Below are positions 1 through 64,000 of a stretch of DNA of 64,000 nt, piece by piece. Every line of letters starts with the position of its first letter. The first letter of the stretch is position 1. The stretch covers positions 1 through 64,000 of the forward strand of contig JAADIO010000048.1 in assembly GCA_013151235.1 (NCBI GenBank). The letters run 5' to 3'. The stretch is from Deltaproteobacteria bacterium (lineage in GTDB: Bacteria; CG2-30-53-67). Under the pieces are notes generated by a model, which ran no database searches, was not told the origin of the DNA, and was given only the letters and a program-made list of their open reading frames with translations. The translations under genes and the position numbers were made by a program.

Positions 1-2
1 TC

Positions 3-788
3 GGCGTTGTTCCCTATCGTCGGGGAGAGTTGGAGGAGGGGTGGAAGGTTTTTCAGAAACGGATGGGAATATCCCATTATATCGGCAGTCGTTATCTCTT
101 CATACTCGCACCCAATAAGCAATCCGTCTATCCCGAATATCTTCCCTCCGGCATAGGGGAAAGGGGCGGGATCACCCGGGGAGACCAGCTATCGAAGATG
201 CTCCGGAGAAACGGCGCTGCTGCATCATTCCTTGATCTGCGTCCTCTCCTGCGACAGGCGAAAAAGAAATATAGCCGCCTTTATCTCAAAACCGATACGC
301 ACTGGAACCAGCGGGGGGCCTTTCTTGCCTACCGTGCGGTAGTGGAAAAGCTGCAAGGGAATCATTCGGAACCGGTTTTACTCGACGAGAGTGCTTTAAG
401 AATCCGGCGGGGACCCTCAAAACGGGGCGACCTAGCAGAGATGATGGGGGTAAAACCCTTTCTTCGGGAAGAGACACTCTTTCTCTCTGTGAAGTCCCCA
501 TCCGCCCGGCGGGACGATGATCTGGCAAACTTCCTGAAAAGATATGACAAGCGCTATTCCGTAAAGTATAAACGACCCATTGCAAACATAAACCCCGATG
601 GGCATTTAAACGTGGTCCTCTTCCGCGACTCCTTCTCCTCCGATATGATTCCCTATTACGCAGAGAGTTTTCACCGGATGGTGATCTACTACGAACCGTT
701 CAACACCCGCCTCCTCTACGAACTGGTGACACAGGGGAAATTTCATCCGGATCTGATTATCGAGGAACTGATTGAACGGAGTTTGTAA
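3..788 (+). CDS. AlgX/AlgJ-like SGNH-fold protein, 5' truncated by window edge
   Basis: The frame is open from the first bases of the window, so the gene starts upstream and only its C-terminal ~260 residues are visible. The segment YLFILAPNK, the downstream TDTHWNQRGAFLAY motif and a late FRDSFS motif are typical of the AlgX/AlgJ/DHHW family. These are periplasmic SGNH-hydrolase-like proteins that help O-acetylate exopolysaccharide such as alginate or cell-wall glycans. The DTHW motif carries the catalytic-type Asp and His; the serine motif may lie upstream or be the late FRDSFS block. A TTG at 30 is only an internal codon. Neighbours to the right are unrelated, so this is probably the last gene of an export or acetylation operon lying outside the window. 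The family call is firm; the substrate is unknown. Confidence 0.8.
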   Translation, partial: GVVPYRRGELEEGWKVFQKRMGISHYIGSRYLFILAPNKQSVYPEYLPSGIGERGGITRGDQLSKMLRRNGAAASFLDLRPLLRQAKKKYSRLYLKTDTHWNQRGAFLAYRAVVEKLQGNHSEPVLLDESALRIRRGPSKRGDLAEMMGVKPFLREETLFLSVKSPSARRDDDLANFLKRYDKRYSVKYKRPIANINPDGHLNVVLFRDSFSSDMIPYYAESFHRMVIYYEPFNTRLLYELVTQGKFHPDLIIEELIERSL

Positions 789-1485
789 GGAGGGCGAGGA
801 AAGTGGGGTCGGACCATGGGAACTGTTTGAGATCACATAGTTTTTGTTGAAATTCCGATCGGTTCTTAGTTTTAGGACGGCCATTTTGCCTATGAAATTG
901 ATGGGCCAAGGAAAGGCAGGATCGGTGGCGATGGCAAACAGACATTGAAAGAAAGGGCATCGACGCTCTTTTGTAATAAAAGCAATAAATAGCATCTGGA
1001 TTTCCTCCAATTTTTTCGTGGTGATTATGGATCAAAAAGTATCGACTGTGGGTTTGGGTGATCCGGTTGGTTTTGCCGGAGACTCGGTCCGGATATTGTT
1101 GACGTAAGGTCTTTTTTTGCACCATCGTCCCGAAATCTTTCCCCAGAACGGGGAGCCGAGGGTGGTCCTCCAGGCTCCTAAAAGTTTTGAGCGTATGAGG
1201 AATGCCATGGGTATTTCTAAGCTGATTGCACAGGGTGAGAAGGATGTGAGAAATGGAAACACGTCATTGCAAAAAGAATAAAAAGAATCGTGGATGGAGA
1301 ATATGAGGCAGGTCAAAGGCAGAAGCCAAAAGGCGATTGACCACCTGTCTGCCGCTCAACAGCGCAAGCATGGTGTACAGGCCGGTGGGGATCTACGGGG
1401 AATAATGAGGCATGACCTAACATCCCGGTTTTTCCGGGGGGGCGGAAGTTACGAATCGTTGATTCTTTAGGAATAGGTAAAGACC
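789..1485. other. Gene-poor spacer with decayed sequence
   Basis: About 700 bases lie between the AlgX-like gene and the next credible gene. Apart from the broken antitoxin at 1027-1281, no frame here has recognisable coding character. Several minus-strand open frames exist, but they overlap one another and resemble no known protein. The composition is more AT-rich than the flanks and the stretch reads like the residue of an old insertion or deletion. Confidence 0.55.
1027..1281 (+). pseudogene. Broken Phd/YefM-type antitoxin
   Basis: Reading from ATG 1027 gives an 85-codon frame (stop included) interrupted by one in-frame TAA at 1105-1107, just before a run of seven T. The part after the stop contains HHRPEIFPQNGEPRVVLQ, then KSFERMRNAMG and LIAQGEKDVRNG. 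These match, in order, the THRPVIITQNG, VLQDPxSFExMR and LIAQGExDVRxG blocks of Phd/YefM antitoxins. Total length also matches that family (about 85 residues). No toxin gene (RelE, ParE, Doc or PIN type) is visible on either side, so this looks like a toxin-antitoxin remnant. A sequencing error in the T run is the main alternative, but a single indel would not by itself restore the frame, because both halves are already in the same frame. Confidence 0.65.
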
Positions 1486-1989
1486 ATGACGGAAAGTTAT
1501 TCGGACGAGCAAGTCCGGGAATACCTGAAAAAAGTTGAAGCGGATATTGCGGGAGGGCGGATCGACTCCGAGACCTTCCGCAACGATTTTTCACTGCACC
1601 AGGCCGAGGTGCGGAAGTTCGATTTTGATATTGATGCGGAGGAGGTGCGTGTTGATTTCCTCTGCCGGGATTGGCTGAAGGCGAACTCAGGAACGGTCAA
1701 TCCTTTCCTGCCGCACCGGATCGTTTTCCGGGATGTGGTGCAGATCTATTACCGGAACCGGGTGGAGCGGGATCGATTGCGGATTTTCGACCTGGCTCCT
1801 TTGTCTGTTTCGGAACGGCTCTTGGAAGCGAAGGACCTCTACCAGTACCGGGTCGATTCCGGGAAGAAGCCGATCGCCCTGGAAGTCGATATGCCCCTCG
1901 AGGATACGGAACTGGCGATCCTCTGCTCCGAATTCGATGTTTATGTGGGGGATTCCGTTGTAACGGTTATTCCCGGTTTCCCGGCCTGA
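1486..1989 (+). CDS. Hypothetical protein
   Basis: The gene encodes 167 residues, acidic overall, with no signal peptide, membrane segment or motif that I recognise. The N-terminal third is rich in charged helix formers (EQVREYLKKVEADI). The centre alternates aromatic and charged residues as expected for a soluble beta-rich fold (RIVFRDVVQIYYRNRVER). Codon use resembles the neighbouring metabolic genes, which supports it being real. ATG 1486 is preceded by a weak AGGAATAGG ribosome site. It lies 58 bases ahead of the PHP gene and may be co-transcribed with it. No function is proposed. Confidence 0.6.
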   Translation: MTESYSDEQVREYLKKVEADIAGGRIDSETFRNDFSLHQAEVRKFDFDIDAEEVRVDFLCRDWLKANSGTVNPFLPHRIVFRDVVQIYYRNRVERDRLRIFDLAPLSVSERLLEAKDLYQYRVDSGKKPIALEVDMPLEDTELAILCSEFDVYVGDSVVTVIPGFPA

Positions 1990-2047
1990 TTTTCCTCCCT
2001 CTCCCCCCCATCGGAAAAGTATGCTATGATAATCCCTGAGGTGTTCC

Positions 2048-2704
2048 TTGAAGCTCAAGTGTGATTTTCATCTTCATACCGGTTCCGATCCCTGTGACCG
2101 GATCTTTTATTCCGACCGGGAGATCATCGATCTTGCCTGCGGGAAGGGCTACGATGTTCTCTCCATCACGAATCACGGGGTGGTGACTTTCAGCGATGAA
2201 CTCCGGGACTATGCCGGGGAGCGGGGGATTCTCCTGATCCCGGGGATGGAACTTCCGGTAGAGGAGAAGCATGTCCTTTTGATCAATGCGAGACCGGAGC
2301 ATCAGTCGATCCGGACTTTCGGGGAGCTCCGGGAGGCGAAGGAATCGAGCTTTCTTATCATTGCTCCCCATCCGTTTTTCCCGAAATCTTCCTGTCTCAA
2401 CGGCCGGTTCATGCGGAATCGGGATCTCTTCGATGCAGTGGAATACTCGCACTTCTATCACCCGCTACTCAATTTCAACCGGAAGGCGGAGCGGATCTGC
2501 CGGGACTACGGGGTTCCGATGATCGGCTCCTCCGATACCCATCTGCTCCGCCAGTTCGACAGTACCTCGACGATCGTCGAGGCCGAGAAGACGGTCTTGT
2601 CGATCGTTCAGGCCATCCGTGCCGGACGGACGGAGGTCGTCACGAAGCCGCTGTCCTTCTGGAAGATGTTCCGTATCTGGTATCACTTTGAACGGTTGAA
2701 GTGA
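2048..2704 (+). CDS. PHP-domain phosphoesterase
   Basis: The product has 218 residues and the metal-binding motifs of the PHP superfamily in order: DFHLHT near residues 5-10, TNHG near 40, a GMEL glutamate near 65, APHPF near 100 and SDTH near 158. PHP enzymes hydrolyse phosphoester bonds using two or three metal ions; members include histidinol phosphatase, nucleoside 3',5'-bisphosphate phosphatase and tRNA-related nucleases. This one is a stand-alone domain with a short PHP-associated tail (FWKMFRIWYHF). The start is TTG 2048 after a TGAGGTG ribosome site. Its position upstream of lipA gives no clear substrate hint, and lipA has its own promoter. Confidence 0.82.
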   Translation: MKLKCDFHLHTGSDPCDRIFYSDREIIDLACGKGYDVLSITNHGVVTFSDELRDYAGERGILLIPGMELPVEEKHVLLINARPEHQSIRTFGELREAKESSFLIIAPHPFFPKSSCLNGRFMRNRDLFDAVEYSHFYHPLLNFNRKAERICRDYGVPMIGSSDTHLLRQFDSTSTIVEAEKTVLSIVQAIRAGRTEVVTKPLSFWKMFRIWYHFERLK

Positions 2705-2782
2705 TCCCGGAAAGAATGGACCGGTTCGTCTGCATCATGGATCTTTGCTCCCTCCTTGCAGTGCAGATCCTTCATATTTCGT

Positions 2783-2812
2783 TTGACTTGTAAAAAAAAT
2801 AAGTGATATATT
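2783..2812 (+). promoter_or_regulatory. Sigma-70-type promoter for lipA
   Basis: TTGACT at 2783-2788 and TATATT at 2807-2812 are separated by 18 bases within an AT-rich patch. The predicted start near 2819 leaves a 40-base leader ending in an AGGGAGGA ribosome site ahead of ATG 2862. Confidence 0.65.
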
Positions 2813-2861
2813 TAATTTTTAACCAATATCAAAGGGTTAGGCAGCGTTTCAGGGAGGATTC

Positions 2862-3761
2862 ATGACCGTTCAGCGTCTGCCGGACTGGGTGACCAACCGG
2901 GCCGGTACGAGTGAAGCCACGCATCAAGTCAAGCGGATCTTGCGAGCCAAAGGGTTGCATACGGTCTGTGAATCGGCGCTCTGCCCCAACCAGGGGGAGT
3001 GTTTCGCAAGGGAGACAGCGACCTTTATGATTTTAGGGGATCACTGTACACGGGACTGCGCTTTTTGTGCCGTCGGGCATGAGCGGCCGGGGACCCTCGA
3101 TGCGGAAGAGCCGATGAAGATTGCTGCGGCGGTTCGTGAACTACACCTGAAACACGTTGTGATTACCTCGGTGACCCGGGATGACCTTTCCGACGGCGGG
3201 AGTCTGCACTTTTCTGAAACGGTCCGTGTCGTGAAAAGTGAGGTGCCGGGCGTCACGGTGGAGATCCTGACCCCCGATTTCGGGGGAGACCGGGAGGCGA
3301 TCCGGGTGGCGGCCGTGTCCGGTGCGGATATCTACAACCATAATGTGGAGACGGTCCCGCGTCTCTATCCCGAGGTCCGTAGTCGTGCCGATTACCGCAG
3401 ATCCCTGGATCTTCTTTTTTATGTCAAATGGTGTGCTACGGAGCTGCCGACCAAGTCGGGTTTCATGCTGGGGTTCGGGGAACAACCGGATGAGGTTATC
3501 TCAGTGATGCGGGACCTGCGGGATGTGGGATGCGAGATCCTGACCATAGGACAGTATCTGCGGCCCCGGAAAAAGAATGTTCCTGTGGTGGAGTATGTTC
3601 CGCAGGAACGGTTCGCCGAATATGAGCGGATCGGTTATGAACTTGGTTTCCAAGTTGTGATGTCGGGACCCCTGGTGCGGAGTTCTTTCCATGCCGACGA
3701 AGCGATGACCGTCCTCGGCAAGACCCCGCAACTCTTCAACAAAGGGCAGCACACGGAATAG
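2862..3761 (+). CDS. lipA: Lipoyl synthase
   Basis: This radical-SAM enzyme (299 residues, normal length) inserts two sulfur atoms into octanoyl groups on lipoyl-domain proteins. The auxiliary-cluster motif CESALCPNQGEC lies near residues 38-49 and the radical-SAM motif CTRDCAFC near 63-70. The conserved C-terminal RSSFHADE, whose serine ligates the auxiliary cluster, is also present. The start is ATG 2862 behind a strong GGAGG site. lipB is not in the window. The auxiliary iron-sulfur cluster is the sulfur donor, so this is a second sulfur-insertion activity alongside the cluster at 56-62 kb. alaC follows after 12 bases and is probably co-transcribed. Confidence 0.96.
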   Translation: MTVQRLPDWVTNRAGTSEATHQVKRILRAKGLHTVCESALCPNQGECFARETATFMILGDHCTRDCAFCAVGHERPGTLDAEEPMKIAAAVRELHLKHVVITSVTRDDLSDGGSLHFSETVRVVKSEVPGVTVEILTPDFGGDREAIRVAAVSGADIYNHNVETVPRLYPEVRSRADYRRSLDLLFYVKWCATELPTKSGFMLGFGEQPDEVISVMRDLRDVGCEILTIGQYLRPRKKNVPVVEYVPQERFAEYERIGYELGFQVVMSGPLVRSSFHADEAMTVLGKTPQLFNKGQHTE

Positions 3762-3773
3762 AGGAGAAATCCC

Positions 3774-4943
3774 TTGGAATTTGTCTTTCGAAGAATTGAT
3801 CGAATGCCTCCCTACGTTTTCGCCATTGTCAATGACCTGAAGATGAAGGCCCGTCGACGCGGAGAAGATGTGATTGACCTGGGGATGGGAAACCCTGATC
3901 AGGCGACCCCCCCCCATATTGTCGAGAAGCTGACGGAAGCCGCCCGGCAGGCGAAGAATCACCGCTATTCCGCCTCCCGGGGGATCCCCAAACTTCGTTC
4001 AGCCATTACGGACTGGTACAAGGAGAAGTATGACGTCGATCTCGATCCCGAAACGGAGGCCATTGCCACCATCGGGTCGAAGGAAGGGATCTCCCACCTT
4101 GCCCTTGCCCTGGTCGGTCCGGGGGATGCCGTGCTGGTGCCGAACCCGACCTATCCGATTCATGCCTACAGCGTGATTATCGCCAACGGCGATGTCCGCC
4201 ATGTGCCCATGACCCTGGACGGTGACTTCTTTCTTGAATTGAGCGAGGCCTACAAGCAGACCTGGCCGCGGCCCAAGGTGATGATGCTGAATTTTCCCCA
4301 CAATCCGACGACGCGGGTGGTGGAGCTTTCTTTTTTCGAGAAGGTGGTGGAGTTTGCCAAGGAAAATAATGTAATCGTCATCCATGACCTGGCCTATTCC
4401 GAACTGGTCTATGACGGTTACAAGGCGCCGAGCTTTCTGCAGGTGCCGGGGGCGAAAGATGTGGGGGTTGAGTTTACCAGTCTTTCAAAATCGTACAACA
4501 TGCCGGGCTGGCGCGTCGGATTTGCCACGGGCAACCGGGAGATCATTGCCGCCCTGACCCGGATGAAGAGTTATCTCGACTACGGGATGTTTCAGCCGAT
4601 CCAGATTGCGGCGATCATTGCCCTTAAAGGGCCCCAGGACTGCGTGAAGGAGATCGTTGAGATGTACCGATCCCGTCGGGACACCCTCTGTGAAGGGTTG
4701 ACCCGGATCGGATGGGAGGTGGAAAAACCGAAGGCGACGATGTTCGTCTGGGCGCAGATTCCGGAGAAATACCGTGCCATGGGATCTCTGGAGTTCTCCA
4801 AGATGCTCATGGAAAAGGCCAGGGTGGCGGTCTCTCCGGGGATCGGTTTCGGGGAGTATGGCGACGAATTCGTCCGTTTTGCCCTGGTGGAGAATGAACA
4901 CCGGACCCGTCAGGCGGTGCGGGGGATTCGAGCGATCTTTTGA
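3774..4943 (+). CDS. alaC: Alanine transaminase AlaC-type
   Basis: The product is a class I PLP aminotransferase of 389 residues that closely follows E. coli AlaC (YfdZ) along its length. Shared blocks include [53 protein letters not shown] and the PLP-lysine motif [15 protein letters not shown]. AlaC interconverts pyruvate and glutamate with alanine and 2-oxoglutarate. The same subgroup is often mis-annotated as LL-diaminopimelate aminotransferase, which remains possible given hom and lysC downstream. The start is TTG 3774 after GAGGAGAAA. It sits 34 bases ahead of hom. Confidence 0.88.
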
Positions 4944-4977
4944 CAGGGTGCAATCCGTTTTCAATGGGACAACGCAA

Positions 4978-6297
4978 ATGAAAAAGATTGCAATCGGGCT
5001 TTTCGGATTCGGGACCATCGGTACGGGGGTGGCACAGGTCCTCGAAGAGAATCGTGAGGTGATTTCGCGCCGTCTCGGCGCCGAACTCTTCCTGAAGAAG
5101 ATTGTCGATCTTGATATTGAGACCGACCGGGGCATGACCCTGGACCGGAAGATTCTCTCCACAAACAGCGAAGAGATCCTAAACGATCCGGAAATATCCA
5201 TCGTGATCGAGCTGATCGGGGGAACCGGGGCGGCAAAGAAGGTTGTGGAAGCGGCCCTTTCCGCCGGGAAGCATGTGGTGACGGCCAACAAGGCGCTACT
5301 GGCCATTCACGGGGAAGAACTCTGCAAAAAGGCGCGACAACAGGGCGTGAAAATCTGCTACGAGGCGAGCGTGGGAGGAGGGATCCCGATTCTTCGTACG
5401 TTAAAAGAGGGACTCCCGGCGAACCGGATCGAGTCGATCTACGGAATTGTGAACGGTACGGCAAACTATATCCTGACGAAGATGACCGAAGAAGGGGAAG
5501 CCTTCGACAAGGTCCTGAAGGAGGCGATGGACCGCGGCTATGCCGAGGCGGATCCGACCTACGATGTGGAAGGGATCGACTCGGCCCACAAACTGGCGAT
5601 TCTGGCGTCCCTTGCCTTCGGGACACCCGTCCCCTTCGATCAGGTTTACACGGAAGGGATTTCACGGATTACTCCCCTCGATATTGAATATGCCAGGGGA
5701 TTTGGATACAAGATCAAGCTGTTGGGAATTACCAAGGCCTCCGATAATTCCATCGAGGTCCGGGTTCATCCGACAATGATTCCCGAGAGTACCCTGCTGG
5801 CCCAGGTGAATGGTGTCCTCAATGCGATCTATGTGAATGGGAATGCCGTGGGGCCGACCCTCTACTACGGCAAGGGGGCCGGGGCACTGCCGACGGCGAG
5901 CGCCGTGGTGGGCGACCTGATGGAGATTGCCCGGGACCTTCTGTATGGCGGTGTCGAACGTGTTCCCCTGGAATCCTTTCCGGAGGAATATCGGAAACCT
6001 GTGGTTGTGCGGGCCATGAACGAAGTGAGGACGAGATATTTTCTCCGCTTCTCCACGGCGGACCGCCCCGGAGTGCTTTCGAAGATTTCCGGGATCCTGG
6101 CTGATTTCGGGATCAGTATCTCTTCGGTGATTCAGACGGGTCGTAAATCCGACGGGCCGGTCCCGATCGTCATGGTGACCCACATGGCCCGGGAACGGAA
6201 TGTAAAGGAGGCCCTGGCCCGGATCGATGCCCTGGCGATGACGGAGGGGGAGACGGTGCTGATCCGGATTGAGGATCAAAATGGGGGAGAGGAATAG
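4978..6297 (+). CDS. hom: Homoserine dehydrogenase with ACT domain
   Basis: The enzyme reduces aspartate semialdehyde to homoserine, the branch point toward threonine and methionine. The Rossmann motif GLFGFGTIGTG lies at residues 6-16, followed by TANKALL near 100, VGGGIPILRTL near 125 and GTANYIL near 155. The C-terminal ~80 residues form an ACT domain (STADRPGVLSKISGILAD), which usually gives threonine feedback control. Length (439) is normal. The frame stays open upstream, but ATG 4978 (MKKIAIGLFGFG) fits the family's N terminus; no strong ribosome site is visible, so coupling to alaC is likely. Order is alaC-hom-thrC-apgM-lysC. Confidence 0.95.
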   Translation: MKKIAIGLFGFGTIGTGVAQVLEENREVISRRLGAELFLKKIVDLDIETDRGMTLDRKILSTNSEEILNDPEISIVIELIGGTGAAKKVVEAALSAGKHVVTANKALLAIHGEELCKKARQQGVKICYEASVGGGIPILRTLKEGLPANRIESIYGIVNGTANYILTKMTEEGEAFDKVLKEAMDRGYAEADPTYDVEGIDSAHKLAILASLAFGTPVPFDQVYTEGISRITPLDIEYARGFGYKIKLLGITKASDNSIEVRVHPTMIPESTLLAQVNGVLNAIYVNGNAVGPTLYYGKGAGALPTASAVVGDLMEIARDLLYGGVERVPLESFPEEYRKPVVVRAMNEVRTRYFLRFSTADRPGVLSKISGILADFGISISSVIQTGRKSDGPVPIVMVTHMARERNVKEALARIDALAMTEGETVLIRIEDQNGGEE

Positions 6298-6300
6298 AAA

Positions 6301-6351
6301 AAAGGGGCAGGCACAAAGCAAAGTCAAAAACGCAAAGCATTCACCATAGAG
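6301..6351. repeat. Dispersed A/G-rich repeat, copy A
   Basis: The hom-thrC spacer contains GGGGCAGGCACAAAG followed by an A-rich stretch and GCATTCACC. A similar string, in the same order, lies at about 38174-38236 in the nuoD-nuoE spacer. No coding potential or strong dyad is evident. It looks like an interspersed intergenic repeat tolerated within operons. Confidence 0.5.
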
Positions 6352-6408
6352 ACGATTAAGAATGAAAAAGCTGACTGCTGAAAGCTAAAATCATAAGGAG
6401 TGTAACGG

Positions 6409-7467
6409 TTGAAACGTTGGCGAGGAGTGATTGAAGAGTACCGTGAATTTTTGTCCGTGACGGATACGACCCCGGTGGTGACCCTGCTGGAAGGGGATAC
6501 GCCGCTTATTCATGCGAAGCGGCTGGCCGAGGCAATCCATCCGGATCTTTCGATCTATCTGAAATACGATGGGGCGAATCCGACGGGGTCTTTCAAGGAC
6601 CGGGGGATGACCATGGCGATCTCCAAGGCGGTGGAGGCCGGGGCGAAGGCCGTGATCTGTGCTTCCACAGGAAACACTTCCGCCGCTGCCGCGGCCTATG
6701 CGGCATGCTGCGGGATTCGGGCCTTTGTCCTGATCCCCGAGGGGAAGATCGCCCTGGGAAAACTCTCCCAGGCGATGATGCACGGGGCGAAGGTCCTCCA
6801 GATCCGGGGCAATTTTGATGAGGCACTGAACATCGTCCGGGAGGTCTCGGCACACTATCCGATCACCCTGGTGAACTCCATTAACCCTTACCGGATTGAG
6901 GGACAGACCACCGCCGCCTACGAGGTCTGCGACCAGCTGGGCGGTCCTCCTGATTATCATGCGCTTCCCGTGGGGAATGCCGGGAACATCACGGCCTACT
7001 GGAAGGGGTATCGCAACTATCGGGAGGCGGGGAGAATCGACCGGTTGCCGAGGATGATCGGTTTTCAGGCGGCAGGGGCGGCACCGATCGTCCTGGGCCA
7101 CCCCGTGGAGCACCCGGAGACGGTGGCCACGGCGATCCGGATCGGGAATCCCGCTTCGTGGAAATTCGCCGAAGCGGCGGCGGTGGAGTCCGAGGGGAAG
7201 ATCGACTGCGTGACGGATGAGGAGATCCTGAGTGCCTACCGGATGATCGCCTCCCTGGAAGGGATCTTCTGCGAACCGGCCTCGGCCGCCTCGGTGGCGG
7301 GTGTGATCAAGCGGAACAGGGAGGTCGGTTTTGAGAAAGGGAGTACCATTGTCTGTACCCTGACCGGCCACGGGCTCAAGGACCCCGATACGGCGATCTC
7401 CGTTTCGGAGAAGCCGGTTACCGTCCGGGCCGCAATTGATGAAGTGATCGAGGTGCTGGGATACTGA
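6409..7467 (+). CDS. thrC: Threonine synthase
   Basis: This PLP enzyme converts O-phosphohomoserine to threonine (352 residues, the short form without a zinc ribbon). The PLP-lysine motif [11 protein letters not shown] lies near residues 55-65 and [14 protein letters not shown] near 83-96. The phosphate-binding loop [12 protein letters not shown] is near 185, and the C terminus keeps [10 protein letters not shown]. The start is TTG 6409 with AAGGAG at 6395-6400. It lies in the hom operon, making it the likely housekeeping enzyme. A divergent 413-residue paralogue is encoded at 60832-62073. Confidence 0.95.
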
Positions 7468-7511
7468 TCGGGTGCTCCTCAGGATTCCGCTTGAGGACCC
7501 CGGAGGAAATG

Positions 7512-8699
7512 ATGAAATATATTGTATTGTTAGGCGACGGGATGGCGGATCGGCCCCTGAAAGAATTCGGGGGGAAAACGCCTCTGCAGGTTGCCGAAAC
7601 ACCGAATATGGACCGTCTTGCCGCAGGCGGGGAGATGGGACTGGTACGGACCGTTCCGGATTCGTTTACGCCCGGAAGCGATGTGGCCAACCTTTCCGTA
7701 CTCGGATATGATCCGGTACGTTACTTCTCCGGACGGGCTCCCCTCGAGGCGGCGAGCATGGGGGTGGAACTGGGGCCGGCGGATGTTGCCTTCCGGTGCA
7801 ACCTGGTGACCCTGCAGGATGACAAAATGGCCGATTTCAGTGCCGGTCACATCAGCACCGGGGAGGCGGAAGGGTTGATCCGGGCGGTGGATGCCGAGCT
7901 TTCCGATGCGGAGATTTCGTTCTATCCCGGTGTCAGCTATCGTCATCTCATGGTCTGGCGAGGGGGGAAGACCGGGGCGGTCTGCACCCCGCCCCATGAT
8001 ATCAGCGGACAGCCGGTGCGGGAATATCTTCCGCGAGGGACCGGTTCGGAACGGCTGAACGATCTGATGCTTTGCTCCCGGAGTGTGCTGGCGGATCATC
8101 CCGTCAATCAGAACCGGGTCCTGCATGGGGATGCTCCCGCCAATTCGATCTGGCTCTGGGGGCAGGGGAATCGTCCCTCTTTGCCCACGTTTCAGGAAAA
8201 ATACGGGGTGACGGGGGGGGTGATCTCTGCGGTGGACCTGATGAAGGGGATCGCGATCTATGCGGGGCTGAAAGCGGTCCATGTTCCCGGGGCCACCGGC
8301 TATTTTGACACCAATTTCCGGGGGAAGGCCCTGGCCGCGCTGGATCTGCTGGCCGAGGATGATTTTGTCTATCTCCATGTGGAAGCGGCTGACGAAGCCG
8401 GGCACATCGGGGATGCCGGGGAAAAGGTCCGGGCGATCGAAAACTTTGATCAACGGGTCGTCGGGGAACTTTTGCAGGGGTTGCCGAAACTCGGCGATTT
8501 CCGGATTCTGCTTCTGCCCGATCATCCGACGCCGATCGGAATCCGGACGCACAGCAGCGATCCGGCCCCCTTCGTTCTCTATGACAGCCGCAATATCCGG
8601 GAATCGGGTCGGCGCTATGATGAGGAGACCGCTGCAAAAGCCGGTCGGCTTGTGGATCCGGGCTATCAAATTATGGACCTTTTGATCAGGGAAGTGTAA
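7512..8699 (+). CDS. apgM: ApgM-type phosphoglycerate mutase homologue; candidate homoserine kinase
   Basis: The product belongs to the archaeal-type cofactor-independent phosphoglycerate mutase family (alkaline-phosphatase superfamily). It shows the metal motif GDGMADRP near the N terminus, the nucleophile region [28 protein letters not shown] and the late metal motif LLPDHPTP. Length is 395 residues from ATG 7512, which has GGAGG five bases upstream; a TTG 21 bases earlier is less likely. Known for the family: members that sit among threonine genes have been proposed as functional analogues of homoserine kinase. Here it follows hom and thrC, and no GHMP-type thrB is visible, so I infer phosphohomoserine formation rather than glycolysis. 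Confidence 0.85.
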
Positions 8700-8700
8700 C

Positions 8701-9954
8701 GTGGGGTTGATCGTTCAGAAATACGGGGGTACTTCGGTCCGGGATGTCGACCGGATCCGCCATGTGGCCGGGAGAGTCGCCGGTGTCAAGAAGGCCGGCC
8801 ATGATGTGATTGTCGTTGTTTCCGCGATGGCGGGAGAGACGAACAAGCTCGTGGGATGGGCCAATGAACTGACCGATCTTCCCGATGAACGGGAGTTTGA
8901 TCTCCTCCTCTCCTCGGGGGAACGGATCACGAGCGCCCTTCTGGCGATTGCACTGCAAACGATCGGGTGTGCAGCAGAATCCTTTACGGGTCGTCAGGCG
9001 GGGATTATCACCGACTTCGCCCATGGGCGGGCGAGGATTTCCCGGATTACGGGGGAACGGATTCGGGCGGCCCTGGACAAAGGTAAGATTGCCGTGGTGG
9101 CGGGATTCCAGGGGATTGATGAGAAGTCCGATGTCTCCACCCTCGGCCGGGGAGGCTCCGATACCTCCGCCGTGGCTCTGGCTGCCGCCCTCGGCGCGGA
9201 CCTTTGTGAGATCTATACCGATGTGGACGGGGTCTATACCACGGATCCCAATATTGTTTCCGAGGCACGAAAGCTGGATCGAATCTCCTATGATGAGATG
9301 CTGGAACTGGCCAGCCTCGGTGCCAGGGTTCTCCAGACGCGCTCGGTGGAATTGGCGAAGAAGTTCAACGTACCGGTCATGGTCCGTTCCAGTTTTAATG
9401 AACATGCGGGGACTCTGGTCTCCAAAGAGGAGAAAGAAATGGAAGATGTGGTCGTCTCCGGGATTGCCTTCAACAAGAACGAAGCCAAGGTCTCCGCCAT
9501 CGGAATTCCCGACCGGCCCGGTGTGGCGATGCGGATCTTCCGGACCCTGTCCGCTGCAGGAATCCTTGTCGATATGATCGTTCAGAACATCGGCAGGGAC
9601 GGGATGGCCGATCTGACCTTCACCGTCTCCAAGGAAGATCTTCCGAAGGCGCAGAAGATCATGGGGGAGTTGGAGAATGAACTGGGCATGGAGGAGATTC
9701 ATGTCGATGACGATATTGTTAAGGTGGCCATTGTCGGGGTGGGGATGCGTTCCCATACGGGGGTGGCGGCGAAGATGTTTGAATGTCTGGCCGATGCCGG
9801 TGTGAATATCGAGATGATCAGTACCTCGGAGATCAAGGTCTCCTGTATTATCAATGCAAAATATTTTGAGCTGGCCGTCCGGGAGCTCCATAAAGCCTTC
9901 GGATTAGAGAAGGGGGAAATCCACCACGAACGGAAGCACCCCATCCAGCCCTGA
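8701..9954 (+). CDS. lysC: Aspartate kinase
   Basis: The enzyme phosphorylates aspartate at the start of the lysine, threonine and methionine pathway. KYGGTSV at residues 7-13, the FTGRQAGI segment, [15 protein letters not shown] near 150 and [11 protein letters not shown] near 172 mark the catalytic domain. Two ACT domains follow ([20 protein letters not shown], then [14 protein letters not shown]), usual for lysine or threonine feedback. Length (417) is standard. The GTG start is one base after the apgM stop, implying translational coupling. An internal ATG at [10 protein letters not shown] could give a separate regulatory subunit, as in some relatives, but this is unproven. The repeat at 9978 lies directly downstream. 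Confidence 0.96.
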
Positions 9955-9977
9955 CCTTTTTCAATGCCTTCAAGGAA

Positions 9978-10111
9978 TGATGGTGTCGTAAAAAGTCACG
10001 AAGCCCTTCGACAAGCTCAGGGCGAACGGTGTAAGTGATTGATATTCCGTTCGTGGTGAGCTTGTCGAACCATGAACGGAATCCGGAAAACGACTTTTTA
10101 CGAGAGCATCA
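9978..10111. mobile_element. MITE-like element, copy 1
   Basis: This 134-base non-coding element has 20-base terminal inverted repeats sharing the core GTCGTAAAAAGTC (9978-9997 and 10092-10111, three mismatches). An 11-base direct repeat TCAAGGAATGA occurs at both ends (9970-9980 and 10109-10119), overlapping the outermost bases of the termini and fitting a target-site duplication. The interior includes TTCGACAAGCTCAGGGCGAA and a second, inverted, GAGCTTGTCGAA. A longer relative lies in opposite orientation at 63281-63461. No reading frame is present, so mobility would need a transposase encoded elsewhere. It separates lysC from cimA. Confidence 0.75.
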
Positions 10112-10123
10112 AGGAATGAACGG

Positions 10124-11692
10124 ATGAATGCTGTGACCCTCTACGATACCACCCTCCGGGACGGGACCCAGGCGGAAGATGTCTCTCTTTCCGTGCATGA
10201 CAAACTACGGATCACGGAACAGCTTGACGCCTTCGGGATCCACTATATCGAAGGAGGGTGGCCGGGCTCAAACCCGAAGGATATCGACTATTTCCGGGAG
10301 GTGCAGGGGCTTGATCTGAAACGATCCCGGATCGTCGCCTTCGGCAGCACGCGGCGGGGCGGCATTACCCCGGGTCGGGATACCAATCTCCGGGCGATCA
10401 TGAAGTCGGGCGTGCAGGTGGCGACCATTTTCGGAAAGTCCTGGGACCTCCATGTGAAACATGCCCTCCATGTATCGCAGAAGGAAAACCTTGCCATGAT
10501 CCGGGAGTCGGTGGCCTATCTGAAGAAACGCCTCGACGAGGTCATCTACGATGCCGAACATTTTTTCGACGGTTACAAGGCCAATCCGGACTATGCGCTG
10601 CAGACGCTGGAAGCGGCGGAAGCCGGCGGGGCGGACCGGATCATCCTCTGCGATACCAACGGCGGGGCTCTTCCCTTCGAGATCGGGGGGGTCATGGACC
10701 GGGTGCGGCAGCGTATTTCCACGCCTCTCGGTATCCATGCGCACAACGATGCGGAGATGGCCGTGGCCAACTCCATTATGGCCGTCCGGCACGGAGCCGT
10801 CCAGGTCCATGGGACCATCAACGGATACGGGGAACGGTGCGGGAATGCGAATCTCTGTTCCCTCATTCCGAACCTGGTGTTGAAACTGAAAGTCTCCTGT
10901 GTAACGAAGCAGGACCTGGCGAAACTTCGGGATCTTTCGCGTTACGTGGCGGAGATTGCCAACCTGCCGCACAGTAAACGCTTCCCCTATGTGGGGGATT
11001 CCGCCTTTGCACACAAAGCGGGTATCCATGTCAGCGCCGTCCGGAAGTTGGCCGAGACTTACGAACATGTGCATCCTGAATGGGTCGGGAACCACCGGCG
11101 GGTCCTGGTCTCCGACCTGTCCGGGAGGAGCAACATTCTCTACAAGGCCCGGAAGTACGGCATTGACGTGGAGGGGCGTTCCAAAGAGGTGAAAAGGATC
11201 GTCCGGCAGTTGAAGCAGTTGGAAAACGAAGGGTTCCAGTTTGAAGGGGCGGAAGGCTCCTTCGAGGTCCTGATGCGGAAGGCCCTCGGCAAGGGGAAAC
11301 GCTATTTCGATCTTCTCGGCTTCCGGGTTATCAACGAAAAGCGGGGGGAGGCCCCGACCGATTGCGAAGCGACGATTATGATGCGGGGACCCGACGGCCG
11401 GGTGGTACATGAGGCCGCCGTGGGAAACGGTCCGGTCAATGCCCTCGATCAGGCCCTGCGGAAGGCGCTTTATGCATTCTACCCGGAATTGAAAGAGGTG
11501 CGTCTCTCCGACTACAAGGTCCGGGTTCTGACGGAGAAGAGCGGGACCTCCGCCAACGTTCGGGTTCTTACCGAATCCTGCGACGGGGCCGACTGCTGGG
11601 GAACCGTGGGGGTTTCCGAGAATGTCATTGAGGCATCGTGGCAGGCGCTGGTGGACAGCCTGGTGTATAAGCTGATGAAAGACAAGCGATGA
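10124..11692 (+). CDS. cimA: (R)-citramalate synthase
   Basis: This enzyme condenses pyruvate with acetyl-CoA to give citramalate, the threonine-independent entry to isoleucine. The [16 protein letters not shown] motif is near the N terminus, and the HMGL-barrel motifs ILCDTNGG and [13 protein letters not shown] follow. A LeuA-type regulatory domain makes up roughly residues 380-520. Length (522) and the [10 protein letters not shown] block match the CimA group rather than LeuA or homocitrate synthase. ATG 10124 follows an AAGGAATG site. The next gene overlaps its stop by four bases. Together with hom, thrC and lysC this completes a branched amino-acid block. Confidence 0.93.
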
Positions 11693-12120
11693 TCGAAGAA
11701 ATCGGTGTTGTTGTCTCTGTGGAGGGGACGAAGGCGACGGTCCGTACGGAACGGAGTCATGCCTGTGAAGGGTGTGCGTCCGCCGGATTCTGTAACCTCT
11801 CCGAAGGAGAGGGGGCCGTTACGGTGGTGGCGAAAAATCCTCTCGAAGCTTCCGTGGGACAGACCGTCCGCGTGGCGATCCCGACGGAAAGCTTTCTTTC
11901 GGGCACCTTTTTCCTCTACCTGTTCCCCCTGATCGGGCTCTTCGCCGGAATGGCCGCAGGAATTTACTTCTCCGGGATCTTTTCCTTGAAAGCACGGGAC
12001 CCGGCGGCGGCCTCCGGGGCACTCATCGGGCTTGTTCTCTTCTTTCTTCTTCAGCGACTCTTCAATCAGCGGATTTCCGGGAGTCCCCGTTTTCAGCCTG
12101 CCATTGTTGAAATTTTTTAG
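11689..12120 (+). CDS. RseC/SoxR-reducing-system family membrane protein
   Basis: The product has 143 residues. The N-terminal part has a beta-rich segment with the cysteine cluster [13 protein letters not shown] near residues 25-37. Two membrane helices follow ([21 protein letters not shown], and [11 protein letters not shown] near 105). This layout is that of the RseC/RsxC-associated family (E. coli RseC and the Rhodobacter RnfF/ApbE neighbourhood), linked to redox control of membrane-bound electron transfer. The cysteines may bind iron-sulfur or form a disulfide. The start overlaps the cimA stop (ATGA). There is no Rnf operon in the window, so its partner is unknown. Confidence 0.75.
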
Positions 12121-12180
12121 CCCGTCATTTGTCGGTTTTTGTTTTCGGATTTCTGATGTCCGGTTCCGAATCTCCGATTT

Positions 12181-12372
12181 CTAAAAGAAGTGCCTTGCCA
12201 GGTAGATGAGGAGGAGTCCTGCGCCGAGGGTCAGAAAACCGAAGGTGCGAATCGCGCTGTCCGGGAATTGCGGGAGGCGTGAGGCAAGATCTTTGACCTG
12301 CCGGGGGAATGTAAAGTAGGAGAGCCCTTCGATAATCATGGCAAGTCCGAGGGCGGAAAGAAAGAGTTCCAT
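12181..12372 (-). CDS. DUF2065 small membrane protein
   Basis: This is a 63-residue protein with two hydrophobic helices (LFLSALGLAMIIEGLSYF and FGFLTLGAGLLLIYLARHF), the normal size and layout for DUF2065. Members often lie beside the hflC or dut regions in proteobacteria; their role is unknown. The chosen ATG at 12372 gives the family's usual MELFL-type start; a longer frame would add 17 unlikely residues. It starts one base from the stop of the upstream gene at 12374, so the two are coupled. It converges on the RseC-like gene. Confidence 0.75.
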   Translation of the reverse strand: MELFLSALGLAMIIEGLSYFTFPRQVKDLASRLPQFPDSAIRTFGFLTLGAGLLLIYLARHFF

Positions 12373-12373
12373 C

Positions 12374-12997
12374 TTAATCGGCGTATACCGTGACGATGAG
12401 GGAACCATTTGTAATACGGACATCCTTGATCGTCCGGACTTCCTTCTTGAAAGGGTTTAAATCCAGTGCATTGAGAAAGTTCGGAATGAGGCCCGGAGGG
12501 ATATGCAATTTCCCCAGGATGACGCGCTCCAGGTCAAAGTAAACCCGGTCGGAACGAAGAGTCGGACGGGTGTAGATGCGAAAGGTAATGGTGATCTTCT
12601 CGAAGTTCCGCAAAAGCGAAAAAGGAAATGATCGGGCAAATGATTTGCCGGCAAAGGGACGGAAGAGGCCGGAAAAAATGATCCTGTTTTTTTGCAGGGT
12701 TCCCCGAATGGTTGTAACTTGTTCGTTTCTGAGCTTTTCCTGAAGCCAGGAGTTGATCTCCAACTGTGAAAAGGTGATGTCCCGAGTCTTCTGATAGTTG
12801 AAGGCCAGGGTTTCATCGATCAGCATCTTGGTGAATTTGGCCTGGCAGCTTTTTGCGGCTTCCGGTGAGGTTGGAGTGACTCGAATGGGAACCGTGGAAA
12901 AGACCTTCAGGGTGAGAAAGAGAACTCCGGCGATCAGACAGAAAAGAATGATGCCGACGAGGATGCCCGTGGGGGTTTTGTTTTTGCGAGCGACCAT
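12374..12997 (-). CDS. Membrane-anchored hypothetical protein
   Basis: The product has 207 residues. A basic N terminus (MVARKNKTP) is followed by a single hydrophobic helix at about 11-31 and then a soluble, probably periplasmic domain. That domain alternates short strands with basic residues (ITITFRIYTRPTLRSDRVYFDLERVILG) and ends in a beta-rich segment. I recognise no catalytic motif. The pattern is loosely like small lipid-binding or YpmS-type anchored domains, but that is a guess from shape only. It is followed immediately by the DUF2065 gene. Confidence 0.6.
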   Translation of the reverse strand: MVARKNKTPTGILVGIILFCLIAGVLFLTLKVFSTVPIRVTPTSPEAAKSCQAKFTKMLIDETLAFNYQKTRDITFSQLEINSWLQEKLRNEQVTTIRGTLQKNRIIFSGLFRPFAGKSFARSFPFSLLRNFEKITITFRIYTRPTLRSDRVYFDLERVILGKLHIPPGLIPNFLNALDLNPFKKEVRTIKDVRITNGSLIVTVYAD

Positions 12998-13279
12998 ATT
13001 GTCCCGGATGCAAAAGTGACGGATTTATACCTGTCCCGTGATGTTTCATGACGCAACACAAGCCGTTGGATCTGTTGCCTCATTTGTCGCATAAGCTACA
13101 ATAAGTGACGGACGAAAGTCAATCTCTTTCCTGTGAGCAAAGGTAGGCAGGGGGGGGTGGGATGGACAAGCTTCAAACCTGCTGTTCGGTGCCGGCCTTC
13201 CGGGAAAAAGTGATTTTCAACGGAACCGTTTCGGGGTATAGTAAAATGGTTTTCTGCGCGTATCCCCGAGGAGAAGGTG
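12998..13279. other. Divergent intergenic region
   Basis: This 280-base region separates two divergently transcribed genes and must hold both promoters. A possible -10 (TATAGT, about 13237-13242) lies ahead of the DUF366 gene, but its -35 is poor. No tRNA, riboswitch-like fold or repeat was found, and in particular nothing resembling a preQ1 aptamer upstream of queE. Confidence 0.4.
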
Positions 13280-13834
13280 ATGATTGCAAAATTTATTGAG
13301 GATGAGATCTGCTATACCGGCCGGGAATTGACCTCCCACTGGGCTTATCGCCGATTCGGCCTTTTGGGCGACAGTATCGTCGCCTTCCGTGGTCCCTGTG
13401 ATCTTCCTGTAGAACGGATGGCCGACCTGGAGGATATCCTCTCCGATGCGCCGATCCACAGCACCCGGATGCTTCATTTCATTGTGGAACATTTCGGGAT
13501 CTCCCTGGAAATCTCGATCCTGCGGCAGCGTCTGCTGATCTGTCTCATTGCGGAAGAACTGAACCGGGATGGTGCGGTAAGGGTGATCCGCAGGGGAGAC
13601 GACCTTTATTCCGGGGAAGGAAAACTCTCCGTTTCTATTGCCGTACAGAGCCCCGTTTCCACGATGATCCATGCCGGTCTGAACGTGGTGACGGAAGGGA
13701 CTCCCGTCAGGACCGCCGGTCTTTCGGAACTCGGTGTCGCTCCGGAAGGGTTGGCGGAAGAGATCCTTGTCCGTTACGGTGAGGAGATTGACGGGATTGC
13801 CCGTGCCCGGTGTAAGGTCAGGGGGGTTCCCTGA
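13280..13834 (+). CDS. DUF366 family protein
   Basis: The protein has 184 residues and matches DUF366 in order: YTGRELTSHWAYRRFGLLGDSIVAFRG, then MADLEDIL, then MLHFIVEHFG and RQRLLICLIAEEL. The family is uncharacterised. The stop overlaps the ATG of queE (TGATG), and mnmA follows, so the context points to tRNA modification or 7-deazaguanine metabolism. The ATG at 13280 has GAGGAGAAGG upstream; a GTG at 13277 is an alternative. No QueD, QueC or QueF gene is visible here, so a role in the same pathway is an inference from gene order. Confidence 0.8.
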   Translation: MIAKFIEDEICYTGRELTSHWAYRRFGLLGDSIVAFRGPCDLPVERMADLEDILSDAPIHSTRMLHFIVEHFGISLEISILRQRLLICLIAEELNRDGAVRVIRRGDDLYSGEGKLSVSIAVQSPVSTMIHAGLNVVTEGTPVRTAGLSELGVAPEGLAEEILVRYGEEIDGIARARCKVRGVP

Positions 13835-14583
13835 TGGAGAGGGAGACCGTGTCGGTTATGGAGATCTTTACCTCCCTCCAGGGGGAAGGTCCGGAGTTGG
13901 GAGCTCGTCATCTCTTTGTCCGGTTTTACGGGTGTAACCGTAGATGTGTTTATTGCGACACGGAGGCGGCGCTGAAGCTTTCCGGTCCATGCCGAATCGA
14001 ACAGACTCCGGGCCGGGGGGATTTTCGGGAGCGGCCCAATCCCCTGAACCTGGAGGAGGTCGCCCACCTGATCCTCTCCGGTTCGGTTCAGGCAGGGGGG
14101 ATTGATGCACTGACGCTCACCGGTGGAGAGCCGTTGCTTTATGCCCCTTTTCTCCGGGAACTTCTCCCCCTGCTGGATCATCGTTTCCCCTGCCTGCTCG
14201 AAACCAACGGTCTTCTCTCTGATGCCCTGCAGTCGGTCCTTCCCTGGATCGATGTTGTTTCCATGGATGTGAAAATCCCTTCCGCCACCGGAGAGGCGGC
14301 CGACTGGGAGGGGCATCGACGTTTCCTTCAGACCGGGGGGGCGAAGATCGGTTATGTCAAGACGGTCCTCTCTCCGGACGTGAAAGAGGACGAACTCCAC
14401 CTTCTGGCGGAACTGATCCGCTCCGGAGGCTGTCCACCCCTTGTCCTGCAGCCGGTGAGCGGCTCGGAGCGGGACCGTTCCTGGATTGAAAGGCTCTTTG
14501 ATATACAGGCGGGTTTGCGGGAAGCGGGGATCGATTCAGTCCGCATCATTCCCCAGGTCCATAAGCTTCTTGGGGTGTTGTAG
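13834..14583 (+). CDS. queE: 7-carboxy-7-deazaguanine synthase
   Basis: This radical-SAM enzyme converts carboxy-tetrahydropterin to 7-carboxy-7-deazaguanine in queuosine synthesis. The signature FTSLQGEGPELGARHLFVRF precedes GCNRRCVYCDTE, which holds the three cluster cysteines in the CxxxCxxC spacing. TLTGGEPLL and a late QPVSG segment are also typical. Length is 249 residues. An internal ATG eight codons in (MEIFTSLQG) is possible, but the first ATG overlaps the DUF366 stop. mnmA begins two bases after its stop, so the three genes form one unit. Confidence 0.93.
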   Translation: MERETVSVMEIFTSLQGEGPELGARHLFVRFYGCNRRCVYCDTEAALKLSGPCRIEQTPGRGDFRERPNPLNLEEVAHLILSGSVQAGGIDALTLTGGEPLLYAPFLRELLPLLDHRFPCLLETNGLLSDALQSVLPWIDVVSMDVKIPSATGEAADWEGHRRFLQTGGAKIGYVKTVLSPDVKEDELHLLAELIRSGGCPPLVLQPVSGSERDRSWIERLFDIQAGLREAGIDSVRIIPQVHKLLGVL

Positions 14584-14585
14584 GG

Positions 14586-15683
14586 ATGTCAAAGAAAGAA
14601 AAAGTTCTCGTCGCCATGAGCGGCGGTGTTGACAGTTCCGTGGCGGCGGCGCTCCTGAAAGATGCGGGGTACGATGTTGTGGGTGCAACCATGAAGATCT
14701 GGGATGAAGGAAGGGAGGGAACCTTCGAGAATCCCCGGATCTGCTGCTCCCTCACCGCCGTGGAGGACGCACTGGCCGTCTGCGAATGCCTCGGAATTCC
14801 TTATCATATCCTTGAGTTCCAGGACTTTTTTCGTAAAGAGATCGTCGAGAACTTTTGTGCCGAATACCGGGCCGGACGAACGCCGAATCCCTGTGTTCTC
14901 TGCAACACGCTCCTCAAGTTTCATCACTTTCTGAAAGAGGCCGAAAGATTAGGCTGTGACCGGATCGCCACGGGCCACTATGCACGGATCGAGCATGACC
15001 CCGGATCCGGTTTTTACCGCCTGAGGAAGGGGCTCGACCCCGGCAAGGACCAGTCCTATTTTCTCTACGGCGTGACTCAGGAGATTCTTGCACGTCTTCT
15101 CTTTCCGGTTGGCGACTACCGAAAGACCGGGATCCGGGAACTGGCCGAAAAGTTTTCTCTTCCCGTGGCTGAGAAGGCGGAGAGTCAGGAGATCTGCTTT
15201 ATTCCGGATAACGACTACACAGCCTTCCTCCATCGCCGGGATCCCGACGCCTTCCGGGAAGGGGAGATCCGGGATCGGCAGGGAAGACTCCTCGGCCGTC
15301 ACGGCGGATATATGAATTTTACCGTGGGACAGCGGCGGGGACTGGGAGTCGCCCATCCCGTTCCGCTCTATGTTGTGGCGATCCGTCCCGAAGAAAATCT
15401 CGTTGTCGCGGGGGAGAAGAAGGACCTCTTGTCCCTGGAAGCGAAGGTCGTCTCCATCAACTGGGTTTCCGGTTTTCCCCCGGATTCAACGGCCCGGCTG
15501 ACGGCGAAAATCCGCTACCGCCATCAGGGGGCAAAGGCCCGGATCGAGATCTCCGGAAATTCCGCGGCGACGTGCCGGGTGGTCTTTGACACACCCCAGG
15601 AGGCGATTACCCCGGGTCAGTCGATGGTTTTTTACGACGACGATATTGTCCTGGGCGGCGGGATCATTGATGAAGTAACCTGA
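14586..15683 (+). CDS. mnmA: tRNA-specific 2-thiouridylase
   Basis: MnmA adds the 2-thio group to wobble uridine 34 of tRNA-Lys, -Glu and -Gln. The PP-loop AMSGGVDSSVAAALL lies near residues 11-25. The catalytic cysteines are in GRTPNPCVLCN near 97-107 and SQEICFIPD near 200. GHYARI and KDQSYFLY are also conserved. Length (365) is standard. In E. coli the sulfur reaches MnmA from IscS through TusA, TusBCD and TusE; the TusA and DsrEFH-like genes at 57-59 kb could in principle feed it, although their neighbours suggest another target. Confidence 0.96.
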   Translation: MSKKEKVLVAMSGGVDSSVAAALLKDAGYDVVGATMKIWDEGREGTFENPRICCSLTAVEDALAVCECLGIPYHILEFQDFFRKEIVENFCAEYRAGRTPNPCVLCNTLLKFHHFLKEAERLGCDRIATGHYARIEHDPGSGFYRLRKGLDPGKDQSYFLYGVTQEILARLLFPVGDYRKTGIRELAEKFSLPVAEKAESQEICFIPDNDYTAFLHRRDPDAFREGEIRDRQGRLLGRHGGYMNFTVGQRRGLGVAHPVPLYVVAIRPEENLVVAGEKKDLLSLEAKVVSINWVSGFPPDSTARLTAKIRYRHQGAKARIEISGNSAATCRVVFDTPQEAITPGQSMVFYDDDIVLGGGIIDEVT

Positions 15684-15877
15684 ATCCGGAGGTTTGATGC
15701 TCTGCTGACCTTATATAACGCATTACCGCATTCTTTTCAACGTGAAGTCGATGGACGGCGGGGGTTGCCGTAACCGGGCCGGGAAAAAACTTGTTTTCCA
15801 AATTTAATTAGGATAATATATTCCCAATTTTCAGATCTCTTCTCAGAAGAACTCACGAACGGCGGCAACGGCTCACT

Positions 15878-17644
15878 ATGACAAGTGGGGAGCAGTACAT
15901 TCAGGACGGTTTGCGAATGGTGCCGGAGGATCTCTATTCCGGCAGGAAGCAGGAACTTCAGACCCTTCTGAAGATGCTGACCGGTCTTCCCCGGGTGCCG
16001 GTGCAGAGTGCCGCGATCCTTGGTCCCGGTCGGGTGGGGACGAGCGAATTTCTCAAACGTCTCTACCTCGAACTCTTTCGCTCCGGTGGCGATGTCATTC
16101 CCTTCTATTATCGGTTTGAACGGATCTTTCATGATCCGCTCCATTTTGTCCGGGATTATCTGGCCTGCCTGATCCGGCAGTATTCAGCTTTTCAGTGCAA
16201 TGATCCGTCACTTTTCGTTTCCGGTTCCCCTTGTTTCTCCTCCGTTCAGAAACTGGCCTATGGGCAGTCTGACAAAACCCTCGACCGGTTTTTCGAGGCT
16301 CTCGACGAGGCTTTCGAGGCGGACGACCGGGAAGCATGTCTTAAGGCCGCGCTTTATGCACCGGCCGTTCTCGCCGAGGGTGCCGGGAAATATGCCGTGA
16401 TGATGGTTGATCATTTTCATCTCGCACTCCGGATGTCCTGGTCTGCCTGTCCGTCTCTGATGGAGCTTTATCCTGCGGTGATGGAGGTCCGCCGGGCACC
16501 GCATCTGATCACCGGTCTCTCCGGTCTTTTGCAACGGGATTTTTTAGGGATGGAATCAACGGCCGGTCTGATCCGCCGGATTCAAATGGATGTTCTGGAT
16601 GAGGAAAGTGCCCTTGCGGCCTTCCTGCATCTGGCGGAGCGTTATCAGGTCAAGGCCGATCCCGAAGCGGTTCGGTGTGAATTGGCCCGCTTTCACGGGG
16701 TTCCCTACTACATGGTTTGCCTGATCCGGCGGGCACGGCAGCAGGGCCTTGCCCTCACTTCCGCAGAGGTGATCGGCGATCTTTATTTCCGGGAGATTGC
16801 CGGGGGGGAGATTGCCGCGTATTTTGAAGCCATTCTCAACCGTTCTTTCCGTGACCCCTTTGCCAAACGGGATGCCGTGCGGATCATGAATCTGCCCCCT
16901 CTCGCCGGGGGGAGCGTGCTGCGGATCGAGGAGGTGGCCAAACGGGTTTCGCTCGACCTCCAGCGGGTACGGGAATTGACGGAATCCCTGATCCAGGGAG
17001 GGCTGCTGGAAGGGGATTACGGGATGGTTCATCTCACGGCCGACCCGGTTCTGGCCGATTTTCTGAAAGCGGCGCAGCGATCCTGGCTGACCCGGACCGG
17101 TGAAGAATCGATTCGAAGGGAAATCCTGAAGGAATCGCCCGATGTGCCTATTCTGACGGAGTTGCAGGGGAACGAGGAGCCTGGGGGTTCCGGAGTCAAA
17201 CGGGAGAAGATCTCCTTCGGCCTGGTCCTCCCGATGGTCTCCGAGACGGAGTTGGTGGCGGCCCGTGCATTGGAGCAGGTGGCGGAGCGGGTCGATTTTC
17301 CCGACGAGGAGATCGGCAAAATCCGGATGGCCCTTATCGAAGCCTGTATCAACTCTTTCGAGCACAGCGGAAGTTCCGATGGAAAAATCTATATCACCTT
17401 TACCCTGGACCGCGAGAAGTTGACCATCGTGGTGGAAGACAAGGGGCGTTCCTTTGATCCGAAGCGGGTCCCGGCGCCGGAACGGGTAACGACCCGGAAG
17501 GCCCCTTCCCGAAGGGGGTGGGGGATTGAACTGATCAAGAACCTCATGGATCGGGTGGAGTTTGATGACGTGGCGGTGGGGACGCGACTTCGGATGATCA
17601 AGTACCTGCCGAGGGATGCCGGTTTAAAGGCGGAGGCGGGATAG
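15878..17644 (+). CDS. Degenerate P-loop ATPase fused to RsbW-like anti-sigma kinase
   Basis: The product has 588 residues in two parts. The N-terminal ~370 residues resemble a STAND/Orc-like ATPase (SGRKQELQTLLKML ahead of a P-loop), but the P-loop at residues 49-56 reads GPGRVGTS, with Thr where the Walker A lysine should be. A winged-helix-like segment follows near 350-400. The C-terminal ~150 residues are a GHKL ATPase of the RsbW/SpoIIAB type, with N box EACINSFEHS, DKGRSFDP and RGWGIELIKNLMDRV. These kinases bind sigma factors or phosphorylate STAS antagonists. A STAS gene follows directly, so a partner switch is likely. Nucleotide hydrolysis by the N-terminal part is doubtful. Confidence 0.78.
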   Translation: MTSGEQYIQDGLRMVPEDLYSGRKQELQTLLKMLTGLPRVPVQSAAILGPGRVGTSEFLKRLYLELFRSGGDVIPFYYRFERIFHDPLHFVRDYLACLIRQYSAFQCNDPSLFVSGSPCFSSVQKLAYGQSDKTLDRFFEALDEAFEADDREACLKAALYAPAVLAEGAGKYAVMMVDHFHLALRMSWSACPSLMELYPAVMEVRRAPHLITGLSGLLQRDFLGMESTAGLIRRIQMDVLDEESALAAFLHLAERYQVKADPEAVRCELARFHGVPYYMVCLIRRARQQGLALTSAEVIGDLYFREIAGGEIAAYFEAILNRSFRDPFAKRDAVRIMNLPPLAGGSVLRIEEVAKRVSLDLQRVRELTESLIQGGLLEGDYGMVHLTADPVLADFLKAAQRSWLTRTGEESIRREILKESPDVPILTELQGNEEPGGSGVKREKISFGLVLPMVSETELVAARALEQVAERVDFPDEEIGKIRMALIEACINSFEHSGSSDGKIYITFTLDREKLTIVVEDKGRSFDPKRVPAPERVTTRKAPSRRGWGIELIKNLMDRVEFDDVAVGTRLRMIKYLPRDAGLKAEAG

Positions 17645-17714
17645 GAAAGATCAATATTGTTATTCCTCCCTTTCGCAAAGGGGGGGGTGAAAAATTGATG
17701 ATAGGGAGACGGGC

Positions 17715-18074
17715 ATGGGAGGTGTGGAGGTTGCAGTCAAGTTCCGGGAGGATTGCGCGATCTTTTATCCCCACGGTTATATCAACAACCTGGGGGGGGA
17801 GAAGATTGAGCAGCGGTGTGCGGATGTCCTGCAGGATGGATACCGGAAGTTTGTCGTCAATTTTGAGAACTCGCCGATCATCAACAGTATCGGGATTTCT
17901 TTTTTGATCGGGATGATCGACCGGATTAACAAGTCCGAGGGTTCCGTCTGTTTTTCCAATCTGACCGGGAACAACTCCGAGGTCTTCGAATTTATGGGAT
18001 TGACCCGCTTTGCCCCCATTTTTTCCAGCGAAGAAGAAGCGCTTCATTATACGCAGGAGCATCAGGGAGGATGA
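17715..18074 (+). CDS. STAS-domain anti-sigma factor antagonist
   Basis: This 119-residue protein is a single STAS domain of the SpoIIAA/RsbV type. The segment NSPIINSIGISFLIGMIDRI corresponds to the phospho-site loop, where the usual DSSG is NSIG; the first serine, normally phosphorylated, is kept. With the upstream RsbW-like kinase and the downstream GAF-HD-GYP gene, whose start overlaps its stop, it forms a partner-switching module. No sigma factor or PP2C phosphatase is adjacent, so the final target is unclear. Confidence 0.82.
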   Translation: MGGVEVAVKFREDCAIFYPHGYINNLGGEKIEQRCADVLQDGYRKFVVNFENSPIINSIGISFLIGMIDRINKSEGSVCFSNLTGNNSEVFEFMGLTRFAPIFSSEEEALHYTQEHQGG

Positions 18075-19318
18075 TGGAGGAAATGATTACACCTCAGTCC
18101 CGGACGGAGATTCGGAAGATGCTCTATGCTTTCAGCTCGCTCAATGACCTCGGACAGGTCATTACGTCCAACGGGTCCTTTGATGATGTGACTCGCTCCG
18201 GTCTCTATCTGATTTTGGGGACCCTCTCGGCGGTGCGGGGGGCTGTCTTTCGCTATTCAACGGAAGAGGGGGGGTTGCGGCTTCTGGCCGCCAAAGGGGT
18301 GGAGGAATCGGTTTTCCCTTTGCTTCCGCTCTCGAAGGAAGAGGAGCGGTCTTTCCTGACGGTGCCCCATGTGGTGATGCTGAATCCCCCACCGGTTGAG
18401 CTGAACGGGTTCTTTGTCCGCCATGGAGAGCGGTGCCTGGAACTTCAGGCGGCGTTACTGGTTCCACTTCGGGTCGGAGAGGAACTGGTCGGGATTCTGA
18501 CCCTGGGTGAACGATTCGGCGGCGGAGAGTACACCGGGGAGGACCTGCAGGTCCTGGCGATGATGGCCCAGCAGCTTTCCGTGACACTCCACAATCAGCG
18601 GCTCTTTTCGCTGTTGCAGAAAAAAGCGGAAGAGAACCGGGTTCTCTATGAAAATCTCCGGAAGATCTATCACGATACGATCCGGGCCTTTGCCGCCGCC
18701 ATTGATGCCAAGGACGAGTATACCCGGGGGCATTCGGCCCGGGTGGCGGCCTATGCCGTTGCCCTCGGGGAAGAGCTGGGATTGCCCCCGAAGGTGATCG
18801 AAGGGCTGCGTCTGGCCGGCCTGCTCCATGATATCGGCAAGATTACCGTCGATAGTTCAATCATCCGAAAAAAGACGTGTCTCAGTGCGGAAGAGATGGT
18901 GGAGATGCACCGGCATCCGGCAGTCGGCTATGAGATCCTTTCGAAGATCCAGTTCCCCTGGGGGGACCTTTCGTCTCTGGCGCGGCATCATCATGAGAAG
19001 ATCGACGGAAAAGGGTATCCCGATGGTTTGCGCGGCAAAGACATCGATCTGGATGTCCGGATCATTACCCTGGCCGACGCCTTTGATGCGATGACGACGG
19101 ACCGGCCTTACCGGAAGCAGATCGGCCTGGCCGAGGCGTTGTGCGAGGTCAAACGTTGTATGGGGTCGCAGTTCGACGCCGATGTCGCCCGGGTTCTCTT
19201 CCGGGTCCTGGAAAAGGAGTTGATCGGGAGTGCCGATCCTCCCCGGATCCTGCCGCACTTGACCATGCAGTACGATGCTGCTCAGGTCTGCCGTATGATC
19301 CGGACCTTCTATCAGTAG
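18071..19318 (+). CDS. GAF-HD-GYP cyclic-di-GMP phosphodiesterase
   Basis: The product has 415 residues. A GAF sensor domain covers about 30-180 (AALLVPLRVGEELVGILTLGE). A short coiled linker leads to an HD-GYP domain at about 200-390 with GHSARVAAYAVALGEELGL, LLHDIGKI, RHHHEKIDGKGYPDGL and LADAFDAMTTDRPYR. All the metal and GYP residues expected for an active phosphodiesterase are present. It overlaps the STAS gene by four bases. The output is probably lowered cyclic-di-GMP in response to a GAF-bound signal or the partner switch. Confidence 0.88.
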   Translation: MMEEMITPQSRTEIRKMLYAFSSLNDLGQVITSNGSFDDVTRSGLYLILGTLSAVRGAVFRYSTEEGGLRLLAAKGVEESVFPLLPLSKEEERSFLTVPHVVMLNPPPVELNGFFVRHGERCLELQAALLVPLRVGEELVGILTLGERFGGGEYTGEDLQVLAMMAQQLSVTLHNQRLFSLLQKKAEENRVLYENLRKIYHDTIRAFAAAIDAKDEYTRGHSARVAAYAVALGEELGLPPKVIEGLRLAGLLHDIGKITVDSSIIRKKTCLSAEEMVEMHRHPAVGYEILSKIQFPWGDLSSLARHHHEKIDGKGYPDGLRGKDIDLDVRIITLADAFDAMTTDRPYRKQIGLAEALCEVKRCMGSQFDADVARVLFRVLEKELIGSADPPRILPHLTMQYDAAQVCRMIRTFYQ

Positions 19319-19356
19319 AGAGACAACATTACTCTTTGATTGCAGAGGATTTAGAA

Positions 19357-20361
19357 ATGCAAGCCGGTTCCCCAGCAGATCCGGTTCGACGGGGGGGCGG
19401 GTTTTTCCCGATGGATCGGCGGGAGGTTCTCCTTTGGTGTCTCTTTGCCGGGACCTTTTTTCTGCTCTCTCTCGGATTGATTCGTCTTCTCCTCGGGCCG
19501 TGGGCACTGACCGCCTCGGGAATGCTTACCCTCGGTGCGGTAGCGCTGCTGTTTGCCCTGAAGGCCTCCTTTGTACAGAGGCCGAGACGGGAGGGGCCGG
19601 GGATGATGCGCCGGTCGGACCGTCTCTCTCTGCTCGGGACCCTGACGGCGGGGTTGGCCCATGAGATCCGGAACCCTCTTGTATCCATCAAGACGTATTT
19701 CCAGCTCCTGCCGGAACGGTACGACGATCAGGATTTTCGTGACCGATTTCAGAAGGTCGCGTCCAAGGAGGTGGACCGGATCTCCCGTCTTGTGGAGGAA
19801 CTCCTGGAATTTGCCCGCCCCTCGGACCCGAAGTTTCGTTCCGTCAATGTCCATGCGCTGCTCGACGAGGTCCTCACCCTGGTCGATGCCGGTGCCCGGA
19901 AACGGAAGATTGAACTTGTGCGGGATTATGGTGCCGTCCTGCCGGAAGAGTTTGTCTGCGACCCGGAACAGATCAAACAGGTCCTCTTGAATATTGCACG
20001 GAATGCCTTCGATGCCGTCAACGGCGACGGTCGGGTCATCTTCCGGACCCGCTCTTCCCGACCCGCTGATGAAAAGGGGGTTTTCATCATCGAGATTGAA
20101 GACAACGGAGTGGGGATTACCGAGGAGCAGCAGCGCCGGCTCTTTACCCCGTTTTTTACTACCAAGTCATCCGGGACGGGACTCGGGCTGGCCATCTCCC
20201 GCCGGATTGTTGAGGATCACCTGGGGACGCTTACCCTGGAAAGCCGCCCCAAGGTAGGAACCAAGTGCCGTCTTCAACTCCCCCGCAACCCCCAACTCCA
20301 TGAACGAAGAAGGGAGAGGGTAATGATGGTCACCCCCGATCAAAAGGACCGGATCCATTGA
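19357..20361 (+). CDS. Membrane sensor histidine kinase (NtrB-like core)
   Basis: The protein has 334 residues from ATG 19357 (GAGG site upstream); the frame is open further upstream but overlaps the HD-GYP gene. Two close membrane helices lie at about 24-65, with almost no periplasmic loop. A HisKA motif LAHEIRNPLVSIKTYFQLL and a full HATPase follow: NIARNAFDAV, EDNGVGI, FTPFFTTKSSGTGLGL. It resembles the kinases paired with NtrC-type regulators, and such a regulator is encoded two genes downstream at 21935. The ABC exporter between them overlaps its stop. The lack of a sensor domain suggests it reads the membrane or the transporter. Confidence 0.88.
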   Translation: MQAGSPADPVRRGGGFFPMDRREVLLWCLFAGTFFLLSLGLIRLLLGPWALTASGMLTLGAVALLFALKASFVQRPRREGPGMMRRSDRLSLLGTLTAGLAHEIRNPLVSIKTYFQLLPERYDDQDFRDRFQKVASKEVDRISRLVEELLEFARPSDPKFRSVNVHALLDEVLTLVDAGARKRKIELVRDYGAVLPEEFVCDPEQIKQVLLNIARNAFDAVNGDGRVIFRTRSSRPADEKGVFIIEIEDNGVGITEEQQRRLFTPFFTTKSSGTGLGLAISRRIVEDHLGTLTLESRPKVGTKCRLQLPRNPQLHERRRERVMMVTPDQKDRIH

Positions 20362-21032
20362 GCGAAAACGTTCTGGTCCTGAGGGATGTCGGGTTTTCTT
20401 ATCGGTTTGACCGTAAATCTTTTTCTCCTCCTGTTCTGAAACAGATCAACCTGACCGTACAGCGGGGCGAGGTCGTTGTCCTGGTCGGTCCCTCCGGGGC
20501 GGGCAAATCGTCTTTGCTGCGTCTTCTGAATCGTCTTGAAGATCCGGGGGAGGGAGAAATCCTCTTCGACGGGATTCCCCTGTGCGAGCGGTCTCCGCAG
20601 GAACTGCGGCGGAAGATCGCCTTGCTGTTGCAGGAGATTTTCCTGATCGAGGGCAGTATTCGGGACAATCTTCTCCTTCCTTTCGATGGGGAAGGAGGCA
20701 TTCGGGATCGGCGGCGGGCGATGGAGGCCGCCCTCGATGCCGTGGGACTTCCCGGCGGCTTTCTCCGTCGATCCACTGGGGAATTGTCCGTGGGGGAACG
20801 ACAACGGGTCGGCATTGCCCGCATCCTGATGACCTCCCCCCGGGTTATGCTGCTCGATGAACCGACTTCGGCCCTTGATCGGGAGAACCGGCGGGTGTTG
20901 GCGCAGACGATTCGCCGGATCAATCGCGATCGGTCGATGACCTTTGTCGTGGTGACCCATTCCCGGAGTTTTGCCGAGGAGCTTGCAGGACGGATCGTGC
21001 GCATCCGGAAGGGAGAGATCCTGTCCCCATGA
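20358..21032 (+). CDS. fetA: ABC transporter ATPase, FetA-like
   Basis: This is a 224-residue ABC ATPase with GPSGAGKSSLLRLL (Walker A), LQEIFL (Q loop), TGELSVGERQRVGIARIL (signature) and VMLLDEPTSALD (Walker B). Length and the following UPF0014 permease match the E. coli FetAB (YbbLM) exporter, reported to export iron and protect from peroxide stress. The TTG start overlaps the kinase stop and the gene end overlaps fetB, so it is translated as a unit with both. The metal specificity here is inferred by homology. Confidence 0.85.
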   Translation: MSENVLVLRDVGFSYRFDRKSFSPPVLKQINLTVQRGEVVVLVGPSGAGKSSLLRLLNRLEDPGEGEILFDGIPLCERSPQELRRKIALLLQEIFLIEGSIRDNLLLPFDGEGGIRDRRRAMEAALDAVGLPGGFLRRSTGELSVGERQRVGIARILMTSPRVMLLDEPTSALDRENRRVLAQTIRRINRDRSMTFVVVTHSRSFAEELAGRIVRIRKGEILSP

Positions 21033-21829
21033 TGGATGAAGCGATTCTGAATATCGGTATCGGGCAACTGGCGTTGACCGTTCTTCTGATCCTGCTGGTA
21101 GTGGGGCTCTCCTTTTATGAAAAGCTCCGCCTGACAAAGGATTATCTCGTCGGTGTGGTTCGGACCGTGGTCCAGCTTTTTCTGGTGGGGTATATTCTCG
21201 ATGCGCTCTTTGCCTTGAACCGATGGCCTCTGGTCCTGTGCGCCCTGGCCGTCATGGTTTCTGCGGCCTGCCAGGCCGGTGTGGGGAGGTTGAAATGGCG
21301 GCAGAGCCGCAGCCGGCTTTTCGCAGGGATGGGTTTTGCGCTGATCCTGGGGACCGGTGTGACCCTCTTTGTCGTCACCCGGATCGTCCTTCGCATCAAT
21401 CCTTGGTACCATCCCCGGTACCTGATCCCCTTGGCGGGAATGATCATCGGCAACGCCATGAACGGGGCGACCCTCGGTGCCGAGCGCTTCCGGAGTGAAT
21501 TGATCCTCCGGAAAAACGAGGTGGAGACGCTCCTTTGCCTCGGATTTGATGTGCGTCGAGCCTCCGAGAGTGCGCGAAAGAGTGCGATGTCGGCGGCCCT
21601 TCTCCCGATGCTGAACAGTATGATGGTGGTGGGACTCGTTTCGCTGCCGGGCATGATGACCGGGCAGATCCTTTCCGGAACCTCTCCGCTGATCGCGGTC
21701 CGTTACCAGATTGTTGTAATGATCATGATTTCTTCGGCGGTGGCTCTCAGTTCCTTTGTCATGGTTCGATTCCTGACACGGAGTTTTTTCACCGGGGCGG
21801 CACAGATCCGTTACGAGGCCTTGCATTGA
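21029..21829 (+). CDS. fetB: UPF0014 permease, FetB-like metal exporter
   Basis: The product is a 266-residue membrane protein with about seven hydrophobic helices. It carries the family segments LRLTKDYLVGVVRTVVQLFLVGYIL, MIIGNAMNGATLG and SLPGMMTGQILSGTSP. These are typical of FetB/YbbM. ATG 21029 overlaps the fetA stop; a second ATG follows at once. It is the last gene before a short spacer holding a promoter for the NtrC-type regulator. The placement inside a kinase-regulator pair is unusual for fetAB. Confidence 0.87.
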   Translation: MMDEAILNIGIGQLALTVLLILLVVGLSFYEKLRLTKDYLVGVVRTVVQLFLVGYILDALFALNRWPLVLCALAVMVSAACQAGVGRLKWRQSRSRLFAGMGFALILGTGVTLFVVTRIVLRINPWYHPRYLIPLAGMIIGNAMNGATLGAERFRSELILRKNEVETLLCLGFDVRRASESARKSAMSAALLPMLNSMMVVGLVSLPGMMTGQILSGTSPLIAVRYQIVVMIMISSAVALSSFVMVRFLTRSFFTGAAQIRYEALH

Positions 21830-21846
21830 TTTACCGATTTGGGGTG

Positions 21847-21876
21847 TTGACTCCTTTGCCTGTTCCATAATAAAAT
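21847..21876 (+). promoter_or_regulatory. Sigma-70-type promoter for the NtrC-type regulator
   Basis: TTGACT at 21847-21852 and TAAAAT at 21871-21876 are 18 bases apart, ahead of an AT-rich leader. A GAGGGG site precedes ATG 21935. It would let the regulator be made independently of the kinase-fetAB unit. Confidence 0.5.
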
Positions 21877-21934
21877 ATAACCATTCATCCTGTCGAAAAC
21901 CGGAACATAAATTATAGATCATATTGAGGGGTAC

Positions 21935-23401
21935 ATGTCTGCCGTCAAACATTCCGTAAATTCGCATACGTTACTGGTCGTGGACGATGAAGCGGGGGTC
22001 CGTGAATCGGTCCGGATGATCTTTGCAAACGATTACAACGTCCTTTCCGCCGGGAACGGTGAGGAGGCTCTCCGCATCGTCCAGAGCGAGTTGCCCGATG
22101 TGATCCTTCTGGATGTCAAGATGCCCGGGATGAACGGAATGGAGACCCTCCGCAAGATCAAGGAATCGAGCCATCCCTCCCGGATTGTCATGATTACGGC
22201 CACCAAAACCATCAAGAACGCCGTGGAGGCGATGAAATTAGGCGCCGAGGATTATGTCACCAAGCCCTTTGATGTGGATGAGATCCGGTTGATTGTGAAG
22301 CGCTCCCTGGAGAATATCGACCTGATCAATGAGGTAAAAACCCTTCGTTCCGAGGTGAAACGGTCTTACAACTTCGACAATATTATCGGTCGGACCGAAA
22401 GCATGCAGAAGGTTTTCAAGACTATTCAGCAGATTGCCGACAAAAAATCGACCGTTGCGATCTACGGAGAAAGCGGCACCGGCAAGGAGCTGATCGCCCG
22501 GGCGATTCATTTCAACAGTTGGCGGAGGGAAAAGCCTTTCGTGGCCGTCAATATTGCGGCCGTCCCGGAGACCCTGATCGAAAACGAACTCTTCGGCCAC
22601 GAGAAGGGGGCCTTTACCGATGCCAGAGAGCGGACCCTGGGGAAATTCGAGATGGCCGACGGGGGGACCCTCTTCCTTGATGAGATCGGGGAACTTCCGA
22701 TGAGTGCACAGGTCAAGCTTCTGCGGGTCCTGCAGGAAAAAGAGTTTACCCGTCTCGGTTCCTCGGTGAGCGAAAAACTTGATGTCCGTTTTGTCGTCGC
22801 CACCAACCGGGACCTGGAAGAGGCGATGCGGTTGAAAGAATTCCGGGAGGACCTTTACTATCGGATCAATGTCGTCCCGATCCGGATCCCCCCGTTGCGC
22901 GAACGGAAGAACGATATTCACCTCCTGGTCAACCATTTGCTCGAGAAGATCTGTGCGGAGGCGTGTGAACCCCCCTTTCCCCGGGACGGGAGCAACCGGC
23001 GTGGTGGAGGCGACCGGCGGAGTTCACCGGCGGAGGCCCATCCGGTCAAACGGATTTCCAAAGAGGCGCTGGAACTTCTGATGGAGTACCGCTGGCCCGG
23101 CAATGTGCGGGAACTGGAGAATGTCATTGAACGGTGTGTGGCTTTCAGTAATGGAGATGTGATCCTGCCGGAGGACCTGCCCGAAAAGATCCGTGCACTG
23201 CAGATGGATGCGACCAGCCTGGATCATGGATTTATCGAAAAAGGGCAATCTCTTTCCGATACGGTGGAAGCGTTTGAAAAAAAGATGATTCAGAGTGCCT
23301 TGCAGCGGACCAGCGGTAACAAGACCAAGGCGGCGGAATCGCTGCGGATTACCCGGAAGATGCTGCGTTATAAGGTGGAAAAGTACGGGATTCAACCCTG
23401 A
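21935..23401 (+). CDS. NtrC-family sigma-54-dependent response regulator
   Basis: The product has 488 residues. A receiver domain covers 12-128, with phospho-acceptor in VILLDVKMPG and YVTKPFD. An AAA+ domain covers about 148-385, with GESGTGKELIARAIH, GGTLFLDEIGEL and an arginine-finger region FREDLYYRI. A Fis-type helix-turn-helix lies at the C terminus (NKTKAAESLRITRKMLRYKVEKYG). The sigma-54 contact loop reads GAFTDA instead of GAFTGA. A basic, Gly/Arg-rich insert (about residues 349-368) interrupts the end of the AAA+ domain. The likely partner kinase is at 19357 and a likely target promoter is at 23772. Confidence 0.92.
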   Translation: MSAVKHSVNSHTLLVVDDEAGVRESVRMIFANDYNVLSAGNGEEALRIVQSELPDVILLDVKMPGMNGMETLRKIKESSHPSRIVMITATKTIKNAVEAMKLGAEDYVTKPFDVDEIRLIVKRSLENIDLINEVKTLRSEVKRSYNFDNIIGRTESMQKVFKTIQQIADKKSTVAIYGESGTGKELIARAIHFNSWRREKPFVAVNIAAVPETLIENELFGHEKGAFTDARERTLGKFEMADGGTLFLDEIGELPMSAQVKLLRVLQEKEFTRLGSSVSEKLDVRFVVATNRDLEEAMRLKEFREDLYYRINVVPIRIPPLRERKNDIHLLVNHLLEKICAEACEPPFPRDGSNRRGGGDRRSSPAEAHPVKRISKEALELLMEYRWPGNVRELENVIERCVAFSNGDVILPEDLPEKIRALQMDATSLDHGFIEKGQSLSDTVEAFEKKMIQSALQRTSGNKTKAAESLRITRKMLRYKVEKYGIQP

Positions 23402-23507
23402 GGGCTTCCGTCCGAGATGCTCGTGGTCTGTCTGTGTGAAGCGCCGCAGGCGGAAGTTTCCGAAGTGTCGGAATGTTGACGGACGGGGGCGGCCGAGTGC
23501 TCAGAAA

Positions 23508-23560
23508 AGGCCCATTTCGCCCGGCATCAGGACGAAATGGGCCTAAAATTTTGTTGTTTT
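23508..23560 (+). terminator. Intrinsic terminator after the NtrC-type regulator
   Basis: AGGCCCATTTCG (23508-23519) pairs perfectly with CGAAATGGGCCT (23533-23544) around a 13-base loop. A T-rich run (AAAATTTTGTTGTTTT) follows. It isolates the downstream HD-GYP gene from read-through. Confidence 0.85.
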
Positions 23561-23771
23561 CTGCTGATTGTCCGGAATTTTCTAAGGAGCCCTTTGAAAA
23601 TCTCTTTTTCTGCTGAAAAGTAAGAAAAGATTATTTCCCTTCAGGGCAGAAATTTTCTTTTTGTTTCAAGGAAGATAGAGATTGTTTCCCGGCCCGTCCG
23701 GGTTCCTGCAGGAAATCTTTCTTGCAGCAGTCCTACTTTCGTTGCAGTGAATGACGCACTTGTTTTTTGGA

Positions 23772-23787
23772 TGGCATGTGACTTGCA
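23772..23787 (+). promoter_or_regulatory. Sigma-54 (-24/-12) promoter
   Basis: TGGCATGTGACTTGCA matches the consensus TGGCAC-N5-TTGCA at ten of eleven fixed positions with exact spacing. The predicted start is near 23798, about 48 bases ahead of ATG 23846. A sigma-54 activator is encoded directly upstream and a palindrome lies about 60 bases before the -24 element. Confidence 0.85.
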
Positions 23788-23845
23788 AAAAGTGAGTTCT
23801 GCCTGCCGAAAAACTGTAAAGAATATGAAACCGAGGAGCATGTGA

Positions 23846-24937
23846 ATGAGTGATCGAGGAATGGTTTTGATCGTGGATGATGAAATCGGTCCTGTGGAAT
23901 CGATGCGGATGATCTTAAAACCCCACCATCATGTCGATACCGCCGGCAGTGGAGCGGAGGCGTTACGGATGTTGTCTCAAAAGCAGTATGATGTGGTCAC
24001 CCTCGATTTGAACATGCCCGATATGCACGGCATTGATGTACTTAAAAAGATCAGGGAGGATCATGAAGAGGTTGAAGTAATTGTCGTCACCGGTTACGGG
24101 ACCCTGACAACGGCACAGCAGGCACTCCGGTATAATGTTTTTGACTACATTACCAAGCCCTTTGACGTCTCGGACCTGATTCGTGTGGCGGATGCCGCAG
24201 TTCAAAAGAAGCGTCTTCGGCAAGAGAGTCACCGGGAGATTTCCGAATTTCAGTGCATGAGCCATTCGAGGGATGAACGACAGGCTCGGGAAGTAGCCAT
24301 TGAAGTTCCCCTGCAGAATGCATGTTCTTATTACCATGATCTCAGCCTCATGGATTTTATCAAAGTCCTCTCCCGGATTCTGGAAGAGAAAAGTCCCAGT
24401 ATGCATTATCATTCCGTTCGGGTGGATCGGTTTTCCCGGGTGATCGCGGAAGAGATCGGACTACCCCGGCAAGAGAGAGATTATCTGACCATTGCCGCTT
24501 TTCTCCATGATATCGGCAAGGTAGGAATCAACAACAGTACACTGAACAAGGCGGGGGCACTGAGCGCCCATGAATGGGAGGAGATGCGGGAACACCCTTC
24601 CCGCGGGGTGGAACTGGTCCGACCGCTCTGTCTGCCCGAGGAGGTCCTTTCCATCATTCTCCATCATCACGAATCCTACGACGGTAGTGGCTATCCCCAC
24701 GGGCTGAAGGGAAATGAGATTCCTCTTTGTGCACGGATTATCGGGATCATCGACAGTTACGATGCCATGATCTCCAATCGTCCTTACCGAAAGGCCCGTC
24801 CTATGGGATGGGTCATCCGGGAGTTGCGGGACTGTGCCGGGACACAGTTTGACCCGGAGATCATCGATGTCTTCATCAACTGTTTGCAGTACCAGCAGGA
24901 GTTGCAGCCGGTTCAGGCCTGCCAACTTTCCCTTTGA
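23846..24937 (+). CDS. Response regulator with HD-GYP output
   Basis: The product has 363 residues. The receiver domain at 5-122 carries phospho-acceptor VTLDLNMPD and YITKPFD. A linker of about 40 residues leads to an HD-GYP domain with MHYHSVRVDRFSRVIAEEIGL, FLHDIGKVG, LHHHESYDGSGYPHGL and IDSYDAMISNRPYR, which looks complete. It should degrade cyclic-di-GMP under phosphorylation control. It is expressed from the sigma-54 promoter at 23772, which ties its level to the neighbouring NtrC-type regulator. GAGGAG lies ten bases before the start. Confidence 0.9.
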   Translation: MSDRGMVLIVDDEIGPVESMRMILKPHHHVDTAGSGAEALRMLSQKQYDVVTLDLNMPDMHGIDVLKKIREDHEEVEVIVVTGYGTLTTAQQALRYNVFDYITKPFDVSDLIRVADAAVQKKRLRQESHREISEFQCMSHSRDERQAREVAIEVPLQNACSYYHDLSLMDFIKVLSRILEEKSPSMHYHSVRVDRFSRVIAEEIGLPRQERDYLTIAAFLHDIGKVGINNSTLNKAGALSAHEWEEMREHPSRGVELVRPLCLPEEVLSIILHHHESYDGSGYPHGLKGNEIPLCARIIGIIDSYDAMISNRPYRKARPMGWVIRELRDCAGTQFDPEIIDVFINCLQYQQELQPVQACQLSL

Positions 24938-25049
24938 CAGAGAAAAAACTTTATGGTATCCAGGCTTCCTGTGCGAAAACGTTCTGCTTTGGCAGGTCAA
25001 CGTTGCCTCGTGAGTACCGATCCCGAACATTCACAGGAAGGAAGGCAAG

Positions 25050-25550
25050 ATGCCGATCTACGAATTTTATTGCTCCGAATGTCACCGAATCTATAATTTT
25101 CTCTCCCGCTCCGTTCAAATAAAAAAACGTCCCGATTGTCCGCAGTGCGGCAAAAAGGAGCTTGCAAAGCAGGTTTCCCTCTTCGCGATTTCCAGGGGAC
25201 GGGAGGAGGGGGAGTCCGGGGAGCTTCCTGACATCGACGAGGCGAAGATGGCGAAGGTCATGGAGTCAATGGCCGGTGAAGTGGAAGGGATGGATGAGGA
25301 GGATCCCCGCCAGGCCGCGCAGCTCATGCGGAAGCTCTATGATGCAACAGGCCTGAATCTGGGGCCCGGCATGGAAGAGGCCATCCACCGGATGGAGGCG
25401 GGTGAGGATCCCGACCGGATCGAGGAAGAATTAGGGGACCTCCTCGAAAACGAAGATCCCTTTTCCGCCGGGACGAAGCAGGGGACGCTTAAGAACTTTT
25501 CCAGAAAGATCCTTCCCCCTTCCACCGATGACACCCTCTACGAGATGTAG
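25050..25550 (+). CDS. FmdB-family zinc-ribbon protein with acidic tail
   Basis: The 166-residue product starts with the FmdB zinc ribbon, MPIYEFYCSECHRIYNF, then CPQCGKKELAKQVS, giving two CxxC pairs. Most FmdB proteins end by about 70-110 residues. Here an acidic helical tail (DEAKMAKVMESMAGEVEGMDEEDPRQ) extends to the end. The family is annotated as regulatory but its role is poorly known. The GAAGGAAGGC site is close upstream. It converges on the penicillin-binding protein gene with only six bases between stops and has no terminator I can see. Confidence 0.82.
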   Translation: MPIYEFYCSECHRIYNFLSRSVQIKKRPDCPQCGKKELAKQVSLFAISRGREEGESGELPDIDEAKMAKVMESMAGEVEGMDEEDPRQAAQLMRKLYDATGLNLGPGMEEAIHRMEAGEDPDRIEEELGDLLENEDPFSAGTKQGTLKNFSRKILPPSTDDTLYEM

Positions 25551-25556
25551 TTATGC

Positions 25557-27485
25557 TCAACGATGGGGGGGGCTCTTCCGGAAGGCTTCTTCGATGACCT
25601 CTTTCGTCTTCTCCGTGGCCGGTTCCCCCGTTTTTGCATCGATCCTGCGAAAGACGATTCCTTTGGGCACCGGGAAGTAGGAAGGGGCATGATTTTTCAG
25701 CGCCCCCTGCAGCAGGGCGACGAAGATCGGTCCTGCCGCACGGGCGCCTGTTTCGCCCGGTCCGATCGACTGCCGGTCATCGTAGCCGACCCAAATCCCG
25801 GCGGCAAGTTCCGGGGTATACCCGATAAACCAGGCGTCACTGTAATTGTCGGTGGTTCCCGTTTTTACGGCGACCGGGCGGTTCAGGCTTCGGGCGATCC
25901 GTCCCGTGCCGGACTGGGTAACTCCCTCGAGGAGGTAGGTGATGAGAAAGGCGGTCTGCTCATCTACAGCGACGCTTTGTTCCGGCCGGTGTTCCTTCAG
26001 GAGGTGTCCTTCGCTGTCATAGATCCGGGTCAGGAAATGGGGACGGGAATAGATCCCCTCTGCGGCGAAGGTTGCGTAAGCACTGGTCAGCTCCATCAGA
26101 GACACCTCGGAGGTCCCGAGGGCAAGAGAGAGATAAGGTTTCAGGGGGCTTTCAATCCCCAGTTTGTGAGCCAGGTTGATGACCGGTGTGAACCCGATCT
26201 CCCGCAGGAGACGGACCGTGGGTACATTGAGGGAACGTTCGAGGGCATATCGCAGTGTCACCGGTCCATGAAAGACGTGCTCGAAGTTCTGCGGTGTCCA
26301 GCTCTTTCCCGTGTCGGCATCCGTACAGGTGATGGGGAGGTCCATCAGAAGATCCGAAAGCTTGTGACCCGATCGGAGGGCGGCGGCAAAGATCAGCGGT
26401 TTAAAGGCGGATCCGGGCTGCCGTTTCGCCTGTACCGCCCGGTTGAACTGACTGACGGCATAGGAGCGCCCCCCGACCATTGCCTCGATGGCGCCGGTTC
26501 GCGGGTTCAGTACGATCACCGCTCCCTGAAGCGGCTCAATTGCAGGGGGTGTCCGGCGGGCCTCGATCTTGTTCAATCCTTCCTGTAGTGCCTTCTGTGC
26601 GATCTTCTGGATCCGTACATTCAAGGTAGTGTGAAGGGTCAGGCCTCCCTCGTAGAGTTCCTTCCGGCCGAATCGCTCTGCTACCTTCCGGACAACGGAC
26701 TCAACGAAGTAGGGTGCCCGGTTGCCGTAATCCCCGTTTCGACGATCGGGTATCGGTTCGGCCCGGGCCTGCTCCGCCTCCTTGCGTGTGATGTATCCTT
26801 CAACAACCATCCTTTCCAACACCAGGTTCCGCCGTCTGCGTGCTGCTTCCGGATGGGTCAGCGGGGAGTATCGCTCCGGAGATTTCGGGAGCCCCGCGAG
26901 CAGGGCTGCCTCCGCCAGGGAAATTTTCGAGATCTTTTTGCCGAAGTACTTTTCCGATGCCGTCTGGACCCCGTAGCAGCCGGATCCGAGATAGATCTGG
27001 TTGAGATAAAAGTTCAGGATCTGGTCTTTTGTGTAGTGCTGCTCGATCTGCAGGGTCAGGATGGCTTCCTTGATTTTGCGGATCAGTGTCCGTTTCGAAG
27101 AAAAGAAGAGGACCTTGCTCAACTGCTGCGTGATGGTACTTCCCCCTTCAATAATCCTGCCCGCAGCGATGTCCCGGATCAATGCACGGGCGACCCCCCG
27201 GAAGTCGATTCCATGGTGGAAATAAAACCGGCTGTCCTCCACGGCGATCACGGCCTGTCGGAGAAATTCCGGGATCCGGGCAAAGGGGACGACCTCCCGT
27301 TTTTCGAGAAACAGTTCTTCGATGACCGTGCCGTCGTCCGCGAGGATACGGGAGGCCTGGCTGGGCTGGAAGTTTTCCAACTGCGTGACGTCGGGCAGCC
27401 GGACCAGCCGGGAAAAGAGTCCGCCCGTAAAGATGCCGAGGAGGAGAATGCCGCCGAGGAGGAGAAAGTAGGTACGTAGTTTCAT
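25557..27485 (-). CDS. Class A penicillin-binding protein (PBP1A-type)
   Basis: This bifunctional peptidoglycan enzyme (642 residues) has an N-terminal membrane anchor at 5-27. The transglycosylase motifs are EDSRFYFHHGIDFRGVARA and GGSTITQQLSK. The transpeptidase motifs are SAFK, SLN and KTGTTDNYSDAWFIGYTPEL. All key residues are present. It is shorter than enterobacterial PBP1A, lacking the inserted OB-like domain. The start at 27485 gives MKLRTYFLLLGG; a longer frame would overlap the upstream kinase. The start lies within the last codons of that kinase, so the two are coupled. Confidence 0.94.
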   Translation of the reverse strand: MKLRTYFLLLGGILLLGIFTGGLFSRLVRLPDVTQLENFQPSQASRILADDGTVIEELFLEKREVVPFARIPEFLRQAVIAVEDSRFYFHHGIDFRGVARALIRDIAAGRIIEGGSTITQQLSKVLFFSSKRTLIRKIKEAILTLQIEQHYTKDQILNFYLNQIYLGSGCYGVQTASEKYFGKKISKISLAEAALLAGLPKSPERYSPLTHPEAARRRRNLVLERMVVEGYITRKEAEQARAEPIPDRRNGDYGNRAPYFVESVVRKVAERFGRKELYEGGLTLHTTLNVRIQKIAQKALQEGLNKIEARRTPPAIEPLQGAVIVLNPRTGAIEAMVGGRSYAVSQFNRAVQAKRQPGSAFKPLIFAAALRSGHKLSDLLMDLPITCTDADTGKSWTPQNFEHVFHGPVTLRYALERSLNVPTVRLLREIGFTPVINLAHKLGIESPLKPYLSLALGTSEVSLMELTSAYATFAAEGIYSRPHFLTRIYDSEGHLLKEHRPEQSVAVDEQTAFLITYLLEGVTQSGTGRIARSLNRPVAVKTGTTDNYSDAWFIGYTPELAAGIWVGYDDRQSIGPGETGARAAGPIFVALLQGALKNHAPSYFPVPKGIVFRRIDAKTGEPATEKTKEVIEEAFRKSPPHR

Positions 27486-28393
27486 TCCGGGTCCCCGGCC
27501 GTCGGGAGGGTGAGCCAGAGGCCCCGTACGCGATCCCTTTGGTATTCCAGACCGACCCTGCCGCCCTGGACGCGGATCAGCTCCCGGGCGATCCGGGCGC
27601 TGAGGCTGCATCCTCCGGAGGTGGGAGGGTTCGTGGTCTCTGCGGGGAAGAGTTTTCGGAAGAAGTTGTCCAGGAGTTGTTCTTCCATGCCTGTGTGCCG
27701 GACAATCATGGAAATACGGACGAAATTCTCCTTTCCATGACAAGGTTCCGGCAGGGAATTTCCTTTCCGGTTGCTGCATTGTGCGTGCAAAAGAATCTCT
27801 CCTTCCGACAGGACGTGGGAGATCTTCCCAAGCAGTCGTGTCAGGATTTGTTGCAGGCGTTCGGCATCAGCATACAGAGGAGGAAGGGAGTCCGGGACCT
27901 CGCAGGTGATGATGCACCCTTTTCCTTTGTTTTCTTCGCCAAGTTTTTCGACGGTTTCCCGGAGTGCTTCCGCCGGTGAGAGGGCGGTCCGGTTTAACAA
28001 GAGTGTGCCCGATGAAATCATCTCCATCTCCAGGAGGTCATTGACCTGATCCGTCAGAGAACGGGCACTGTTGAGGATAATTCCCAGATCTTTTCGCTGC
28101 GGTTCCGTCAGTTCTCCCTCCATGCCGGAGAGGAGGATCTCGGTAAAACCGATAATGTTGTTTAAGGGACTGCGGAGATCATGGACGACGGAGTGGATGA
28201 TTTCGGTCTGTTCCTTTTTCCGATGTATCTCTTTTTGATGTAAATGCTTCAGTTCTGCAAGGAGCCCGGCCTCTTTTTCCTGTTTCAGGAGCAGGCTGCT
28301 TTTGAGTTTTTTCCCGCGGATGAGGAGAATGAGGAGGGCTGAAAGCATGAGGAGGGAAAAAACGCACAGGAAAATGGTCAATGTGTTATTCAT
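27482..28393 (-). CDS. Degenerate membrane histidine kinase
   Basis: The 303-residue product has one N-terminal helix (LTIFLCVFSLLMLSALLILLI), a coiled segment and a HisKA motif HSVVHDLRSPLNNIIGFTEIL. The HATPase part is recognisable by position but damaged. The N box reads QILTRLLGKISHVL, without its Asn, and the DxGxG box is replaced by RHTGMEE. The end keeps a GGxxGLEYQ-like strand. It probably cannot bind ATP and may act as a dimerising scaffold. It ends inside the PBP1A start. The start chosen is MNNTLTIF; an upstream frame extension is less likely. Confidence 0.7.
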   Translation of the reverse strand: MNNTLTIFLCVFSLLMLSALLILLIRGKKLKSSLLLKQEKEAGLLAELKHLHQKEIHRKKEQTEIIHSVVHDLRSPLNNIIGFTEILLSGMEGELTEPQRKDLGIILNSARSLTDQVNDLLEMEMISSGTLLLNRTALSPAEALRETVEKLGEENKGKGCIITCEVPDSLPPLYADAERLQQILTRLLGKISHVLSEGEILLHAQCSNRKGNSLPEPCHGKENFVRISMIVRHTGMEEQLLDNFFRKLFPAETTNPPTSGGCSLSARIARELIRVQGGRVGLEYQRDRVRGLWLTLPTAGDPE

Positions 28394-28493
28394 TGTTTTT
28401 GCCCGGGGGAACAGGGTGCGATTTCGTTGATCACAAGACAATTTAACATTATACCACAGGGCTTCGGGAGTGCGAGAGAGTATTCCCCCCTGT

Positions 28494-28522
28494 TTGACAT
28501 AGCATAAAACCTATTATAAAAT
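28494..28522 (+). promoter_or_regulatory. Sigma-70-type promoter for uvrB
   Basis: A perfect TTGACA at 28494-28499 is followed after 17 bases by TAAAAT at 28517-28522; an overlapping TATAAA at 28515 is an alternative. The predicted start is about 25 bases before the GTG of uvrB. No LexA box was recognised. Confidence 0.6.
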
Positions 28523-28552
28523 AAAGGAAAAATCAATTTTCCCGAGGATTTT

Positions 28553-30562
28553 GTGAACCGGTTCCGTATTGTCTCGAATTTTGTCCCCTGCGGGGACCAA
28601 CCGGAAGCGATCCAGAAACTTTCCACCTGGATTCGTGAGGGGCGTCCCCATTCGGTATTGCTCGGAGTGACCGGCTCGGGGAAGACCTATACCCTGGCGA
28701 AGGTGATCGAAGAGGTCGGCAAAACGACCCTGTTGATCGCTCCGAACAAGACTCTGGCCGCCCAGCTCTACAACGAACTGAAATCCTTTTTTCCCGAAAA
28801 TGCCGTTGAGTATTTCGTCAGTTATTACGATTACTATCAGCCGGAGGCCTATCTTCCTTCAACGGATACCTATATCGAGAAGGATTCCTCCATCAACGAT
28901 GAGATCGACAAACTGCGTCATTCCGCCACCCGGTCTCTCCTTGAGAGAAACGACGTGATTATTGTTGCCTCCGTTTCGTGTATCTACGGTCTCGGGTCGC
29001 CCGAGGCCTACCATGGTATGTTGGTCTACCTGGAGGAGGGGTGCGAGACGGACCGTGACGTTTTGCTGAAGAAGCTGGTGGAAATCCAGTACCGGCGTAA
29101 CGAAATTGATTTCAAGCGGGGGACCTTTCGGGTGCGGGGCGACGTGGTGGAGATCCTGCCGGTTTATTCCGATACGGCCATCCGGGTGGAATTTTTCGGG
29201 GACGTGGTGGAGGCGATATCCGAGGTCGATTCCCTAACGGGGAAGCGGCTTCGTTCGATTCCCAAGATCGCCCTCTATCCCGGGAGCCATTACGTGACTC
29301 CGAAGGAGCGGCTGGAAAAGGCCCGTGAGGCCATCCTGAAGGAATTGCGGGACCGGGTGACCGAATTGGAGCGGGAGAACAAGCTCGTGGAGGCCCAGCG
29401 GTTGGAGCAGCGGACACTCTTTGACTTGGAGATGATCCGCGAGGTCGGTTATTGCCAGGGGATCGAAAACTATTCCCGGCACCTCACGGGACGACTGCCG
29501 GGCCGGCCGCCGCCGACACTGATCGACTATCTTCCGAAGGATTCCCTTGTGATGATCGATGAGAGTCATGTGACGGTTCCACAGTTGAACGGGATGTACC
29601 GCGGCGACCGGTCCCGGAAGGAGACCCTGGTGAATTTCGGATTCCGTCTTCCCTCGGCGTTTGATAATCGTCCGCTCCGTTTTGAAGAGTTTGCCGAACT
29701 GGTCCCGCAGACGGTCTATGTCTCAGCGACGCCGGGCCCGTTCGAACTGGAAAAGGCCGGGGAGCGGGTGGCGGAACAGATCATTCGGCCCACCGGACTG
29801 CTCGACCCGGAGATCATTGTCCGGCCTGTGGAGGGGCAGGTGGATGATCTGCTCCATGAAATTCGTGTACGGATCAAACGGTACGAGCGGGTCCTGGTGA
29901 CCACGTTGACCAAACGGATGGCAGAGGATCTGACCGATTATTATTCCGATCTCGGGGTCAGGGTCCGGTATCTCCATTCCGATGTGGAGACGTTGGAACG
30001 GATGGAGATTCTCCGGAGTCTCCGTAAAGGAGAGTTTGATGTTCTCGTCGGGATTAACCTGCTGCGAGAGGGGCTCGATCTTCCGGAGGTATCGCTGGTG
30101 GCCATCCTCGATGCGGACAAGGAAGGGTTTCTCCGTTCGGCGCGTTCCCTGATTCAGACGTCGGGGCGGGCGGCCCGAAATGCCGGGGGGCAGGTTCTCT
30201 TTTACGCTGACCGGGTTACCGATTCGATGGCCCGGGCGATTGGAGAGACGGAACGGCGGCGGAAGATTCAGCAGGATTACAATGAGAGGATGGGGATTAC
30301 GCCGAAGACCATTGAAAAAGAGATCCCCGCAAGTCTCGTTGAAATGTGTGAGGCCGATTACGCAGGTGTCCCCCGGGTGGAGGAGGAGGGGGAAGAGTAT
30401 CTGTCGGAAAAGGAACTGGCGGCAAAATTGGATATACTGGAAGAGGAGATGCTGAAGGCGGCCCGGGAGCTGGAGTTCGAACGGGCGGCGGAGTTACGGG
30501 ATCAGCTGATTGCACTGAAGGACCGTCAGGTAGGGGTGAAGACGGCGGGCATTGGGAAATAG
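28553..30562 (+). CDS. uvrB: Excinuclease ABC subunit B
   Basis: This is the DNA-damage recognition helicase of nucleotide excision repair, 669 residues. Motif [16 protein letters not shown] lies near residues 38-52 and the beta-hairpin region [21 protein letters not shown] near 90. Motifs IDESH and [24 protein letters not shown] follow, and a C-terminal UVR domain ([16 protein letters not shown]) binds UvrC. The GTG start matches the family N terminus ([17 protein letters not shown]). It directly precedes uvrC, an arrangement not universal in bacteria. Confidence 0.97.
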
Positions 30563-30632
30563 AAATTGGAAAGTGGAAGATAGAAATTCGGGAATTCGCA
30601 AATTGAAAACAGCGGAAAAGAAGACGACAGCC

Positions 30633-32477
30633 ATGAAAGAGTCCATCCGGGAGACGGTGAAGGGCCTGCCTGCTTCGCCCGGTGTGTATATGATGAAGGA
30701 CCGGGAAGGGAAGATCCTCTATGTGGGGAAGGCCAAGAATCTTCGAAACCGGGTCCGTTCCTATTTTGTGCCGAAGGCGCATCATACGGCGAAGACGGAG
30801 GTGATGCTTTCCAGGGTTTTCCAGGTCGATTTCATGGTCACGGCATCGGAGGTGGAGGCCTTCATCCTGGAGAGCAACCTGATCAAGAAGAATCGCCCCC
30901 GTTACAATATTCTTCTGAAGGACGACAAACATTATCCCTATCTCCGGCTGACCGTGCAGGAGGAATTCCCCCGCCTTGAGGTGGTCCGGAAAGTCGGGAA
31001 GGACGGGGCGCTTTATTTCGGTCCCTATGTTCCGGGAAGCCGTCTTCGCTCCACCCTCGATCTGATCGAACGGACCTTTCCCCTCCGAAAGTCAAAGCGG
31101 AAGATCGAAGGGACAGGGAATCGGCCTTGCCTCAATTACCAGATCGGTCGTTGTCTTGCGCCCTGTGCCGGGAAGATTTCAAAGACGGAGTATGGACGGA
31201 TCGTGCAGGAGGTGACGCTCTTTCTCAAGGGAAGGAACCGGATACTCCTCCGGAAGCTTCGGAGCGGGATGGAGACGGCCGCCCGCGACCTGAAATTTGA
31301 AAAGGCGGCACGGCTCCGGGACCAGATCCGGAGGATCGAACGGGTGACGGAACGGCAGAAGATCATCTCCACCGCCCTGGAGGACAAGGATGTCCTGGGC
31401 GTGGCCCATGCAGGCAATACGGCTTGTGTGGAGATCCTCTTTGTCCGGGGCGGAAGACTTCTTGGAAAGAAGGAGTTCTTTTTCGAGCTTCCCGAAGACG
31501 ACCCTTCCGGGGTGCTTCTGCATTCCTTCCTGTCCCTGTATTACGGAGAGGAGAGCCTGATCCCGCCACGGATCTTTGTGCCCGGCAAGGTTCCGGACGG
31601 GGAGACATTGGAATGGGCCTTGACCGCTCTGCGGGGGCGGCGGACACGGATCGTGACCCCGCACCGGGGGTTGAATCATCAGTTGATTCGTATGGCGAAT
31701 GAAAATGCCGAACTTGCGCTTCAGGGATACCTGCGGGAGAAAGACCGGGACCGGATCCTCCTGAAAGACCTGCAAAAACGGGCGGATCTGCAGCGTTTCC
31801 CGCAACGGATCGAGGCCTTCGACATTTCCAATATCCAGGGAGAATTCCCCGTGGCGTCAATGGTGGTCTTTGAAAACGGACGTCCCCGTAACTCCCATTA
31901 CCGCCACTTCCGGGTCCGATCGGTTGCGGGGGCGAATGACTACGCCATGATGGAAGAGGTCCTCATGCGCCGCTATCGTCCGGAACCGGAGGCGCCCCTC
32001 CCGATGCCGGACCTCATCATGGTCGACGGCGGCAAGGGGCAGCTCCATGTGCTGTGCCGTGTGTCGGAAGAGATCGGTTTTGCCTCCCGGACGGACCTGA
32101 TGGCCCTGGCCAAGGCCCGGCCGGGGAGGGGAGACGACTCCGTGGATCGCATTCTGCGTCCCGGATGGAAAACGGAGATCCGGTTGAAACCGGACGATCC
32201 CGTGATCCATCTTCTGCAGCGGGTCCGGGATGAGTCTCATCGTTTTGCGATCAACTATTACCGGAAACTCCATACGAAAGATCTTCTCTCGACGCAGCTT
32301 CTTGAAATTCCGGGGGTGGGCCGCAAAAGGAGCCTTTCGCTCCTGAAGCATTTCGGGAGCCTCCGCCAGGTACGGGAAGCGAGTTTGGAGGAACTATTGT
32401 CTGCGCCCGCAATCAACCGGGAGGTGGCCCTGCGGATCTATCATTCATTTCATTCCAGGGGGAATGCTGCGCCATGA
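30633..32477 (+). CDS. uvrC: Excinuclease ABC subunit C
   Basis: The dual-incision nuclease has 614 residues. The GIY-YIG domain is at 13-90 (GVYMMKDREGKILYVGKAKNLRNRVRSYF). A UVR domain near 205-240 (LKFEKAARLRDQIRRIE) contacts UvrB. The RNase H-like domain has EAFDISNIQGE and MPDLIMVDGGKGQL, and tandem helix-hairpin-helix motifs lie at the end (LLEIPGVGRKRSLSLLKHFGSL). ATG 30633 fits the family N terminus; the frame runs upstream into the end of uvrB. The spacer is A/G-rich with repeated AGAAATT-like words. The stop overlaps the next gene. Confidence 0.96.
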   Translation: MKESIRETVKGLPASPGVYMMKDREGKILYVGKAKNLRNRVRSYFVPKAHHTAKTEVMLSRVFQVDFMVTASEVEAFILESNLIKKNRPRYNILLKDDKHYPYLRLTVQEEFPRLEVVRKVGKDGALYFGPYVPGSRLRSTLDLIERTFPLRKSKRKIEGTGNRPCLNYQIGRCLAPCAGKISKTEYGRIVQEVTLFLKGRNRILLRKLRSGMETAARDLKFEKAARLRDQIRRIERVTERQKIISTALEDKDVLGVAHAGNTACVEILFVRGGRLLGKKEFFFELPEDDPSGVLLHSFLSLYYGEESLIPPRIFVPGKVPDGETLEWALTALRGRRTRIVTPHRGLNHQLIRMANENAELALQGYLREKDRDRILLKDLQKRADLQRFPQRIEAFDISNIQGEFPVASMVVFENGRPRNSHYRHFRVRSVAGANDYAMMEEVLMRRYRPEPEAPLPMPDLIMVDGGKGQLHVLCRVSEEIGFASRTDLMALAKARPGRGDDSVDRILRPGWKTEIRLKPDDPVIHLLQRVRDESHRFAINYYRKLHTKDLLSTQLLEIPGVGRKRSLSLLKHFGSLRQVREASLEELLSAPAINREVALRIYHSFHSRGNAAP

Positions 32478-34861
32478 GTCGTGCCGGATTTTCCCATGAA
32501 CCCGTGCTGCAAGGGGGGCTGCTTTTCCTGACGCTGCGTTTTGCCGTTTTTCTGCTGATCGCACTTTCTGTTTCCCTGCCCTTCTTTGCGGAACGGCCTT
32601 TGGTTCAGTGGGGGGTCCTGAGCTATTTTGCCTTCTCCGAAATCCTGCTGCTCCTCCGGTCCAACCGGTGGACGCGGCGGAAGATCGCCATCGGGATCTA
32701 TTTCCTCGACGTCTATGCCGTGACCTCCCTCATCCTGACGCAGGGACTTTCGGTCGTCTGGTATCTGACGATTCCCGTCTTCATGCTGGGGGTCAACCTC
32801 CTTTACAAGGGGAGACGCTCCTGGCTGTTGATCTCCCTGATTCCCGCGGTACTGATCCTTCTGCAACTCTTCCGGCAGGGCGGTCTTACCACCGGGGTGA
32901 TCTGGGAGTATGGTGGTGTGGTTTTCCTCTTTTTCGTTTTTGAAGGGACCGTGCATGCCCTGGTCGGCCGTCTGGAATACCTGAATGCCCTCTGCCGGGG
33001 ACAGCAGAAGGTTGTGCGGTGTATCATCGATGACGATTCCTCCGTCTCGCTGAAGGAGGGAATGCAAAAAATCCTCGAAAAGGAGGTCCCCTTCGGAGTG
33101 GATCTGCAGGTTTTCCTCTTTCGGGATCCCGCAGGGGACCTGCGCGGGCTGGAACGGCGTCGGGAGGGAGAGGTCAGCGAGGTTTGGATCCATCATGCCG
33201 GTTTGCCCTATTGGTTGGAGAAGGTGCCGGTCCGGGGGCGTTACCTGGAAAAGCTTCAACGAGACGATCCCGGTGACGACTTCCGGAGTGCCCGGGATGT
33301 GCAAAGCCTCCTGATTCTTCCGATGCAGGTGGAAGCGAGGGAGGGGTTTCTCCTCTTCGGGCGGCGATCCCCCTCGGCCTTTTCAACGCTGGAACGGGAG
33401 AACCTGCTCCTCTATGGCGAAATGATCCGCCGGCGGCTGGTCCGGTCCGATGTGCAGAACATTCCGTCTTGTATGGATGGAGAGGGGCGTGAACCCCGAT
33501 TTTCCGCCGCTTCTCCTCCGGGTGAAAAAGACGAAAGGGAAGAAGAACTACGGGAACGGCTTGCACGTCTGAAACAGGAGAACGCCCGGCTGCAATCAGT
33601 CATCGACAATGAACTTCATTCGGAGACGCTGGAACTCAAGAAGGCGGCACTGGCCGTTCTCTCCCGGGAATCGGAGCAGGATCGAAAGGTTCTGGAGAAA
33701 CTTGCCTCGGCGGAACTGAGCCAGGCCGTCTCCCATCTCTTTGACATGCACCTTGTGCTTGACCTGATCCTTGAAGTGATCTGCAAAAAACTCAAGGTTG
33801 AGAATGCCTCCATCATGCTGTTACGTGAGGAGAGCCGCGATCTGATTATCTCCGCCCATCGGGGTTTGAAAGACGAAGTCGTCCGGGAGACCCGGCTGAT
33901 GGTGGGGGAGGCGATTGCCGGCTACGTCGCGCAGAAGGGCGAACCGCTCCTGATCGAAGATGTCCGGAAGGATCCCCGCTTCGTTCCCTTCAGCCGGGAA
34001 CGATACCGTTCCGGCACGTTGCTCAGTGTCCCGATCCTCGGCAAGGAAAAGGTTCTCGGTGTGATTAACCTTTCCGATCCGGCCCAGGACGGTCCCTTCC
34101 GGGAGCAGGACCTCGAAATCCTTCAGGCGATGTCCCGCCAGGCGGCTATTGTGATCGAAAATGACCGGATGTACCAGGAGTTCAAGAACGGCCGGTGGAT
34201 TCGTGAGATCTATGAGGAAGAACTGTCGCAGCGAGTCTCGAAAAAGGTTTTTCAGGAAGGACAGGTGCTTGAGAAGGTAGCGGGCGAATATCCGGTGACC
34301 ATTCTTTCCGTTCATCTTCATGAAGCCGGGAGCTCCGCGGCCGTGGACAGTCTGGAAAGAATCCGCCTGATCGAACAGTGTTTTCAGGATTGTCGTCGAA
34401 TTCTTGTCCGGCGCCGGGGGGATGTCGCCGGAGAGACGGGCGCCGGGATGATCGGACTTTTCGGTCTGCCTTTTCCGGACGCGAAGGATGCCTGGCAGTC
34501 GGTTCTTGCCGCGGTGGATCTGCTGAAATATTTTGCCGGGAAAAGTTCGAAAACCGGGACAGTGAGAGAAGAAGGTTTTGGGGTTTCCATCGGAATCTCC
34601 ACGGGAAGGGTCCTTCTCCGGGAAAAGCAGGGAACGGTCCCCTATGCCGTTTTCGGAGAAACCTGGGAACGGGCCGTGACCCTGATGCATGCCGCCTCTC
34701 CGGGACAGATCCTGGTCGATGAGCCGACCCATGACCGGATTGAGGACGCCGTCAATGCCCTCCGCCTGGTTCTCCCCTACGGGATCAATAAACAGTTGAC
34801 GGCCTTCGGGATCAAGGGGTTGAAAAAGGTGGTTGTTGCGGCGGAATCGGTTGAGATGTAG
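32474..34861 (+). CDS. Membrane protein with two GAF domains and a degenerate nucleotide-cyclase domain
   Basis: The product has 795 residues. About five membrane helices occupy the first 165. A weak GAF-like domain (180-330), a coiled coil (about 350-400) and a clear GAF domain (415-560, GTLLSVPILGKEKVLGVINLSD) follow. The C-terminal part keeps the shape of a class III cyclase: SIGISTGRVL, YAVFGETWERAVTLM and GQILVDEPT. The first metal-binding Asp position is VTILSVHLH, and the GDAVMAVFG position is TGAGMIGLFG, so both metal aspartates seem lost. It is likely a signal-binding or protein-interaction module. It overlaps uvrC by four bases and precedes a PilZ gene. Confidence 0.75.
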   Translation: MSRAGFSHEPVLQGGLLFLTLRFAVFLLIALSVSLPFFAERPLVQWGVLSYFAFSEILLLLRSNRWTRRKIAIGIYFLDVYAVTSLILTQGLSVVWYLTIPVFMLGVNLLYKGRRSWLLISLIPAVLILLQLFRQGGLTTGVIWEYGGVVFLFFVFEGTVHALVGRLEYLNALCRGQQKVVRCIIDDDSSVSLKEGMQKILEKEVPFGVDLQVFLFRDPAGDLRGLERRREGEVSEVWIHHAGLPYWLEKVPVRGRYLEKLQRDDPGDDFRSARDVQSLLILPMQVEAREGFLLFGRRSPSAFSTLERENLLLYGEMIRRRLVRSDVQNIPSCMDGEGREPRFSAASPPGEKDEREEELRERLARLKQENARLQSVIDNELHSETLELKKAALAVLSRESEQDRKVLEKLASAELSQAVSHLFDMHLVLDLILEVICKKLKVENASIMLLREESRDLIISAHRGLKDEVVRETRLMVGEAIAGYVAQKGEPLLIEDVRKDPRFVPFSRERYRSGTLLSVPILGKEKVLGVINLSDPAQDGPFREQDLEILQAMSRQAAIVIENDRMYQEFKNGRWIREIYEEELSQRVSKKVFQEGQVLEKVAGEYPVTILSVHLHEAGSSAAVDSLERIRLIEQCFQDCRRILVRRRGDVAGETGAGMIGLFGLPFPDAKDAWQSVLAAVDLLKYFAGKSSKTGTVREEGFGVSIGISTGRVLLREKQGTVPYAVFGETWERAVTLMHAASPGQILVDEPTHDRIEDAVNALRLVLPYGINKQLTAFGIKGLKKVVVAAESVEM

Positions 34862-34884
34862 GAACAGTACCGGAGGCGGGAAGG

Positions 34885-35247
34885 ATGTCATTATTCCCCG
34901 GTGGACGGAAAAAGAGACGATTTCCCCGGGTCAGTCCGGAGAAGGGCCGACCGATCCGGGTCGACATTAACGGAGTCGATTTTCTCGAGATCGTTTATGC
35001 CGACAATCTCAGTGAAGGGGGACTTTCCATTGTGGCTCCCCATGAGTTCAGGGGATGCAAAATCGACCAGCCCGTTTCGCTCATTATCTCCCTTCCGGAA
35101 CCGGAAAAAGCAAACATCCTGGTTGCCGGGATCATTCGTTATATTTCCTACACCCGGAAGATCTTCGGCGTTGCCTTTGTGGACCTCAAAAAAGAAGACC
35201 GGAAGAAGATTCAGCGCTACGTTGAATATCGAATGAAGGGAGACTGA
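34885..35247 (+). CDS. PilZ-domain cyclic-di-GMP receptor
   Basis: The 120-residue protein is one PilZ domain. The RxxxR-type motif is in RKKRRFPRV near the N terminus, and the second motif (DNLSEGGLSI) matches the D/NxSxxG consensus. These two contact cyclic-di-GMP. The rest is the expected beta barrel with a late GVAFVDL strand. It lies 23 bases after the GAF/cyclase-like gene and just before the nuo promoters. Three HD-GYP proteins in the window could control its ligand. Confidence 0.87.
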   Translation: MSLFPGGRKKRRFPRVSPEKGRPIRVDINGVDFLEIVYADNLSEGGLSIVAPHEFRGCKIDQPVSLIISLPEPEKANILVAGIIRYISYTRKIFGVAFVDLKKEDRKKIQRYVEYRMKGD

Positions 35248-35335
35248 CCTCTGTCCCGGAACCTTCATTCACTCTTATTTCCGGCGGTCTCAGGCGGGTG
35301 GTGGAACATTTATGACATTTTTTTGAGATTGTTTT

Positions 35336-35377
35336 TTGACAATACCCCTTGACAAGGATATATCGTTGTTTTAATAT
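35336..35377 (+). promoter_or_regulatory. Tandem overlapping sigma-70 promoters for nuo
   Basis: Two perfect TTGACA boxes lie 13 bases apart. The first, at 35336-35341, pairs with TATATC at 35359-35364; the second, at 35349-35354, pairs with TAATAT at 35372-35377. Both spacers are 17 bases. Predicted starts are near 35371 and 35384, giving a leader of about 90-100 bases ahead of nuoA. Confidence 0.7.
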
Positions 35378-35471
35378 CCAATTTAACGTTCTTGGCGTGT
35401 TCTCGTTGGATCCCGGGGATATTCAAAGGCAGTACGTATAGAAACTGCGGTTCATATTATCAGAGTCTGAG

Positions 35472-35843
35472 ATGCCTGAAACGATTATTCCTGCCGGCTA
35501 TTTCCCCATTATCCTGTTCCTGATCCTTGCCTTGCTTTTCGGGGTAGTGACCCTCTTTTTCGGGTCATTGATTCGTCCGAACCGTCCTGGTATTGACAAA
35601 CTCTCCCCCTATGAATGCGGCAACCCCCCCTTCATGGATTCCCGGTCCCGGATCTTCATCCGTTATTACCTGGTGGCCGTACTGTTTGTTCTCTTCGATC
35701 TGGAAGCGGTCTTTCTCTATCCCTGGGCCGTGGTCTATCACAAGATCGGCATGTACGGCCTTGTGGAGATGGTCCTCTTTATTGTGATTCTCCTTGTCGG
35801 CTATGCCTATGCCTGGCGGAAAGGGGCATTGGAATGGGATTGA
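35472..35843 (+). CDS. nuoA: NADH-quinone oxidoreductase subunit A
   Basis: NuoA is a small membrane subunit of Complex I at the junction of the peripheral and membrane arms. The 123-residue product has three helices and the conserved [12 protein letters not shown] loop, followed by [13 protein letters not shown]. It starts the 14-gene nuo operon. Its last ten bases overlap the start of nuoB, implying coupled translation. Confidence 0.96.
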
Positions 35844-36316
35844 TTGAACATCGATTCAACGACAACTTTCTCACGACGACGGTGGACCAGGTGATCAACT
35901 GGGCCCGGAAGTCCTCCCTCTGGCCGGTGACCTTCGGGCTTGCCTGCTGTGCGATTGAAATGATGACGACCGGTTCCGCCCATTACGATCTCGACAGGAT
36001 GGGAGTGATTTTCCGTGCTTCGCCGCGACAGTCCGATCTGATGATCGTTGCGGGGACCCTGACCTGGAAGATGGCCCATGTGCTGCGCAAGATCTATGAC
36101 CAGATGCCGGAGCCGAAATATGTGATCTCCATGGGAAGCTGTGCCGCATCGGGCGGGGTCTTCAACACCTACAGTGTGGTCCAGGGGGTTGACCAGGTTG
36201 TTCCCGTGGACGTTTATGTCCCGGGTTGTCCGCCCCGCCCTGAAGCACTGATGTACGGGATCGTCAAACTGCAGGAGAAAATAGAAAAGGCGCGGTATAT
36301 CCGGAAGGAACTATGA
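35834..36316 (+). CDS. nuoB: NADH-quinone oxidoreductase subunit B
   Basis: NuoB binds the terminal cluster N2 that reduces quinone. The 160-residue product has [20 protein letters not shown] and [10 protein letters not shown], which together give the four cysteine ligands. ATG 35834 yields MGLIEHRF, which fits the family; a longer frame upstream only overlaps nuoA. It overlaps nuoC by four bases. Confidence 0.96.
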
Positions 36317-36873
36317 GCGAAATCCATCTGAGTCAGGACGAAGAAGCGATCATCGCCGCCTTGAAGGACCGGGTGGAGAAGTTGGAACCTGCCGTGGAGA
36401 AGATCTGCGGTCAGCTTTCCCTGGGGATCGAAGGAAAAGATCTCACGGCGGTCTGCAGGGTACTGAAAGAGCATCCGGCCATGCAGTTCGATTACCTGGC
36501 CGATCTCTGCGGCGTTGATTATCTCGGAAAACATGCCCGCCGTTTTCAGGTGGTCTATAATCTTTACTCTATTTCGCTGAATCACCGGGTCCGGATCAAG
36601 GTCGACCTGCAGGAAGGGGAGGCGATCGACTCGGTTACGAAGATCTGGAACACGGCGAACTGGCACGAGCGGGAGCTCTTCGACTTGTTCGGGATCGAGG
36701 TTTTAGGCCATCCCGATCTGAAAAGGATCCTCATGCCGGAAGGTTGGGAGGGGCATCCACTGCGGAAGGATTATCCCCTCCAGGGGAAGGGGCAGCGGGA
36801 GGATTTTTCCTTTATTCCGGAAAATGAACGGCCCCCGACGCGCAGGCCGAAGGTCCGGTCGGAGGAATGGTAG
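36313..36873 (+). CDS. nuoC: NADH-quinone oxidoreductase subunit C
   Basis: This is the 30-kDa subunit of the peripheral arm, 186 residues and separate from NuoD. The family signature [20 protein letters not shown] lies near residues 117-136, followed by HPLRKDYPL. An extra helical N terminus ([21 protein letters not shown]) precedes the core. A 100-base AT-rich spacer separates it from nuoD, the longest gap in this part of the operon. Confidence 0.95.
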
Positions 36874-36973
36874 AAAAATTAAAAACAAAAAAATAAAATT
36901 ATAAATCCAGGACCGTATTCCAGGTCGGAATCAATATTTCACAACTGAAAATCCAAAACGAAAAGCGGACGAT

Positions 36974-38143
36974 TTGATTACCCAGGAACTGAAAATCAAT
37001 ATGGGACCGCAGCATCCCAGTACCCACGGGGTCTTGCGCCTGGTGCTCAATATCGATGGTGAAAAGGTCCGGAAAGCCGAGCCGCGGGTGGGGTATCTTC
37101 ACCGGGGGATCGAGAAGCTTTCCGAGTACGGCTCCTACCAGCAGGTGATCACCCATATCGACCGCCTCGACTATATCTCGGCCATCACCAACGAGTTCGC
37201 CTATACCCGCACCGTGGAAAAACTTTTGGGGGTTCGTATCCCGGAACGGGCGGAATATGTCCGGACCATTGTGGCAGAGATGCAGCGCATTTCGTCGCAC
37301 CTTCTCTGGCTGGCCACCCATGCCCTCGACATCGGTGCCATGACGGTCTTCCTCTATACCTTCCGGGAGCGGGAGACGATCCTCGACCTCTTTGAAGAAT
37401 TGACCGGGGCGCGGCTGAACAACAACTATATGCGAATCGGCGGTGTGAGCCGGGATCTTTCTTCGTTCTTTATCGATACCCTGTACAAATTCTGCGACGA
37501 ATTCCCCGCACATATCGAAGAGTACGATACCCTGATCCGGGAAAACCGGATCTGGCACAACCGGACCCGCGGGGTAGGGGTGATCTCCGCGGAAGAGGCG
37601 GTCAGCTACGGTCTCTCTGGTCCGACCCTTCGCGGTTCCGGCGTCAACTGGGATATCCGCAAGGCCGAACCCTACGGTGTCTATGACAAGGTGGAGTGGG
37701 AGGTTCCCCTCGGGGAGAACGGCGATGTCTATGACCGCTACTGGATCCGGGTGGAGGAACTCCATCAGAGTACGAAGATCATCCGTCAGTGTCTGGATCA
37801 GCTTCCCGAAGGGCCGATCCTGATCGACGACCCGAAGATCGTCTCCCCGACCAAAGAGAAGATGAACATGGAGATCGAATCCCTGATCCATCAATTCAAA
37901 CTGATGACCGAAGGGTTCAGGGTCCCGGAAGGCGAGGTGTACTGCGCCACGGAAGTCCCGAAAGGGGAGCTGGGGTTCTATCTGGTCAGCGACGGGTCGT
38001 CCCGCCCCTATCGGCTGAAGATCCGGGCCCCCTCCTTCGTCCACCTGGGGGCCTTCGACCGGATGGTCCGGGGGGGATTTGTGGCGGATGTGATTGCCGT
38101 GATCGGGACGATTGATATTGTCCTGGGAGAGTGCGACCGGTAG
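36974..38143 (+). CDS. nuoD: NADH-quinone oxidoreductase subunit D
   Basis: NuoD (49-kDa subunit, 389 residues) forms the quinone pocket with NuoB. MGPQHPSTHGVLRLVL near the N terminus contains the conserved quinone-site histidines, and EPRVGYLHRGIEKL follows. GSGVNWDIRKAEPY and the C-terminal DIVLGECDR are typical. The start is TTG 36974. No strong ribosome site is visible. The nuoE spacer downstream carries copy B of a dispersed repeat. Confidence 0.95.
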   Translation: MITQELKINMGPQHPSTHGVLRLVLNIDGEKVRKAEPRVGYLHRGIEKLSEYGSYQQVITHIDRLDYISAITNEFAYTRTVEKLLGVRIPERAEYVRTIVAEMQRISSHLLWLATHALDIGAMTVFLYTFRERETILDLFEELTGARLNNNYMRIGGVSRDLSSFFIDTLYKFCDEFPAHIEEYDTLIRENRIWHNRTRGVGVISAEEAVSYGLSGPTLRGSGVNWDIRKAEPYGVYDKVEWEVPLGENGDVYDRYWIRVEELHQSTKIIRQCLDQLPEGPILIDDPKIVSPTKEKMNMEIESLIHQFKLMTEGFRVPEGEVYCATEVPKGELGFYLVSDGSSRPYRLKIRAPSFVHLGAFDRMVRGGFVADVIAVIGTIDIVLGECDR

Positions 38144-38173
38144 ATGGGTAAAGGCACAGGGGCGCGCACAGGG

Positions 38174-38236
38174 GCAGAGGCACAAAGTTTAAAGTTAAAA
38201 CCAAAGGCGAAAGGCATTCACCGCAAAGACGCAAAG
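38174..38236. repeat. Dispersed A/G-rich repeat, copy B
   Basis: The nuoD-nuoE spacer contains GGGGCAGAGGCACAAAG, then AAAGTTAAAACC-like words and GCATTCACCGCAAAGACG. Copy A near 6301-6351 has the same words in the same order. It sits inside an operon, so it is unlikely to terminate transcription. Confidence 0.5.
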
Positions 38237-38280
38237 GTCGCAGAGAAAATCTAATATCGAAATCAAGGGAACAACAGATC

Positions 38281-38766
38281 ATGCAAAGTACGGTCCCTGC
38301 AAAATTTTCCGAGGAGACACTGCTACGGATCAATGAGATCCTGGCGCGCTATGCGACGAAGCGGGCGGCGGCGCTGCCGGTCCTCTACCTGGCGCAGAAG
38401 GAGTTCGGCTGTATCAATGATGCGGCTCTGGATGCCGTCTCCCGTGTCCTTGAGATCTCCCGGGCCGATATCTACAGCCTGGCGACCTTCTATTCCATGT
38501 TTCATCAGGAACCGCTGGGGCGGAATGTGATTTTTCTCTGTGACAACCTGGCCTGTACCCTCCTCGGTGCCGAATCGTTGCGGGATTACCTGGAACGGAA
38601 ACTGGATGTCCGAATGGGGGAGACCACGGACGATGGTCGATTTACCCTGAAGAATGCAGAATGCCTCGGGGCCTGCGGACAGGCGCCGGTGATGCTGGTC
38701 AATGACGATTTTTACGAAGGCCTGACCGAGGCCCGGATTGATGAGGTTCTGGAAAAATACAAATAA
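38281..38766 (+). CDS. nuoE: NADH-quinone oxidoreductase subunit E
   Basis: NuoE (161 residues) carries the [2Fe-2S] cluster N1a. The ligands lie in CDNLACTLLGAESL and ECLGACGQAPVMLVND, with CxxxxC and CxxxC spacing. The N-terminal helical part (ALPVLYLAQKEFGCI) is standard. A 137-base spacer with a dispersed repeat precedes it. nuoF starts one base after its stop. Confidence 0.95.
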   Translation: MQSTVPAKFSEETLLRINEILARYATKRAAALPVLYLAQKEFGCINDAALDAVSRVLEISRADIYSLATFYSMFHQEPLGRNVIFLCDNLACTLLGAESLRDYLERKLDVRMGETTDDGRFTLKNAECLGACGQAPVMLVNDDFYEGLTEARIDEVLEKYK

Positions 38767-38767
38767 A

Positions 38768-40048
38768 ATGGAAAAGATTTTATTAAATAGAGTTCATCTG
38801 AAGAACTCCCGATCCATCGAGGTTTACCTCGCCCACGAGGGGTATGAGGGGCTCAAAAAGGCCCTTGTCATGACTCCCAAGGAGGTCATCGAAGAGGTCA
38901 AGCGGGCGAACCTTCGCGGTCGGGGCGGGGCCGGGTTCCCGGCGGCCATGAAATGGGGGTTTGCCGCTGCAGATCCGAACCGGCCTAAATATCTTCTTTG
39001 CAACGCCGACGAGGGGGAACCGGGGACCTGCAAGGATCGGCAGATCATGGAGGGGGATCCCCATGAACTGATTGAAGGGATGGCGATCGCCGGCTACGCC
39101 TTTGGTGCCGAGTTCGGCTATATCTATCTCCGCGCGGAATATCCCCGGTTGGTGGGGGTGCTGGAGACGGCCATCGCCGAGGCCGGGGCGAAGGGGTTCC
39201 TGGGAAGTAAAATTCTCGGCTCCGATTTTAATTTTACGATCCGTGTCCATCGCGGCGCCGGAGCCTATATTTGCGGAGAAGAGACGGCCCTCATTGAGTC
39301 GATCGAAGGCAAACGGGGCCAGTCCCGGGTCAAGCCGCCCTTTCCCGTCAATGTGGGGCTCTTCGGGAAACCGACGGTGGTCAACAATGTTGAGACCTTG
39401 TCCAACGTTTCCCATATCCTCCGCAAAGGGGGGAAATGGTTCGCCTCGATCGGTTCGGAGAAGTGTCCCGGCACACGGATCGTTTCTCTTTCCGGTCATG
39501 TCAACCGCCCTGGTTATTACGAACTCCCCATGGGGGTGACCTTCCGGGAGGTGATCTATGAGCACGGCGGCGGCATCCGGGGCGGAAAGGAACTGAAGGC
39601 CTTCATCCCCGGCGGTGCTTCCGCCTCCTGCCTGACCCCGCAACACCTCGATGTGAAGATGGACTACGATTCCGTGGCGGCGGCAGGGAGCATGCTCGGT
39701 TCCTCGGCCCTGATGGTGATGGATGAGACGACCTGCATGGTTAAGGTCGCGGAACGGCTGATGCGTTTCTTTGTGCATGAATCGTGCGGAAAATGTACCC
39801 CCTGCCGGGAGGGGACGGACTGGCTCCTGAAACTCCTTCAGCGGATCGAGGCGGGGGAGGGGAAGGAGAAAGACATCGACCTCCTCCGGGAGATCTGTGA
39901 CAACATCTCAGGGAAAACCTTCTGTCCCTTAGGCGAAGGGGCCTTAGGCCCGGTGCGGGGAACGTTGAAATATTTTGAGGAAGAGTACCGGGAGCATCTT
40001 CGGTTGAAGGGATGTCCCGTAAAGCGGAAATCAAGAATTGGGAATTAG
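38768..40048 (+). CDS. nuoF: NADH-quinone oxidoreductase subunit F
   Basis: NuoF (426 residues) is the NADH- and FMN-binding subunit. GRGGAGFPAAMKWGF and GAGAYICGEETALI form the FMN and NADH site, with NADEGEPGTCKDR between. The [4Fe-4S] N3 ligands are in ESCGKCTPCREG and FCPLGEGA. ATG 38768 gives MEKILLNRVH; the frame extends upstream into nuoE but without a better start. Presence of NuoEFG indicates true NADH use. Confidence 0.96.
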   Translation: MEKILLNRVHLKNSRSIEVYLAHEGYEGLKKALVMTPKEVIEEVKRANLRGRGGAGFPAAMKWGFAAADPNRPKYLLCNADEGEPGTCKDRQIMEGDPHELIEGMAIAGYAFGAEFGYIYLRAEYPRLVGVLETAIAEAGAKGFLGSKILGSDFNFTIRVHRGAGAYICGEETALIESIEGKRGQSRVKPPFPVNVGLFGKPTVVNNVETLSNVSHILRKGGKWFASIGSEKCPGTRIVSLSGHVNRPGYYELPMGVTFREVIYEHGGGIRGGKELKAFIPGGASASCLTPQHLDVKMDYDSVAAAGSMLGSSALMVMDETTCMVKVAERLMRFFVHESCGKCTPCREGTDWLLKLLQRIEAGEGKEKDIDLLREICDNISGKTFCPLGEGALGPVRGTLKYFEEEYREHLRLKGCPVKRKSRIGN

Positions 40049-40063
40049 GAATCGGGAAGAGCT

Positions 40064-42568
40064 TTGTCGACGATCAAGATTACATTCGATGATCAGGAAT
40101 ACGAAACCGAACCGGGTTTGACGGTGATCCAGGCGGCGGACCGGGTGGGGGTCTTCATCCCCCGTTTCTGCTACCTGGAGAAGCTCTCCCCTCTTGGGGG
40201 GTGCCGCATGTGCCTGGTGGCTCTCAAGGGGGTGCCGAAGCTCCAGACGGCCTGCACGACGCCGGCCAGGGACGGGATGGAGATTGTGACCCGTTCCGGG
40301 GAGATTCATCAGGCCCGCAAGGCGATGCTCGAGTTTCAGTTGGCGCAGCATCCCCTCGATTGTTTTTATTGCGACAAGGCGACGGAGTGTGATCTCCAGG
40401 ATCTGACCTACCTCTTTGCCGATATTGAACACCGCTACGATTTCCCGCCGCACAAGCGGGGGACGGTCTATGACAACCCGCTGATTGAGCGCAACCTCGA
40501 GCGTTGTGTCCACTGTGAACGGTGTATCCGGGTCTGTAGTGAGATCCAGGGTGCCCATGCCGTGGTCGCAACCAAACGGGGACGGATGACGGAGATGCGT
40601 GAGGTCCCCGGCGGCGGGGAGTGTCAGTTCTGCGGCCATTGCATTGATGTCTGTCCCGTGGGGGCCAACCTCGATCGTCTCTTCACTTACGGTGGTCGTC
40701 CCTTCCAGATGGAGAAGGGGGATTCCATCTGCCCCTACTGTGGTTGCGGCTGTACGGTCAGTCTGAACATGCGGGAGGAAAAACTGGTTCGGGTCCGTCC
40801 CGGGGTCGATACGGGCGTCAACAATGGAAGCCTCTGCGCCCGGGGTCGTTTCGGCTGGGGGTTCGTCCATGACCCGGAACGGCTGACCCGTCCCCTGATT
40901 CGCAAGGAAGGAAAGTTCGTCGAGGCCGGGTGGGACGAGACCCTGCTCTACGTTGCCACGCGTTTTGAAAAGATTATCAAGGAGAAAGGTCCGGAAGTGA
41001 TCGGGGGACTCGGTTCCGTTCGCTCCACCGATGAAGCGAACTATCTCTTCCAGCGTTTCCTCCGGACGGTCATTGGAAGTAACCATATCGATAGCAGCGC
41101 CCGGCTGAATTATGCAGCGGTTCTTGCGGGATGGCTCGGGACGAAGGAGCAAGCCCGGGAGGCGACCTTTGAGGAGGTCCGGAAGGCCCGCCGGGTCCTG
41201 GTGATCGGCGCCGATCCCCTCGAGACGAATCCGATCCTGGGACTGGCCGTCAAGGCGATGCAGAACCGGGGCGGCACACTCTGGATTGCCGATTCCAGGG
41301 TGACCCTCACGACCCGCCTTGCAAACCGTCATTTACCGATCCTGCCCGGAGCGGAAGTTCCCCTGATTCTGGCCCTGGCTCGATCCGGGTTGGAAGAACC
41401 GGCCCTGTCCGGATTTTCCGGGTCCGACGTTTCAGCACGGACCGGTCTGACATCAAAGGTACTGGATGAGATCGCGACCTTTCTCGGTGAGGATGCGGAA
41501 AAGACGGTCATCCTCGCGGGACGGGGAGTGAGCCAGGCTCCCTTCGGCGCGGCGGCGGTCTCGCTTCTGTTGCGGCTGGCCGCTGTAAGAGGCATCTCAT
41601 ATCTTTTTGCCCTGGACAAAAACAATGAGCGGGGAAGCTGTGAGATGGGGGTCCTGCCCGACCGCCTTCCCGGACTGGCCCCGCTGAGCGAGAAGGCGAG
41701 ATTCGAAAAGGTCTGGGGGGACCGTATCCCCGATCGGCCGGGCTATTCAGCCTACGAGATGCTCCAGGCGGCCAGGGAGAGAAAGCTTTCCGCTCTCTAT
41801 ATTATGGGGGAGAATCCTCTGGTTGATTTCCCTGATACGAAGTTCGTGGAGGAGGCCCTGGGATCGCTCGATTTTCTGGTGGTCCAGGATCTCTTTCTCA
41901 CCCGGACGGCTTCCATGGCGGATGTGGTCTTGCCGGCGGCCGCCTTTGCGGAAAAGTCCGGGAGCTTTACCAACCTCGAAGGGCGGGTACAATTCTTTCC
42001 CTCTCTGGTCCCGGTGGCAGAAGGGGTCCGTGCGGATGCGAGAATCCTGGTGGAACTTTCCCGCAAGATGGGGAAGGGCTTTGCCTTGAAGAATATTGCC
42101 GAGGTCCGGGAGGAGATCGACTCTCTTGTCCCGATGAACGGGACCAGGAGAATGCTGCAGACCGGCGGACCGGAGATCCCTCTGCCCGGGACGGAAATGC
42201 AGTGGGGAGCGGGGGAGGACCCGGACTATCCTTCTCTTTTGATGTTGACCTCATCCCTCTACCGCAACGGGACCCTGTCGAACCGGGCGGCGGGGCTGAA
42301 GAAGGCGCAGGAAAAGGCCCATTTGCTGATGAATGAACAGGATGCAAGTCTTCTGAAAATCGGCGAAGGGGACAAGGTGATGCTCAGCTCGAAACAGGGT
42401 GAAATCCAGGTGGGTGTCCGGCTTTCCCATGAGATTCCCGCCGGGACTCTGCAGATGCCCGAAGGATTCTCGGATGCCAACCCGAAGAGCCTCCTTTCTC
42501 ATGCACTCGATCCGGTCTCCCGGACGCCGATGGCGCGCTTTGTACGCGTCAAGATAAGGAAGATCTGA
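40064..42568 (+). CDS. nuoG: NADH-quinone oxidoreductase subunit G, formate-dehydrogenase-like
   Basis: NuoG has 834 residues. The N-terminal clusters are a [2Fe-2S] domain (FCYLEKLSPLGGCRMC), an HxxxC-type region (CDKATECDL) and two ferredoxin sets (CVHCERCIRVC, CQFCGHCIDVCPVG). A molybdopterin-type domain with CPYCGCGC follows. The sequence after it (LCARGRFGWGFVHDPERLTRPLIR) is very close to formate dehydrogenase alpha chains. The residue equivalent to the catalytic Cys/Sec-His pair reads RLNYAAVLAGW, so formate oxidation is unlikely. The TTG start follows a GAAGAG site. Confidence 0.92.
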   Translation: MSTIKITFDDQEYETEPGLTVIQAADRVGVFIPRFCYLEKLSPLGGCRMCLVALKGVPKLQTACTTPARDGMEIVTRSGEIHQARKAMLEFQLAQHPLDCFYCDKATECDLQDLTYLFADIEHRYDFPPHKRGTVYDNPLIERNLERCVHCERCIRVCSEIQGAHAVVATKRGRMTEMREVPGGGECQFCGHCIDVCPVGANLDRLFTYGGRPFQMEKGDSICPYCGCGCTVSLNMREEKLVRVRPGVDTGVNNGSLCARGRFGWGFVHDPERLTRPLIRKEGKFVEAGWDETLLYVATRFEKIIKEKGPEVIGGLGSVRSTDEANYLFQRFLRTVIGSNHIDSSARLNYAAVLAGWLGTKEQAREATFEEVRKARRVLVIGADPLETNPILGLAVKAMQNRGGTLWIADSRVTLTTRLANRHLPILPGAEVPLILALARSGLEEPALSGFSGSDVSARTGLTSKVLDEIATFLGEDAEKTVILAGRGVSQAPFGAAAVSLLLRLAAVRGISYLFALDKNNERGSCEMGVLPDRLPGLAPLSEKARFEKVWGDRIPDRPGYSAYEMLQAARERKLSALYIMGENPLVDFPDTKFVEEALGSLDFLVVQDLFLTRTASMADVVLPAAAFAEKSGSFTNLEGRVQFFPSLVPVAEGVRADARILVELSRKMGKGFALKNIAEVREEIDSLVPMNGTRRMLQTGGPEIPLPGTEMQWGAGEDPDYPSLLMLTSSLYRNGTLSNRAAGLKKAQEKAHLLMNEQDASLLKIGEGDKVMLSSKQGEIQVGVRLSHEIPAGTLQMPEGFSDANPKSLLSHALDPVSRTPMARFVRVKIRKI

Positions 42569-42570
42569 CG

Positions 42571-43584
42571 ATGGCGGTACAGTTCGTAAATATGATAAAA
42601 TTCCTCTGGGCACACAGTGTATTACAGATTGTGATTGTCTTTGCCTGTACCCTGCTGATGGTCCCGATCCTGACCTGGGTGGAACGGAAGGTGATCGGTC
42701 ACATGCAGGTTCGTCTCGGCCCCATGCGGGTCGGTCCCCACGGAATCCTGCAGGGGATCGCCGACGGAGTCAAACTCCTCCTGAAGGAAAACATCGTTCC
42801 TTCCGGTGCGGACAAGCAGATCTTTATCCTGGCGCCGATCCTCTCGTTGGTTCCGGCGATGATCGCCTTTTCCGTGATTCCTTTTGACAAGTGGTTCTAT
42901 ATTACCGATATCAATATTGCGGTTCTCTATGTGCTGGCGATCTCTTCGGTGGGGACCTACGGGATTATTCTGGCCGGCTGGTCGTCGAACAGTAAGTATG
43001 CCCTCCTGGGGGCGTTGCGGTCGGCGGCGCAGGTCATCAGTTATGAACTTGCCATCGGTCTGGCCCTCGTCGGCCCCCTGATGATGGCGGGGACCCTGAG
43101 CATGGTGGGGATCACGAAGGCCCAGGCGCAGCACTGGTTCCTTCTTCCGCAGATCCTCGGATTCTTCATCTATTTCGTGGCCATGCTCGCCGAGACGAAC
43201 CGGGCCCCCTTTGATCTGCCCGAGGCGGAGACGGAACTGGTGGCGGGGTTCCATGTGGAATACAGCGGCATGCGCTTTGCCTTCTTCTTCATCGCCGAGT
43301 ATGCCAACATGGTCCTCGTCTCCTCCATGGCCACGGTCATGTTCCTGGGCGGATGGAACCCGCCCTTCCAGGCCTTCGAGGTGATGCACGTGCTGCAGCG
43401 TGTGCCGGGGATCTTCTGGTTTTTCGGCAAGATTTCATTTCTTCTTTTCTGCTTTTTCTGGGTGCGGGCGACCTTCCCCCGCTTTCGCTATGATCAACTG
43501 ATGCGGCTGGGGTGGAAGGTACTCATTCCGCTGGCCTTTGCAAATATCCTGGGAACGGGGATCGTCCTTGCGCTTCTGAGGTAG
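42571..43584 (+). CDS. nuoH: NADH-quinone oxidoreductase subunit H
   Basis: NuoH (337 residues, eight or nine helices) lines the quinone channel. WVERKVIGHMQVRLGPMRVGPHG near residues 28-50, GVKLLLKENIVPSGAD and AETNRAPFDLPEAETELVAGFHVEYSG (charged loop) are hallmark segments. ATG lies two bases after the nuoG stop. Composition and length are ordinary. Confidence 0.96.
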   Translation: MAVQFVNMIKFLWAHSVLQIVIVFACTLLMVPILTWVERKVIGHMQVRLGPMRVGPHGILQGIADGVKLLLKENIVPSGADKQIFILAPILSLVPAMIAFSVIPFDKWFYITDINIAVLYVLAISSVGTYGIILAGWSSNSKYALLGALRSAAQVISYELAIGLALVGPLMMAGTLSMVGITKAQAQHWFLLPQILGFFIYFVAMLAETNRAPFDLPEAETELVAGFHVEYSGMRFAFFFIAEYANMVLVSSMATVMFLGGWNPPFQAFEVMHVLQRVPGIFWFFGKISFLLFCFFWVRATFPRFRYDQLMRLGWKVLIPLAFANILGTGIVLALLR

Positions 43585-43610
43585 ATCGGGTATAAAAAGG
43601 AACATTTCAA

Positions 43611-44108
43611 TTGTCCGGTTCATTTAAAAAATTTATCCGAACCGTCACGCTCGTTGATCTGATCAAGGGGCTCGCCCTGACCGGGGGTGTCTGGGTCAGG
43701 AGCATTGTGACGCCGAAACATGTACTGGTTACCCGGCAATATCCGGAAGAAAAACGGCCGTCCTTTCCCAATTTCAAGGGGCACCACGGGTTCCTGCTCA
43801 AGGAGGACGGCTCGCTCAAGTGCGTCGGGTGCGGGATCTGCGCCGGGGTTTGTCCCGCCAAGGCGATCCGTGTTTACACCGAGGAGGGAAAGGACCATGA
43901 GAAGGTCGTCACCGGCTATGAGGTCGACGCCTTCCGGTGTATCTACTGCGGATTCTGCGAGGAGGCATGCCCCAAGGATGCCATCATCCTGACCCGGCTC
44001 TACGAGTTGGCCGATTACGATAATCGGGAACAATACCGCTGGAAGATGGACCGGCTCATCGAGGTCGGGAAAAAACGTCCGCTCTTCCGGGATGAAGTCA
44101 AACTGTAA
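43611..44108 (+). CDS. nuoI: NADH-quinone oxidoreductase subunit I
   Basis: NuoI (165 residues) carries clusters N6a and N6b in two ferredoxin motifs, CVGCGICAGVCPAKAI and CIYCGFCEEACPKDAI. The amphipathic N-terminal helix (KKFIRTVTLVDLIKGLALTG) anchors it to the membrane arm. The start is TTG 43611 without a strong ribosome site. nuoJ follows after nine bases. Confidence 0.95.
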   Translation: MSGSFKKFIRTVTLVDLIKGLALTGGVWVRSIVTPKHVLVTRQYPEEKRPSFPNFKGHHGFLLKEDGSLKCVGCGICAGVCPAKAIRVYTEEGKDHEKVVTGYEVDAFRCIYCGFCEEACPKDAIILTRLYELADYDNREQYRWKMDRLIEVGKKRPLFRDEVKL

Positions 44109-44117
44109 GGACACTCC

Positions 44118-44648
44118 ATGTTCGGAACCATATTCTTCTATTATCTCTTTTTCATGATCCTGGCCTCGGCGGTGATGATGGTCACCCGGAAGCATGTGGT
44201 CCATTCCGTCCTCTATATGCTCCTCATGTTCTTCCATGTGGCCGGTCTCTATATCCTCCTCGATGCGGAATTTCTGGCGGCGATCCAGATGATCGTCTAT
44301 GCCGGGGCGATTCTGGTTCTTTATCTCTTTGTCATCATGCTGGTGAGCATCAAGACGGAGCGTACCCTGCGGGAGCAGCTCTTCGGACATCTCCCCTTTG
44401 CCCTGGTCAGCGCCGGGCTCCTCTGTGCCGGTGTCGTGACGGTCCTGATCCGGGAGACCCTCTTGAAAAAACCGCCGGAGGCCGTGGTCCGGGCATCGAC
44501 ATTGAGCAACCCCGAGGCATTGGGCCAGGTCCTTTATACGCAGTATCTCTTTCCCTTCGAGGTCGCCTCCCTGATCCTGCTGGTGGCGCTCGTGGGAGCG
44601 GTGTTGATTGCCGGTCGAAAGAACGTAGATACGACGGAGAATAAATAA
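44118..44648 (+). CDS. nuoJ: NADH-quinone oxidoreductase subunit J
   Basis: NuoJ (176 residues, five helices) belongs to the membrane arm. HSVLYMLLMFFHVAGLYILL and IQMIVYAGAILVLYLFVIMLV include the pi-bulge helix typical of this subunit. The stop overlaps the ATG of nuoK (TAATG). Confidence 0.94.
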   Translation: MFGTIFFYYLFFMILASAVMMVTRKHVVHSVLYMLLMFFHVAGLYILLDAEFLAAIQMIVYAGAILVLYLFVIMLVSIKTERTLREQLFGHLPFALVSAGLLCAGVVTVLIRETLLKKPPEAVVRASTLSNPEALGQVLYTQYLFPFEVASLILLVALVGAVLIAGRKNVDTTENK

Positions 44649-44953
44649 TGACGATTACGCTGGAACATTACATCCTTCTGGGTTCGCTCCTTTTCTTCAT
44701 CGGCATGGCGGGGTTTCTGATTCGCCGCAATGTCTTTCTCATGTTCATGTGCATTGAACTGATGATGAACGGTGTCAATATCTGTTTTGTATCGTTTGCT
44801 CGCTATTACCATAATCTTTCCGGTCAGGTCTTCGTTCTGTTTGTCATGACCGTTGCGGCGGCCGAGGCGGCCGTGGGACTGGCGATTATCCTGACGCTTT
44901 ACCGGAATCGAGAGACGTTGAATGCGGATGAGTTTTGCCTGATGAAACATTGA
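44648..44953 (+). CDS. nuoK: NADH-quinone oxidoreductase subunit K
   Basis: NuoK (101 residues, three helices) contains the proton-channel glutamates in MFMCIELMMNGVN and AAAEAAVGLAIIL. It overlaps nuoJ and ends at a large inverted repeat that begins inside its stop codon. Confidence 0.95.
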   Translation: MTITLEHYILLGSLLFFIGMAGFLIRRNVFLMFMCIELMMNGVNICFVSFARYYHNLSGQVFVLFVMTVAAAEAAVGLAIILTLYRNRETLNADEFCLMKH

Positions 44954-45078
44954 CGGCTTTGCAAAAAGTCCGTCTGCGGCGTTTATCAGGTTTTGAGTTC
45001 ATTGCGGCGTACAACGAATGTACGCCGCATTCCTCAAAACCTTCGCGCCTTGCATACGGAGCTTTTTATCGTGCCGTC
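44952..45078. repeat. Long imperfect inverted repeat between nuoK and nuoL
   Basis: The 127-base element has ends GACGGC and GCCGTC, then AAAAAGTCCGT facing ACGGAGCTTTTT. An inner stem AGGTTTTGAG/CTCAAAACCT encloses a perfect GCGGCGTAC/GTACGCCGC hairpin at the centre. It has no reading frame. It resembles a family of palindromic intergenic repeats, but no second full copy is in this window. The first bases form the nuoK stop. Confidence 0.7.
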
Positions 45079-45080
45079 TT

Positions 45081-45123
45081 AAAAAAGGAAAAGGTCTGAT
45101 GAGACCTGACCTTTTCCTTTTTT
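45081..45123. terminator. Terminator-like hairpin inside the nuo operon
   Basis: AAAAAAGGAAAAGGTC (45081-45096) pairs perfectly with GACCTTTTCCTTTTTT (45108-45123), an 11-base loop between. The right arm ends in a T run, so it looks like a bidirectional intrinsic terminator. It sits 17 bases before the nuoL start with an AAGGAG site right after. It could attenuate nuoLMN expression. Confidence 0.7.
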
Positions 45124-45139
45124 AATAAGGAGAACCTTC

Positions 45140-47095
45140 TTGGTACAGACACCGACTTGGATCCATATTCTGATCCCCGGCCTGCCTTTGCTGGCCTTTG
45201 TGATCAACGGCCTCTTCGGCAGGATTTTGAAGACCCGGGCCGCTTACGTCTCCATCGGGGCGGTGGTCCTCTCCTGCGTCCTCTCCCTGGTCACCCTCGG
45301 CCAGGTCCTTGCCGGGAGCCGTTTCTATGGGACCGTCTATGAATGGATCGGGGCGGGGAATTTCCGGGTCTCCATCGGTCTCAATATCGACCCGTTGTCC
45401 GCCGCCATGATTGCCATGGTGACCTTTGTCGCCTCCCTGATCCATATCTATTCCGTAGGCTACATGCACGGCGACCGCGGGGTCGCCCGCTTCTTCGCCT
45501 ACCTCTCGCTCTTTACCTTCTCCATGCTCGTTCTGGTCCTGGCGAACAACTTCCTGCTGCTCTATTTAGGGTGGGAGGCGGTGGGACTCTGCTCCTATCT
45601 CCTGATCGGTTTCTGGTATGAAAAGAAGTCGGCCGCGGATGCCGGCAAGAAAGCCTTTGTCGTCAACCGGGTCGGGGACTTCGGTTTCGGTCTGGGGGTG
45701 ATGCTCATCTTCGTCACCTTCGGGAGCCTCGACTACCATACCGTTTTTGCCGGGGTCCCCGGCATCCTCGGCCGGACCCTGGCGATCCCTCTTGGGGTGA
45801 CGACGATTCAGGCAAGCCTTGTGACGGTGATCTGTCTCCTCCTCTTTGTCGGGGCCATGGGAAAATCGGCACAGTTCCCGCTCCATGTATGGCTTCCGGA
45901 CGCGATGGAGGGACCGACGCCGGTCTCCGCCCTGATCCATGCAGCGACCATGGTCACGGCCGGGGTCTACATGGTGGCCCGTGCAAACCCGCTCTTCGCC
46001 GAGTCGAAGACGGCCCTCATGGTGGTCGGGATCGTCGGAGGTTTTACGGCCTTCTTCGCGGCGACGATCGCCCTGGCGCAGAACGATATCAAGCGGGTTC
46101 TTGCCTATTCGACGGTGAGCCAGCTCGGATACATGTTCCTGGCGCTGGGCATCGGGGCCTGGACGGCGGCGATCTTCCACCTGCTGACCCATGCCTTCTT
46201 CAAGGCCCTCCTCTTCCTCGGTTCCGGCGCGGTGATCCATGCCATGTCGGGCGAGCAGGATATGCGGAAGATGGGAGCGCTCCGAAAGAAAATCCCCTGG
46301 ACCTACTGGACCTTTATCGTGGCGACCCTGGCCATCTCCGGCATTCCTCCCTTCGCCGGTTTTTTCAGCAAGGACGAGATCCTCTGGAAGGCCTTCTCTT
46401 ACGGCACGACCTATGGAATGATTCTCTATGTCCTGGGTGCTTCGGCGGCGCTCCTGACCGCCTTCTATATGTTCCGGCTGATCTTTCTGACCTTCCACGG
46501 CGAGTCCCGGGTGGAACCGGAGCCAGCCCGGCATCTCCATGAATCTCCCTGGAACATGGTCGTCCCACTGGTCGTCCTGGCCCTCTTTTCAGCGATCGCC
46601 GGTTTTGCCGGGGTACCCGAGGTCTGGGGCGGAGCAAACCGGATCCATCATTTTCTGGGGCCCGTCTTTGGTCACGGTGCCGCCGGGGGGATCGTCCATG
46701 CCTCGGCGGCCGGTCTCGAACAGCTCATGGCCGGCGTGTCGGTCCTGATTGCCTCGGCCGGGATCCTTCTTGCCTGGTGGATGTATATCGCGAATCCCGC
46801 ACTTCCGGGGAGGGTGGCTTCCGCCTTGGGCGGTCTCTACCGGGCGGTTCTGAATAAATGGTATTGCGACGAGATTTATGATGCCCTCCTTGTCAATCCC
46901 TGCAAACGTTTCGGCACCTTTCTCTGGGAGATCATCGATGCCGGGCTGATCGACGGGATCGTCAACGGCACGGCCGCCCTGGTTCATTTCTGCGGGGAAC
47001 GGATCCGGCGGCTGCAGACGGGGCATGTCGAAAATTATGCCCTCTTCATGGTGTTGGGGATCGTGGTGATTCTCGGATTCTATCTTCTGATCTGA
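45140..47095 (+). CDS. nuoL: NADH-quinone oxidoreductase subunit L
   Basis: NuoL (651 residues, about 16 helices) is the distal antiporter-like proton pump with the long lateral helix. GWEAVGLCSYLLIGFWY, LPDAMEGPTPVSALIHAATMVTAGVYMV and THAFFKALLFLGSGAVIHAM are conserved, including the charged residues of the pump. TTG 45140 follows AAGGAG at 45126-45131. It is separated from nuoK by a repeat and a terminator-like hairpin. Confidence 0.95.
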   Translation: MVQTPTWIHILIPGLPLLAFVINGLFGRILKTRAAYVSIGAVVLSCVLSLVTLGQVLAGSRFYGTVYEWIGAGNFRVSIGLNIDPLSAAMIAMVTFVASLIHIYSVGYMHGDRGVARFFAYLSLFTFSMLVLVLANNFLLLYLGWEAVGLCSYLLIGFWYEKKSAADAGKKAFVVNRVGDFGFGLGVMLIFVTFGSLDYHTVFAGVPGILGRTLAIPLGVTTIQASLVTVICLLLFVGAMGKSAQFPLHVWLPDAMEGPTPVSALIHAATMVTAGVYMVARANPLFAESKTALMVVGIVGGFTAFFAATIALAQNDIKRVLAYSTVSQLGYMFLALGIGAWTAAIFHLLTHAFFKALLFLGSGAVIHAMSGEQDMRKMGALRKKIPWTYWTFIVATLAISGIPPFAGFFSKDEILWKAFSYGTTYGMILYVLGASAALLTAFYMFRLIFLTFHGESRVEPEPARHLHESPWNMVVPLVVLALFSAIAGFAGVPEVWGGANRIHHFLGPVFGHGAAGGIVHASAAGLEQLMAGVSVLIASAGILLAWWMYIANPALPGRVASALGGLYRAVLNKWYCDEIYDALLVNPCKRFGTFLWEIIDAGLIDGIVNGTAALVHFCGERIRRLQTGHVENYALFMVLGIVVILGFYLLI

Positions 47096-47107
47096 CAGGC
47101 GGGAGCG

Positions 47108-48616
47108 ATGACGGAACATATCTTAAGTTACATTACCTTTTTCCCCCTGGCCGGTGTGGTCCTGCTTCTGTTGACACCGAGGGGCAGGGATGAGGCGGTC
47201 CGCAAGGTCTCCTTCACCGCCTCCCTGATCACCTTTGCCCTCTCTCTCTATCCGCTTCTCCGTTTCGACCGGGGGTCCTTCCGGATGCAGTTCACGGAAT
47301 CGGTCCCCTGGATCCCGGCCTGGGGCGTTCATTATTCCGTCGGTGTCGACGGTATCAGCCTTTTGATGGTCGCCCTGACCACTCTTCTGTCCATGATTGC
47401 GATTCTCTCGTCGTGGACGGCGGTTCGGGAACGGGTAAAAGAGTACATGATTGCCCTGCTGGTTCTGGAAACGGCCATGCTGGGGGTTTTTGTCTCGACC
47501 GATCTCTTCCTTTTTTATATCTTCTGGGAACTGGAACTGATTCCCATGTTCTTTCTCATCGGGATCTGGGGCGGCCCCCGCAGGCATTATGCTGCGATCA
47601 AGTTCTTTCTTTATACCCTGGCCGGATCGGTCCTGATGATGGTGGCGATCCTGGCCCTCTACGTCCATAGCGGGGCTCATCCGACCTTCGATCTTGCGAC
47701 CCTGACGTCGGCGGCCGGAGGGTTCAGCCCGAAGTTTCAGTTCTGGGTCTTCTGGGCCTTTTTTATGGGGTTTGCTTTCAAGGTGCCCATGTTCCCCTTT
47801 CATACGTGGCTTCCCGATGCCCACGTGGAGGCGCCAACGGCCGGTTCCGTGATCCTGGCAGGGGTTTTGTTGAAAATGGGGATCTACGGGTTCCTCCGTC
47901 TTGCCATCCCCCTCTGCCCCCGGATCGTCCTGCGGCCGGAGACGGTGACGATCATGATGGCCCTCGCTGCGGTGGCCATTATTTACGGGGCGCTGGTGGC
48001 GATGATGCAGAAGGACATGAAGAAGCTCGTGGCCTACTCCTCGGTCTCCCACATGGGGTATGTCATGCTCGGCATCTTTGCTTATAATCTCCAGGGGGTC
48101 TCCGGCGGGATCCTCCAGATGTTCAATCACGGTGTTGTTACGGGCGCTCTTTTCCTGATCGTCGGGATGCTCTACGAACGGCGCCATACCCGGATGATTG
48201 CCGACTTCGGCGGGATCGCAAAGGTCATGCCGCTCTATGCAGCGCTCTTTCTGATCTTTACCCTGGCCTCCATCGGGATGCCCGGAACGAACGGTTTCAT
48301 CGGGGAATTCCTGATTCTGATCGGCGCCTTTGCCTCCCATTACCGGATCGCCGCCGTGGTCGGCGCCTTCGGGATTATCCTCGGTGCGGGATACATGCTC
48401 TGGCTCTATCAACGGGTGATCTTCAACCCGATGGTACACAAGTCGAACCAGGGACTGGCCGATCTCAGCCTCCGGGAGGTGGTGACGCTGGCGCCGCTTC
48501 TGATCCTGGTCTTCTGGATCGGTTTCTATCCGGCGCCCTTTCTGAATCTCCTCAATGCTTCGGTAACGCACTTGATCGCACCGCTTTCGGCCTATTCTGT
48601 GGCGATGTTGCCATGA
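47108..48616 (+). CDS. nuoM: NADH-quinone oxidoreductase subunit M
   Basis: NuoM (502 residues, about 14 helices) is an antiporter-like pump. FYIFWELELIPMFFLIGIWGG contains the key glutamate, and FHTWLPDAHVEAPTAGSVILAG the conserved loop. KKLVAYSSVSHMGYVMLGIF and FNHGVVTGALFLIVG follow. Length and order are standard for the operon. Confidence 0.95.
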   Translation: MTEHILSYITFFPLAGVVLLLLTPRGRDEAVRKVSFTASLITFALSLYPLLRFDRGSFRMQFTESVPWIPAWGVHYSVGVDGISLLMVALTTLLSMIAILSSWTAVRERVKEYMIALLVLETAMLGVFVSTDLFLFYIFWELELIPMFFLIGIWGGPRRHYAAIKFFLYTLAGSVLMMVAILALYVHSGAHPTFDLATLTSAAGGFSPKFQFWVFWAFFMGFAFKVPMFPFHTWLPDAHVEAPTAGSVILAGVLLKMGIYGFLRLAIPLCPRIVLRPETVTIMMALAAVAIIYGALVAMMQKDMKKLVAYSSVSHMGYVMLGIFAYNLQGVSGGILQMFNHGVVTGALFLIVGMLYERRHTRMIADFGGIAKVMPLYAALFLIFTLASIGMPGTNGFIGEFLILIGAFASHYRIAAVVGAFGIILGAGYMLWLYQRVIFNPMVHKSNQGLADLSLREVVTLAPLLILVFWIGFYPAPFLNLLNASVTHLIAPLSAYSVAMLP

Positions 48617-48638
48617 TATCTTTGAACGGGAGAAGAGG

Positions 48639-50087
48639 ATGACCTTGATATTGCCGCCGATTCCCAACCTGCATGCGATCACCCCGGAGATCATTGTGGT
48701 GGTGACCTCGCTTCTGGTGCTGGTGATCGATATTATTCAGCCGCGCGGGAAGAAGGGAAAGCTGGCTTTTCTGGGAGCGGTGGGGCTCGCCGCCGCCGGC
48801 CTGTCCAGTTACAACCTCCTGCAACATCCCCTTGCGGCGGATATTTCCGGCTTCTCCGTGGATGCCTATGCCCAGTTTTTCAAGATCATCTTCTGCCTGG
48901 CCGGTCTGATGGTGATCGGGATCTCTGTACGGTATCTCGACCTGGAAGGCTTCTCCCTCGGGGAATACTATTCCATCATCCTCCTCGCGATCCTCGGGCA
49001 GATGGTCATGGCCTCCGGAACGAACCTGCTGGTGATCTACGTGGGCCTGGAGCTGATGGCGATCTCCCTCTATATCCTTGCAGGCTTCTTCAAAGACCAT
49101 CCCAAATCGAACGAGGCGTCGGTGAAGTATTTTCTCCTGGGCTCTTTTTCATCGGGGATTTTTCTCTACGGGATCATGATGACCTACGGACTGACAGGAA
49201 GTCTCGATCTTTCGGTGATTGCCGGGAAGATCGAAGGTTCGCAATTCACGGGGCTTTTGCTCCTGGCCGTGGTCATGATGGGAGCGGGGTTCGCCTTCAA
49301 GATTGCCGCCGCCCCCTTCCATTTTTGGACCCCCGATGTCTATGAAGGGTCTCCCACGTCGGTGACGGCCTTCATGTCGGTCGGGCCGAAGGCGGCGGCC
49401 TTTGCGGTCCTGATCCGGGTTTTTTCCACCGCCTTTGGGAGTCTGAGAATCGAATGGACGACCCTTTTTATCTGTCTCTCCATTGCCACGATGGTTACGG
49501 GAAATCTCATCGCGTTGCGGCAGACCAATATCAAGCGGATGCTCGCTTATTCCAGCATCGCCCATGCCGGGTACCTCATGATCGGTTTTGTTGCGGGCGG
49601 AGAGATGGGGATCTCGAGCATGATGTTTTATCTCATGATCTATGCCTTTATGAATATCGGGGCCTTCGGTGTGGTGATCCTCCTGAACCGGGTCGGGGGG
49701 ATCGGGGATCAGATCGATGATTTTGCAGGTTTGTCGAAGGTCAGCCGGGCCTCGGCCTTTGTCATGATGGTCTTCATGTTCTCCCTCGCGGGGATCCCCC
49801 CGACGGCCGGATTCGCAGGAAAGTTCTACATCTTCATGGCGGCGGTGAAGAGCGGCTATGTCTGGCTGGCCGTCATCGGGGTCCTCAATTCCGCCGTCTC
49901 CGCCTACTATTATCTGCGGGTAATCATGCGGATGTATATGGCGGAACCGAATGGTGAACCGGTATTGAATGTTTCTACCGCTCTTTCGGCGATTCTCCTG
50001 ATCGCCGTTGTCGGTATTCTTGCCATCGGTATTTTCCCCGGTTTCTGCCTTGATCTGGCCCGTGCCTCCGTAACCTCGATTTTATAG
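48639..50087 (+). CDS. nuoN: NADH-quinone oxidoreductase subunit N
   Basis: NuoN (482 residues, 13-14 helices) is the last membrane subunit of the operon. YVGLELMAISLYILAGF carries the pump glutamate; FKIAAAPFHFWTPDVYEGSPTSVTAFMSVGPK and RMLAYSSIAHAGYLMIG are typical. GAGAAGAGG lies just upstream. No clear terminator follows; the next gene begins 73 bases later. Confidence 0.95.
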   Translation: MTLILPPIPNLHAITPEIIVVVTSLLVLVIDIIQPRGKKGKLAFLGAVGLAAAGLSSYNLLQHPLAADISGFSVDAYAQFFKIIFCLAGLMVIGISVRYLDLEGFSLGEYYSIILLAILGQMVMASGTNLLVIYVGLELMAISLYILAGFFKDHPKSNEASVKYFLLGSFSSGIFLYGIMMTYGLTGSLDLSVIAGKIEGSQFTGLLLLAVVMMGAGFAFKIAAAPFHFWTPDVYEGSPTSVTAFMSVGPKAAAFAVLIRVFSTAFGSLRIEWTTLFICLSIATMVTGNLIALRQTNIKRMLAYSSIAHAGYLMIGFVAGGEMGISSMMFYLMIYAFMNIGAFGVVILLNRVGGIGDQIDDFAGLSKVSRASAFVMMVFMFSLAGIPPTAGFAGKFYIFMAAVKSGYVWLAVIGVLNSAVSAYYYLRVIMRMYMAEPNGEPVLNVSTALSAILLIAVVGILAIGIFPGFCLDLARASVTSIL

Positions 50088-50160
50088 CACGGGGGACGAA
50101 GATTTTTTGAGTCTCTAACGAAATAATCTGTTGTATCGGTTCCCCACCGGGAGGGTGTAT

Positions 50161-51516
50161 ATGACCAGTCGGATTGTTTCCCTGAACCGTGACCGCGGGA
50201 TTGAGATTCCGGAACATATCCTTGATGAAATGCAGTTGAAAATCGGTGATCGATTCCTTATTTACAGGGAAGCCGGCGTGGTCCATCTCCGCAAGGTTGA
50301 CGAATCCGCGACCTGGAGGGCGAAAGGGGAGAGAGATCTTAAGGATCAGGAAGAATTCCTCGAAGCAGTGGAGAACTGGTTCCTGACGAACCTGAAGGGG
50401 TTTGAAAAGAAGATGACCTTTCAGGGGAACCTCGAGAGTATGCATCTTTCGGAGATTCTTCTTTTTCTCGCAATGTCCAAAAAGACCGGGGTCCTGATCC
50501 TGAAGGGAAAGAACGTTACAAAGAAGGTTTACTTCGAGAACGGAGAGATCGTCTTTGCCGCCTCCACACTGCCCGAAGAACGGTTGGGGGACATCCTGTT
50601 GCAGGAGGGAACGATCTCCGGGGAGCAATACCGGCAATCCGCTGCGCGAATCGAAGCGGGCAAACGGCAGGGGAGGGTACTCGTTGAGATGGGAGTGATC
50701 CCACCGGAGGCCCTCTGGAAGGCGGTCTGCCGGCAGGTAGAGGGGATCGTGCATAGTCTTTTTACCTGGGAGATGGGCTATTTTGAATTTTTGGAAGGGA
50801 GCCTCCCGACGGAAGAAAAGATCAAACTGGCGGTCGGTGTCCCGAACCTGATCCTGGAGGGAATGCGGAAGGTCGCCCGGCAGGGGATCAACCAAGTCCA
50901 CCATCCCGATGACAGCCAGGTCGTCTACTGTCTCTCGGGAGAAGGGAATGAATTCGGGGGGATCGAACTCACCGACGAGGAAAAGACCCTCCTCTCCCGG
51001 ATAGAATCCGGAATGACGGTCCGGAAGGTCTGTGAACAAAGTCCTTTGTCTGTGGAGGATACAAAGGAGATACTTTTTCGTCTCATAGCGGGGGGGGTGA
51101 TTCGCTCCGCCAAAGTCCGAGGTCCCTACGTGGAGGCTGTGGAGATTGAAGACTCGGCAACATTGACGGCACGGATCGAGCAGTGTAATATGATTTTCCG
51201 GCTCATTACGGAATTTCTCCGGATGGCCGTAGGGGACCGGGTCCACGTTATCCTCGGGGCCTTCTTCCGGGGGGTTGATCACGGTCAGGAGATCCTTTTT
51301 GACACGGTTTCCCTGGAACCGGACGGATCGCTCGACGCCCGTCCCCTCCTGGCCAACATCGCGGAATATCTTCCGGAGGAACGGGAGTCCATCCTCATCC
51401 GAGGGTTGAACGAACTCCTCTATTTTCAGCTCTTTGCCGTCCGGAACAACCTGGGGCATCAACAGGAAAAGGAAATTCTGACGGCCTTGCGCGAAATGCA
51501 ATTTTTGGAAGAGTAA
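50161..51516 (+). CDS. AbrB-like/DUF4388 (PATAN) fusion protein
   Basis: The 451-residue product begins with a SpoVT/AbrB-like swapped-hairpin segment (IVSLNRDRGIEIPEHILDEMQLKIGDRFLIYRE). A DUF4388/PATAN domain follows at about 90-240, starting FQGNLESMHLSEILLFLAMSKKTGVLIL and including ILLQEGTISGEQY. Then come a winged-helix-like segment (LTDEEKTLLSRIESGMTVRKV) and an all-alpha C terminus. PATAN proteins are linked to MglA-type GTPases, chemotaxis-like and surface-behaviour systems. ATG 50161 has GGGAGGG eight bases before it and is preferred to a TTG at 50131. Having a DNA-binding-type AbrB fold joined to PATAN is uncommon. Confidence 0.75.
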   Translation: MTSRIVSLNRDRGIEIPEHILDEMQLKIGDRFLIYREAGVVHLRKVDESATWRAKGERDLKDQEEFLEAVENWFLTNLKGFEKKMTFQGNLESMHLSEILLFLAMSKKTGVLILKGKNVTKKVYFENGEIVFAASTLPEERLGDILLQEGTISGEQYRQSAARIEAGKRQGRVLVEMGVIPPEALWKAVCRQVEGIVHSLFTWEMGYFEFLEGSLPTEEKIKLAVGVPNLILEGMRKVARQGINQVHHPDDSQVVYCLSGEGNEFGGIELTDEEKTLLSRIESGMTVRKVCEQSPLSVEDTKEILFRLIAGGVIRSAKVRGPYVEAVEIEDSATLTARIEQCNMIFRLITEFLRMAVGDRVHVILGAFFRGVDHGQEILFDTVSLEPDGSLDARPLLANIAEYLPEERESILIRGLNELLYFQLFAVRNNLGHQQEKEILTALREMQFLEE

Positions 51517-51603
51517 AAAAGGGTTCCGGGGCCCGGGGGGGTGGTTTGCCCACTCGCGCCCTTGGCTCCTTTTTCTCAATGTTGATGAGAACCGAGGAAG
51601 TTG

Positions 51604-52359
51604 ATGATGCGCAAGACGCGGCCTGAGAAGAAGTTGCCGGTGAGTGACCGCCTGATCGTCGCCCTGGATTACGAGACGGAAGAGGCAGCCCTGATGATGG
51701 TAGAGAGGCTTTCCGAGTTACTTACGACCTTCAAAGTCGGAAGCCAGCTCTTTACAAAATGCGGACCGGAGATTGTCCGGAAGATCCACGATGCGGGAGG
51801 ACGGGTCTTCCTCGATCTTAAGTTTCACGACATCCCGACGACTGTCGCAAAGTCCGGAATCGAAGCGGCCCGCCTCGGGGTCTTCATGTTCAACGTCCAC
51901 GTTTCCGGCGGTGGGACCATGATGAAGCGGTGTGTGGAAATGGTCGGAGAGGTTTGCGAAAGGGAAGGACTGTCACGCCCCTACATCATCGGCGTGACCC
52001 TTCTGACCAGCATCTGTAAAGAAACCCTGCGGGACGACCTGGGGGTCGCGAAGCCGGTTCCCGAACAGGTCACACACTTGGCCCGACTGGCCGAAGAATG
52101 CGGTCTGGACGGTGTCGTCTCTTCGGCCCGTGAAGTCAAATTGATCCGGAAGACCTGCGGTCCCGATTTTCGGATTGTCACCCCCGGCATACGCCCCGCC
52201 GGGGCCTCCATAGACGACCAGAGCCGTGTTGCAACGCCGGGCGATGCGCTTCGGAGTGGTGCAGATTATCTGGTGATCGGCAGGCCGATCACAGCCGCGC
52301 CCGATCCCGCCAGGACCGTGCAGGAAATCCTCAAGGAGATGGAAGCAAAAAAGTTTTGA
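51604..52359 (+). CDS. pyrF: Orotidine-5'-phosphate decarboxylase
   Basis: PyrF makes UMP from OMP. RLIVALDYETEEAAL opens the barrel, FLDLKFHDIPTTV carries the catalytic D-K-D set, and ITPGIRPAG-type (VTPGIRPAGAS) and YLVIGRPITAAPDP are the phosphate-binding loops. Length is about 251 residues from ATG 51604, which follows GAGGAAG; TTG 51601 and ATG 51607 are alternatives. Its stop overlaps the -35 of the tRNA promoter. Confidence 0.95.
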   Translation: MMRKTRPEKKLPVSDRLIVALDYETEEAALMMVERLSELLTTFKVGSQLFTKCGPEIVRKIHDAGGRVFLDLKFHDIPTTVAKSGIEAARLGVFMFNVHVSGGGTMMKRCVEMVGEVCEREGLSRPYIIGVTLLTSICKETLRDDLGVAKPVPEQVTHLARLAEECGLDGVVSSAREVKLIRKTCGPDFRIVTPGIRPAGASIDDQSRVATPGDALRSGADYLVIGRPITAAPDPARTVQEILKEMEAKKF

Positions 52360-52384
52360 CTAATCTTTCGTTTCCATTTATTAT
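52356..52384 (+). promoter_or_regulatory. Promoter for tRNA-Ala
   Basis: TTGACT at 52356-52361 and TATTAT at 52379-52384 are 17 bases apart. The predicted start is about 30 bases ahead of the tRNA. The -35 shares bases with the pyrF stop codon. Confidence 0.65.
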
Positions 52385-52420
52385 TCATAGATTCCCAATT
52401 CCGGATTTCTGCAATTCCGT

Positions 52421-52496
52421 GGGGGTGTAGCTCAGTTGGGAGAGCGCAGCGTTCGCAACGCTGAGGTCGTCGGTTCGATCCCGATCACCTCCACCA
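52421..52496 (+). tRNA. tRNA-Ala (anticodon CGC)
   Basis: The 76-base sequence folds as a full cloverleaf: acceptor GGGGGTG/CACCTCC, D arm GCTC/GAGC, anticodon stem CAGCG/CGCTG with loop TTCGCAA, and T arm GTCGG/CCGAT with loop TTCGATC. The anticodon CGC reads GCG (Ala). The acceptor has a G3-U70 wobble pair, the identity element for alanyl-tRNA synthetase. CCA is encoded. Confidence 0.96.
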
Positions 52497-52632
52497 ATTA
52501 AATCAATCACTTACAAGATTCGGATTCTCTGGAAATTGTCTTGTGTGTTCATTTCGCGCCCTCTTTTTTTCCATAGGACCGCATAATCAGTCATACAAAA
52601 AAAACAATAAGACCCCTTAAAGTACATGATTA

Positions 52633-53460
52633 TCAGAACTGAAGAAGCGTTCCTTCCTTTCTGGCCCGGTTGAGGGCACGCTGGAAGAGGAAAAGGCTTA
52701 CGGGGATGCCGAACAGGGCGAAGCCCGCCAGCGCCCAGAGATCGATCCCGAGCCGGGATACAGGTGTTCCCAGAAGAATGGCATGACGCATGGCGCGGAG
52801 GGCATAGGTCAGGGGGAGCAGGTTCGAACATTTCTGTACCCATTCCGGAAGGATGGTGACCGGATAATAGACTCCTCCCAGGAGGGTTGACAGGGTTCCG
52901 AAGAGGAAGGAGATTGGATCTCCCCGCTTGAAGACAAGGACAAAGGCGGCCGAGAGAATGCCGAAGGCGGAGAAGGCACAAATGGTCAGGACGAGAACAA
53001 CCAGCGTAGAGAGCAGATCGGCCGAGCCGACCTGGAGTCCGAAGCCGAAGATGCCGGTCAGCAGATAGAGTGCAACCTCATAGGTGACATAGAAATAATC
53101 CCAGAGACTGGAATAGACGAGGACGGCCAGATACCGGGTCGGGGTGATCAGCATTACTTCTACGGTTCCCGTTTCCTGTCCGTCCCGGACGGTATCGGCA
53201 AAGGTGCTCAGCGCCACGTTCAGGTACCGCGTAAAGGCGATCCCGATCAGGACAAAGGGGAAATACTTACCGCCGTAGGCGGCCAGATAAGGCGAAGCGG
53301 ATGTGCCGAAGAGGCGGGAGATAAAATAGAACATGACTACGGAAAAGAGAACGCCGAAGACCTGCCACAGAAAGGAAAGACGGTAACTTGCTGCCTCCAT
53401 GAAATCCCGACGGAGGAAGGAGAGCGGTTTATAGATCAGGGGAAGAGAGAGGGCGGTCAT
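52633..53460 (-). CDS. ABC-2 type permease
   Basis: The 275-residue product has six hydrophobic helices and the ABC-2 layout. An amphipathic N terminus (YKPLSFLRRDFMEAASYRLSF) precedes the first helix, and GVYYPVTILPEWVQKCSNLLPLTYALRAMR is the typical loop before the last helices. It adjoins the upstream ATPase gene with no gap, forming a two-component exporter. The cargo is unknown; related pairs export polysaccharides, drugs or glycolipids. Confidence 0.9.
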   Translation of the reverse strand: MTALSLPLIYKPLSFLRRDFMEAASYRLSFLWQVFGVLFSVVMFYFISRLFGTSASPYLAAYGGKYFPFVLIGIAFTRYLNVALSTFADTVRDGQETGTVEVMLITPTRYLAVLVYSSLWDYFYVTYEVALYLLTGIFGFGLQVGSADLLSTLVVLVLTICAFSAFGILSAAFVLVFKRGDPISFLFGTLSTLLGGVYYPVTILPEWVQKCSNLLPLTYALRAMRHAILLGTPVSRLGIDLWALAGFALFGIPVSLFLFQRALNRARKEGTLLQF

Positions 53461-54234
53461 TCAGACGGCCTCCTTCCGGGTGATCCGTGTATAGATATTT
53501 CCCAGGCCCGATCCCGTGCGCTCGTGGGGTTCGATCTCCTCAATCCCTCCCCGGCGCAGGATGCCGATCCGGTCACAAACCGTTTCCACTTCGCCGATGC
53601 GGTGCGTGACCATCAAAATGGTGGCCCCGGAACGCTCCGTCAGGAAACGGAGAGATTGCAGAAGGGTTCGTGCGGCCTCCGGGTCGAGGCCCCGCGTCGG
53701 TTCGTCCAGCAGGAGGATTTTTGCCCCCCCGAGAAGTCCACGCGCCACGGCAAGACGTTGCCGCATGCCTGTTGAATATGCATCAAAACGATGATCCAGA
53801 AAATCCTCCATCTCCAACAGATTCGTCAGTTCTCCGATCCGACGTTCCAGGGCCTTGCCGGTCAGATTCCACAAACGCCCGAAGAAGCGGAGGTTTTCCC
53901 GGCCGCTGAGGCGCCAGCAGAAACTTCGTTCATCGGAGTGGACCCAGCCGATCTTTTCCCTGACTTTGTTTTCTTCAGTCACAACATCGTGTCCTGCAAT
54001 TCGTACCGTTCCTTCATCGGGCCGGAGAAGGGTTGCCAGAACCTTGAGCAGGGTTGTCTTTCCGCCGCCGTTCGGTCCTAACAATACAAAAATCTCCCCC
54101 CGGCGAATGTCCAGATCCAGCCCTTCGAAGACCCGGATTTCATGTTGAATAGGAGAGGTGGAAAGCCAGTGGGCAATCCCCGTTGCAGGACGGAAAACCT
54201 TGGTGAGTTTTGAAACCTCGATAATGGAGGACAT
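53461..54234 (-). CDS. ABC-2 type transporter ATPase
   Basis: The 257-residue ATPase has GPNGGGKTTLLKVLATLL (Walker A), DERSFCWRLSGRENLRFFG (Q-loop region), YSTGMRQRLAVARGLL (signature) and ILLLDEPTRGLDPEA (Walker B). An extended N-terminal strand (GIAHWLSTSPIQHEIRVFEGL) resembles ATPases of polysaccharide or Nat-type exporters. The start at 54234 gives MSSIIEVSKLTKVF; a frame extension of 17 residues overlaps the upstream gene and is unlikely. Confidence 0.9.
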   Translation of the reverse strand: MSSIIEVSKLTKVFRPATGIAHWLSTSPIQHEIRVFEGLDLDIRRGEIFVLLGPNGGGKTTLLKVLATLLRPDEGTVRIAGHDVVTEENKVREKIGWVHSDERSFCWRLSGRENLRFFGRLWNLTGKALERRIGELTNLLEMEDFLDHRFDAYSTGMRQRLAVARGLLGGAKILLLDEPTRGLDPEAARTLLQSLRFLTERSGATILMVTHRIGEVETVCDRIGILRRGGIEEIEPHERTGSGLGNIYTRITRKEAV

Positions 54235-54236
54235 GA

Positions 54237-55457
54237 TCAAGTCTTCGGTGTTTTGTGATGGCTGGCACCGGCTTTCATGTTCCACCCATTCTTCTCACCG
54301 AGGATATCCTCTTCGTAAACGGACCGGATGATATAGATCAGGGGAGTATCCTTCAAACGGACGACTTTGGGTACCTTGAGGCTGTGCCCCTCTGCATCAT
54401 AGAGGATCTCCACCGTGGGTCGGAGAGGCCGGTCTTCACTGGTTTCGATTACCTTGCCGACTTCATTGGTATTCAGTTTCACAAACCCTTCCAGAGGGAA
54501 AACGGAAATCTTTTTGAGCAGGGTTTTGATCAGACGAGGAGCAAAAACCCCCTTTTCGCTCTCTACGATGATCTTGACGGCATCATAGGGGAGAAAACGG
54601 CGCCGTTGTGGACGAGTATGGGTCAGGGCCTCGTAGTAATCGACAAGACCGATGATCTGAGCGTACTCGTGAATCTCCTCACCGGTCAGCCCGCGGGGAT
54701 AGCCTTTTCCGTTGATCCGTTCATGTTCCTGCCGGACGACCGCGGCGATCCAGGTATAGGTAGGTCCGAGCCGGGAGAGCATCTCGTAGCTGTATTCCGG
54801 ATGACGTTTCATCTCCTCATATTCTTCCTTGCTCAGGACGTCTTCCTTGTTGATCAGTTCCAGATCGAGCTTGGCCATCCCGATGTCATGGAGTAACGCC
54901 ACCGTGCCGAGACGGATGAGCTGGTTTTCGTTGTAGTCGAGTCCCATTCCGATTTTGAGGGAGAAAATGGCCACATTGACGGCATGAGAGACAAGGTCGG
55001 TCGAAGAGTGACGGGTATAGACGGCCTTCAGATAGAGACGGTCCGCCGCCATGAGGCTGTGAACCATCCGTACGGTACATTCGGCAATCCGTTCCGCCGA
55101 GAAGGATTCCCCTGCCTTGCCGCGATCCATGGCGATCTGCACCTGTTCCTTGGATTCATCGTAGATCTTTTCCACATCTCCGTAGATCCACTCCCCTTCG
55201 GAACGCTTGGTTTCCACACGTTCCCGGAGGATGGACGATCGTCGGCGAAGCGCCTCCTGGGGCATCACATTCCCGATCCCCTGCTCTTCACTCTCCTTGA
55301 GGAGTTCATCGACGGAGAGGATCTCGCTCAGTTTTAGATCCCTTTTCGGAGGTTCCGGCTGTTCCATTTTCGGAGTTGCAGCCGGATCGGTGGGAGAAGA
55401 GGAGGGAGCCGATTTTGTTGCATCGGACTCTTTCAGAATATCCGTGATTCGTACCAT
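54237..55457 (-). CDS. HD-GYP domain protein
   Basis: The 406-residue product has a low-complexity Pro/Ser/Thr-rich N terminus (residues 10-40). A helical region and an HD-GYP domain at about 150-310 follow, with SHAVNVAIFSLKIGMGL, ALLHDIGMAK and EHERINGKGYPRGLTG. The first histidine of the usual HHE triplet is Glu and the Asp of the DGxGYP motif is Asn, a variant seen in other relatives. Activity is uncertain. A C-terminal beta-rich extension (residues 320-395) is not familiar. It is followed two bases later by the ABC ATPase. Confidence 0.82.
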   Translation of the reverse strand: MVRITDILKESDATKSAPSSSPTDPAATPKMEQPEPPKRDLKLSEILSVDELLKESEEQGIGNVMPQEALRRRSSILRERVETKRSEGEWIYGDVEKIYDESKEQVQIAMDRGKAGESFSAERIAECTVRMVHSLMAADRLYLKAVYTRHSSTDLVSHAVNVAIFSLKIGMGLDYNENQLIRLGTVALLHDIGMAKLDLELINKEDVLSKEEYEEMKRHPEYSYEMLSRLGPTYTWIAAVVRQEHERINGKGYPRGLTGEEIHEYAQIIGLVDYYEALTHTRPQRRRFLPYDAVKIIVESEKGVFAPRLIKTLLKKISVFPLEGFVKLNTNEVGKVIETSEDRPLRPTVEILYDAEGHSLKVPKVVRLKDTPLIYIIRSVYEEDILGEKNGWNMKAGASHHKTPKT

Positions 55458-55469
55458 AACAAAACTCCC

Positions 55470-56267
55470 TTATAAAGAACCGTGGGCGGATTTTTCCACG
55501 ATTGCACTATTGATGAAATTGACACTCTCTCCGCATCCGATCAGGAGGCTTAAGTCACAGATATTGTTGATCTTCCGGGGAATCCCGCAACTGAAATCAT
55601 AGATCTTACGGAGGGCATCGTTCGTGAACATGTTCCGTCTTGCTCCTGCTTTCTTGAGACGGAAAAAGATGAATTTGACCATCTCCTTCACATCGAGAGC
55701 CTGGAGGTGATAACGAATGGCGATCCGTTGATTGAGTTGAGTAATATGTTCGATCTTCTCTTTCAGTTCCGGCTGGCCGATGAGAATCAGCGTCAGCAGA
55801 AAACGGTCATTGAGCTGAAAATTCAGCAGCAGCCGCAATTCTTCGAAGGTGTGTTCACTGTTGATCAACTGGGCTTCATCAACAATGATGACGGAGTTTT
55901 TTCCCTCGTTGAGGTTCTGATAGAGATGATCATTCAACCGATGAATCATCTCCCGCCTGGATTCGTTCGTTGTCTCCATCCCGAACTGGTAGAGAATTTC
56001 CCGGAGAAAATCTTCCGATTCCAGGCAGGGGTTTTCAATCAGAGCAATCTGATAGTTCCGTTTCACCAGCCGTTGGACAAGAAGCCGGCTGATGGTGGTC
56101 TTCCCGCAGCCGATCTCTCCCGTCAGCATTGCCGCACCTTTGCGGCTTTCAATCGCGTAGATCAGACGGGTCAGAGCCTCTTCGTGAAGCGGCGACTTGT
56201 AGAGGTACCCGGGATTGGGAAGGTTTTCGAAGGGGTATTCGATGAGGCCCCAGTAATCTTTGTACAT
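55470..56267 (-). CDS. ExeA/GspA-like AAA ATPase
   Basis: The 265-residue product begins MYKDYWGLIEYPFENLPNP, the signature N terminus of ExeA/GspA and related secretion or exosortase-associated ATPases. Walker A is GEIGCGKTTISRLL, Walker B is SVIIVDEAQLI, and sensor-like GQPELKEKI and RYHLQAL follow. ExeA normally carries a peptidoglycan-binding domain after the ATPase; here the protein ends first. Its partner could be the HD-GYP gene 12 bases downstream. A promoter lies at 56379-56408. Confidence 0.87.
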   Translation of the reverse strand: MYKDYWGLIEYPFENLPNPGYLYKSPLHEEALTRLIYAIESRKGAAMLTGEIGCGKTTISRLLVQRLVKRNYQIALIENPCLESEDFLREILYQFGMETTNESRREMIHRLNDHLYQNLNEGKNSVIIVDEAQLINSEHTFEELRLLLNFQLNDRFLLTLILIGQPELKEKIEHITQLNQRIAIRYHLQALDVKEMVKFIFFRLKKAGARRNMFTNDALRKIYDFSCGIPRKINNICDLSLLIGCGESVNFINSAIVEKSAHGSL

Positions 56268-56378
56268 GGACAGATTCTCCGGAAAGGGTAAAGGTCAAAG
56301 CAATCCCGGCCCAGGGCTCTGCTTGCCGGTACATCCTCTGATATCATGCAGAAAAGAAGAAAATCTATTACTAATAAT

Positions 56379-56408
56379 ATGTTAAATGGCATCCTTGAAA
56401 TCTGTCAA
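56379..56408 (-). promoter_or_regulatory. Promoter for the ExeA-like/HD-GYP/ABC unit
   Basis: On the minus strand TTGACA (56408-56403) and TAACAT (56384-56379) are 18 bases apart. Predicted transcription runs leftward into the ATPase at 56267, leaving a leader of about 100 bases. Confidence 0.5.
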
Positions 56409-56417
56409 GCTATTATT

Positions 56418-57389
56418 TCAGGGAGTTGGAGGGAGAAACTTGCGGAGTTTCCTGAGGATCTCGTTGGTATAGCGGAAAAATTCGTCGGCAACGATGGCGA
56501 CCCAGAGTCCTTTTTCGCCCCGCTCTTCCAGAACTTTCATTCCGTAGACGGTCATCCCGGAGGAAGGCCCTGCGACAATCCCTTCCCGGCATATCATTTC
56601 CACCAGGGTGCGATAGGCATCGTCGGAGTCGACGAGGATTTTTTCATCGATGATCGATTCATCATAGATCTCCGGCTTCATCGTGTATTCCGTGTTGCGC
56701 AGACCGTAAAACTCGTGGCTCTGCTCACTCGGTTCCACGGAGATGATCCTGATCTCCGGGTTCTTTTCCTTCAGGTATCGGCCCACCCCGGTGATGGTGC
56801 CCCCGGTGCCGACGCCGCTGATGAAGTGGGTGATCTTTCCGGCCGTCTGCGCCCAGATCTCCGGTCCCGTCGTTTGAAAATGGATCTCCGGATTATGACG
56901 ATTTCCATACTGATAGGGAACCATATGATCGGGCAGGTTCTTGTAACCGAAGGCGGCGGCAATGGCTCCTTCTCCGGGGAAACGGGGGCAGGCGTCATCG
57001 GGGCTTAAATCCATCGAGGAGGTCGTCAGGGTCAGCAGCGCCTTCTTGCCGGCGGGGATCTGCTCCCCCGAGGTGATCACCGGCTTCTTGTATCCTAAAA
57101 GGTTCAGAAAAACGCTGAGGGCCACCCCCGTGTTTCCCGATGTCGGTTCGACACAGGTGGTCTCCGGCTTCAAATCACCATCTTCAATGGCGCCGGTAAT
57201 CATGCCGAAAGCGGTCCGGTCCTTGATCGATCCCACGGGGTTGAAAAATTCCAGTTTCGCGCAGGCGATCCGATCCTTCTTCGGTTCAATAACATGATTC
57301 AGGCGCACCAAAGGAGTGTCCCCGATCAGCTCGGTGATGTTGTTGTAGATCCCCCGATGTTTCAGCGGTGGTCTGGTATGCTCTGTCAT
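56418..57389 (-). CDS. Cysteine synthase homologue (CysK/CysM family)
   Basis: This fold-type II PLP enzyme (323 residues) carries ELIGDTPLVRLN, the PLP-lysine motif FNPVGSIKDRTAFG and PTSGNTGVALS. SGVGTGGTITGVGRYL binds the phosphate. The mid-region (SGEQIPAGKKALL, then CPRFPGEGAI) differs from classical O-acetylserine enzymes. The gene is the last of a run encoding a Gly-Gly carrier, an activating enzyme and a JAMM protease, as in the mycobacterial CysM-CysO-Mec pathway. I infer that it uses a protein thiocarboxylate; acceptor (O-acetyl- or O-phosphoserine) is unknown. ATG 57389 is preferred to 57392 for ribosome-site spacing. Confidence 0.87.
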   Translation of the reverse strand: MTEHTRPPLKHRGIYNNITELIGDTPLVRLNHVIEPKKDRIACAKLEFFNPVGSIKDRTAFGMITGAIEDGDLKPETTCVEPTSGNTGVALSVFLNLLGYKKPVITSGEQIPAGKKALLTLTTSSMDLSPDDACPRFPGEGAIAAAFGYKNLPDHMVPYQYGNRHNPEIHFQTTGPEIWAQTAGKITHFISGVGTGGTITGVGRYLKEKNPEIRIISVEPSEQSHEFYGLRNTEYTMKPEIYDESIIDEKILVDSDDAYRTLVEMICREGIVAGPSSGMTVYGMKVLEERGEKGLWVAIVADEFFRYTNEILRKLRKFLPPTP

Positions 57390-57470
57390 CATCTCTCCTT
57401 TCCGGCACCCGGCGGGGAGGATTCTTCCGTTCTGTCATATAAGAAGCCGCCGGTTCATACAGATGAAGCG

Positions 57471-57713
57471 TCACTTTTTCTTTGCAATTATTTGCCAGTC
57501 CGTTTCGTTGACGGCGCTGACTTCCAGCACCTCGTGTCCCTCCCCCCTGAGACTGCGGGGCACGTTTTCCGTGGCGGGCTGATGGTCCACGATGATTCTC
57601 AGTATCTCGCCGGCCGAGAGGGTCTCCAACGCCAGTTTCGTCTTGACGAAGGTGTAGGGACAGACTTCTCCTTTGATGTCCAGTTCCCTGTCGATCTTGT
57701 ATGGATCGTTCAT
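57471..57713 (-). CDS. tusA: TusA-family sulfurtransferase
   Basis: The 80-residue protein is a TusA-like persulfide carrier. The active-site motif is GEVCPYTFVKTKLALE near residues 15-30, with CPYT in place of the usual CPxP. RIIVDHQPATENVPRSL is characteristic of a TusA subgroup found next to cysteine-synthase genes. GAGGAG lies just upstream. It probably receives sulfane sulfur and passes it to or from the neighbouring DsrE-type proteins. Confidence 0.87.
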   Translation of the reverse strand: MNDPYKIDRELDIKGEVCPYTFVKTKLALETLSAGEILRIIVDHQPATENVPRSLRGEGHEVLEVSAVNETDWQIIAKKK

Positions 57714-57791
57714 GAAGTTTTCTCCTCATAATATCATTTCCCGTTCCCTGCCGGAATCCATGAGAGGTGATTGATCCCCCCCGCCGGAGCG

Positions 57792-58052
57792 TCACCAGCA
57801 GATTACGGCATCCGCCTCCAGAAGAAGGGAAACAATGGCATCATAGTCTACGAGTTCGCCTGTGATCGACTTTCCTCTCGCCTCGACGTCGTCCCGGCAG
57901 GCATAGACCTTCTCGATCCCTTCCACCGGAGTCAGCACGGCATCATGGAGGAGGAGTACGGAAACCTCGGCTCCGGCCGCCTGTTCCTCCAGGATTTCAA
58001 CGGCATAAGGATCCTGCCGGCTTTTGAGAACATGGAGGATTTTTTTCGGCAT
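57792..58052 (-). CDS. DsrH/TusB-like protein
   Basis: The 86-residue protein has the DsrH/TusB layout: KKILHVLKS at the start, VSVLLLHDAV, VYACRDDVEARG and a C-terminal VICW ending in Trp. A single central cysteine lies in VYACRDD. Members form hexamers with DsrE and DsrF. ATG 58052 is used; a GTG two codons earlier is an alternative. It lies 10 bases after the DsrF-like gene. Confidence 0.72.
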   Translation of the reverse strand: MPKKILHVLKSRQDPYAVEILEEQAAGAEVSVLLLHDAVLTPVEGIEKVYACRDDVEARGKSITGELVDYDAIVSLLLEADAVICW

Positions 58053-58062
58053 ACCCACTCCC

Positions 58063-58407
58063 TCAACAGCCGATTACAAGATCGCTCCCGGCAAGGATCT
58101 TGCCGAGGGTACGACGATTCTCCCGGGTTACGGGGAAGACGGTCTCGACGATGCTCCGCTCCGCCATTGACTCCTTCTCCGCCAGAAAGGGACACCCTAA
58201 TTCCCGGAGAGTCCGCACATGGCGGTGAATTTCGGACAAACCGATCCTCTCCGGTGCCGGGGCCTGCAGGAGAAAGACCCCTTCTTCGGCCAGCACGATC
58301 TTGACCCTATTCCCGGAAAGCGTCATCCCCAGGGACATGCGGAGCATTTCCGAGATAAACATTCGTTCCAGGGGCGGTTTCCGTAGAAGTATGACGAGCT
58401 CTTTCAT
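58063..58407 (-). CDS. DsrF/TusC-like protein
   Basis: The 114-residue protein has a DsrE-superfamily fold pattern: ELVILLRKPP, then MSLGMTLSGNRVKIVLAEEGVFLLQ and a C-terminal GSDLVIGC. It is the middle of three DsrE-type genes and most likely the DsrF/TusC position. No strong TusC-specific motif is seen. Its own cysteines (in ELGCPFL and the final residue) are not in the usual DsrE place. Confidence 0.68.
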   Translation of the reverse strand: MKELVILLRKPPLERMFISEMLRMSLGMTLSGNRVKIVLAEEGVFLLQAPAPERIGLSEIHRHVRTLRELGCPFLAEKESMAERSIVETVFPVTRENRRTLGKILAGSDLVIGC

Positions 58408-58418
58408 GAATATTTGCC

Positions 58419-58733
58419 TCAGTGAAAGGAGAGGAACGCATCGCCCTTCGCGACCATTTCCGACAGATCATACTGACTGCCGAAGAGGACCCCCTCCCGG
58501 CGGGGCACTTTTCTTTGGTCGGCATCGTAGGCACAGAGAATAATCTCCACCCCCCGGTCCGCAAGTTCCATGAAATCGTCCCGGAGAATATGGTAGACCC
58601 CGTCGTACATCAGAAAGATCCGGACCCGGTGCCCCTGCCGGAGGGCCGCTTCCGAGATCTTCATCACGGTCCGGCGATTTTCACTTTCCGGGCTGGAGGT
58701 CAGCAGAAGACCGATCGCAGCGGACTTGCCCAT
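58419..58733 (-). CDS. DsrE/TusD-like protein
   Basis: The 104-residue protein has the DsrE pattern IGLLLTSSPESENRRTVMKISEAALRQGHRVRIFLM and the cysteine segment VEIILCAYDADQRKV, where the active-site cysteine of DsrE/TusD sits. It is therefore the likely persulfide carrier of the trio. ATG 58733 overlaps the stop of the protease gene (TAATG); a frame extending upstream is ignored. Confidence 0.8.
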   Translation of the reverse strand: MGKSAAIGLLLTSSPESENRRTVMKISEAALRQGHRVRIFLMYDGVYHILRDDFMELADRGVEIILCAYDADQRKVPRREGVLFGSQYDLSEMVAKGDAFLSFH

Positions 58734-59188
58734 TATGCATAACTCCCTTCCCGGAATTGTTTCCGGGGGATGATCCTCAATCGCTCTTCCCGGAAGGATC
58801 TCTCCTGCGGCTCCAAAACCCAGGACCTTGACGATGGGTCTTTCCCCTCGATGACTGAAACAATCAGATAGGAATATTCGTTCCATGCACGGTGAAGATC
58901 CACGGAGGAGGGGAGGGAAGGCCCATCGGGATGAGAGTGATAAAAGCCGAGGATCTCCCGACCGGCCTTTCGGGCCTCCCGGTCTACCCGCAGGAAGTCT
59001 CTTCCGTCGATCGCATAACGGTCACATCCCCGAAGGTGTTCGCGGTTCTTTGTCGGAAAATTTTTTTCAACCCGTTTCTCTTTCCCCAACCGGCCGACGA
59101 GAATTCCGCAACATTCCTGAGGATATTCCCGGACGGCCTGCCGATGGATGCGTTGAAGAAGAGAGGGGGAAATCAGGAGTGCGGTCAA
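58733..59188 (-). CDS. JAMM/MPN metalloprotease (Mec/HcyD-like)
   Basis: This about 151-residue protein is a bacterial JAMM protease. The catalytic Glu lies in REYPQECCGILVG. The zinc motif is FYHSHPDGPSLPSSVDL, an exact HxH-x7-S-x2-D arrangement. In mycobacteria Mec releases cysteine from the carrier CysO; in Wolinella HcyD trims the carrier HcyS to expose Gly-Gly. Here the carrier already ends in Gly-Gly, so the first role fits better. TTG 59188 has GAGGTG eight bases upstream; TTG 59206 is a weaker choice. The stop overlaps the DsrE start. Confidence 0.88.
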   Translation of the reverse strand: MTALLISPSLLQRIHRQAVREYPQECCGILVGRLGKEKRVEKNFPTKNREHLRGCDRYAIDGRDFLRVDREARKAGREILGFYHSHPDGPSLPSSVDLHRAWNEYSYLIVSVIEGKDPSSRSWVLEPQERSFREERLRIIPRKQFREGSYA

Positions 59189-59221
59189 GAATGGATCACC
59201 TCGCAAGGGGACGGAAAGCCG

Positions 59222-60028
59222 TCAGAAGTTTACCCGGCAGAATTCTTCATAATCGATCAATTCCGTAATGGTCGGATGCTCCCCGCAGACGGGGCAGCCG
59301 GGATCTTTCCGCACCTTGATGGTCCGGAACTCCATTTCCAGCGCCTCGTAATTCAGCATCCGGCCCTGCAGAAGTTTTCCCGTCTTCAGGATCAGCTTCA
59401 GAACTTCCGTCGCCTGAAGCAGACCGATCACGCCGGGGAGAACCCCGAGAACCCCCGCTTCTTCACAGGAGGCCGTCATCCCCGGCGGGGGCGGCTCCCG
59501 GAAGAGACAGCGATAACAGGGACCCTCTCCGGGGAGAATGGTCATGACCTGACCGGTAAAACGGAAGACCGCTCCGTAGGAGAGGGGCTTGCCGGTCAGG
59601 ACACAGGCGTCATTGACAAGATAGCGGGTCGGAAAATTGTCGCTCCCGTCGACAACAATGTCATAGCCCTGAAGGATCTCCAGAATATTCTTTGAGGTCA
59701 CCCGCTCCTGATAGGTCGTTACCTCCACGGCCGGATTCAGCGCTTCCAGGGTTTCTTTGGCGGAGAGTGCCTTGTTCTTCCCCAGGTCCGTCATGCTGTG
59801 TACCACCTGCCGTTGCAGGTTGCTCAACTCCACGTGGTCGCCGTCGACAATCCCGATCTTTCCCACGCCTGCGGCGGCGAGATAGTAACCTACCGGCGCC
59901 CCGAGACCTCCGCCTCCGATCATCAACACACGGGCATCACGGATCTTTTTCTGGCCTGCTCCCCCGACCTCCGGGAGAAGAATATGCCGGCTGTAGCGCT
60001 TGATTTCGTCTTCCGAAAAGTCAAACAT
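59222..60028 (-). CDS. ThiF/MoeB/HesA-type adenylyltransferase
   Basis: The E1-like enzyme (268 residues) adenylates the C terminus of a sulfur carrier. RYSRHILLPEVGGAGQ opens the domain. GGGGLGAPVGYYLAAAGVG binds ATP, and VDGDHVELSNLQRQV and DGSDNFPTRYLVNDAC follow. Zinc ligands are CYRCLF and CPVCGE. The catalytic-type cysteine lies in TASCEEAGVLGVLPG. No rhodanese domain is attached, so sulfur must come from another protein, plausibly the DsrEFH/TusA-like set. It lies three bases from the NIL gene. Confidence 0.92.
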   Translation of the reverse strand: MFDFSEDEIKRYSRHILLPEVGGAGQKKIRDARVLMIGGGGLGAPVGYYLAAAGVGKIGIVDGDHVELSNLQRQVVHSMTDLGKNKALSAKETLEALNPAVEVTTYQERVTSKNILEILQGYDIVVDGSDNFPTRYLVNDACVLTGKPLSYGAVFRFTGQVMTILPGEGPCYRCLFREPPPPGMTASCEEAGVLGVLPGVIGLLQATEVLKLILKTGKLLQGRMLNYEALEMEFRTIKVRKDPGCPVCGEHPTITELIDYEEFCRVNF

Positions 60029-60030
60029 TT

Positions 60031-60255
60031 TCAGTTGCGTTCCTCCACGTTCACGTGCATCGTTCGTAAAAACGAGACTGCGCGCTCGATCTCCTTTTCC
60101 TCACCCTCCAGTTCCAGGAGGACCCATCCTTCCTGTTCCGTTACCGCCGCCTGAAAGATGCTGGTCACCACCTTGAATTCGTGACCGATCCGATAGATGA
60201 CCGGTTCCTGAATCAACTCGTCGGAAAAGGTCAGACTGATCATTTTCTTCGCCAT
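60031..60255 (-). CDS. Single-domain NIL protein 2
   Basis: The 74-residue product is one NIL domain (ISLTFSDELIQEPVIYRIGHEFKVVTSIF, then GWVLLELEGEEKEIERAVSFL). NIL domains were first defined at the C terminus of MetN methionine-transport ATPases, where they bind methionine. Small NIL-ferredoxin proteins are linked to homocysteine synthesis in methanogens. It differs from NIL protein 1 by an insertion-free but divergent C terminus (TMHVNVEERN). Confidence 0.88.
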   Translation of the reverse strand: MAKKMISLTFSDELIQEPVIYRIGHEFKVVTSIFQAAVTEQEGWVLLELEGEEKEIERAVSFLRTMHVNVEERN

Positions 60256-60279
60256 ATCATTGCTCCCCGTCCTCCACCG

Positions 60280-60516
60280 CTATTCGATCACATCCATTAC
60301 GACCGGTTCGACCCGCACGTCCTGTGACTTCAGGTATTCCATGGCCCGGCCGATCTCTTCCGGTTCCCCTTCCAATTCCAGCCCGACAACCCCGATCTCG
60401 TCGGTCACACTGGCACAACGAATGTTGGTCACCACATTGAACTTGTGACCCACATGATAGATCAGCGGCTCCCGGATCAGTTTGGGGGGAAAGGTCAGAT
60501 AAACTTTACGTTTCAT
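60280..60516 (-). CDS. Single-domain NIL protein 1
   Basis: The 78-residue product is a NIL domain (KVYLTFPPKLIREPLIYHVGHKFNVVTNI, then VVGLELEGEPEEIGRAMEYL). It is a clear paralogue of the next gene. ATG 60516 is supported by AGGAGG ahead of it; that site also holds the stop of the carrier-protein gene, so translation is coupled. Confidence 0.88.
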   Translation of the reverse strand: MKRKVYLTFPPKLIREPLIYHVGHKFNVVTNIRCASVTDEIGVVGLELEGEPEEIGRAMEYLKSQDVRVEPVVMDVIE

Positions 60517-60518
60517 CC

Positions 60519-60794
60519 TCAACCTCCTGCAATGGCGGGAACGATGGAAAGAGCGTCCCCGTCCTTGATCTTTGTTTCCAGATCGTTCAGAAACCGGATA
60601 TCCTCGTCATTGAGATAGACGTTCACGAATCTTCGCAATTTCTCATTCTCATCGCAGATTCGTTCCTGAATGCCGGAATATTGCTTCTCCATGTTCGAAA
60701 TGATTTCCCGAACCGTTTCCCCTTCAGCGGTCACCTCCGATGCGCCATCGGTCAGTGATCGAAGCGGCGTTGGAATTCTGATTGTTACGGACAT
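60519..60794 (-). CDS. MoaD/ThiS-like sulfur-carrier protein
   Basis: The 91-residue beta-grasp protein starts MSVTIRIPTPLRSLTDGASEV and contains NVYLNDEDIRFLNDLETKIKDGDALSIVPA. It ends in AIAGG, the diglycine needed for adenylation and thiocarboxylate formation. Length and the DIRFL...GD.L.IVPAIAGG block are close to the CysO/MoaD-like subgroup. A frame upstream exists but ATG 60794 follows GGGAGGT. It lies next to the threonine-synthase paralogue and the NIL genes. Confidence 0.92.
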   Translation of the reverse strand: MSVTIRIPTPLRSLTDGASEVTAEGETVREIISNMEKQYSGIQERICDENEKLRRFVNVYLNDEDIRFLNDLETKIKDGDALSIVPAIAGG

Positions 60795-60831
60795 TATTGA
60801 CCTCCCATGTTTCAGTTTTTTAGATGTTTTA

Positions 60832-62073
60832 TCATAACCGGGACTGATTTTCCAGCAAAAGGGCTTCAAAGGAGTCGAGCCTGGAATCGATCACCGGGTG
60901 GGGATGCAACCGGCCGACGAGGGCTTCCTGAGTTTTCAGGCCATTTCCTGTAATGGAAACCACGATCGATTCGTCGCGGGGGATCTTTCCCTGTTCAATG
61001 AGTTTTTTCGCCGCCCCCAGGGTGACCCCGCCGGCGGTTTCCGTGAAGATCCCTTCCGTCTCCGCCAGCAGTTTGATCGCTTCGATGATCTCATCGTCGG
61101 TGACCTCTTCTCCCCACCCTCCCGAATCGGTCATGGTCCGGATGGCGTAGAACCCGTCCGCAGGATTTCCGATGGCCAGCGATTTGGCGATGGTGTCCGG
61201 TTTGACCGGTTTGAAAAGCTCCGTCCCTTTCTTCACGGCCGTTACAATCGGGGAGCAGCCGGTCGCCTGGGCTCCGAACATCTTCGTGGGGCTCTCCTCC
61301 ACCAGACCGATCTTCGCCATCTCCTGAAAGGATTTCTTCAGCTTGGTGATCAGCGAACCTCCGGCCATCGGCACCACCACATTCTGCGGAAGCCGCCACC
61401 CTAATTGCTCTGCGATTTCGTATCCGAAGGTTTTGGATCCTTCCGCATAGAAGGGACGAAGATTGATGTTGACGAATGCCCACCGGTGTTGGTCGGCCAC
61501 TTCGGTACAGAGCCGGTTTACATCGTCATAGTTCCCTTCGACCCCCACGAGGTTCGTCCCGAAGACCTGCGTTCCCATAATCTTTCCCTGCTCCAGGTCG
61601 GCCGGGATGAAGACGTAGCTCTTCAGACCGGCGGACGAAGCACAGGCCGCCACGGCATTGGCCAGATTCCCCGTCGATGCGCAGGCAATCGTGTCGAAGC
61701 CGAACTCCTTTGCTTTCGAGACCGCCACGGCGACCACCCGGTCCTTGAAGGAGAGCGTTGGGAAACTGACAGCGTCATTCTTGATATAGAGTTCCGAGAC
61801 GCCGAGTTTGTGCGCCAGGTTTTCCGCCCGGACGAGAGGCGTATAACCGACGTTCTCTCCTACGGTCGGTGCTTCATCCAGGGGGAGCAGTTCCAGATAA
61901 CGCCACATGTCCGGCGGCCGGGCCATGATCTTTTCACGTGACAAGACGTCGGCAATCTCATCATATTGATAGACCACTTCCAGCGGCCCGAAACAGAACT
62001 CACAGATATTGATCGGATCCTTGGGGTATTCTCTTCCGCATTCCCTGCATTTCAAACCCTGTACATAACCCAT
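60832..62073 (-). CDS. Zinc-ribbon threonine-synthase paralogue
   Basis: The 413-residue fold-type II PLP enzyme has an N-terminal zinc ribbon (CRECGREY...CEFCFG). The PLP-lysine motif is PTLSFKDRVVAVAVS, and the adjacent loop reads STGNLANAVAACA, where housekeeping ThrC has [22 protein letters not shown] binds phosphate. A normal threonine synthase is encoded at 6409-7467. Placement beside a sulfur carrier, NIL proteins and an Rrf2 regulator suggests it may act on O-phosphohomoserine with carrier-bound sulfur to make homocysteine. That is inference; many databases would simply call it threonine synthase. Confidence 0.85.
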   Translation of the reverse strand: MGYVQGLKCRECGREYPKDPINICEFCFGPLEVVYQYDEIADVLSREKIMARPPDMWRYLELLPLDEAPTVGENVGYTPLVRAENLAHKLGVSELYIKNDAVSFPTLSFKDRVVAVAVSKAKEFGFDTIACASTGNLANAVAACASSAGLKSYVFIPADLEQGKIMGTQVFGTNLVGVEGNYDDVNRLCTEVADQHRWAFVNINLRPFYAEGSKTFGYEIAEQLGWRLPQNVVVPMAGGSLITKLKKSFQEMAKIGLVEESPTKMFGAQATGCSPIVTAVKKGTELFKPVKPDTIAKSLAIGNPADGFYAIRTMTDSGGWGEEVTDDEIIEAIKLLAETEGIFTETAGGVTLGAAKKLIEQGKIPRDESIVVSITGNGLKTQEALVGRLHPHPVIDSRLDSFEALLLENQSRL

Positions 62074-62090
62074 TTCCCTGTCCCTTTCAT

Positions 62091-62534
62091 TTAGATCTGA
62101 TACATATCCCGGGAAAGACTCTCCCGCTTTTTTTCTCGCTCCGCAACATCTTCCAGAGTGATTGATTTCAGATGATTCACGATCTTCTCATTGACTTCGC
62201 CCCAGATATCACGGGTCACACACCGGTCCGACCGTTGGCAGAAAGAGCGGTCTGCCACACACTCCGTCAAGCTGAAGGCGCCTTCCAGCACGGTGATAAT
62301 CGTGTAGAGATCAATTTCAGCGGGTGACCTTGCCAGGTGATAACCGCCGTGCGGCCCCCGGGTACTCTTGACCAGACCGCCGACCCGCAAGGGAGTGACC
62401 AACTGCTCCAGATACTTCACGGAGATTTCCTGCCGTTTCGAAACCTCTCGAAGGAGGATCGGGCCTTCTCCGAAATGAAGTGCAAGATCGAGCATGAATC
62501 GTGTGCCGTATCGTCCCCGTGTTGAAAGTTTCAA
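62091..62534 (-). CDS. Rrf2-family transcriptional regulator
   Basis: The 147-residue regulator starts MKLSTRGRYGTRFMLDLAL, and its winged-helix part contains VKSTRGPHGGYHLARSP. Three cysteines at 92, 99 and 105 (ECVADRSFCQRSDRC) match the iron-sulfur ligand set of IscR-type members, with one extra residue in the first gap. CymR, a cysteine-metabolism repressor, is in the same family. It is the first gene of the sulfur operon, 17 bases before the threonine-synthase paralogue. Self-regulation is likely. The start is TTG 62534. Confidence 0.9.
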   Translation of the reverse strand: MKLSTRGRYGTRFMLDLALHFGEGPILLREVSKRQEISVKYLEQLVTPLRVGGLVKSTRGPHGGYHLARSPAEIDLYTIITVLEGAFSLTECVADRSFCQRSDRCVTRDIWGEVNEKIVNHLKSITLEDVAEREKKRESLSRDMYQI

Positions 62535-62584
62535 TGGTCCAGGCCCTCTTAGTAGCTTATTATCCCTATCTGTTTAGTCAAGTT

Positions 62585-62613
62585 AAGATACTCGAAATAA
62601 AAAAGGGTGTCAA
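62585..62613 (-). promoter_or_regulatory. Promoter of the Rrf2-sulfur operon
   Basis: On the minus strand a perfect TTGACA (62613-62608) and TATCTT (62590-62585) are separated by 17 bases. ACTTGACTAA (62583-62574), at the predicted start, resembles half of an IscR-type operator and could bind the encoded Rrf2 protein. Confidence 0.72.
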
Positions 62614-62632
62614 GCAATTTTTTTAAGAAAAT

Positions 62633-63199
62633 TTAAAGAATAATCTGATCGAGGGGACGTTTCGGCACATGGTGTACGTCCGTCTCATCCCGCCAGTAGC
62701 GGATATTCCCATCAGCCCCGACCTCCTCGATGACCACTTTTTCCTTCGGCCTGCCGATGGCCAGGACCAGAAGAATTTTGTAGCGATCCGGAATTTCCAG
62801 GGATGCCCGCAGTTTCTCCCGCCGGATCGAGCCGATCATGCAGCCGCCCAACCCCTTTTCCACGGCTCCGAGGAGAATCGTCTGGGCTGCAATCCCGTGA
62901 TCACATCCGAAGTCCTTGACGATATTCGTATCCCCCAGGATGACGATATAGGCCGCCGGTCGTTCCCCCGGCGCCGGTCCTTTCCACTCTTTGAGATAAC
63001 CGGCCCAGGCAAGATGGGGGAAGATCCGGGCGTTTTGTTCCGGCTCGCAGGAAAGAAGATATTTCAGGGGTTGCAGATTGGCCGCCGCAGCGCTGTGACG
63101 CGCCAGGTCGACCAGTTTTCGCAAGGCCTGCATGGAAACGGTCTCCCCTTCATAAAAACGGCGATAACTTCGGTTCCGGTATACCAGATCCTTGAACAT
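62633..63199 (-). CDS. Nitroreductase-family flavoprotein
   Basis: The 188-residue product begins with the family's FMN-site motif RNRSYRRFYEG. ARHSAAAANLQPLKYLL and the later GIAAQTILLGAVEKGLGGCMIGSI complete the FMN fold. It resembles stand-alone nitroreductases rather than BluB or McbC. Substrate is unknown. ATG 63199 has GGGAGG upstream. It has its own strong promoter. Confidence 0.88.
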   Translation of the reverse strand: MFKDLVYRNRSYRRFYEGETVSMQALRKLVDLARHSAAAANLQPLKYLLSCEPEQNARIFPHLAWAGYLKEWKGPAPGERPAAYIVILGDTNIVKDFGCDHGIAAQTILLGAVEKGLGGCMIGSIRREKLRASLEIPDRYKILLVLAIGRPKEKVVIEEVGADGNIRYWRDETDVHHVPKRPLDQIIL

Positions 63200-63240
63200 C
63201 CTTATTCCTCCCTTCTTGGTCAAACTGATAACAGCTCATG

Positions 63241-63269
63241 ATTATAAAGCAGGTGTTCCGAATTGTCAC
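63241..63269 (-). promoter_or_regulatory. Promoter of the nitroreductase gene
   Basis: On the minus strand GTGACA (63269-63264) and a perfect TATAAT (63246-63241) are 17 bases apart. The MITE-like element begins 12 bases upstream of the -35. Confidence 0.75.
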
Positions 63270-63280
63270 CCCAACAATTT

Positions 63281-63461
63281 TGATGAAGTCGTAAAAAGTC
63301 GTTTTCAGGATTCCGTTCATGGTTCGACAAGCTTCCGAGCATGGTGAGCTTGCCGAACCACACGAACGGAATATCAATTACTTACACCGTTCGCCCTGAG
63401 CACGCCTGTCCTGAGCCGGTCGAAGGGTCGAAGGGCTTCGTGACTTTTTACGACACCATCA
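63281..63461. mobile_element. MITE-like element, copy 2
   Basis: This 181-base element is, in reverse orientation, a longer version of the one at 9978-10111. Its 20-base terminal inverted repeats again share GTCGTAAAAAGTC. The interior aligns well with copy 1 apart from two extra segments that duplicate the internal TTCGAC...CTCAGG and AAGCTTG/CGAACC words. CAATTTT occurs at each end (63275-63281 and 63460-63466). It lies between the divergent nitroreductase and dGTPase-like genes. Confidence 0.75.
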
Positions 63462-63674
63462 ATTTTCAGGGCAGGCGCAGAAGTGCAAACAGCTTATAAC
63501 GGCGAATGGCTCATTTTGCGGGATCCTCTGTCGGAGCGGTTCGTATGATTTTATCTGTGGCCGGTTCGGCGCTGACTTCCGGGCGGCTGCAATTTCTTTT
63601 CTTCCCGGGATGGATCTGGTAAGATAAAACAATTTTTTTTGACGAAAGTTGTGGGGAAAGGGCGGAAATCCAGG
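63462..63674. other. Upstream region of the dGTPase-like gene
   Basis: These 213 bases carry no credible reading frame. A TTGACG at about 63639 is preceded by a T run, but no convincing -10 follows. A CAGG element is the only ribosome-site candidate near the ATG. Confidence 0.4.
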
Positions 63675-64000
63675 ATGAAACCTTCAGAGACAATTCAGGT
63701 TCCGGTTATTTGCGACAAAGAGTATCTCCACCAGCTCGAAGAAGATCGTCTGGCGGTCTATGCCATGAAGAGCCGTCGGGCCACCCGGAGGCATCGGATT
63801 CCCGCGGAAGGTCGCAGTCACGACTACCGGACCGAGTTCCAGCGTGATCGGGACAGGATTCTCCACTCCCGGGCCTTCCGGCGCCTGAAACACAAGACGC
63901 AGGTTTTTCTCGCCACCGAAGGGGATCATCAGCGGACCCGGTTGACCCATACCCTGGAGGTTGCCCAGGTGGCCCGGACCCTTTGCCGGGCACTGTCGTT
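63675..64000 (+). CDS. dgt: dGTP triphosphohydrolase-like HD protein, 3' truncated by window edge
   Basis: The frame starts at ATG 63675 and runs off the window (108 full codons visible). [27 protein letters not shown] and [16 protein letters not shown] are the signature of the deoxyguanosinetriphosphate triphosphohydrolase-like family. The first HD-domain histidine lies in RLTHTLEV. Members hydrolyse dNTPs to deoxynucleosides and triphosphate. The N terminus of about 45 residues before the signature is typical of the subgroup. The catalytic Asp pair is beyond the window. Confidence 0.9.

Follow-up and report, generated by a model that had tools for sequence, protein, structure and literature searches.

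The window analysed here is a stretch of 64,000 nucleotides (positions 1 to 64,000, forward strand) of contig JAADIO010000048.1 from a Deltaproteobacteria bacterium (GTDB CG2-30-53-67; GCA_013151235.1). Gene calls and profile searches placed 12 genes on the minus strand between positions 62534 and 56418, in the order Rrf2 regulator, ThrC-like enzyme, Gly-Gly carrier, two NIL proteins, ThiF/MoeB-like E1, JAMM protease, DsrE, DsrF, DsrH, TusA and CysM-like enzyme (Table 1). This bears out the 12-gene operon of the initial annotation, with all genes present on one strand. The intergenic gaps are, in order, 17, 37, 2, 24, 2, 33, -1, 11, 10, 78 and 78 nucleotides, where the negative value reflects the overlap of the JAMM stop with the DsrE start. 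These gaps are based on a JAMM start at the TTG codon at 59188, which has a Shine-Dalgarno-like GAGGTG and is the likelier start; 59206 is also possible. Terminator-like sites numbered 8, as compared to 7.8 expected after shuffling, showing no excess.

Table 1. Features of the operon and of a separate gene cluster in the window.
Feature	Coordinates	Strand	Evidence
Rrf2-family regulator, IscR-like, first gene	62091..62534	-	PF02082 129 bits; Cys alignment
Promoter region and conserved box, candidate Rrf2 operator	62535..62632	-	conservation in family genomes
MetM-type ThrC paralogue P0011, PLP enzyme	60832..62073	-	PF00291 240 bits; tree; clade-specific residues
Sulfur-carrier protein, beta-grasp, CysO/MetO type	60519..60794	-	PF02597 (ThiS) 61 bits; alignment; solved-structure matches
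NIL protein 1, MetN C-terminal-domain type	60280..60516	-	PF09383 49 bits; fusions elsewhere; fold
NIL protein 2	60031..60255	-	PF09383 57 bits
ThiF/MoeB-type E1, predicted carrier adenylyltransferase	59222..60028	-	PF00899 283 bits; search of own genome
JAMM metalloprotease, Mec/HcyD-like	58733..59188	-	Prok-JAB 88 bits; PDB 2kcq match
DsrE/TusD-like protein	58419..58733	-	PF02635 40 bits
DsrF/TusC-like protein	58063..58407	-	PF02635 27.5 bits; TIGR03010 23 bits
DsrH/TusB-like protein	57792..58052	-	TIGR03011 31.9 bits; fold match 2hy5
TusA	57471..57713	-	PF01206 77 bits
CysM-like cysteine synthase homologue	56418..57392	-	PF00291 176 bits; cysKM 257 bits
Separate hom-thrC-"proposed homoserine kinase" cluster, outside the operon	4978..8699	+	context; canonical ThrC inside at 6409-7467

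All or most of the operon is present again in the family genomes examined (n = 6), some stretches of which are cut by contig ends. Save for losses and contig ends, the gene order is kept in genomes G001-G005 of the same family; it is not unique to the source genome and not a chance arrangement. JAMM and CysM are missing from the operon in G003 and G005, which retain the ThrC-like enzyme, the carrier, the E1 and DsrEFH; in G001, the JAMM frame is interrupted by an internal stop. The core of ThrC-like, carrier and NIL genes, for which a synteny search had been proposed at the outset, was found again in many phyla, and a Poribacteria operon (L124) has the order Rrf2-carrier-E1-CysM-JAMM-DsrEFH-TusA.

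Alignment of the Rrf2 protein revealed three cysteines (C-x6-C-x5-C) in the cluster-ligand region, the trait of IscR-type regulators, and the protein may bind an Fe-S cluster as IscR does. It scored 131 bits against the IscR and 123 bits against the CymR model of NCBIfam, both below the cut-offs. A sigma-70-like site, TTGACA-17-TATCTT, starts at position 62613, which was the upper coordinate of the initial annotation. The upstream region also contains a box common to six family genomes, (A)CTT(T/G)ACTAAACAGATAGG(A/G)ATAATAAG, which is a candidate Rrf2 operator; in G002, it precedes the ThrC-like gene and no Rrf2 gene is adjacent. Thus, the operon has a regulator of its own in the sense that the Rrf2 gene stands first, whereas the regulatory action itself is a prediction.

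The ThrC-like enzyme (P0011) has an N-terminal zinc-ribbon-like CxxC...CxxC motif and a PLP lysine, K110, and its gene directly adjoins that of the carrier ending in Gly-Gly. In a tree of 92 proteins, P0011 groups with 68 further ThrC-like proteins. The branch between this group and 18 canonical ThrCs, among them 1uim, 6cgq and the one encoded by the same genome, has full support and a length of 1.78. Nearly all members of the P0011 clade come from carrier loci, seven Streptomyces/Kitasatospora proteins are included, and the clade-specific residues are present in P0011. The tree rules out that P0011 is the canonical ThrC, of which the genome has a separate copy, and points to a MetM homologue far from canonical ThrC. 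The earlier view that this paralogue lies outside every described pathway was therefore wrong, as it groups with the Streptomyces MetM homologues. According to the summary in PMC12172450, MetM of Streptomyces works with its partner MetO to convert O-phosphohomoserine into homocysteine (Hasebe et al. 2024), and a SAM riboswitch lies upstream of S. albulus metM. A proposed homoserine kinase is encoded beside the canonical ThrC, and this cluster is the likely source of O-phosphohomoserine.

Riboswitches were searched for by Rfam matches first and then by a covariance model over 1.29 Mb. This identified 32 SAM-I riboswitches, every one directly upstream of a MetM-type operon, in many phyla. The 32 hits fall among 71 MetM loci, as compared to none at 22 carrier loci without MetM (Fisher p = 2e-5, kinship ignored). 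Because of the MetM clade membership and the SAM-I linkage, homocysteine/methionine is the most likely product of the MetM-type module. No riboswitch, of the SAM or any other type, turned up in the operon, and no SAM riboswitch in the window or the family of the source genome. In this family, the Rrf2 gene stands where other phyla have the riboswitch.

The carrier ends in AIAGG, and its closest solved structures are the CysO proteins 4n6e and 3dwg (M. tuberculosis). The carrier and the E1, which has no rhodanese domain and is one of only two ThiF-type proteins in the genome, appear to form a dedicated pair, since the sole other ThiS and ThiF identified by a search of the genome are both in the thi cluster. 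It could be argued that the two proteins supply sulfur for something else, be it molybdopterin, thiolated tRNA or a secondary metabolite, with the synthases as passengers, given that the best solved match of the carrier is CysO of the BexX thiosugar system and that ThiS is the single other carrier, so that the operon carrier may double as MoaD. However, the ThrC-like gene adjoins the carrier gene across many phyla, related operons are under SAM control and the operon is without any moa, mnm or ttu gene, which makes this explanation quite improbable. We also considered whether the carrier is mainly a SAMP-like protein modifier that the JAMM protease would deconjugate, since the carrier exceeds the NCBIfam SAMP1 cut-off (63.2 versus 60) and since the E1 resembles UbaA and the JAMM protein desampylase, both under the cut-offs. 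This is highly improbable in that the SAMP1, UbaA and desampylase families share folds with sulfur carriers, the neighbouring genes belong to sulfur metabolism, and the carrier is retained in the G003 and G005 operons despite the absence of JAMM.

In MetN, the regulatory domain is likewise a NIL domain. Carrier-NIL fusions, in which a counterpart of NIL1 follows an internal Gly-Gly, were found at ten loci in other phyla. They resemble the MoaD-MoaE fusion with an internal Gly-Gly that is cut by JAMM, as outlined in PMC11237513 (Yang et al. 2018); the partner is NIL instead, and cleavage of carrier-NIL by JAMM is putative. A role of the NIL proteins as persulfide carriers was ruled out, as NIL2 contains no cysteine and the NIL1 cysteine is not conserved.

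The JAMM protein carries the E...HSHPDGPSLPSSVD motif. CysM was present in 28 of 31 JAMM loci and in 26 of 62 others (p = 5e-6), whereas carrier C-terminal extensions were not significantly associated with JAMM among the carrier loci (p = 0.23). Thus, the presence of JAMM is explained by CysM and not by such extensions, and the cysteine-synthase/JAMM pair is gained and lost as one unit. The CysM-like protein matches cysteine/cystathionine synthases at the family level only. The arginine of its YGLRN segment aligned with the presumed Arg220 of M. tuberculosis CysM, the residue linked to O-phosphoserine specificity, but other CysMs are also basic at this position. A function as cystathionine synthase is unlikely, as the genome has no PF01053 lyase.

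A CysO-like carrier, a CysM-type synthase and a JAMM protease together in one locus represent the gene content of CysM-CysO-Mec. This set, and the fact that CysM and JAMM track one another, would suit a cysteine operon of that type, in which the ThrC-like gene encodes a second threonine synthase or a threonine deaminase; a cyanobacterial homologue (51.6% to MetM), for which a SAM riboswitch is reported to be absent, was reported to act mainly by deaminating threonine and to be active as a threonine synthase as well (PMC12172450). We find this rather unlikely, however, because the SAM riboswitches are on ThrC-like operons and at none of the carrier loci without the ThrC-like gene, because the G003 and G005 operons keep the ThrC-like, carrier, E1 and DsrEFH genes without CysM and JAMM, and because a canonical ThrC is already in the genome.

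In the alignments, DsrE has one conserved cysteine (ILCAYDADQRK) and DsrH another (YACRDDVEARG), both found in the family genomes and L124, whereas DsrF has none. TusA has the CPYTFVKTKLAL active-site motif, and its cysteine is conserved in the family and L124; the genome contains ten matches to the TusA family, this protein included. DsrH scored just below the Pfam cut-off (23.0 versus 24.4), and its predicted structure, of modest confidence, gave DsrEFH structures (2hy5) near the top of the matches. The operon shows the DsrEFH/TusBCD trait of three consecutive DsrE-superfamily subunits, the first of which carries the typical cysteine. The NCBIfam equivalog cut-offs for TusD, TusC and TusB were not reached (18.8, 23.0 and 31.9 bits versus 89, 94 and 49), and the proteins appear to be a divergent branch of TusBCD. 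Among the carrier loci examined, the complete set was found in the own family and L124 only, and DsrEFH is therefore dispensable for the MetM core.

The gene content and its conservation give good support to the initial proposal that this operon assimilates sulfur through a carrier thiocarboxylate, which supplies one or two PLP synthases. We judge it likely that protein-bound sulfur is turned into homocysteine by the operon, and probably into cysteine as well. Gene content, conservation, clade membership, riboswitch linkage and conserved cysteines were computed directly; from here on we infer the chemical steps, the sulfur flow, the NIL role and the CysM substrate. Sulfane sulfur would be picked up by TusA and handed on through DsrEFH, while the E1 would adenylate the C-terminal glycine of the carrier, which the persulfide would convert into a thiocarboxylate. 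The MetM-type enzyme would then exchange the phosphate of O-phosphohomoserine for the carrier sulfur to give homocysteine, and the CysM-like enzyme would perform the analogous reaction on activated serine, with the JAMM protease freeing the carrier-bound cysteine. The NIL genes lie next to that of the carrier, and their products might act as a scaffold or as a brake that responds to methionine. A more specific scheme, which we put forward tentatively and with some doubt, is that one thiocarboxylated carrier serves both O-phosphohomoserine/MetM and O-phosphoserine/CysM, is charged by a TusA-DsrEFH relay with no rhodanese and is tuned by methionine-binding NIL proteins, and that in other phyla a carrier-NIL precursor is cut by JAMM after the Gly-Gly.

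Carrier thiocarboxylates are used for cysteine by CysM-CysO-Mec in mycobacteria and for homocysteine by HcyS-HcyD-HcyF in Wolinella. The operon shares the CysO-like carrier, the CysM-type synthase and the co-occurring JAMM with CysM-CysO-Mec of Mycobacterium tuberculosis, whereas the ThrC-like enzyme, the NIL proteins, DsrEFH and TusA are extra; the CysM-like enzyme may use the sulfur of the operon carrier or O-phosphoserine. HcyS-HcyD-HcyF and the class 4e operons (Iyer et al. 2006, PMC1779556) similarly combine a ThiS/MoaD-like carrier, E1, JAMM and SirA/TusA. However, the operon has a MetM-type enzyme instead of the O-acetylhomoserine sulfhydrylase MetY, and the comparison with HcyS-HcyD-HcyF drawn in the initial annotation fails because a profile search found no full-length MetY-type PF01053 protein anywhere in the genome. 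The DUF39/NIL-ferredoxin pathway also yields homocysteine and involves NIL, but uses another enzyme, and the NIL proteins here are without a ferredoxin domain. The lack of a SAM riboswitch in this family weighs against the proposed function, as do the complete DUF39/NIL-ferredoxin operon and the CysE/CysK pair of the genome, which give homocysteine and cysteine each another route.

Like MetM/MetO of Streptomyces in the published outline, the operon has a ThrC-like PLP enzyme of the same clade directly beside a Gly-Gly carrier. The Streptomyces loci contain just these two of the 12 genes within the stretch examined, and the SAM-I riboswitch upstream of them, as in many other phyla, is absent here. 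Compared with that outline, NIL, E1, JAMM, DsrEFH, TusA and CysM are added, and an Rrf2 gene takes the place of the riboswitch. As was first proposed, DsrEFH/TusA and the NIL proteins go beyond the described pathways: the additions to MetM/MetO and CysO/Mec, as far as the source descriptions extend, are TusA-DsrEFH by the carrier, the MetN-type NIL proteins and the co-varying CysM/JAMM pair. The literature searched, which included few subscription journals, contained no paper connecting carrier-based synthesis of methionine with DsrEFH or with NIL proteins.

The core outlined in 2024 from Streptomyces thus recurs here in an extended form that is widespread and has a candidate sulfur relay of its own, and the MetM/MetO route is extended to many phyla, with SAM riboswitches as an independent regulatory signature. 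If real, the relay would be a rhodanese-free sulfur source for carrier charging. The best NCBIfam matches are threonine synthase for the ThrC-like gene and small modifier protein for the carrier, and auxotrophy predictions from genomes may therefore be wrong. The route is also a candidate for genomes showing none of the other homocysteine routes checked: in 13 of the 25 genomes with MetM, DUF39 and full-length PF01053 enzymes are both lacking, so that MetM is the only homocysteine route detected there. Aquifex was listed among the organisms with an unknown homocysteine route (Price et al. 2018, PMC5764234), and the ThrC-like/carrier gene pair was found in two Aquificaceae MAGs (L101 and L102).

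The twelve genes that the initial annotation had read as a single-strand operon were found (table); no gap between them exceeds 78 nt, and at one junction stop and start overlap. All twelve assignments (Rrf2, ThrC-like, carrier, NIL1, NIL2, E1, JAMM, DsrE, DsrF, DsrH, TusA and CysM-like) were backed by Pfam and NCBIfam, that of DsrH weakly by sequence and better by the fold match of its predicted model (mean pLDDT 62.5). Terminator-like sites did not exceed shuffled expectation. Upstream, six family genomes share a conserved block that contains the motif (A)CTT(T/G)ACTAAACAGATAGG(A/G)ATAATAAG; in one of them, G002, the ThrC-like gene comes next and there is no adjacent Rrf2 gene. This block is at most a candidate operator.

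Table. Coordinates of the features (window positions unless a contig or locus is named)
Feature	Position	Strand	Description
Operon	62534-56418	-	12 genes
Sigma-70-like site	62613 (start)		Upstream of operon
P0011	60832-62073	-	ThrC-like protein of operon
Downstream genes	52633-56267	-	Directly downstream of operon: XrtA/PEP-CTERM-type AAA ATPase, HD-domain protein, apparent ABC transporter genes
hom cluster	4978-8699	+	hom, thrC and TIGR02535 'proposed homoserine kinase' consecutive, then probable aspartokinase gene
ThrC	6409-7467		Canonical, own genome
L074, own genome	C2:12936-15323		Neighbouring same-strand genes for DUF39, CysK and NIL-ferredoxin
L198, own genome	C35:16965-17591		thi-cluster ThiF frame with one in-frame TGA
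L039, genome G001	6892-7311		JAMM gene of nearest relative, with internal stop codon just before HSHPD motif; neighbours intact

Relatives were located with NIL1 as query and the surrounding stretches were read. The search for conserved synteny of the carrier, NIL and ThrC-like genes, as initially proposed, recovered the operon in six of six family genomes examined, as far as the contigs extend, and the same three-gene core in distant genomes, where CysM, JAMM, E1 and TusA occur in variable order. The carrier alignment was also scanned against 84,980 named species genomes. When the best 80 of at least 572 relatives were pooled with the loci read earlier, a MetM-type gene was present at 71 loci, and 22 had a carrier without one.

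In a 92-protein tree (SH-aLRT support from a quick search; some long branches meet and the finer order is unsure), P0011 groups with carrier-adjacent homologues from many phyla, those of Streptomyces and Kitasatospora among them, and is separate from canonical ThrC, to which 1uim, 6cgq and the ThrC of the same genome belong. The P0011 clade retains the PLP lysine and S-T-G-N loop of ThrC, displays a nearly invariant N-terminal CxxC...CxxC and is altered at conserved ThrC positions (T88 to L, A113 to E, N157 to R, R160 to Y and R242 to A, 1uim numbering). MetM is a homocysteine synthase working with the sulfur carrier MetO, according to the account of Hasebe et al. 2024 in PMC12172450. We identify the clade with MetM by genus, gene pairing and riboswitch; the clustering contradicts the earlier placement of the ThrC paralogue outside the described pathways.

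Rfam scans revealed SAM-I riboswitches preceding these operons in Streptomyces, Planctomycetota, Zetaproteobacteria, Kiritimatiellae and Verrucomicrobiota, and further in Methylomirabilota, Nitrospira and deltaproteobacterial MAGs. A covariance model made from 17 of them and run on 95 loci (1.29 Mb) gave 32 matches, all directly upstream of a MetM-type operon on the coding strand. These correspond to 32 of the 71 MetM loci, as compared to none of the 22 carrier loci without MetM (Fisher p 2e-5, uncorrected for kinship and cut contigs). Five of the 32 control carrier-NIL fusion operons and 16 control loci with a NIL gene. No SAM-I riboswitch was found in the window. The SAM-I regulation points to methionine as the likely pathway of the MetM-type operons.

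The E1 of the operon has no rhodanese domain, and sulfur must therefore have another source. Conserved cysteines are present in DsrE, DsrH and TusA, and the TusA and DsrEFH of the operon would be the obvious candidate donors. The DsrEFH/TusA-carrier association recurs independently in a Poribacteria locus encoding Rrf2, carrier, E1, CysM, JAMM, DsrE, DsrF, DsrH, TusA and a second E1. Since JAMM follows CysM (present in 28 of 31 JAMM loci), and both are jointly missing from the operons of G003 and G005 (genus g3), which keep the other genes, the data suggest that JAMM would serve a cysteine branch and that the MetM branch can manage without a JAMM in the operon. The proposed role parallels that of Mec acting on CysO-cysteine.

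In ten loci, eight of them with a JAMM gene, the carrier reads through Gly-Gly into a NIL domain. The predicted model of one such fusion (L079) shows two confident domains, matching CysO (4n6e, 3dwg) and the MetN C-terminal domain (3dhx, 2qrr), respectively; the sole internal stretch below pLDDT 50 is the A-G-G junction (residues 89-91). The solved Thermus 'MoaD related protein' (1v8c) also extends beyond Gly-Gly, as do 67 of 93 carriers by at least one residue; mis-called frames may account for some of the long tails. A precedent is the MoaD-MoaE fusion cut by JAMM (Yang et al. 2018, as cited in PMC11237513).

The initial claim that the operon goes beyond described pathways fails for its core, known from MetM/MetO (2024), CysM-CysO-Mec and the previously described operon classes 4c and 4e (PMC1779556), and holds for the DsrEFH/TusA and NIL genes. 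As far as the accessible literature goes, the joint operon, the proposed DsrEFH relay, the fusions of carrier and NIL and the wide reach of SAM-I control are new. Homocysteine synthesis by the operon has strong genomic support; that for a relay, for a cysteine branch and for the role of NIL is weaker.

No full-length PF01053 enzyme was found in the genome holding the window, which is 99% complete. The hom-thrC-TIGR02535 row fits the TIGR02535 assignment and supplies a likely O-phosphohomoserine source on the operon's contig. As the genome also has CysE and the DUF39/NIL-ferredoxin/CysK operon, which joins cysteine synthase to the homocysteine route of DUF39, the operon would be an additional route in this genome, perhaps one for low sulfide. 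Of 25 MetM genomes, taken from MAGs and drafts and searched for DUF39 and PF01053 enzymes, 13 lack both.

The genome encodes just two ThiS-like carriers and two E1 proteins, of which one carrier and one E1 belong to the thi cluster. The in-frame TGA in the ThiF frame of that cluster could mark a pseudogene, a recoded frame or an error of sequencing. For its 2.6 Mb the genome has a large sulfur-transferase set, with ten TusA-family and twelve DsrE-family matches (contigs C3, C16, C22, C55, C72 and C19), several of which are TusA-DsrE neighbours. The homocysteine route of Aquifex aeolicus is listed as unknown (PMC5764234); MetM-carrier pairs were observed at two loci (L101, L102) in Aquificaceae, the group of this species.
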